A stretch of DNA of 21,899 nt from a virus. How positions within the stretch are numbered: position 1 is the first letter of the stretch; every line of letters starts with the position of its first letter. The translations under genes were made by a program, and so were the position numbers. The stretch lies in IMG/VR virus record IMGVR_UViG_3300010885_008494, positions 1 through 21,899 of that record. One strand, 5' to 3'. The notes below the pieces were generated by a model, which ran no database searches, was not told the DNA's origin, and saw only the letters and a program-made list of their open reading frames with translations. This document shows, in pieces, positions 1 to 21,899 of this stretch.

Positions 1-144
1 ACGGGATTAGATGCTAGATGCTTTTTACATGAACTAGATCACTTAGATGGAGTTTGTTTTACAGATGGTGTAGGACAATTAAAATTAGCATTAGCAGTGA
101 AGCAACAACAACAAAGGAAGAGTAATGGTCGAACCAAGCGATAA
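1..144 (+). CDS. def: Peptide deformylase, C-terminal fragment (5' end outside window)
   Basis: Frame 1 is open from the first base to the TAA at 142-144 and gives the last 47 residues of a protein. They contain FLHELDHLDG, the third deformylase motif (HExDH-x-x-G), whose two histidines bind the catalytic metal and whose glutamate is catalytic. Peptide deformylase removes the N-terminal formyl group from new proteins in the cytoplasm, and phage-encoded copies are known from T4-like marine phages. After the motif there is a short tail rich in Gln, Lys and Arg. The start and motifs 1 and 2 lie upstream of the window. The gene overlaps the next one by 20 bases in a different frame, so the two are probably translationally coupled. 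The motif is diagnostic; only the missing N-terminal part limits the call. Confidence 0.85.
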   Translation, partial: TGLDARCFLHELDHLDGVCFTDGVGQLKLALAVKQQQQRKSNGRTKR

Positions 145-2392
145 CTTACAGGCAGTTTTTGAACATGCCATAGAATCGGCAAAAAAACTGCATCATGAAT
201 ATTTGACCATAGAGCATATCTTATTGGCCATGCTGGTCGATGAATCGTTCAGCAATTGTGTACAAGGATTCAACAACAGTTCGGATGTTCTTAAAAAGAA
301 TCTACAAGATTATGTCACAACCAAGTTGAACGAAATAACTATTCAAGACGTAGTAGTTAAACCTAAAAAAACCCAAGCAGTTGAGCGTGTGCTTAACCGT
401 GCATTTACTCAAGTGTTATTTAATGGCCGTCAGCGCATTGAACCAACTGATGTGTTTTTAGCCATGATGGGTGAAAAACGTAGCTGGGCACAATTTTATA
501 TCCAACAAGCGGGCATCGACAAAGATAAATTTGCTGATTTCATCAATAATACTGTAGACGAGAGTGAAGAAGAAAATATGCCACAAGAAGGTAGCATGAA
601 TAAAGCACTTGCGGCTTATACAACTAATTTGAATGATGCAGTAAACAAAAACAAAATCGATCCCGTTATCGGTCGTGTGGAAGAATTAGAAAATATTGCA
701 TTGAGCATGGGGCGTCGTAGTAAAAATAACGTGATCCTTGTGGGCGATCCAGGTGTGGGCAAGACTGCTATAGCAGAAGGACTTGCTTATAATATTGTCA
801 AAGGTGCTGTACCAGACTTTCTAAAAGACTATACAGTTTATAATCTGGATATCAGTGCCATGTTGGCCGGTAGCAAGTATCGTGGAGATTTTGAAGAACG
901 TTTTAAAATGGTTCTCAAAGGGCTAACTAAAAAAGGTAAAACCATTTTGTTTATTGACGAGGCACACATGATCAGCGGTGCTGGATCAGCTGGTAATTCA
1001 GCCAACGATTTGGCTAACATGATGAAGCCCGCACTGAGCAAAGGCAATATCAAGGTTGTGGCATCCACAACATGGGAAGAATTCCGCAAGCACTTTGAAA
1101 AGGATCGTGCGCTCATGCGTCGTTTCCAACGTATCACTATCGACGAGCCAAGTCAGGAAATGACTTTGCAAATCCTTAAAGGTATTAAAAAGTATTACGA
1201 AGGATTCCACAATGTCAAGGTGCGCGAAGATGCATTAAGTGCCGCAATCAAGTTAAGTGTTAAATATCAAACAGATAAGAAACTACCGGATAAAGCAATT
1301 GACCTAATCGACTTGGCTTGTTCACGGTTTAATCTTAAATTGGCAGACGAGCGTGTGGTTTCCGAACGTGAAATTCAGTTTGAACTTGCTAAAATGATTC
1401 AGATGCCTGAAGAAAAGATTATGGAAACTGAAAGTGCTGGACTGTCTAATCTGCAAAACAATCTTGAAAAAGAAGTTTACGGTCAGGATCTTGCCTTGGT
1501 AGAGATTGTGGACAAGATCATGGTTGCACAAGCTGGCCTTAAATCAGAAAACAAACCTATCGGTAGTTTTGTGTTCATGGGGCCAACTGGTTGTGGCAAG
1601 ACTGAGACTGCCAAAGCATTAGCTAAGAACTTGGGCGTTAAACTGTTGCGCTTTGACATGTCAGAGTATCAGGAAAAGCACAGCATCAGTAAGCTGATTG
1701 GCAGCCCACCGGGTTATGTTGGTTTTGAAGAAGATTCTGGTTTGCTGATTACACAGATTCAAGAAGCACCTAACGCTGTATTGTTGTTTGACGAAGTAGA
1801 AAAATCACATCCAGATGTAACTACCATCCTGTTACAAATGATGGACAATGGTTTTATCACTGGCTCGAATGGTAAGAAAGCCGATTGTCGAAACCTGATC
1901 CTTATCCTTACCACTAACGCTGGCGCACAGGATGCTGAGAAGAATACTATCGGGTTTGGCGGGCAGGAAAAAGAATACAGCGATAAAGACTTGAAAAAGT
2001 TCTTTACACCGGAGTTCCGCAATCGATTGGATGGTATCATTACATTTAATAAACTTGCAAAAGAATCTATGGTTAAAGTTGTTAACAAATTTGTTGATGA
2101 ACTGCGCGAACAGGTTAAAGACAAAGGTATTCGTATCAAGATTAACAAAGAAGCCACCGAATGGCTCATTATTAAAGGATTCGATCCTAAAATGGGTGCC
2201 CGTCCCTTACAACGTGTGATTGATAAAGAGATCAAGCGTCCATTAGCTAAACTAATGCTGTTTGGAGATTTAAAGGCAGGTGGTTGGTTAACTATAAACA
2301 TTGCAGAGGATGCTATTAATTTAGTTACCAAACCCAAAGAAACTAAGTTACCGTTGCTAACATCGGATGTAATACTATCAGATGCAGTATAA
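125..2392 (+). CDS. clpA: ClpA-type AAA+ unfoldase (Clp protease ATP-binding subunit)
   Basis: This 755-residue protein is close to the length of bacterial ClpA. Residues 1-145 form a Clp N-domain. AAA+ domain 1 has Walker A GDPGVGKTA at 207-215 and Walker B ILFIDEAH at 274-281. Domain 2 has Walker A GPTGCGKTE at 486-494, Walker B VLLFDE near 552-557 and the sensor-2 GAR at 691-693. The long coiled-coil middle domain of ClpB is absent. An IGF tripeptide at 609-611 sits where ClpA, ClpX and ClpC carry the loop that docks into ClpP, so the protein probably feeds substrates to a ClpP peptidase rather than acting as a disaggregase. No clpP is in the window, so the partner would be the host enzyme or a phage gene elsewhere. 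The ATG at 125 follows a good Shine-Dalgarno (AGGAAG, from 115) inside the deformylase gene. Confidence 0.93.
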   Translation: MVEPSDNLQAVFEHAIESAKKLHHEYLTIEHILLAMLVDESFSNCVQGFNNSSDVLKKNLQDYVTTKLNEITIQDVVVKPKKTQAVERVLNRAFTQVLFNGRQRIEPTDVFLAMMGEKRSWAQFYIQQAGIDKDKFADFINNTVDESEEENMPQEGSMNKALAAYTTNLNDAVNKNKIDPVIGRVEELENIALSMGRRSKNNVILVGDPGVGKTAIAEGLAYNIVKGAVPDFLKDYTVYNLDISAMLAGSKYRGDFEERFKMVLKGLTKKGKTILFIDEAHMISGAGSAGNSANDLANMMKPALSKGNIKVVASTTWEEFRKHFEKDRALMRRFQRITIDEPSQEMTLQILKGIKKYYEGFHNVKVREDALSAAIKLSVKYQTDKKLPDKAIDLIDLACSRFNLKLADERVVSEREIQFELAKMIQMPEEKIMETESAGLSNLQNNLEKEVYGQDLALVEIVDKIMVAQAGLKSENKPIGSFVFMGPTGCGKTETAKALAKNLGVKLLRFDMSEYQEKHSISKLIGSPPGYVGFEEDSGLLITQIQEAPNAVLLFDEVEKSHPDVTTILLQMMDNGFITGSNGKKADCRNLILILTTNAGAQDAEKNTIGFGGQEKEYSDKDLKKFFTPEFRNRLDGIITFNKLAKESMVKVVNKFVDELREQVKDKGIRIKINKEATEWLIIKGFDPKMGARPLQRVIDKEIKRPLAKLMLFGDLKAGGWLTINIAEDAINLVTKPKETKLPLLTSDVILSDAV

Positions 2393-2978
2393 AACAACAA
2401 CTAGACTATTTAAAGGAATATACAAGTACAAGATAGTACTTGTGTGCCCTGGTGCCCAGCATTTTAGATATCGTAGTCATGAAGAAATCATAGCACATTT
2501 GTTAGCCGACACAAAATCTAGGACCAAAGAGAATCTGCAATTTACTCTAGCTTTGCAAAATACATTAAACACCATGGAAAACATCGAAGTTCGTGTTGAG
2601 AATCCATGGATTTCTATATACACAAACAACGAATCTGACCTAAATAAAATAACCAAGTTAGATCAAGATTGTGTAAAGTATATCAGCAAACCTTCTATAG
2701 ATTTAGAAGAAGGTACAGTTTTGATGCCTAAAATGGACTACGATTTCAGAGTTACACTGGGCAAGACTACGCACGAACACTCTGCGTTCATAGAATGGGC
2801 CGAATCTAACAGTAAGATCAAACTGACCAAAGGATGCATTAAGGATCTGGAAAAGCCGCGTAGTTGGGGCGGCAAGCACTTCTATGTCAAAGGTGACAAG
2901 AATCTCATGGTGGCCAAGATGCATCTAGAAGGCGCAGTAAGCAAAGTAGAGCGCATAGTTAAAAATCAAACTAGTTAA
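2382..2978 (+). CDS. Phage protein of unknown function (198 aa)
   Basis: The 198-residue product overlaps the end of clpA by 11 bases. It is basic, with no signal peptide or membrane segment. The sequence alternates short strand-like segments (YKYKIVLVCPG near the start, WISIYTNN in the middle) with helices, and ends in a conserved-looking basic stretch (RSWGGKHFYVKGDKN). The overall look resembles small phage proteins I have seen in marine phage genomes, but I recognise no named family or catalytic motif. No other ATG upstream of residue 90 would serve as a start, so the overlapping ATG at 2382 is preferred although its Shine-Dalgarno is poor. A late-promoter-like box follows the stop, so this gene probably closes the transcription unit that includes clpA. 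Confidence 0.8.
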   Translation: MQYKTTTRLFKGIYKYKIVLVCPGAQHFRYRSHEEIIAHLLADTKSRTKENLQFTLALQNTLNTMENIEVRVENPWISIYTNNESDLNKITKLDQDCVKYISKPSIDLEEGTVLMPKMDYDFRVTLGKTTHEHSAFIEWAESNSKIKLTKGCIKDLEKPRSWGGKHFYVKGDKNLMVAKMHLEGAVSKVERIVKNQTS

Positions 2979-2983
2979 AAGCT

Positions 2984-2993
2984 GATAAATACT
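2984..2993 (+). promoter_or_regulatory. T4-like late promoter candidate (GATAAATACT)
   Basis: GATAAATACT lies in the 58-base gap between two genes, 43 bases before the ATG at 3037. It matches seven of eight bases of the T4 late promoter box TATAAATA, which is read by the phage gp55 sigma factor and needs no -35 element. Nearly the same decamer (AATAAATACT) recurs in the gap before the polymerase gene. The placement at the start of the virion-type gene block supports a late role. The match is short, so this is a candidate only. Confidence 0.5.
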
Positions 2994-3036
2994 CTAACCG
3001 CAGTGAATTCTGCTGAATATTTAATCGGGCTAAAAA

Positions 3037-3411
3037 ATGCGCATAAATGAACTATTAGAGGGTAAAATCTTCAATGATTTAGACTTCGTATCACACAAAC
3101 AAGATGGTAAACGAGAGATCAACTACGACCTTGCAGAAGACCTTGTACATTTCATGAATCAAGACGATCATGTTTATAGACGTATTGTACACCCAACTAT
3201 TTCAAAATTTATAGATCTCAGAGACGCAAAAAAACAAGTCAGTCCTAAAATATTCAAATCCGCAGTGGAAGAATGTTATAAGCAGTATATCAAGCATTTT
3301 CCGATTAGAGAACTTCCAGACGAAATTGACGAGGAAATGTGTCGTCAAGTTTGCGATAAAATGTACGAAGACGTTACTCAAGACCATTCTGATGGCACGT
3401 ACAAGGACTAA
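3037..3411 (+). CDS. Small phage protein with a capsid-targeting-like N-terminus (124 aa)
   Basis: The 124-residue acidic product is not a family I recognise. It begins MRINELLEG, in which the LLE-G step fits the (Leu/Ile)-x-Glu | small residue pattern cut by T4 prohead protease gp21. Several other proteins in this block start in the same way. The rest is mostly helical by eye, with acidic patches and three cysteines. It is the first gene after the late-promoter-like box at 2984 and sits two bases ahead of the 984-residue gene. I infer a late, possibly capsid-internal protein; nothing in the sequence shows an enzymatic role. Confidence 0.8.
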   Translation: MRINELLEGKIFNDLDFVSHKQDGKREINYDLAEDLVHFMNQDDHVYRRIVHPTISKFIDLRDAKKQVSPKIFKSAVEECYKQYIKHFPIRELPDEIDEEMCRQVCDKMYEDVTQDHSDGTYKD

Positions 3412-3413
3412 CT

Positions 3414-6368
3414 ATGTTCCTTCGTGAACTGTTTGTAAATCCTAAAAAAATCCTTTTGGAAGGCGGAAATATCTGGCCGGAGTCCGAGCACTTTGACCAA
3501 GCAATTGCCAACCACCTTGCACACGAAACAAACAAGTATCTAAAAGGTGTTCATTCAACTGTACATTTAATTGGTAGTGCCGCAACTCCTACTCCTGGAA
3601 AAATGAGTGGTGACTTAGATGTTATGGTTGATCTAAATCTATTAATGCAACAGTTTGGCACTAAGGATGGAAAAACTACCAGAGCAGAATTAGAAAAGTA
3701 TTTGCAAGGGCAAGGACTACCAACTAAGAAAACTGGAGTAACTGTACACATATTGTTGCCATACAAAGACAAGTTTTATCAAGTTGATATTAAAGCAGTG
3801 GCTAATGCAGACCGTGTTCACAAGTTTCACCACCATTCGATTCCACACGGCAGTCCGTACAAAGGTGTACACAAACAAATGATGATGAATGCCCTTGCAT
3901 CGAGCCAGAACATGTTGTGGTCGCCAGACGAAGGTCTATATGCAAGGGATGCCGCTGGAAAGAAATCAGAATTCATTAGTGACGATTTGGATGTGATTGC
4001 AAAAAGACTTATTGGCCCCGCGGCCAAAGCACAGGACTTAGGAAGTGTAGAAAGCATACTGGCTGCAATACCAGACCAAGCAAGACGAGATCAAATTTTC
4101 CAGCAGGCTAGTAGTGGTGCAAGTTGGCAGGCGGTAAGTCCACAATCAATCAATGAAGCGGCTGCGCCATCTGTGGGTCGTAAGTACCAACACATTGAAG
4201 ATTTGGTATTCACTAACGGTAGTGTTGGTGGATTACATGCTGTAGAACGCTTACGTCATATGACCACTAAGGGCAAAGGTATAGAATTAAAATGGGATGG
4301 TAGTCCTGTGGTATATTGGGGACGTGATGAAAATGGTGTGTTCCATATGTTTCCAAAAAATGCGTGGGATTATATAAAGCGTGGCACGACCCACACCAAG
4401 AGCGGTGTAAGTACCATGATGAACGACCCAGACGATGTGATGCAATTTATACTTGGCACTGGTAAAACAGAACCTGGCAAGGAAGCTCAACGCTCTGCAT
4501 TTGCACAAGGTCTAGCCAACCTATGGCCTTATTTCGAATCAATTAGTCCCAAGTCAGGATTTTTGGAAGGCGGCATCTTATTCAGTCCACTACAGCCTCC
4601 TGTATTAAATCCCACAACAGGTGATTGGGATTTTACTCCCAACATAACCAGTTTTCATATTCCTTCGAACAGTGATTTAGGTAAACGCATTGGAAAAGCC
4701 AAAGTTATGGTTGCGGCAACTGGCCATTACACACATATTGGTAGCGAAGAAGGCCGTTATGCTAATGCAGAACAGTTAAGCAGTCCTGATGTTATTGTGC
4801 AAGGTACAACTTATGTAGAACGTGCTCCTAAGATTGATCATGCTGGGTTAGATCATGCTGAAGCATATATTAAAAAGAACAAGGCCATCATTGATAGCTT
4901 TGTTGCTGGTCAACCTGGATTAACTAATCCTGGTGATAAGTTATACACGTTTTTTAATCAAAACCTGCGTGTAGCAGGAGTTAAACAAAAGTTTGTCAAC
5001 TGGGCTAATAGTACACTCAGTGCTGGACAAGCACAAAAATTAACTAGCCACCCTGGATTGGATGCAGTATTGACTGCTGTGGAAATGTTGACTAGTGAAA
5101 AGATGAAAGTGATTGCCGCATTAAGTAGTGGTACACATGGTGGCATTAGACAAACTAAACCTGAAGGCTATGTACAAGCACACCCTGGCGGTAAATTTAA
5201 GAATGATTTACCTGGACAGTTTGTTAAAACTATTGACCAGGCAAACTGGGCACCACGTAAAGACAATATTCAAGAAAATATCAATCGTACCGGTGAAGGC
5301 AAGGCCGCGGTTGTTGGGTGGGGTCGCGGTATGGGACACAAAGGCCATATGTATTTGGCTAGCAGTGTAATTACACAGGCTACCGAGACAGGCGCAGATC
5401 CTTACTTTGTTGTAAGTCGTACTGTAGGCAAGGACGATCCGATTACTCCAGAAGAAAAAATGCAGATATACCGTAAGGTATTTCCTAAACACGGGCATAT
5501 ATTCCATACTGCAACAGACGAAATGCCCGATTTGACTCGTGTGCTAACACAATTAGATAAACACGGCTATACCGATGTAGTTGTAGTTGTAGGTGAAGAT
5601 CAAAAGCATGCCTTAAGTTATGTTACACAATATAACGGCAGACCTAACAAAGCAGGCGAGATTCCGTTTACCTTTAACACATTAAATGTTATTAGTCGCC
5701 AGGAAACCAACGATCCAAGTCGCGAAGAGGAAGGGCCACGTGCTACCCCAATGCGTGATATTCTTAAAGATCCTAATGCCACAGAAGATGAAAAGTTTGC
5801 AGTATGGCGTGATTCCATGGATCCACAAATCAGCGATGAAGAAGTTTTAGATTTGATGCACAAAGCACAGCAACGCATGAGTGACCCTACCTTTGGAAAA
5901 GCACCAAAGAAAGCCAAGCCTGTAAAGGAGAATTTGGTTAAATATGCTAATAAGGTAATAAGAGAAATGCGAGCTAAAGAATTCGTTGCTGAAGGTCACC
6001 CAAATGCAGGTACAGGGCATACTACTGAGCTAGCTACCGATCACGATAATGTAATGAAAGGTGCAAGTCGTAGCCGCGACATTGGCGGGTATGATCGTGT
6101 ATATCACATGAACCGTTTGATGATGGCCATGGCTATGCATGACGGTAAAGGTCCTCATCCTGTAGACAGTGCCAAAGATACTTGGTTTGAAAAATACAAT
6201 ACTATGCATCCAATGACTCAAGAAGAAGATAATATGATTCGTGGTGCTATGAAAACAGTTCCAACAGATGGTAAACATGTTAGTAAATTTGCTCACAGTA
6301 AAGAAGCAGAAGGCGGCAATGTAGCAAGCCCAGTTGCCAAGCCTAAAAAGAACAAGTACGGAATATAA
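3414..6368 (+). CDS. 984-aa multidomain protein: nucleotidyltransferase, ligase-like and HxGH adenylyltransferase modules
   Basis: Four modules can be read. (1) Residues 50-130 have a Pol-beta-type nucleotidyltransferase pattern: GS at 54-55, SGDLDVMVD at 65-73 (acidic D67 and D69) and a third acid, D125. (2) Residues 260-440 resemble the ATP-dependent ligase/capping fold, with KWDG at 293-296 as the KxDG adenylation motif and FLEGGILF at 383-390 as a likely motif III-like segment. (3) Residues 630-785 look like an NMN- or nicotinate-nucleotide adenylyltransferase: GRGMGHKGH at 637-645 is the GH-x-GH motif, and GPRATPMR at 774-781 resembles the family's SAT-x-x-R motif. (4) Residues 852-984 begin MRAKEFVAEG and resemble the whole next gene product. 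gp21-like cleavage steps occur at ILLE-G (near residue 16) and INE-A (248/249). A packaged, injected enzyme acting on RNA, NAD or nucleotides is possible, but its substrate is unknown. Confidence 0.85.
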   Translation: MFLRELFVNPKKILLEGGNIWPESEHFDQAIANHLAHETNKYLKGVHSTVHLIGSAATPTPGKMSGDLDVMVDLNLLMQQFGTKDGKTTRAELEKYLQGQGLPTKKTGVTVHILLPYKDKFYQVDIKAVANADRVHKFHHHSIPHGSPYKGVHKQMMMNALASSQNMLWSPDEGLYARDAAGKKSEFISDDLDVIAKRLIGPAAKAQDLGSVESILAAIPDQARRDQIFQQASSGASWQAVSPQSINEAAAPSVGRKYQHIEDLVFTNGSVGGLHAVERLRHMTTKGKGIELKWDGSPVVYWGRDENGVFHMFPKNAWDYIKRGTTHTKSGVSTMMNDPDDVMQFILGTGKTEPGKEAQRSAFAQGLANLWPYFESISPKSGFLEGGILFSPLQPPVLNPTTGDWDFTPNITSFHIPSNSDLGKRIGKAKVMVAATGHYTHIGSEEGRYANAEQLSSPDVIVQGTTYVERAPKIDHAGLDHAEAYIKKNKAIIDSFVAGQPGLTNPGDKLYTFFNQNLRVAGVKQKFVNWANSTLSAGQAQKLTSHPGLDAVLTAVEMLTSEKMKVIAALSSGTHGGIRQTKPEGYVQAHPGGKFKNDLPGQFVKTIDQANWAPRKDNIQENINRTGEGKAAVVGWGRGMGHKGHMYLASSVITQATETGADPYFVVSRTVGKDDPITPEEKMQIYRKVFPKHGHIFHTATDEMPDLTRVLTQLDKHGYTDVVVVVGEDQKHALSYVTQYNGRPNKAGEIPFTFNTLNVISRQETNDPSREEEGPRATPMRDILKDPNATEDEKFAVWRDSMDPQISDEEVLDLMHKAQQRMSDPTFGKAPKKAKPVKENLVKYANKVIREMRAKEFVAEGHPNAGTGHTTELATDHDNVMKGASRSRDIGGYDRVYHMNRLMMAMAMHDGKGPHPVDSAKDTWFEKYNTMHPMTQEEDNMIRGAMKTVPTDGKHVSKFAHSKEAEGGNVASPVAKPKKNKYGI

Positions 6369-6387
6369 TATGCGAGCTAAAGAATTC
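5967..6387 (+). repeat. 18-bp direct repeat marking a duplicated gene module
   Basis: ATGCGAGCTAAAGAATTC occurs at 5967-5984 and again, identically, at 6370-6387, 403 bases apart. The first copy is in frame inside the 984-residue gene and encodes residues 852-857; the second is the start of the next gene. Both encode MRAKEF, and both proteins end in SPVAK-x-K-x-N-(K/R)-YG. The pattern indicates a tandem duplication in which the upstream copy has become fused to the multidomain gene, or else a shared start whose upstream stop was lost. Confidence 0.85.
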
Positions 6388-6840
6388 TTATCAGAACAAA
6401 ATGGCAAGGCAGTTATATACAAGGCCAAGAAATTTACTCACGGCAAACTCGGTATACCTAACGATCCTCTAGAAGCTCATAATACTCATAGCCGTTCACA
6501 AGATGCTAACGAATATGGTAGTCACCGTGAAAAATTAAATCCTGAAGCAGAACTTGTAATGCGTGGTGCTATTGGGGTTCCTAATGAAAACCCTTATGAT
6601 TTATACCGATTAGGCATGGCTATTGCAGGTGGCGATCGCAACATCCCAGGTGTAGATGCGCTAGGACAAACTGGATTGATTTTGCCATTCAGTGAACAAG
6701 AGCATCAAACTATTAATGCACATATTAGACGTCAAGGTCTTAAACCAGAAAAGCTCAGCACACATGGTAGTGAAGAACCTTTACAAAATAATAAAACTAG
6801 TCCTGTAGCTAAAATTAAACGAAATAGGTACGGTGTATAA
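6370..6840 (+). CDS. Virion-type protein related to the C-terminal module of the preceding gene (156 aa)
   Basis: The open frame extends upstream to 6334, but the ATG at 6370 is the better start. It lies one base after the stop of the preceding gene, has a GGA seven bases upstream, and gives the N-terminus MRAKEFLSE seen in the paralogous module. The 156-residue product has a YDLYRLGMAIAGG segment followed by a VD and a PFSEQEHQTI segment, matching YDRVYHMNRLMMAMA, VD and PMTQEEDNMI in the C-terminus of the 984-residue protein. It ends SPVAKIKRNRYGV. I have seen this type of domain in T4-like phage structural proteins but know no function for it. LSE-Q at residues 7-10 would be an atypical gp21-like site. 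It overlaps dps by one base (TAATG). Confidence 0.8.
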   Translation: MRAKEFLSEQNGKAVIYKAKKFTHGKLGIPNDPLEAHNTHSRSQDANEYGSHREKLNPEAELVMRGAIGVPNENPYDLYRLGMAIAGGDRNIPGVDALGQTGLILPFSEQEHQTINAHIRRQGLKPEKLSTHGSEEPLQNNKTSPVAKIKRNRYGV

Positions 6841-7289
6841 TGGAACACAACAAATATCATCTTGCTATTAAATCCGCGTTTGCCAGCGAATTTGCTTTTT
6901 ATTTAAAAGCACATAACTTTCATTGGAATGTAGAAGGTATTCATTTCCGCGAACTGCACGATTTGTTTGGAACAATTTACGAAGAAGTATTTGAAAGCAT
7001 AGATCCATTTGCAGAAAAGATACGTGCCATGGGTGCATATACTCCTGCAAGTTTGCAAAAGTTTAGTATGCTAAGTCAGCTAGACGATGAAAATGATATA
7101 CTACCTCCAGAACAAATGGTTGCAGAATTGCTAGCAGACAGCGAAAAAATGGCGGAAATATTCCGTGTGACATTTGACATGGCCGAAGGTGCTGGCGATC
7201 ATGGTCTCAGTAACTTCTTGGCAGACCGTCAAGATGCACACAAAAAACACTGCTGGCAACTACGTGCCACACTAAAGCACTATGGATGA
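6840..7289 (+). CDS. dps: Dps-family ferritin-like protein
   Basis: The 149-residue protein has the Dps signature at residues 23-62, including HWNVEG, a second His in ELHDLF, and DPFAEKI. Dps proteins form dodecameric shells that oxidise and store iron with peroxide, and some also bind DNA. Ferroxidase ligands H28, H40, D55 and E59 are present at the spacing of E. coli H51, H63, D78 and E82. The residue aligned with E. coli D67 is glycine (G44), although D41 is close by. The N-terminus is short and lacks the Lys-rich tail that E. coli Dps uses for DNA binding, so iron or peroxide detoxification is the likelier role. The gene sits among virion-type genes, overlapped by one base upstream and eight downstream, so it is probably co-expressed late. 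Confidence 0.93.
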   Translation: MEHNKYHLAIKSAFASEFAFYLKAHNFHWNVEGIHFRELHDLFGTIYEEVFESIDPFAEKIRAMGAYTPASLQKFSMLSQLDDENDILPPEQMVAELLADSEKMAEIFRVTFDMAEGAGDHGLSNFLADRQDAHKKHCWQLRATLKHYG

Positions 7290-7518
7290 ACTTGCCAGAA
7301 TACGTAAATTAGCAGGTATAACAGAATACAAAGGTATGATGCCCTATGCCGGCAGTAATATAAGTATTACAGGCACAGAAAAAAAGATTATAGAACGCGA
7401 GCAGAACATACAACCCGGAACAGAAGAATGGTTTAAACTATGGTTCAGTTTACCTAAATTCATGGGCGGAGAACATCCTGTAGTTCAGCATAGTCCAGGA
7501 TTCAGGAGTAGGAAATGA
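7282..7518 (+). CDS. Small phage protein of unknown function (78 aa)
   Basis: The 78-residue product begins MDELARIRKLAGITEYKG, a leader type (short amphipathic helix, then ITE) that fits the gp21-like hydrophobic-x-Glu pattern shared by this block. The middle has PGTEEWFKLWFSLP, a Trp-rich segment that I recall from small proteins of T4-like phages but cannot assign a function. It overlaps dps by eight bases and the next gene by four (ATGA), so translation is coupled on both sides. No membrane segment or metal site is visible. It may be a minor virion component. Confidence 0.75.
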   Translation: MDELARIRKLAGITEYKGMMPYAGSNISITGTEKKIIEREQNIQPGTEEWFKLWFSLPKFMGGEHPVVQHSPGFRSRK

Positions 7519-8021
7519 AATTAAAAGAATTGTTTAAGGAAAGTGGTTATAATCATGGCCATGCTGATCCACGAGCTCCACAGCTGGGATCAGATGAAAA
7601 GCGTGACCGCAAACGTGCAGAACTACAACACGAACTTGGACATGAAACCAACAACATTGCAATAACAATCAATGGTAAAACTTGGAAGGTTGTTCCATGC
7701 AAGGGCACCGCAGACAGCCGAGAAGAGCGCGAATACTTGCAACATATGAAAAACTGGGCTGAAAAGAAATCAGCTAGCTCAGGCAAAAAGTGGTCTGTGC
7801 ATCTAACAGGCGCACCTATTACTGAGTCAGCAAGTGCAGGCGCTACAAGTAGTGCCAGTATAGCTACTGTAGCCAACCCTGATTATGCAAATAATGCTAA
7901 CAAAAAGCCTGTAAAAAGTGTTAATGCACTGGATCAGGACGAAGTGAGCTTGTTTGGTACGCCTATGGAAACTGTAAAAAGTGCGTCCGGTAAGAAAGCC
8001 GCTATAATCAAAAGACGCTAA
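7515..8021 (+). CDS. Virion-type protein with capsid-targeting-like leader (168 aa)
   Basis: The ATG at 7515 follows a strong Shine-Dalgarno (AGGAGTAGGAA). The 168-residue product starts MKLKELFKESG, close to the T4 internal-protein type of leader. It then has an INGKTWKVVPCKG strand pair, a helix with KNWAEKKSASSGKKWSVHLTG, and a low-complexity Ala/Ser stretch after ITE-S (near residue 102), which could be a second processing site. The C-terminus is basic (KKAAIIKRR). I recall similar segments in T4-like marine phage proteins of unknown function. A basic, small, processed protein fits a capsid-interior role, but this is inference. Confidence 0.78.
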   Translation: MKLKELFKESGYNHGHADPRAPQLGSDEKRDRKRAELQHELGHETNNIAITINGKTWKVVPCKGTADSREEREYLQHMKNWAEKKSASSGKKWSVHLTGAPITESASAGATSSASIATVANPDYANNANKKPVKSVNALDQDEVSLFGTPMETVKSASGKKAAIIKRR

Positions 8022-8025
8022 ATAT
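8018..8025 (+). promoter_or_regulatory. T4-like late promoter candidate (CTAAATAT)
   Basis: CTAAATAT overlaps the stop codon of the preceding gene and lies 24 bases before the ATG at 8050. CTAAATA is a known variant of the late box in T4-like cyanophages. The distance leaves room for a transcription start and the purine-rich Shine-Dalgarno region (ATAACGGAG) before the ATG. It would allow separate late transcription of the 467-residue gene and those after it. The box is short and AT-rich, so confidence is moderate. Confidence 0.45.
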
Positions 8026-8049
8026 ATAACAAGATAACGGAGTATACTC

Positions 8050-9453
8050 ATGCCAGCAGAATTAGACCAAATGAACCCAGGAATGGATCAAATAGACAGC
8101 CCAGAAATGGACCAAGACGCACAAGATTATTCACAGCCAGATGGCGGACATGATCGTGAAGGTGCTATGGCCAAAGCTGACTTATACAAATTGGCTACAT
8201 ATTCACACAAATTATTCAAGCAATTACATGACAACGATCAAATGGAAGCATGGGTGCAAGCTAAAATTACCAAGGCTGCCGATTACATTGCATCAGTATA
8301 CCACTATCTAGAATATGAAATGAAGTTCAGCGAGTACGGACATCATTTGGACAATAGCGACACACTAAGTGAAGGACAAAAAATGAAATTCCAAGAAATA
8401 TTAGCAGAAGCCAAAGACAAGATGAAAGATCTCAAAAAGAGCCAAGCTGAAAAAATGAAGGGCAAGAAAGTTGAAGAAGGCATCTTGAGTGGTGGCGAAC
8501 GTGCTTGTGCAGAGTGTAACGGTACTGGCATGGTATACGAAGAGCCGAAGCCAATTCCTGATCATGTTAAAGGCAAAGTTGCCAAATATAACACAATGAT
8601 GAAGGCTACCAAGGCCGCTCACAAACGCATGGATGCCAACAACAACGGCATTCCAGACGATGAAGAGATGGACGAAGAGTTCGATGACAAATCCAAAGTT
8701 GGCGACACATTTAAAACTAAAACAGGTGTAGCAACAAAAACCGATAAAGGTGTTAAGCACACCAACACCAGTTACAAAGATGACGGTGAAGCAGAAGAAA
8801 AGTCAGGCAAGGGCATTAAGAGTCATGCCAAAGCACAATCGGCTGCCGAGAAGAAAGAAAAGGCTCCTGCACAAAAGCAAAGTCCTAAGAGTGCTAAGAC
8901 TTGGGGAATGAAAGACGGTGAAAAGTTTGACAACCGTGACAAGCAGAAAGATGAATCAGTTGCTGAAGGCAAAAAGAAAGGTGATGGCAACTTGGCCAAC
9001 AATGCCAAACCCTATGACAAAATCACACGTGGTGATGTTATTGCCGGACGTCTTGGAAAAGATGAAAAAGGCGGCAAGTCTGTTAAAGAAGCCGCACCAA
9101 GTGCAGGTCTAAGCAAAGAAAAAAAGTCTGCTACTGTTAAAGCTGCCAAAGCAGGTAAAGATATTGGAAAGCCAGGTAAAGGTTTTGCTAAACTAGCTAA
9201 GAAAGCTGGTGGTGGTGAAAAAGGTGAAAAGATTGCCGCTGCCGCTATGTGGAAAAACATCAAAGAAACTACTGCGTACATTGAAGAGAAAAAAAATCTT
9301 CCAGGCAAGCAAGAAAAGATCGATGTCGCTGAACCGAAAGGTAAAATTGATGGTAAGGACTTTGCCGCATTACGTGCAGGCAAGAAAGAAACTGTTAAAG
9401 AATCAGTAGATTTAGATCGTATGAAAGCACTAATGCAACGTCTTAATGGATAA
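8050..9453 (+). CDS. Lys-rich virion or core-type protein with multiple processing-like motifs (467 aa)
   Basis: The 467-residue protein has a helical N-terminal domain (about residues 40-97, including AKADLYKLATYSHKLFKQLH and YHYLEYEMKFSEYG), a type I recall from T4-like marine phage virion proteins. A CAECNGTG motif at 153-160 looks like a single DnaJ-style zinc half-site. DANNNGIPDDEE at 195-206 resembles a calcium-binding loop of the thrombospondin type-3 kind. From 215 onward it is low complexity, very rich in Lys, Ala, Gly and Glu, and probably disordered. Hydrophobic-x-Glu-small steps recur (LAE-A at 118-121, VEE-G at 141-144, VAE-G at 304-307, VKE-A at 345-348, VKE-S at 449-452), which suggests repeated cleavage by a gp21-type protease. 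It resembles a scaffold-core or internal protein more than an enzyme. Confidence 0.8.
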   Translation: MPAELDQMNPGMDQIDSPEMDQDAQDYSQPDGGHDREGAMAKADLYKLATYSHKLFKQLHDNDQMEAWVQAKITKAADYIASVYHYLEYEMKFSEYGHHLDNSDTLSEGQKMKFQEILAEAKDKMKDLKKSQAEKMKGKKVEEGILSGGERACAECNGTGMVYEEPKPIPDHVKGKVAKYNTMMKATKAAHKRMDANNNGIPDDEEMDEEFDDKSKVGDTFKTKTGVATKTDKGVKHTNTSYKDDGEAEEKSGKGIKSHAKAQSAAEKKEKAPAQKQSPKSAKTWGMKDGEKFDNRDKQKDESVAEGKKKGDGNLANNAKPYDKITRGDVIAGRLGKDEKGGKSVKEAAPSAGLSKEKKSATVKAAKAGKDIGKPGKGFAKLAKKAGGGEKGEKIAAAAMWKNIKETTAYIEEKKNLPGKQEKIDVAEPKGKIDGKDFAALRAGKKETVKESVDLDRMKALMQRLNG

Positions 9454-9457
9454 TTAT

Positions 9458-9880
9458 ATGGGATTTGCAGAACAACTATTAAGAGAGTTTGTTGAACAAG
9501 GCATAATCGACGAAGCTCCTATGAGTGATGAACAGTTAAGTGCATACTATACTGATCAGTTGACCAAGATGATGGCCACTGCCACACAGCCTTGGGAAAA
9601 AGCACAACTAATGGCTAGATTAGAAAATGTAAAACAAGGCGATCGTCCTCGATCAGCCAACGGTGGTCCTATTCCAATGTTGCCGCCGGCAGAATGGGAG
9701 CAAAAAACCGATCCTAAAATTGTACTACGCATTGTAGGAGTTAACGGTGCTGGTCTAAGTCCAAAATTCCAACAGGATCATAGTAGTTGGTTTGGCCAAC
9801 AGGCTACACGCATGGGATTGGAAGAAAGTACTGAATTAAATCATATCAAGAGTCTGGTTACAAAACTATCAGGAAACTAA
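9458..9880 (+). CDS. Phage protein of unknown function (140 aa)
   Basis: The frame also has an ATG at 9446, overlapping the end of the previous gene by eight bases and adding MDNY. The ATG at 9458 is preferred slightly because a GGA lies seven bases upstream. The product begins MGFAEQLLREFVEQGIIDEAP, again an amphipathic helix followed by a gp21-like IDE-A step. The middle is rich in Met, Gln and Pro (PIPMLPPAEWEQK), then come an ILRIVG-type strand and a C-terminal helix. No enzyme motif is visible. Its place between two virion-type genes suggests a minor internal or structural protein. Confidence 0.77.
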   Translation: MGFAEQLLREFVEQGIIDEAPMSDEQLSAYYTDQLTKMMATATQPWEKAQLMARLENVKQGDRPRSANGGPIPMLPPAEWEQKTDPKIVLRIVGVNGAGLSPKFQQDHSSWFGQQATRMGLEESTELNHIKSLVTKLSGN

Positions 9881-9882
9881 AC

Positions 9883-11961
9883 ATGGACATGAAACGCATA
9901 TTACAAGCGTTAGACCATGCAGAAACAAAACCCGTAGTTGGTCAGGACGACATGAAAAAATTCCTTCAAGTTGTAACTGAAGGAGCAAGTCCTCACAAGG
10001 TTGCATTACCAGTACAAATGGCCATGCAACACTATCAAGAGTCTCAACCTCAACAACCAATTATTAAAAGTCCTATCAAGACCAGTGTTCGAAAGTTCTT
10101 TAAAGAAGTAGAAGTTGAACATACAGATAAAATGGCAGAAAAGAAACAGTTATTACGACAATATAGTCAAACTATTGCTGAACGTGTATTGATGAGAGAG
10201 TTTAAAGAACGTCCGGACGATGAAAGTAACTTTGTGTACAAAGGTGATAATCCCAATGTCAAAGGTGCATTAGCAAAAGCTAGAACTCAGGCAGCTGGTG
10301 CAGACGATGATTTTGAAGCATTGATCATAAACAGTGATCGTGTTGCTACTAATTTAGAAAAAGCCCAAGATCAAATAACACGTCAGCAAGAGCGAGAAGA
10401 TGAACTAACTGATATACTGAGTGCAGCCGAAACTCGATTTAGAGAATTAAACGCCAAAGTTGCCGCAGGCGAAATCAACGATCAGGATGTGGCTACTGCA
10501 CAGGCTGCCCAAGAAATTGAAAAAGATGTAGATCATGCAAAAGCACAAGTAGGGCAAGATAGCGGGCATCAAGAAAAAACTTCTAAAACTAAAGCCGCAG
10601 ATAAAATTAAAGAACCCGAGATTAAAAAGTCTACTAATCAAAACCCTACTGTTAAAAAAGCTAGTACTAAAGATGCAGGAGCCGCCATTGATAAAATGGC
10701 TAGAATTAAAACACCCACGCCTAAAGTCAATACCAAACCCGCTGGTGCCGCAATTGATAACATGGTTAGAACTCCGGTTGCACAAACTGCACCTGCAGAT
10801 ACATCAGCCAATCCTGGTTTTCCCTTTGATACTTTTGCACATACAGCTAATACTATTAGGAACATGGCAAAACCTGACAATCCTAACCTAGTTCCAGACA
10901 AGCCGGTTAAAGATCCAAATCAACTTAATTTGGATTTAAAAAGGAAATCTACTCCAAAAGGAGTACAAAGTGCTGGCAGAAATTCGAAGGCATCGTCTAC
11001 TCCCAAAGATTTGCCAAAACCTAATCCTGCAGAGATTGCTTCTGCATTATATAAACGACTAGGCGAACCAATCCCTAAAGCTACTAAGAAGATTGACCCG
11101 TTCGCTAGTGTTGATAAAAACTTTGGTTCTCTCGAGGAACCCGCTATGCAAGCTGAGAATCACTACAACCAAGACGCCAATGATCAACAGTTGCCAGTGG
11201 ACCAACCCCAACCAGCACAGCAACCTGCACAAGATATACAACAACCTGCACAATATACTGATCCTCAAAATCAAAAACGTAACGAAATTGACTCAAACTT
11301 TCTTATAATTAGAAGAGGGTTAAAAAATCATTTACCTAGAGTAGATATTCATATAAATGGTGAAGGTATTACCGTGTACAGGTCACAGATGTATGCATTA
11401 ATACAAACATTAGGTCATATTAACAATCCCAAAACAGCACACGAAAGACGTGATAAAATTTTAAGTAGTGCGGTTGAATGGTTTGACTGGGTTGAAAGTA
11501 CCCCTACAAGGAAATGGATCGGACATTTTGACAATTGGTGGAAGAAAGAACAACGCCGAGCCAAAACGGCAAGATTACAAGCAACTGGCACTCAAGAATT
11601 GCCATTACACGAAACTGTACTAAATTATCTAGCAACTAAAGAAGGATTCCCCAATTGGATCGAAGCCAAGAAGATTTTAGACGAATCTGAATTTGTCAGC
11701 TTGGTACACCGTGCTTCCAAGTTGATTCACCAATTAAAAGAAAATGAAATCTCGGGACACAGCATGGGTTTCAAACCAGGGCCCGGCAGTCCTGGCATGC
11801 AAAGCAACGCACCGGATGGTGGGCATCTTGGCCTGGGTGAAAAAATGGGTGCAAAGAAAACTTTAAAGAACAACAATCCTTGCTGGACTGGTTACAAGCC
11901 AGTAGGTACCAAAAAGAAAGGCAGCCGTACTGTTCCCAATTGCGTTCCAAATAAAAAATAA
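9883..11961 (+). CDS. Large low-complexity virion-type protein (692 aa)
   Basis: The ATG at 9883 has an AGGA eight bases upstream; an in-frame ATG at 9889 is also possible. Residues 1-52 (including KKFLQVVTEGASPHKVALPV) match a type of N-terminus I recall from T4-like marine phages, with a VTE-G processing-like step at 31-34. Residues 150-225 are a likely coiled coil. A 14-residue unit (AGAAIDKMARIKTP and AGAAIDNMVRTPVA) repeats at 265-278 and 287-300. Residues 435-465 are rich in Gln and Pro. A Trp-rich folded region spans about 470-625. The tail has PCWTGYKPVG and VPNCVPNKK, with C667 and C687, a cysteine-paired ending that I recall from other T4-like phage proteins. The function is unknown; a structural or packaged internal role is likely. 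Confidence 0.8.
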   Translation: MDMKRILQALDHAETKPVVGQDDMKKFLQVVTEGASPHKVALPVQMAMQHYQESQPQQPIIKSPIKTSVRKFFKEVEVEHTDKMAEKKQLLRQYSQTIAERVLMREFKERPDDESNFVYKGDNPNVKGALAKARTQAAGADDDFEALIINSDRVATNLEKAQDQITRQQEREDELTDILSAAETRFRELNAKVAAGEINDQDVATAQAAQEIEKDVDHAKAQVGQDSGHQEKTSKTKAADKIKEPEIKKSTNQNPTVKKASTKDAGAAIDKMARIKTPTPKVNTKPAGAAIDNMVRTPVAQTAPADTSANPGFPFDTFAHTANTIRNMAKPDNPNLVPDKPVKDPNQLNLDLKRKSTPKGVQSAGRNSKASSTPKDLPKPNPAEIASALYKRLGEPIPKATKKIDPFASVDKNFGSLEEPAMQAENHYNQDANDQQLPVDQPQPAQQPAQDIQQPAQYTDPQNQKRNEIDSNFLIIRRGLKNHLPRVDIHINGEGITVYRSQMYALIQTLGHINNPKTAHERRDKILSSAVEWFDWVESTPTRKWIGHFDNWWKKEQRRAKTARLQATGTQELPLHETVLNYLATKEGFPNWIEAKKILDESEFVSLVHRASKLIHQLKENEISGHSMGFKPGPGSPGMQSNAPDGGHLGLGEKMGAKKTLKNNNPCWTGYKPVGTKKKGSRTVPNCVPNKK
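10675..10782 (+). repeat. Imperfect tandem repeat within the 692-aa gene
   Basis: Two copies of a 14-codon unit lie 66 bases apart start to start. They encode AGAAIDKMARIKTP and AGAAIDNMVRTPVA. The codons differ between copies, so the duplication is old or under selection at the protein level. It falls in a Lys/Thr/Pro-rich linker between the predicted coiled coil and the folded C-terminal region. Confidence 0.7.
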
Positions 11962-11982
11962 TTGGAATAATAAAAATTTTTT
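11945..11982 (+). terminator. Weak intrinsic terminator candidate
   Basis: TTCCAA (11945-11950) and TTGGAA (11962-11967) can form a 6-bp stem with an 11-base loop. The stem overlaps the end of the 692-residue gene, and a run of six T follows at 11977-11982. The stem is AT-rich and the T-run starts nine bases after it, so efficiency is doubtful. The site lies just upstream of a sigma-70-type promoter, where a transcription boundary would make sense. Confidence 0.3.
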
Positions 11983-11987
11983 ACCTG

Positions 11988-12016
11988 TTGCATTTGCACG
12001 ATAAGTAGTGTATAAT
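11988..12016 (+). promoter_or_regulatory. Sigma-70-type promoter upstream of dsbA
   Basis: TTGCAT at 11988-11993 and TATAAT at 12011-12016 are separated by exactly 17 bases. The -10 box is a perfect consensus and the -35 box matches at four of six positions. The site is in the only real gap between the virion block and the replication genes. The gene start at 12038 follows an AGGAG Shine-Dalgarno at 12026-12030. Host RNA polymerase, or the host enzyme modified early in infection, would be expected to use it, making dsbA and perhaps the polymerase early or middle genes. Confidence 0.75.
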
Positions 12017-12037
12017 AGGCAATATAGGAGATAATTT

Positions 12038-12295
12038 ATGTCAGGACGTTCATACGGTGCAGAAGAAAAGGCAAAATTGGAAAGACTCATCGCAGAAGGC
12101 TCAACAGTACTTCGCGAAGTAGAGGACCTTTCAGAAGGCTTGAAAGAAACAGTCAAGGCAGTTGCAGAAGAATTGCAGATCAAACCCAGCGTTATCAATC
12201 GAGCTATCAAGATTGCACACAAAGGCGATTGGCAGAGTCACAATGAAGATTGGGCTGAAATTGAAGCAATTTTAGATATCACAAAACGTATCTAA
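12038..12295 (+). CDS. dsbA: DsbA-type double-stranded DNA-binding protein, late transcription factor
   Basis: The 85-residue product is close in length to T4 DsbA (89). It has the same layout: a charged N-terminal helix (EEKAKLERLIAEG), a central helix pair (LSEGLKETVKAVAEELQIKP) and a C-terminal acidic helix (DWAEIEAILDITKRI). T4 DsbA binds double-stranded DNA and stimulates late-promoter transcription. The pattern of LERLI, DL, AVAEEL, KP and ILDIT agrees with the DsbA proteins of marine T4-like phages as I remember them; identity to T4 itself is low. It is preceded by the sigma-70-type promoter at 11988-12016 and followed by a late-type box in the polymerase leader. Confidence 0.8.
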   Translation: MSGRSYGAEEKAKLERLIAEGSTVLREVEDLSEGLKETVKAVAEELQIKPSVINRAIKIAHKGDWQSHNEDWAEIEAILDITKRI

Positions 12296-12303
12296 TAAAT
12301 ACT
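12294..12303 (+). promoter_or_regulatory. T4-like late promoter candidate (AATAAATACT)
   Basis: AATAAATACT overlaps the stop codon of dsbA and lies 71 bases upstream of the polymerase ATG. It shares nine of ten bases with the box at 2984-2993. If active it would put the polymerase leader, with its two hairpins, near the 5' end of a late transcript. The same AT-rich string can occur by chance, but its recurrence in gaps between genes supports a role. Confidence 0.4.
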
Positions 12304-12317
12304 AAAGAGAAAGGTCG

Positions 12318-12362
12318 GCGGGCCATAAACCGCATGAAGGTATTTGCAAGCCGTAAATTGCA
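12318..12362 (+). promoter_or_regulatory. Tandem hairpins in the polymerase leader, candidate gp43 translational operator
   Basis: Hairpin 1 has a 4-bp stem GCGG (12318-12321) / CCGC (12330-12333) around the 8-base loop GCCATAAA. Hairpin 2 has a 5-bp stem TGCAA (12345-12349) / TTGCA (12358-12362) around the 8-base loop GCCGTAAA. The loops differ at one base while the stems are unrelated. Hairpin 2 ends three bases before the Shine-Dalgarno GGAG (12366-12369) of the polymerase gene. The T4 gp43 operator is likewise an 18-base hairpin with a 5-bp stem and 8-base loop beside the Shine-Dalgarno, to which gp43 binds to repress its own translation. The loop sequence differs from T4. Confidence 0.6.
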
Positions 12363-12374
12363 TATGGAGAACTA

Positions 12375-15044
12375 ATGAGCTATGTAGATGCATGGTTTGA
12401 CCGTGATAACGATGTTATCAAGATTGTCGAACGCAACAAGAAAGGTGAACGTGAGTTTCGTGACATACCTGTCAAACACACATTTTACGTAAAAGACCCT
12501 CGCGGCAAATATCAATCAATCTACGGCGATCAACTCACCAAGATTGTCTGTAAGAATACCAAAGAACTCCGTAAAGAACAAGCCATTAACAGTGGCAAGG
12601 AACTGTACGAGAGTGATATCAATCCCATATTTTCCACACTGAGTGAACACTATCTCAATCAGGATCCTCCCAAACTGAATGTGGCATTTTTCGACATTGA
12701 GGTAGACTTCGATCCAGAACGTGGTTATGCAAGTCCCGACGATGCGTTCATGCCAATCACCGCTATTGCTGTGTACTTGCAGTGGATGGAAACAATGGTA
12801 TGTTTGGCCATTCCTCCTAAAGGTCTAGAAATGGATGCAGCCAAGGAAATGGTCAAAGACTTTCCCAACACATATTTGTTTGATAACGAAGCAGACTTGT
12901 TGGATATGTTTTTAGATCTGATCAAGGATGTGGACGTTATCAGTGGATGGAACAGCGAAGGGTTTGATATTCCATACACTACCAATCGCGTGATCAAAGC
13001 CTTGAGCAAAGAAGATACCAGACGATTTTGTCTGTTTAATCAATTTCCCAAGCGTCGTGAATATGAAAAATTTGGCCGTAACAGTGTAACCTATGACTAT
13101 ATTGGTCGTGTACACTTGGATTATCTTGAACTGTATCGCAAGTACACCTACGAAGAACGCCACACGTATAGGCTGGATGCCATTGCTGAATACGAGCTGG
13201 GCCAGCGCAAAACCCAATACGAAGGCACCTTGGACCAACTGTACAACAATGACTTTCGAACATTTGTTGAATACAACATCAATGACTGCAAACTGTTGGA
13301 CGACTTAGACAAGAAATTAAAATTCATGGATCTAGCCAACACACTGGCACATGAAAATACTGTGCTGTTACAAACCACGATGGGTGCTGTGGCTGTTACT
13401 GAACAGGCTATTATTAACGAATGCCATCGCAGAAGCATGCAGGTTCCCAATCGTGTCAAGATGAGTGAACGTGAAGATCTCGAAGGTGCGGCTGGTGCCT
13501 ATGTTGCTCATCCCAAAGAAGGAATTCAAGACTGGGTTGGTAGCTTGGATATCAACAGTCTATATCCCAGTGCGATTCGTGCGCTCAACATGGGTCCAGA
13601 AACCATTGTTGGGCAGTTGCGTCAAACAATGACCGAAGAATTTATTGAAACACAGATGGCCAAGAATAAATCGTTTGCGGCCGCTTGGGAAGGTAAATTT
13701 GGCACTCATGAATACGAAGCAGTTATGAGCCAAGAGATAGGTACGGACATCACTATCGATTGGGAAAATGGCGACGTTGATGTACTCAGTGCCGCAGAAG
13801 TGTATAGATTAATTTTTGAAAGTAACCAGCCCTGGATGCTTTCGGCAAATGGCACTATCTTCAGCCACGAAAATGAAGGTGTGATTCCGGGGCTACTTAA
13901 ACGCTGGTATGCAGAACGCAAAGAGATGCAGGCCAAACTAAAGGAGTCTATCAATGCAGGAAACAAAATCGAAGAAGAATACTGGGATAAGCGACAGCTT
14001 GTTAAGAAAATTAACCTTAATAGCTTGTATGGTGCTATTCTTAATAGCGGTTGCAGATTCTTTGATAAACGAATTGGACAATCAACAACGCTGGTCGGTC
14101 GCCAGATCGCAAAACATATGGCGTCCAAAGTGAATGAGATCATTACAGGTGACTACAATCACGTGGGCAAAGCAGTTATCTATGGCGATACTGACAGTTG
14201 TTATTTTTCAGCTTACAGCACACTGAAAAAAGATATTGATGCGGGACTTATTCCGTGGACCAAAGAAACTGTTATACAACTGTATGATCAAATCGGAGAA
14301 GAAGTCAACACAACATTTCCTCAATTCATGCTGGATGCATTTCATGTGCCTAAAACCCGTGGCGAAGTTATAAAAGCAGGTCGTGAAATTGTTGCTAGTA
14401 AAAGTTTGTTCATTACCAAAAAGCGTTATGCTGTGTTGTACTATGACAAAGAAGGCAAACGGGCAGACATAGATGGCAAGGCTGGCAAGATCAAGGCCAT
14501 GGGGCTAGATCTCAAGCGCAGTGATACTCCGGAATTTATTCAGAACTTTTTGAGTGATGTACTTGAAATGGTACTGATGGGTAAACCCGAGCAAGAAGTG
14601 TTAGATGCTATCAGTGAGTTCCGTATCAAATTTAAAGCTCGTCCTGGATGGGAAAAAGGCAGTCCTAAACGTGCCAACAATATTACCGAATACGGTGCCA
14701 AAGAAAAGAAACAGGGCAAGACCAATATGCCGGGGCATGTTCGTGCCAGCATCAACTGGAACATGCTCAAGCGCATGTACGATGACAAGTACAGCATGGC
14801 TATCACTGACGGTGCTAAAGTGATTGTGTGCAAACTCAAACCCAACCCGCTAGGCTTTACCAGTGTGGCATATCCGGTAGACGAACTACGATTGCCACAA
14901 TGGTTCAAGGACCTGCCGTTTGACCATGCTGAAATGGAAGCTACCATTATCGATAAGAAATTAGACAACTTGATCGGTGTGCTAAAATGGGATATCAATA
15001 GCACGGAAGAAAAGAACACATTCAACAGTTTATTTGAGTTTTAA
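12375..15044 (+). CDS. 43: T4 gp43-type family B DNA polymerase
   Basis: The 889-residue protein is the replicative polymerase and proofreading exonuclease. Exonuclease motifs are FFDIEVD (Exo I; D107, E109), SGWNSEGFDIPY (Exo II; 190-201, D198) and YNINDC (Exo III; Y300, D304). Polymerase motifs are SLDINSLYPS (A; D392), KKINLNSLYG (B; 544-553) and YGDTDS (C; D605, D607). The C-terminus TFNSLFEF corresponds to the clamp-binding tail of T4 and RB69 gp43. The start has GGAG five bases upstream and a structured leader (12318-12362). All catalytic residues I can check are present, so it should be fully active. It lies between dsbA and a dehydrogenase gene, with the sliding clamp two genes downstream. 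Confidence 0.98.
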   Translation: MSYVDAWFDRDNDVIKIVERNKKGEREFRDIPVKHTFYVKDPRGKYQSIYGDQLTKIVCKNTKELRKEQAINSGKELYESDINPIFSTLSEHYLNQDPPKLNVAFFDIEVDFDPERGYASPDDAFMPITAIAVYLQWMETMVCLAIPPKGLEMDAAKEMVKDFPNTYLFDNEADLLDMFLDLIKDVDVISGWNSEGFDIPYTTNRVIKALSKEDTRRFCLFNQFPKRREYEKFGRNSVTYDYIGRVHLDYLELYRKYTYEERHTYRLDAIAEYELGQRKTQYEGTLDQLYNNDFRTFVEYNINDCKLLDDLDKKLKFMDLANTLAHENTVLLQTTMGAVAVTEQAIINECHRRSMQVPNRVKMSEREDLEGAAGAYVAHPKEGIQDWVGSLDINSLYPSAIRALNMGPETIVGQLRQTMTEEFIETQMAKNKSFAAAWEGKFGTHEYEAVMSQEIGTDITIDWENGDVDVLSAAEVYRLIFESNQPWMLSANGTIFSHENEGVIPGLLKRWYAERKEMQAKLKESINAGNKIEEEYWDKRQLVKKINLNSLYGAILNSGCRFFDKRIGQSTTLVGRQIAKHMASKVNEIITGDYNHVGKAVIYGDTDSCYFSAYSTLKKDIDAGLIPWTKETVIQLYDQIGEEVNTTFPQFMLDAFHVPKTRGEVIKAGREIVASKSLFITKKRYAVLYYDKEGKRADIDGKAGKIKAMGLDLKRSDTPEFIQNFLSDVLEMVLMGKPEQEVLDAISEFRIKFKARPGWEKGSPKRANNITEYGAKEKKQGKTNMPGHVRASINWNMLKRMYDDKYSMAITDGAKVIVCKLKPNPLGFTSVAYPVDELRLPQWFKDLPFDHAEMEATIIDKKLDNLIGVLKWDINSTEEKNTFNSLFEF

Positions 15045-15045
15045 T

Positions 15046-15822
15046 ATGGAAATTATAATTGCAGGATATGGATTCGTTGGCAAGGCTGTTGGCCATGCTA
15101 TAGAAGGTAAAAATATCATACACATAGTTGATCCAAAAATTAACTATAACGTAGTTTCTGATTACAATTATGCAGAAGGTGTTATTATTTGCGTTGGAAC
15201 TCCCAGGAATCAATTTGGCGATTGTGACATTGGGCAGGTCACAAGTGTAATGGATACTGTGCCTGTACAGTTACCTGTGCTGATTAAATCAACCATTCCA
15301 CCCGACTATCTAGAAAAGATTTTAAAACTGTATCCGCACCATAGCATTTGTTACAGTCCAGAATTTCTACGTGCGGCCACCGCTGACACGGATTTTTTAA
15401 ATCAAGAAAACATGATTTTAGGTGGACACGATCCATTTGAAATATGGAGTACCTTGTTTAGGCTTGCATTGCCTAAACTCAAAACTATATTCTATTGTAC
15501 CATTGCAGAAGCCAGTATGTTAAAATATGCTACCAACACATTCTTAAGTGTCAAGGTAACATTTTTTAATCAGTTGTTTGACATGTGCCAAGCCAATAAT
15601 GTTAATTTTGATACTGTAATCAGTTTACTTAAATTAGACGACAGAATTGGAATGAGTCATATGCAAGTACCGGGCCCGGACGGAAGTCGTGGATTTGGAG
15701 GAAATTGCTTTCCGAAAGACACAGAAGCATTTGTTCATTTTGCTGATCGATCCACTGTGTCACACACATTGGTAGAATCGGCAATAAAATACAACAAAAA
15801 GATAAGAAAAATATTGACCTAG
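15046..15822 (+). CDS. UDP-glucose/GDP-mannose dehydrogenase-like protein, short form
   Basis: The ATG at 15046 is one base after the polymerase stop; a TTG at 15034 in the same frame is less likely because it lies inside the polymerase tail. The 258-residue product has a Rossmann GYGFVG at 7-12, SPEFLR at 104-109, the LKYATN helix with K160, and the catalytic-cysteine motif GGNCFPKD at 218-225 (C221). Enzymes of this family oxidise a nucleotide sugar to the uronic acid with two NAD+. Typical members are about 390-450 residues; this one stops shortly after the catalytic cysteine and lacks the C-terminal UDP-binding domain. It may need another subunit or use a different substrate. Position between polymerase and clamp hints at a role in nucleotide or DNA modification, but that is inference. 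Confidence 0.85.
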   Translation: MEIIIAGYGFVGKAVGHAIEGKNIIHIVDPKINYNVVSDYNYAEGVIICVGTPRNQFGDCDIGQVTSVMDTVPVQLPVLIKSTIPPDYLEKILKLYPHHSICYSPEFLRAATADTDFLNQENMILGGHDPFEIWSTLFRLALPKLKTIFYCTIAEASMLKYATNTFLSVKVTFFNQLFDMCQANNVNFDTVISLLKLDDRIGMSHMQVPGPDGSRGFGGNCFPKDTEAFVHFADRSTVSHTLVESAIKYNKKIRKILT

Positions 15823-15842
15823 TCAATAAAAACCTATATAAT
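15814..15842 (+). promoter_or_regulatory. Sigma-70-type promoter upstream of the sliding clamp gene
   Basis: TTGACC at 15814-15819 and TATAAT at 15837-15842 are separated by 17 bases. The -35 box matches consensus at five of six positions and the -10 box is perfect. It begins inside the last codons of the dehydrogenase gene and the -10 box lies 21 bases before the clamp ATG at 15863, leaving room for a short leader. This is the best promoter in the window and fits high, separate expression of the clamp. Confidence 0.8.
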
Positions 15843-15862
15843 AACACAACATGGAGAATCAT

Positions 15863-16594
15863 ATGAAAGACTTTTTACAAGACCTAGTAGCACATACACA
15901 CAGCTTGGGATTTTTACCTCTGGTAAAAGTCAGTGCAACCAACAAAGACGTCAAGGTTGAATCGATTGCAGAAGATCGTTCAGTAATCTTGAACGCAACT
16001 ACGCACACGCCAGTAGACAATCTCGAAGGCACATTTGGTATGCCGAATCTCAACAAATTAGATTTGCATTTGAAATGCCCTGAATACAAAGAAGGTGCTG
16101 GCATCAGTATTGTTACACAACAAATTAACGGTGAAGATGTTCCTACAGGCTTGCATTTTGAAAATGCCATTGGAGACTATGAAAACAACTATCGTTTTAT
16201 GAATCAGCAAGTGATCAACGACAAAATGAAAACTGTTAAGTTCAAAGGCACAACTTGGGATGTTGAGTTTCAGCCCACTGTGGCAGCCATTCAAAGATTG
16301 CGCTTTCAAGCGGCAGCACATACAGAAGAAACCGTGTTCCAAGTCAAAACAGAAGACAACAATCTAGTGTTTAGTTTTGGTGATGCAAGCACACACGCAG
16401 GTGAGTTTGTATTTGAATCCAATGTTGGCAAAAAGCTGAAACAAACATGGTCATGGCCTGTGCAACAAGTGCAAAGTATTTTGAGTCTCGCTGGCGAATT
16501 GACCATGCGTATTGCAGATGCTGGTGCCATGCAGATCAGTGTGGATAGTGGAACTGCTGTATACGATTACATACTTCCAGCACAAAGCAAATAA
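15863..16594 (+). CDS. 45: Sliding clamp, DNA polymerase processivity factor (gp45-type)
   Basis: An upstream in-frame ATG at 15851 exists, but the ATG at 15863 has GGAG six bases upstream, so the product is taken as 243 residues (T4 gp45: 228). The trimeric clamp encircles DNA and tethers the polymerase; in T4 it also activates late promoters with gp33 and gp55. The sequence has the mixed alpha/beta pattern of the family and the segment NLEGTFGMPNLNKLDL at 53-68, which I recognise from clamps of marine T4-like phages. The C-terminal half has a KQTWSWPV strand and a DAGAMQISVDSG hairpin. Its own sigma-70-type promoter lies just upstream. Downstream, the stop overlaps the next start (TAATG). 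Confidence 0.88.
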   Translation: MKDFLQDLVAHTHSLGFLPLVKVSATNKDVKVESIAEDRSVILNATTHTPVDNLEGTFGMPNLNKLDLHLKCPEYKEGAGISIVTQQINGEDVPTGLHFENAIGDYENNYRFMNQQVINDKMKTVKFKGTTWDVEFQPTVAAIQRLRFQAAAHTEETVFQVKTEDNNLVFSFGDASTHAGEFVFESNVGKKLKQTWSWPVQQVQSILSLAGELTMRIADAGAMQISVDSGTAVYDYILPAQSK

Positions 16595-16773
16595 TGACTG
16601 AACTCCATAAAAGAACTGTAGTCAGAGCAGTAACTTATAGAATTATTGCATTGCTGATTACGGCTCTATGGACCGGATTAAGCAATGCTATAATAATTCA
16701 TGTGATACTAACTGCAATACATTATGCACACGAACGGGTATGGTTAAAAATAAAGTGGGGTCGAATTGAATAA
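16594..16773 (+). CDS. Small DUF2061-type membrane protein (59 aa)
   Basis: An ATG at 16594, overlapping the clamp stop as TAATG, opens a 59-residue frame. The product begins MTELHKRTVVRAVTYRIIA, has two hydrophobic segments (about 17-27 and 31-41) and ends with HYAHERVWLKIKWGRIE. The KRT start, the YRIIA/TWRIIA-type first helix, the HERVW motif and the WGR ending are those of the DUF2061 family of small inner-membrane proteins, whose function is unknown. It fills the gap between clamp and the next gene and overlaps the latter by eight bases, so it is probably translated as part of that unit. Confidence 0.82.
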   Translation: MTELHKRTVVRAVTYRIIALLITALWTGLSNAIIIHVILTAIHYAHERVWLKIKWGRIE

Positions 16774-18448
16774 GAACTTAACAGCACATCAAAGCGATTA
16801 CGCATATTTCCTGCCGGCAACGTCTGGGTTTTATAGTACCTATATAGGTAAACAGCGTTATAGCAATTATGTAGATCCTGCACGTATTCCTGCCAGCTTT
16901 GGTCCTATGGGCATTGAAGCAATGAATTATTTGAATCCCAATGCGGCGTTCTATTTTGATCATTGCTTATATTCAGCTGGACATGCCAACTTAGATTTGA
17001 CCAAACCTGATCCAAGTGAAGACATGTTCCGTAATAGAGATCGATCAACCAGTTGGGTGTTGGGTGATTCTGGTGGATTCCAGATTGGTAAAGGTGTATG
17101 GGAAGGCGAGTGGAATGACCCAACAGGGCCAATAGTTGCACAACGTATGGCCGAAGCTGTTGCCAAAGGCGTTGAACACGTGCCAATACTAAAAGATGAT
17201 GGTACACCTAAACATGACAAACATGGCAATACCAAAATGCTCAAGATTGATCATGTTAAAATTTATCAAGCCAAACTAGATGCGGCACAAAAGAAACGCG
17301 AACAAGTACTAGCATGGATGGACGCATTAATGGACTATGGCATGGTACTTGATATTCCAGCATGGGTTGGTCGTAGCCCAGTAGGTGCTAAAAATAGTTG
17401 TATTAGTGATTATGATCAAGCAGTTGAGGCCACAAAATACAACAACAATTATTTTATCAAGCATCGTACAGGTGCCTGCAAGTTCTTGAACGTGTTGCAA
17501 GGTGAGAATCACGGGCAAGCAGAAGATTGGTATCAGAAAATGAAAGAATTTTGCGATCCAACAAAGTATGATAAACCGTTTAACGGTTGGGCTATGGGTG
17601 GACAAAACATGTGTGATGTCGAACTCGTACTAAAAAGATTAGTAGCATTGAAATTCGATGGACTTCTTGAAAAAGGTCATCAGGATTGGATGCACTTCCT
17701 AGGCACTAGTAAATTAGAATGGGCACTCCTGCTAACAGACATCCAACGTGCGATAAGGAAATATCACAATGAAGACTTTACCATATCTTTTGACTGCGCC
17801 TCGCCTTTTCTGGCAACAGCAAATGGACAGATCTACGTCCAAACAGAAATTACAGACAGACAAAAATGGCTCTATCGCATGTTGCCAAGTGTTGACGACA
17901 AAAAATACGCCAACGACACACGACTGTTCAAAGACGCAGTAGTACAAGACAAATGGTTTGACAATTTTGAATCCAGTCCTCTGATGGATGGAGTGGCAAT
18001 CAAAGATATTTGCATATATGCTCCCGGCGACCTAAATAAGATAGGTAAAGAAGGACGTACCAGTTGGGATAGCTTTACCTATGCCATCATGATGGGCCAT
18101 AATGTATGGATGCATATCAATAGTGTACAAGAAGCCAATCGTCAATATGATGCTGGCTTGTGTCCTGATATGCTAGTGGATGAACAGTTTGATAGGATTT
18201 ATTTTAAAGATGTAGCGGATCTGATATTTTCTAGAGATACCAAAGAAGAAGCGGATGCAATTATTGAAACATTTAAAAAGTTCTTTATGAGTATTCCTGG
18301 TACTAGAGGTTATACAGGTAAACGACTTATTAATTCAAATACCATGGCCGAAGAACACTTTGATATTGACATAAATTTAACTATCGAAAAAGCAGTTGCA
18401 AAAGAAGCACATAAACCCGTACTTAACGAATCACTATTTGAGTTTTAA
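16766..18448 (+). CDS. dpdA: TGT/DpdA-like base transglycosylase with polymerase-like clamp-binding tail
   Basis: The 560-residue protein has the signature residues of tRNA-guanine transglycosylase in order: DSGGFQ at 101-106 (base-recognition aspartate), LDIP with D196, LQG at 244-246, AMGGQ at 276-280 (TGT has a GG here), FLGT at 311-314 and SFDCASP at 341-347, where D343 corresponds to the nucleophile. TGT swaps guanine for a 7-deazaguanine; phage DpdA enzymes do this in DNA. The four zinc ligands of bacterial TGT are not seen. The last five residues, SLFEF, equal those of the DNA polymerase. The start is TTG with GGGG five bases upstream, because no ATG lies before residue 48. A tRNA-acting enzyme is the alternative, but the clamp-like tail favours DNA. 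No preQ0 synthesis genes are in this window. Confidence 0.8.
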   Translation: MNKNLTAHQSDYAYFLPATSGFYSTYIGKQRYSNYVDPARIPASFGPMGIEAMNYLNPNAAFYFDHCLYSAGHANLDLTKPDPSEDMFRNRDRSTSWVLGDSGGFQIGKGVWEGEWNDPTGPIVAQRMAEAVAKGVEHVPILKDDGTPKHDKHGNTKMLKIDHVKIYQAKLDAAQKKREQVLAWMDALMDYGMVLDIPAWVGRSPVGAKNSCISDYDQAVEATKYNNNYFIKHRTGACKFLNVLQGENHGQAEDWYQKMKEFCDPTKYDKPFNGWAMGGQNMCDVELVLKRLVALKFDGLLEKGHQDWMHFLGTSKLEWALLLTDIQRAIRKYHNEDFTISFDCASPFLATANGQIYVQTEITDRQKWLYRMLPSVDDKKYANDTRLFKDAVVQDKWFDNFESSPLMDGVAIKDICIYAPGDLNKIGKEGRTSWDSFTYAIMMGHNVWMHINSVQEANRQYDAGLCPDMLVDEQFDRIYFKDVADLIFSRDTKEEADAIIETFKKFFMSIPGTRGYTGKRLINSNTMAEEHFDIDINLTIEKAVAKEAHKPVLNESLFEF

Positions 18449-18697
18449 ATGACACTACCTGATGAACGATATCGTGCTGTAATGGAAACTAAGAAGTTTC
18501 TATTATCCATTCTAAACACCAGAAGCGGATTGTCAAAAGACATGAAAGAACAAGCTAGATGGTGCTTGAGACATTATCCTAGCGAATACGATATGGATCG
18601 TGCCTCCGAGGGCTCACCTGACGTCTTTCAAAGACGTATGGAAGATGTAACCCGTATGTTCAAAGCCTATGAGGAAAAGAAAAATGAACAAGCGTAG
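18449..18697 (+). CDS. BPSL0761-like small protein of unknown function (82 aa)
   Basis: The 82-residue product begins MTLPDERYRAVMETKKFLLSIL and continues with ARWCLRHYPSEYDMDRAS. The spacing of ERYRAV, FL, ARxxLRHYP and YDM fits the BPSL0761 family of short bacterial and phage proteins as I remember it; no function is known for that family. It is entirely helical by eye, with a charged C-terminal end (EEKKNEQA). The ATG directly follows the stop of the transglycosylase gene and the 3' end overlaps the next gene by 14 bases, so it is part of the same unit. Confidence 0.78.
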   Translation: MTLPDERYRAVMETKKFLLSILNTRSGLSKDMKEQARWCLRHYPSEYDMDRASEGSPDVFQRRMEDVTRMFKAYEEKKNEQA

Positions 18698-19577
18698 TTT
18701 GGTAATTGGTATGGGTATCGGTCAGTTATACAAAACTGTTTTGACCGATCTGGGACATGAGGTGGTCACTGTGGATCGCGATCCTAGCAAAGGTGCAGAT
18801 TTTGAGTCAGTTGATGTGGCCATTATAACTCATGGTGCATTTGATACTGTGCATATTTGTACACCCAATTTCACACACTTTGATATTGCTACCAAAGTGG
18901 CAAAACATGCCAAGATAGTATTCATTGAAAAGCCAGGTGTAAGTACAAGTAGAATATGGGAAACGTTGGTTAAGACATTTCCCAACACACAGTTCATGAT
19001 GGTTAAAAACAATCAGTGGCGTGATAACATTGTAGACCTAATCAAACTTACAGAGAAATCCAAGAGTATAGAAATACGTTGGCACAACAAGGATCGTGTA
19101 CCCAATCCTGGCACATGGTTCACTACCAAAAAATTGTCATTTGGTGGTGTCAGTCGAGATTTGATGCCTCACTTGCTCAGCGTGTTCATGGTGTTGGAGC
19201 CCTACTATAAAACAGCCACGCCCACATTGCGGGTGGCCACACAGGATTGGACATTGAAAGATGTTGCCGATACAGATTATGGCACAGTTAACGCAGATGG
19301 CACATATGATGTAGACGACAATTGCTGTTTGGGATTTGTGTGTAACAATCGAGTATGGATGTTGAGTGCAAATTGGCGCACATTACAAGAAGACGACCGT
19401 GCCATTGTCTTTACCATGCAGGATGATAGTCAAGTTCGGGTAGAATTAGGACTTTGTCCAGAACAAGCATATCAAACCATGATACAAGATGCATTACTAA
19501 GCTACTACGAATCAACGTTTTGGAACAAGCAACTGACTCAGGACCTATGGATACACGAACAAATAGAAAATATATGA
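18684..19577 (+). CDS. Gfo/Idh/MocA-type NAD(P)-dependent oxidoreductase
   Basis: The frame opens at 18669, but the ATG at 18684 is preferred: an AGGAAAA precedes it and the protein then starts MNKRSLVIGMGIG, directly at the Rossmann fold. In the 297-residue product the dinucleotide site is GMGIG at 9-13, DR at 31-32 ends the second strand, VHICTPN at 56-62 is the family's CTPN-type motif, and IEKPG at 81-85 is the EKP motif near the catalytic centre. Family members oxidise or reduce sugars and similar polyols. A large C-terminal domain follows, with several Trp residues. The substrate is unknown. The gene overlaps the next by four bases (ATGA), so the two oxidoreductases are coupled and may act in one pathway. 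Confidence 0.83.
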   Translation: MNKRSLVIGMGIGQLYKTVLTDLGHEVVTVDRDPSKGADFESVDVAIITHGAFDTVHICTPNFTHFDIATKVAKHAKIVFIEKPGVSTSRIWETLVKTFPNTQFMMVKNNQWRDNIVDLIKLTEKSKSIEIRWHNKDRVPNPGTWFTTKKLSFGGVSRDLMPHLLSVFMVLEPYYKTATPTLRVATQDWTLKDVADTDYGTVNADGTYDVDDNCCLGFVCNNRVWMLSANWRTLQEDDRAIVFTMQDDSQVRVELGLCPEQAYQTMIQDALLSYYESTFWNKQLTQDLWIHEQIENI

Positions 19578-20473
19578 TAGTTAACTGTTTGCAAACAACT
19601 GGACAAGGGCAGTTCGAAGAGGTTGAGTACAGCAAACCCGATCCCGAACCTTATGAGATTGAAGTCCGTGCTGTTATGACCGGTGTGTGTCGTAGTGACA
19701 TCGACATGATGCAAGGTAATTTTGGTCCATTACCGTTGGGTATGCAAGGTCATGAAGGTATTGGACAAGTAACACGTATCGGTTCTAGTGTAGTGACCAC
19801 CCAGATTGGTGCGTATGTTGCTACTCGTGGCGAACCTGCTTATGCAGACTATTATAATGTACGCATGGATGAGTATGTGGAGATTCCAGAAGCACATCCT
19901 CGCTATATTTTAGAGCCTGTGGCTTGTGGTATTAATCTTATTAATCAAGCCAAAGATTTAATTGAATCAAAACAAGGTGTGGAAAGCAAAATGCTTATTT
20001 TAGGCAGTGGTTTTCTTGCATGGGTCGCTTACCACACTATGCGTTTGAATGGTTATATCTATCAAGTGGATGTATTAGGGTCTAATAATTTAGAACTTTG
20101 GGGTGATCGGTTACTACTTGGTACTAGTTTAAGCTATGATGTAGTTGTAGATGTTAGTGGAAAATATGAGCTAGGTACAGATATTAACCTAAATAATGAT
20201 GCCCTTGTTATAGATGCTGTTGGTAAGACTATTAATAAAGCAGAAGCAGAATATTTGCTTTGGAAAGCTGTCACTACTGTAAGACCCAGTCCGAGAAACA
20301 AACACTTTATCGACTGTATGCACTTTGCACGTCATTGGATTGAAAACGGTTATCTTGAGGTTGATTCATTCTGGACACAGTGTTACAATCGTACTACTGA
20401 ATGGCAACAAGCGTTTGCGGATGGTGTGGATCGTCCGAACGGTTACAGTAGAGGTTATATCAAATGGGACTAA
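19574..20473 (+). CDS. Zinc-alcohol-dehydrogenase-like (MDR) protein
   Basis: The longer frame from 19454 overlaps the previous gene by over 120 bases, so the ATG at 19574 (ATGA overlap) is taken as the start. The product is 299 residues, shorter than the usual 340-350. The catalytic zinc region has GVCRSD (C39) and GHEG (H60, E61), and LEPVACG at 113-119 matches the conserved downstream site. The NAD(P) site is LGSGFLA at 143-149, one glycine short of the usual GxGxxG. The four-cysteine structural zinc lobe is absent. Family members interconvert alcohols and carbonyls, often on sugars or amino acids. Coupling to the Gfo/Idh/MocA-type gene suggests a two-step conversion of an unknown sugar-like substrate. 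Confidence 0.82.
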   Translation: MIVNCLQTTGQGQFEEVEYSKPDPEPYEIEVRAVMTGVCRSDIDMMQGNFGPLPLGMQGHEGIGQVTRIGSSVVTTQIGAYVATRGEPAYADYYNVRMDEYVEIPEAHPRYILEPVACGINLINQAKDLIESKQGVESKMLILGSGFLAWVAYHTMRLNGYIYQVDVLGSNNLELWGDRLLLGTSLSYDVVVDVSGKYELGTDINLNNDALVIDAVGKTINKAEAEYLLWKAVTTVRPSPRNKHFIDCMHFARHWIENGYLEVDSFWTQCYNRTTEWQQAFADGVDRPNGYSRGYIKWD

Positions 20474-21003
20474 ACACTGAACAACGACAAGACGTCGTTT
20501 ACTTTACAGGTTATGAAGTCGAACATACAGTGTGTTATGGCATGTACACATTGTTTGTGGTTGGTACTCCCACTCTTGAAGAAATCTTGCGTAAGGCAGA
20601 TGATACTCAAGCATACTTAGATGAGTCTAAACGTATTCGACACATTTACTTTGGCACTAGTCAGAGTTTTAATCCTAAATCAATCAGCCACGAAGAATAT
20701 CGAGCGTGGGACGAAGTTATTATAGGATGCTTGAAAAAAGACTATTGGGTTACTTTAGACTTTGGTGTTGAACATATCGAAGGCATACTGGAGTCTGCCT
20801 ACAACGAATACCCTCGCTTTGTTCCTATGATCAGTGTCAAGTTACCTTACATTAATCAACTCAACTACAATGCCACACTTAAACTGGACGACCGAACTTG
20901 GGGTGCTACCAATCCAGGCGTGTGGACACATCACTTGCAGAGCTTGATGAGTAAAGACAAGTATACTCATTGGGATCAGTACACACAAGATGCAACACTA
21001 TGA
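20464..21003 (+). CDS. T4-like phage protein of unknown function (179 aa)
   Basis: The 179-residue product starts at ATG 20464, overlapping the previous gene by ten bases, with AGAGG nine bases upstream. It is acidic and soluble, with YFTGYEVEHTVCYGMYTLFVVG at the start, RIRHIYFGTSQSFNP in the middle, and VPMISVKLPYINQLNYNATLKLDD toward the end. I recall close relatives in T4-like cyanophages, all without a known function. A mixed alpha/beta fold is likely. Its overlaps on both sides place it in the same operon as the oxidoreductases and the next phage genes. Confidence 0.82.
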   Translation: MGLNTEQRQDVVYFTGYEVEHTVCYGMYTLFVVGTPTLEEILRKADDTQAYLDESKRIRHIYFGTSQSFNPKSISHEEYRAWDEVIIGCLKKDYWVTLDFGVEHIEGILESAYNEYPRFVPMISVKLPYINQLNYNATLKLDDRTWGATNPGVWTHHLQSLMSKDKYTHWDQYTQDATL

Positions 21004-21395
21004 TTATTAAACAAGACATAAGGCCACTTAAAATGATTTGGGTTACTTTTCGTAAAGAAGGTATCCATTGCTATCCGGCGGCAGCCACAGATCCAAACTT
21101 GGCAACAGGAGATGAATATGATGTATCGTTCCTTGCTAATCCTCACCGCCATATCTTTCATTTCAGGGTGTGGATCAGTGTGCAACACAATGACAGGGAC
21201 ATTGAGTTCATCCAGTTCAAACGATGGCTCGAGTCGCTGTATAATGGTCAAGGTTCCACTTTAAGCCTTGACTACAAGAGTTGTGAGATGATGTCAGATG
21301 ATTTACATGGCATCATCTCACTAAAGTATCCAAGCCGTGAGGTATGGATTGAAGTCTCCGAGGATGGAGAAAATGGTAGTTTTATTAAGTATTAA
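21000..21395 (+). CDS. T4-like phage protein of unknown function (131 aa)
   Basis: The frame opens at 20970, but the ATG at 21000 forms an ATGA overlap with the previous stop, giving MIIKQDIRP and 131 residues; an ATG at residue 12 is a second option. The segments YPAAATDPNLATGDEYDVSF, PHRHIFHFRVWI, DIEFIQFKRWLESLY and SREVWIEVSEDGENG make up almost the whole protein. I recall this string of motifs from T4-like cyanophage proteins with no known function. Several His residues cluster in PHRHIFHF, which might bind a metal, but this is not established. Confidence 0.82.
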   Translation: MIIKQDIRPLKMIWVTFRKEGIHCYPAAATDPNLATGDEYDVSFLANPHRHIFHFRVWISVQHNDRDIEFIQFKRWLESLYNGQGSTLSLDYKSCEMMSDDLHGIISLKYPSREVWIEVSEDGENGSFIKY

Positions 21396-21409
21396 CAAGG
21401 AAAGCTAGA

Positions 21410-21658
21410 ATGGCTAAGAATTATAAAGAGTATGCGTATTTTGAAAACCGCCCGGATGTAGTTAAGATCTTTGATGATCTCGAGGCATTCCATGAATGGT
21501 GTCGTTTTGAAATGGCACCATTTGACGAAAGTCATCTCTACAACAGAGAAAGTTGGGTTTGGCGTAATTTCGATAAGAGCCGCCGTGCTAAAAACGGCAC
21601 AGGTGAACGCAAGCCATATCTGGGTAAAAATCCTCGATATGTTAAAGAGGCAAGATGA
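21410..21658 (+). CDS. T4-like phage protein of unknown function (82 aa)
   Basis: The 82-residue basic protein begins MAKNYKEYAYFENRPDVVKIFDD. It continues with a helix (LEAFHEWCRFEMAPFD), then YNRESWVWRNFDKSRR and a Lys/Arg/Gly-rich C-terminus (KNGTGERKPYLGKNP). A good Shine-Dalgarno (AAGGAAA at 21397-21403) precedes the ATG. The basic tail may bind nucleic acid, which is inference. Similar small proteins occur next to relatives of the previous gene in T4-like cyanophages as I recall, so the block may be conserved. It overlaps the next gene by four bases (ATGA). Confidence 0.8.
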   Translation: MAKNYKEYAYFENRPDVVKIFDDLEAFHEWCRFEMAPFDESHLYNRESWVWRNFDKSRRAKNGTGERKPYLGKNPRYVKEAR

Positions 21659-21899
21659 CAGTCTTTGTTGTCGATTTAGAAGCAGTTGAAACCAGGTACA
21701 CGGGTCAGTGGAAGACCCATGTGCCTGCTTTACTTAAAAAGGCAGGACATAATGTTCAAATTATCGCTGGCCCTGAGGATATTCCTACAGCCACTACTCC
21801 TGGTGCTTTTCTTAATTTTGGTGGCACCAATATATACAAGTCTAGTCAAGTTGAACAAATGGGCCGTTTATTTTGTAGCGGATCCGTTCATCCCGGCGA
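21655..21899 (+). CDS. T4-like phage protein, N-terminal part only (cut by window end)
   Basis: An ATG at 21655, in an ATGA overlap with the previous stop, opens a frame that runs to the end of the window (81 complete codons). The product begins MTVFVVDLEAVETRYTGQW and continues with LLKKAGHNVQIIAGPEDIP and FLNFGGTN. The first part resembles the N-terminal strand-helix-strand of a Rossmann-type fold, as in some glycosyltransferases, but too little is present to decide. I recall relatives in T4-like cyanophages without a known function. Confidence 0.78.
   Translation, partial: MTVFVVDLEAVETRYTGQWKTHVPALLKKAGHNVQIIAGPEDIPTATTPGAFLNFGGTNIYKSSQVEQMGRLFCSGSVHPG

Follow-up and report, generated by a model that had tools for sequence, protein, structure and literature searches.

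The gene block at positions 3037-11961 of the virus record IMGVR_UViG_3300010885_008494, a fragment of 21,899 bases that was analysed over its whole length (the window), is very probably a T4-like cassette of cargo proteins that are targeted to the prohead, partly as polyproteins, and cut by a homologue of the gp21 protease. The internal gp21-type sites of these proteins separate shuffled modules, and this is a stronger result than the leader motifs at the N-termini. With somewhat less confidence, we consider it likely that several enzymes travel behind one leader as polyproteins and are released by the maturation protease, that one site is copied from the capsid protein and that modules are reshuffled at such sites. 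The motifs, their conservation and their placement at module boundaries are observed directly, as are the protease gene and the scaffold and capsid sites of the relatives.

A conserved cassette between clpA and gp43

The block follows clpA and a 198-aa gene and precedes an 85-aa gene with a weak match to transcription regulators, the gp43 DNA polymerase gene and a gene in the place of gp45, which is named as a putative clamp gene by its position and length, its PHROG being functionless. Among named phages, large T4-type phages have the polymerases nearest to this gp43 (49% to Sinorhizobium phage Phosso), and related IMG/VR records are up to 345 kb in size. We compared the window with about 140 related loci, using gene starts from our own simple ORF caller. 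The block is a conserved cassette that is located between clpA and gp43 in the relatives too, and the set of records gives the impression of a phage of freshwater origin. A megablast search against phages yielded no match, and sequence searches of the PDB yielded matches at chance level only. Elsewhere in the window, a 560-aa protein without a PHROG match (16766-18448) is conserved in the relative G001 (163139-164845). The features of the block are as follows.

3037-3411, plus strand: 124-aa protein, leader MRINELLE-G (Glu8 codon at 3058-3060), a match to the leader regular expression
3414-3461, plus strand: leader of the 984-aa polyprotein (3414-6368), MFLRELFVNPKKILLE-GG, residues 1-16
3462-4157, plus strand: module 1, predicted pol-beta-type nucleotidyltransferase, ending SINE-A (Glu248, 4155-4157)
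4158-5276, plus strand: module 2, DUF6267 (Pfam PF19782, E 2.6e-13), ending NIQE-N (Glu621, 5274-5276)
5277-5930, plus strand: module 3, NMNAT/cytidylyltransferase-like, then VKE-N (Glu839, 5928-5930)
5967-6365, plus strand: module 4, internal leader MRAKEFVAE-G (Glu860, 5991-5993) and C-terminal module
6370-6840, plus strand: 156-aa protein, leader MRAKEFLSE-Q (Glu9, 6394-6396), paralogue of module 4
6840-7289, plus strand: Dps-like ferritin (Pfam Ferritin, E 4.8e-23), leaderless, conserved in the cassette
7282-7518, plus strand: 78-aa protein, MDELARIRKLAGITE-Y, doubtful site
7515-7826, plus strand: first module of the 168-aa protein, leader MKLKELFKE-S, ending ITE-S (Glu104, 7824-7826)
7827-8018, plus strand: second (SATAGATS) module of the 168-aa protein, beginning SASAGATSSASIATV
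8050-9453, plus strand: 467-aa Lys-rich protein, leaderless, sites at Glu108, 120, 143, 306, 347, 406 and 451
9446-9880, plus strand: 144-aa protein, ...LLREFVEQGIIDE-A
9883-11961, plus strand: 692-aa protein, MDMKRIL...MKKFLQVVTE-G (Glu33, 9979-9981) before the PHKV module

Modules of the 984-aa protein

The hydrophobic-x-Glu sites of the 984-aa protein (Glu16, 248, 621, 839 and 860) are all located at or beside module boundaries. A preliminary description of the window had pointed to extra sites inside this protein; they are present, yet their number is that expected by chance (5 versus 4.3), and it is their positions that are non-random. In an alignment of 38 sequences, M1, L3, R4, E5 and E16 of the leader were invariant while residues 8-15 varied, and only positions 16 and 248 had a site in over one third of the sequences. 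A set of 17 dereplicated proteins with the nucleotidyltransferase and DUF6267 modules contained 42 sites, 17 of them in the leader (17 of 17 proteins), 16 at the junction and 9 elsewhere. The AlphaFold model of the 984-aa protein was least confident at residues 1-4, 6-17 and 241-257 and near the C-terminus, as exposed linkers at the leader and the junction would show, and confidence was low throughout the region of module 4.

Fold and motifs together suggest that module 1 is a pol-beta-type nucleotidyltransferase: the model matched DNA polymerase lambda/beta with a Foldseek probability of 1.00 (by VIA, Z 12.1, rmsd 3.2, 168 aligned), and G54-S55 and D67-L-D69, corresponding to the G-S and D-x-D motifs, are invariant. 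In G004, locus L080 and other relatives, DUF6267, the second module, stands alone as a gene that encodes its own leader, the L080 protein reading MLLNELFSNLKE-AAPAVGRKYQH; the junction site was kept in 35 of the 38 aligned sequences, and the KWDGSP motif of DUF6267 is invariant or nearly so. We also considered whether DUF6267 is a polynucleotide ligase, of which KWDG is suggestive, but hhalign scores to T4 ligases did not rise above controls, and ligases were absent from the fold lists, which were filled by one domain.

Module 3 is a predicted enzyme of the NMNAT/cytidylyltransferase HxGH superfamily, judged by its fold (by VIA, Z 10.8 to PPAT and 10.6 to NadD) and by the invariant motif H25-x-G27-H28, and it also matched a cytidyltransferase PHROG (E 8.9e-20). 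Most relatives encode its equivalent as a gene of its own with a leader, and the main form of the cytidylyltransferase among them, MLLREFLNRTGEGK, starts with a leader yet lacks a hydrophobic-x-Glu upstream of the body, a point against the proposed reading. Module 4 is of the same kind as the 156-aa protein encoded by the next gene. The equivalent of the whole 984-aa protein is split into two or three genes in most relatives, with leaders of their own near the boundary positions.

Leader peptides

In T4, the protease cuts after L/I-x-E, and the first ten residues of IPIII act as the targeting signal (PMC9026906). A regular expression for leaders was modelled on T4 gp21 substrates and run on all called T4 ORFs (n=251), where it matched ten, namely IPII, IPIII, Alt, gp21, gp22, gp24, gp2, 61.1, vs.6 and vs.7. 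The first six of these are well known as core proteins or as substrates of gp21. Since the expression was written with some T4 substrates in mind, this result speaks for its specificity and is not an independent discovery. In the window it matched 3 of the 9 block genes and 0 of the 13 others (Fisher p = 0.055, small table), a count of 3 that was reached in 0 of 500 shuffles. Sites within the first approximately 35 residues were present in 6 of the 9 block genes versus 2 of the 13 others (p = 0.02), and a similar excess was obtained for G001, G002 and G004 (p = 0.02, 0.009 and 0.01). With few genes per genome and modest p-values, we place the weight on conservation and on module junctions. A looser expression was dropped as too unspecific.

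The preliminary description had listed seven leader motifs in consecutive genes other than dps. All seven were located in genes of the window, with ILLE-GG at Glu16, IIDE-A at Glu23 and VTE-G at Glu33, and the genes are not strictly consecutive, because the run is broken by the 467-aa protein, which is leaderless here and in its 57 clustered homologues alike. By regular expression or alignment, the genes starting at 3037, 3414, 6370 and 7515 encode N-terminal leaders some 10-20 residues long, with [L/I]-x-E at the end and a small residue next to it. P3 is Phe in MKLKELFKE, and it is often Val and sometimes Met elsewhere, with Ser or Thr also at P1', a pattern wider than the L/I rule of T4. Families whose bodies do not cluster (the 124-aa proteins, the nucleotidyltransferase-DUF6267 proteins, the cytidylyltransferases, the MRAKEF paralogues and the proteins in the position of the 168-aa protein) share an N-terminus that reads M-x-[LI]-[RK]-E-[LF] or nearly so, and further large proteins start with the related MN[IL]R[DE]L. 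Synonymous codons vary in the leaders, indicating that it is the peptide that is kept.

T4-like leaders were also observed near the head modules of G001 (99648-100853, locus L169, MKVYEIIVEKKVHE-G) and G004 (101753-102907, locus L197, MKIYEIISEQQTQE-G), so that genes for cargo or core proteins are probably to be found beyond the cassette as well. Far from the cassette, three G001 genes (297071-298942, 321278-321886 and 336904-337314) have the leader-like starts MRVLDILKEFAPTT, MKIKDILMKEDGPI and MKIKELLTESLNKR.

Conservation of leaders and junctions in the other block proteins

The 124-aa family carried the leader in 50 of 57 clustered homologues, with a site density 2.9 times that expected. 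Copies of the MRA-x-[EQ]F type had a hydrophobic-x-Glu in 37/37 stand-alone and 29/30 fused cases. The second module of the 168-aa protein is found on its own behind MKISEILDE-like leaders (8 distinct sequences) and in fused form in 39 distinct sequences with 12 upstream contexts, where P1 was Glu in 39/39 and P3 was V, I, L or M in 39/39 while the residues further upstream varied; related sequences are not independent, and the 12 contexts are therefore a better count of events than the 39 sequences. Similarly, [LIV]-x-E-[GAS] precedes the PHKV module in 46 of 46 distinct sequences of the 692-aa family at varying distances from the start, and sites in this family reach 2.2 times expectation. 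For the 144-aa protein a single homologous protein was found, in which the site reads IIE-A. A first count of junctions (104/199, 41 expected) is not used as the main number, as misplaced starts gave spurious junctions.

One alternative is that targeting to the prohead is real and the internal hydrophobic-x-Glu motifs are uncut remnants of fused leaders, the fusions remaining whole in the virion. Targeting and processing are separable in T4, where IPIII with Asp at leader position 10 is still packaged but no longer processed (PMC9026906), and the MRAKEF junction retains a whole leader, as a recent remnant would. However, the SATAGATS, DUF6267 and PHKV junctions have lost the upstream leader while keeping P3 and P1 across many contexts, and remnants without function should decay evenly. 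We regard uncut remnants as unlikely.

Three members of the block depart from the leader-bearing pattern. The 467-aa protein has 7 internal sites versus 2.3 expected, bearing out the earlier remark on its extra sites, and its family averages 8.9 sites per protein versus 2.9 (z = 24 against shuffles), while the control families of clpA, gp45 and the 198-aa protein had no comparable excess; judged by its sequence, it seems to fit better as a multiply cut core protein than as a leader-bearing cargo protein or delivered enzyme. No leader was found in the Dps-like protein or in 55 clustered homologues. The ITE-Y motif of the 78-aa protein is present but weak as a site, since Tyr or Phe follows in the relatives too; the Glu is conserved in this family and sites are not enriched.

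Some observations on the same proteins stand apart. The C-terminal tail of the 692-aa protein, NPCWTGYKPVGTKKKG-RTVPNCVP (NPCW...VPNCVP, 11830-11958), was found in 210 phage records, mostly of cyanophages but also of Melnitz and Halorubrum tailed viruses, and the proteins are hypothetical in the rows listed. Pfam matches below the cut-off, Paramyxo_P_V_N for the 168-aa protein (E 0.0065) and MCE for the 692-aa protein (E 0.0086), were rejected as noise.

Protease, scaffold and capsid sites in relatives

It had been proposed that a gp21-like protease should be sought elsewhere in the genome and its sites compared in scaffold and capsid proteins. No Peptidase_S77 match was present in the 21.9-kb window record, which is without head genes, but such a protease was found in 5 of 13 long related records (E 5e-27 to 2e-26), all five of which carry the block or part of it; the 8 records without a match are all 93 kb or less. 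The scaffold protein gp22 of three relatives has 16, 16 and 17 hydrophobic-x-Glu sites versus about 4 expected. In the capsid protein gp23, YLME-S or YLAE-S is found a short way upstream of the part alignable with T4 gp23, the equivalence of this site being taken from its distance to the aligned region, as the MAFFT alignment misplaces the N-arm of T4 gp23.

The G004 sequence is YLAE-SATAGATSAGNV in the capsid protein and DVSE-SATAGATSAANV at the cargo junction, with identity extending about 10 residues past the bond. The sequences suggest that one cargo junction copies the site of the capsid protein itself, either because the module came from the capsid N-arm or because the protease reads the primed side. 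The G004 sequences at 91805-92980 and 173913-174389, between them those of the cargo module and the major capsid protein, share the ten identical residues ESATAGATSA directly at the predicted cut site.

These data also bear on the alternative that the Glu and the hydrophobic residue open a folded module and are kept because it needs them to fold. Sites stand at module starts throughout, and ordinary proteins have conserved E columns too. Against this, the same motif precedes at least 4 unrelated modules, model confidence is lowest at the sites, the second residue of the motif varies, and gp22 is enriched in this pattern, which is also present at the gp23 site, making a role in folding improbable. 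Least credible of all is a chance origin, with amphipathic N-termini and short hydrophobic-x-Glu motifs being frequent anyway and meaningless here, for although site totals in the 984-, 124-, 156- and 692-aa proteins are each close to expectation and the looser expression lacked enrichment in G001, chance is already contradicted by the position and conservation of the sites at the junctions and by the excess in the 467-aa family over its controls.

Homologues in cyanophage virions

The T4-GC190 cytidylyltransferase, which is homologous to module 3, was found in S-SM1 virions by mass spectrometry (PMC3037559), and similar enzymes have been reported from other cyanophage virions, with a caution by the authors on co-purification (PMC10665884). 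The S-SM1 protein begins MKKFSAFLNE-AERS and the transferase homologue of ACG-2014d MKKFSDFLSE-A. In Melnitz-2, three proteins encoded a few genes apart start with MQGFKTFLSE-A, MLTLINFSKYITE-D and MKKFSEIIE-A, the last being the transferase and the second DUF6267-like by its KWDGAP motif. The genes for DUF6267 and the transferase adjoin in cyanophages such as Syn1 and S-SM1. The T4-like leader is missing in some cyanophage homologues (Syn1 and S-PM2, both as annotated). A run of genes with T4-like leaders follows the helicase gene in Melnitz-2 (locus L211, 4297-11369), an isolated and culturable methylophage. Taken with the protease of the relatives and their gp22 and gp23 sites, the presence of T4-GC190 in S-SM1 virions supports the earlier suggestion that the block encodes packaged internal proteins.

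Comparison with known systems

The block resembles IPI-III and Alt of T4 in its short hydrophobic-x-Glu leaders and varied bodies behind a shared leader, and in the occurrence of a gp21-type protease and a scaffold in the same phages, here in relatives. It differs from the T4 internal proteins in being a conserved multi-gene cassette with enzymes, polyproteins and boundary sites, and its leaders read MxLRELF or MRAKEF rather than MKTYQEFIAE, the closest T4 sequence being MAKINELLRE-S of gp24. The cyanophages have a homologous enzyme in T4-GC190 with DUF6267 as its neighbour, as a separate gene and not as the third module of a chain. As is proposed for the block, a prohead protease related to gp21 processes many head proteins of phiKZ and SPN3US, including inner-body and ejection proteins, behind a short Glu-terminated motif, but this is S/A-x-E or A-x-E, and SPN3US has long propeptides, often >100 residues, whereas here short leaders end in L/I/V-x-E (PMC5694885, PMC9026906). 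Polyvalent proteins such as P1 DdrB, the N4 vRNAP and their relatives are multidomain effectors thought to be packaged in the head (PMC5512222); they often have a metallopeptidase domain of their own, in place of which the block has boundary sites like those of a prohead protease, and domain searches of the block proteins found no match to a peptidase domain. Novelty was judged against the open-access literature, in which no paper on DUF6267 was found and, the T4 review aside, no paper on cyanophage capsid-targeting leaders, subscription journals not being covered.

Proposed mechanism

By analogy with T4, we infer targeting, cutting and packaging in the window phage. The leaders of most block proteins (M-x-[LI]-[RK]-E-[LF]-[LF]...) would bind the prohead core, and a protease of the gp21 type, with its gene in another part of the genome, would cut after hydrophobic-x-Glu, removing the leaders and separating the modules before DNA packaging, as modelled on T4 (PMC9026906, PMC3012670). 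A polyprotein would thus carry several modules into the head behind one leader, each to be released at its boundary sites: the nucleotidyltransferase, DUF6267, the NMNAT-like cytidylyltransferase and the repeated C-terminal module from the 984-aa protein, and two modules from the 168-aa protein. The 467-aa protein would be a core protein that is cut to pieces. More speculatively, the enzymes may reach the host together with the DNA, for early action on NAD+ or nucleic-acid chemistry, NAD+ repair by the NMNAT-like enzyme against NAD+-consuming defences being one possibility (PMC9503650), and Dps might ride along bound to the DNA.

A sequence rule of this kind would make the head cargo of uncultured T4-like phages readable from genomes alone, and it suggests by what mechanism cytidylyltransferases may come to be in the cyanophage virions where they were detected. 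If cargo modules are indeed jointed at protease sites, this would give a new view of how phages swap and combine the proteins that they package.

Follow-up and report, generated by a model that had tools for sequence, protein, structure and literature searches.

Two questions can be asked of the DpdA enzymes, namely how they pick phage DNA over host DNA or tRNA and when they act relative to replication. In eukaryotes, DNA modification is coupled to replication through the interaction of DNMT1 with PCNA via a PIP motif; this is methylation by an unrelated enzyme, and it serves here as an analogy only. The core of the PCNA-interacting (PIP) box is h-x-x-[L/F]-F, and the bacterial beta-clamp box is QLxLF.

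Phages 9g and CAjan carry the DNA transglycosylase DpdA1, and DpdA2 is known from phage nt-1 and its relatives (Hutinet et al. 2019, PMC6884629). In nt-1 DNA, dPreQ0, dADG and dG+ reach no more than about 0.1% of G (PMC6884629), and a deazaguanine system was noted earlier in PA5oct (PMC7824862). In T4 the C-termini of gp43 and gp55, which end in SLDFLFG and SLDFLYEAND, respectively, are proven and interchangeable epitopes for the gp45 clamp (PMC2988020), in agreement with what an earlier sequence-only reading of the present locus had stated about gp43 and other clamp clients. The T4/RB69 epitopes of gp43, gp55 and gp33 are like the peptide described below in being short, hydrophobic-acidic and C-terminal, that of gp55 sitting on a flexible linker (PMC2988020), but they belong to a polymerase and to transcription factors, none of which modifies bases. 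A phage DNA-modifying enzyme on a sliding clamp is nevertheless known, as the T4 alpha-glucosyltransferase binds gp45 (Sommer 2004; PMC13216743, PMC6024577). Its chemistry is different, and a gp43-like tail, when sought, was absent from its C-terminus (KEQFDIITK), so that its contact with gp45 is probably of another kind.

The DNA analysed here, referred to as the window, is an IMG/VR fragment of 21,899 nucleotides (21.9 kb) from a freshwater phage, with the gene order polymerase, UDP-glucose-dehydrogenase-like gene, clamp, DUF2061-like gene and a 560-residue enzyme. The family B DNA polymerase (12375-15044, 889 residues) matches PF00136 (E 4.6e-38) and phrog_262 (E 7e-197). The sliding clamp (15851-16594, 247 residues) was modelled with AlphaFold at a pLDDT of 91.5 and its top Foldseek matches were PCNA (E 3e-11), so the clamp gene that the sequence-only reading had named does encode a PCNA fold. 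Between the clamp and enzyme genes lies that of a DUF2061-like small membrane protein (16594-16773; PF09834, E 0.005, under the cut-off), whose stop overlaps the enzyme start and which is found in 26 of 64 close relatives. The enzyme gene spans 16766-18448 and has a TTG start. These four genes, and the motifs located within them below, are on the + strand.

The product of 16766-18448 is, by its model and by profile comparison, a TGT-fold base transglycosylase distantly related to the phage DpdA2 proteins. No match to it was found in Pfam, PHROGs, PADLOC, NCBIfam or the PDB sequences, and its identity thus rests on structure and profile comparison. The AlphaFold model, built from a 48-sequence alignment, has a pLDDT of 88.1 and a pTM of 0.85, and in a Foldseek comparison with the PDB only TGT structures occupied ranks 1-34 (E between 1e-7 and 1.5e-4; prob 1.00). 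The TM-scores against these structures were modest (0.3-0.5), which points to a diverged TGT member. The comparison of the enzyme family with a DpdA2 profile by hhalign gave a probability of 92% and an E of 7.5e-7 over the catalytic core; this needed alignment against alignment, the single nt-1 DpdA2 sequence giving a weak match. With the window protein as query, tblastn recovered no DpdA2 of nt-1 and relatives, and IMG/VR scans with the Vibrio 2.275 or the PA5oct enzyme alone returned nothing. The DpdA2 of ACP17 matches TIGR00449 with a score under that model's cut-off. The assignment as DpdA-like made in the sequence-only reading agrees with both the structural and the profile matches, although the profile search that it proposed was successful against DpdA2 and not against the curated libraries.

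The TGT-type signatures on which that assignment was based are all present in the ORF, namely DSGGFQ, the TGT substrate-pocket motif (residues 101-106, 17066-17083), VLQG (243-246), MGGQ (277-280) and SFDCASP (341-347, 17786-17806). In 48 sequences D101, S102, G103, G104 and Q106 of the first motif and S341, F342, D343, A345, S346 and P347 of the last are invariant, as are G246 and G279; the roles of D101, D343, G246 and G279 were assigned by motif rather than by superposition. We take D343 to be the nucleophile (cf. D280 in the TGT of Z. mobilis). The zinc pattern CxCxxC..H is not evident in the enzyme sequence; Cys 416 is conserved in a 12-sequence alignment, and H445 and H450 are invariant in the 48 sequences. 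DpdA2 has a similar TGT-like core in which the motifs DSGG, QG, H-LG and S[FY]D are collinear. The window enzyme differs from it in being longer (560 versus ~460 residues), in having relatives that often carry an acidic extension after the tail, and in that its gene adjoins those of the polymerase and the clamp.

The enzyme ends in a tail predicted to be disordered (residues 515-560, 18308-18445; pLDDT below 50 at 515-530 and 532-560), and the last six residues of this tail, ESLFEF (18428-18445), form a putative clamp-binding, PIP-like peptide. The polymerase ends in NSLFEF (15024-15041), likewise a putative clamp-binding peptide and comparable with the SLDFLFG of T4 gp43. The translated C-termini are NESLFEF and TFNSLFEF, respectively, which confirms the five shared residues that were first noticed in the sequence-only reading; from composition, the chance of another SLFEF end among the 16 window genes is about 6e-6. 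The same reading had pointed to a match of the DNA ends over 14 bases. The match is there (TATTTGAGTTTTAA at 15031-15044 and 18435-18448), but it is incidental: a DNA-level repeat between the ends of the polymerase and enzyme genes was considered and dropped, as in relatives (L002, L121, L123) synonymous sites differ while the peptide stays.

The survey of tail endings covered the window and its first 80 relatives, with 7,386 closed ORFs in all. A C-terminal [LFIM]F[ED][hydrophobic] was found in two families only, i.e. the polymerase and the enzyme. The polymerases of these 80 relatives have TFNSLFEF as a near-invariant end, whereas the C-terminus of most of the enzymes is acidic and unrelated to it. 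A survey of homologues for the SLFEF tail had been proposed beforehand, and most of them lack a literal terminal SLFEF but carry an equivalent motif internally, about 25-40 residues upstream of the end and ahead of the acidic extension (for example MFSTLFDEVEED... and QNTFGSLFSFEEV...). The first survey had suggested that the tail was a rare quirk of the window, a view that was dropped once the internal copies were seen. In homologues with the motif at the extreme C-terminus, which are the minority, the internal copy is absent. Nearly all of the ~160 distinct homologues have an hxx[L/F]F-type tail motif, either internal or terminal. Members without a clear motif are L236, L208 and the DpdA2 of pf16 and nt-1, while that of Phosso has only a terminal ...EGLF.

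The terminal or internal state was followed on a tree of the folded core only; it requires 8 changes there, and for 6 of these, the minimum, well-supported branches leave no alternative. The motif thus shifts its position while the peptide persists, as is expected of a selected short linear motif, and the exchange of tails by recombination could have contributed to the shifts. We note that two other ORFs of the relatives have clamp-like ends, L260:17007-17609 (the same as L062:14194-14853) with NYQNLFEETI and L202:12566-13006 with FYSLFEEQE. A search by tail for other clamp clients in two long genomes gave the polymerase as the only clear case.

A likeness of only five residues may be thought a matter of chance or composition, hydrophobic-acidic short tails being common. 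The [LFMI]F core is found in the enzyme tail of 156 of the 161 distinct pairs, and yet the bare [LFMI]F is also present in 57% of shuffled tails, so that a count of it discriminates too poorly. It was replaced by a score of each phage's polymerase hexapeptide against the tail of its own enzyme, calculated over 13 enzyme clusters with less than 50% identity. The mean score was 19.15 for the own pairs, 13.14 for re-paired ones (p=5e-5, the lowest value that 20,000 permutations can give) and 9.47 when the tails were shuffled. Re-pairing within groups gave p=0.0016 for the DpdA2 group and p=0.0025 for the group of the window. The first hydrophobic position of the core (L or F) tracks the polymerase as well (Fisher p=0.02 for the 13 clusters and 0.0018 at the 70% level; the value over all pairs, 2.6e-12, refers to pairs that are not independent). 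Moreover, the median enzyme score is reached by only 2% of the other ORF tails of the same loci. The co-variation of the two tails, set in advance as a test by the sequence-only reading, is hence found both overall and within groups: the enzyme tail motif resembles the end of the phage's own polymerase. The own-polymerase matching and the re-pairing and shuffled-tail comparisons contradict a chance origin, which we regard as extremely improbable.

The correspondence can be read directly from individual pairs. At locus L178 an enzyme with TFGSLFSF is paired with a polymerase that ends in TFGSLFSFD. Among isolates, the enzyme tail and the own polymerase tail are TTLDELFE and SLDDLFE in Acidovorax ACP17, QSLEELFG and SLESLFG in Xanthomonas X1, NSLDDLFG and SLEDLFGW in Stenotrophomonas IME-SM1, and ASLDSFFD and TLDDFFS in Synechococcus BUCT-ZZ01, i.e. 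a gp43-like tail occurs in the DpdA2 of all four. Vibrio 2.275 has NNDLFGW and NTDLFDW. The motif is internal in the enzymes of PA5oct (FNSLFDV, own polymerase FDSLFGW) and Vibrio KVP40 (DLSAFFGG, own polymerase TLESFFG). The Schizotequatrovirus DpdA2s offer a natural pair with and without the motif: DLS[AS]FF is inserted in L284 (KVP40), L267 (VH7D) and L283, and it is wholly absent in L263 (nt-1). The nt-1 DNA is modified at a low level although its DpdA2 has no copy of the tail, so that a tether is not essential for activity.

The partner of the tail may be asked for next. The clamp loader, SSB or a host factor could also be common to the polymerase and the enzyme, and the T4 clamp loader does use the same face of gp45 as the clamp clients (PMC2988020). 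Against such a partner, the same type of peptide binds gp45 in T4 gp43 and gp55 (PMC2988020). The tail moreover fits the PIP core h-x-x-a-a, and among bacterial homologues in GTDB the motif accompanies phage polymerase and clamp: it is present in 6 of 6 homologues whose contigs also encode a phage polB and clamp, versus 13 of 43 elsewhere by a loose pattern (p=0.0019), a contrast that is only indicative, as the 13 matches lie mostly in an apparent folded helix. We therefore hold a partner other than the clamp to be quite unlikely, and consider the putative tethering of the enzyme to the clamp well supported by the sequence comparisons. The GTDB loci L304-L352 carry enzyme homologues in Limnohabitans, Novosphingobium, Sphingomonas and others, with no phage polymerase or clamp nearby.

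The DpdA1 proteins (9g/CAjan type) form a separate sequence family and occur in phages whose clamp is of the beta type. Among 74 distinct sequences, [L/F]F is the exact end of 65 and lies at most six residues from the end in another 6, and 3 have LY. The consensus of the tail is Q-E-L-F, after a hypervariable linker, and the clamp gene is found on the same strand within 1.5 kb in 82 of 83 loci, with a median gap of 1 bp. Unlike the tail of the window enzyme, the DpdA1 tail is no copy of the polymerase tail; it resembles the beta-clamp box, and so does the end of the Roseophage R5C DpdA (QVSLF), which fits it. No similar tail was seen in the sampled DpdAs of mycobacteriophages TA17A and Hilltopfarm or in that of Cellulophaga phiSM. 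On balance we lean towards the view that DpdAs repeatedly gained tails fitting their own clamp, PIP-like ones for PCNA-like clamps and QELF or QVSLF for beta-type clamps; replication-coupled base replacement would then be the rule in such phages, perhaps followed, in the group of the window, by glycosylation of the inserted base by the neighbouring GT-B protein.

Genes for 7-deazaguanine synthesis, with FolE, QueD and QueC known as companions of DpdA2, accompany the enzyme in many of the longer relatives. Among 30 long enzyme-bearing contigs, FolE was found in 22, QueD in 12 and QueC over the cut-off in 1; the window fragment stops short of that region. In the one contig examined closely, the ORF after FolE is a QueE-like radical-SAM one, and weak radical-SAM matches lie near FolE in several others. 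One QueE-like radical SAM protein (L261:3378-4229) has about 30 extra residues within the cysteine motif (CNFSC...GCDSY). In Vibrio 2.275, QueF, QueC, FolE and a vitamin-type transporter adjoin the enzyme, and in PA5oct QueE is near it. With QueC nearly absent from the long contigs, candidates for the inserted base are 7-carboxy-7-deazaguanine and preQ0 made by way of the host QueC. As the fold is that of a tRNA-guanine transglycosylase, the enzyme might instead act on tRNA, as in a phage queuosine type of pathway, with a tail likeness that is incidental or serves localisation. Only a slight chance remains for this explanation, less than for a different tail partner, given that the DpdA2 phage nt-1 has dPreQ0, dADG and dG+ in its DNA (PMC6884629), that the gene lies in a replication cluster adjoining polymerase and clamp, and that the enzyme tail tracks that of the polymerase.

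Other neighbours are also conserved. In 107 of the 110 relatives with enough sequence, a member of a GT-B-like family (ETRYTxxW; QETLGIxxxE) is encoded at most 6 kb downstream of the enzyme. In the window this family is represented by a GT-B glycosyltransferase-like protein of the ETRYT..W family that is truncated by the window end (21655-21897, + strand; HMM E 8e-31); further members are L260:18254-19354, L082:9620-10681, L265:2757-3785 and L282:306-1466. In PA5oct, ACP17 and X1 such a gene directly adjoins the enzyme. A 179-residue protein with no family match (20464-21003, + strand) is present in 64 of 64 close and 28 of 28 distant loci. It is possible that the GT-B-like neighbour glycosylates the inserted base, and it may, together with the 179-residue protein (92 of 92 loci), be part of the same system. 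The flanking UDP-glucose dehydrogenase-like (15034-15822), Gfo/Idh-like (18669-19577) and alcohol dehydrogenase-like (19454-20473) genes occur in 60, 47 and 47 of the 64 close loci, respectively, and almost never in the distant clade. In BUCT-ZZ01, a glycosyltransferase-like protein encoded just upstream of DpdA2 (L281:165-1508) has the gp43-like end SLEDFFND, and from this end it may be a second clamp-bound modification enzyme.

Our proposal is that the TGT core of this DpdA2-kind enzyme would swap guanine in DNA for a 7-deazaguanine to whose synthesis both phage enzymes (FolE/QueD/QueE) and the host contribute. The PIP-like SLFEF of the 46-residue flexible tail would dock on the phage PCNA-like clamp at the site of the polymerase tail, and the enzyme would ride the clamps left on fresh DNA, so that the genome is modified during copying. 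In this proposal clamp binding, DNA as substrate, the type of deazaguanine and the timing are what we infer. We consider a clamp-tethered, DpdA2-type replacement of guanine in newly made DNA to be probable in view of the computed TGT fold, the PCNA-fold clamp, the tail disorder, a motif that is conserved, shifts its position and co-varies with the polymerase tail, and the deazaguanine genes of many long relatives. The enzyme might also be bound to the clamp for other ends, such as recruitment at nicks or ends, repair, late-gene complexes or competitive regulation of the polymerase. The T4 clamp clients do include the transcription factors gp55 and gp33 (PMC2988020), and the share of alpha-glucosyltransferase in the modification of T4 DNA was found to be set mostly by promoter strength rather than by clamp binding (PMC13216743). 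Nevertheless, the enzyme is a base transglycosylase whose phages encode deazaguanine synthesis, and DpdA1, from another sequence family, also has a clamp-type tail; such other ends therefore seem unlikely, if worth keeping in mind.

Replication-coupled hypermodification of this kind had been presented in the sequence-only reading as one that it had not seen described. This has to be narrowed, since clamp-coupled modification of phage DNA is not wholly new given the precedent of T4 alpha-glucosyltransferase and gp45. What stands is that no account of a clamp-tethered DpdA, or of the DpdA2 tail, was found in the literature searched, which excluded most subscription journals. A clamp tether, with its docking site borne by the phage clamps at phage forks, would explain both how DpdA enzymes choose their target and when they act, and clamp tails may be worth seeking on further phage DNA-modifying enzymes.
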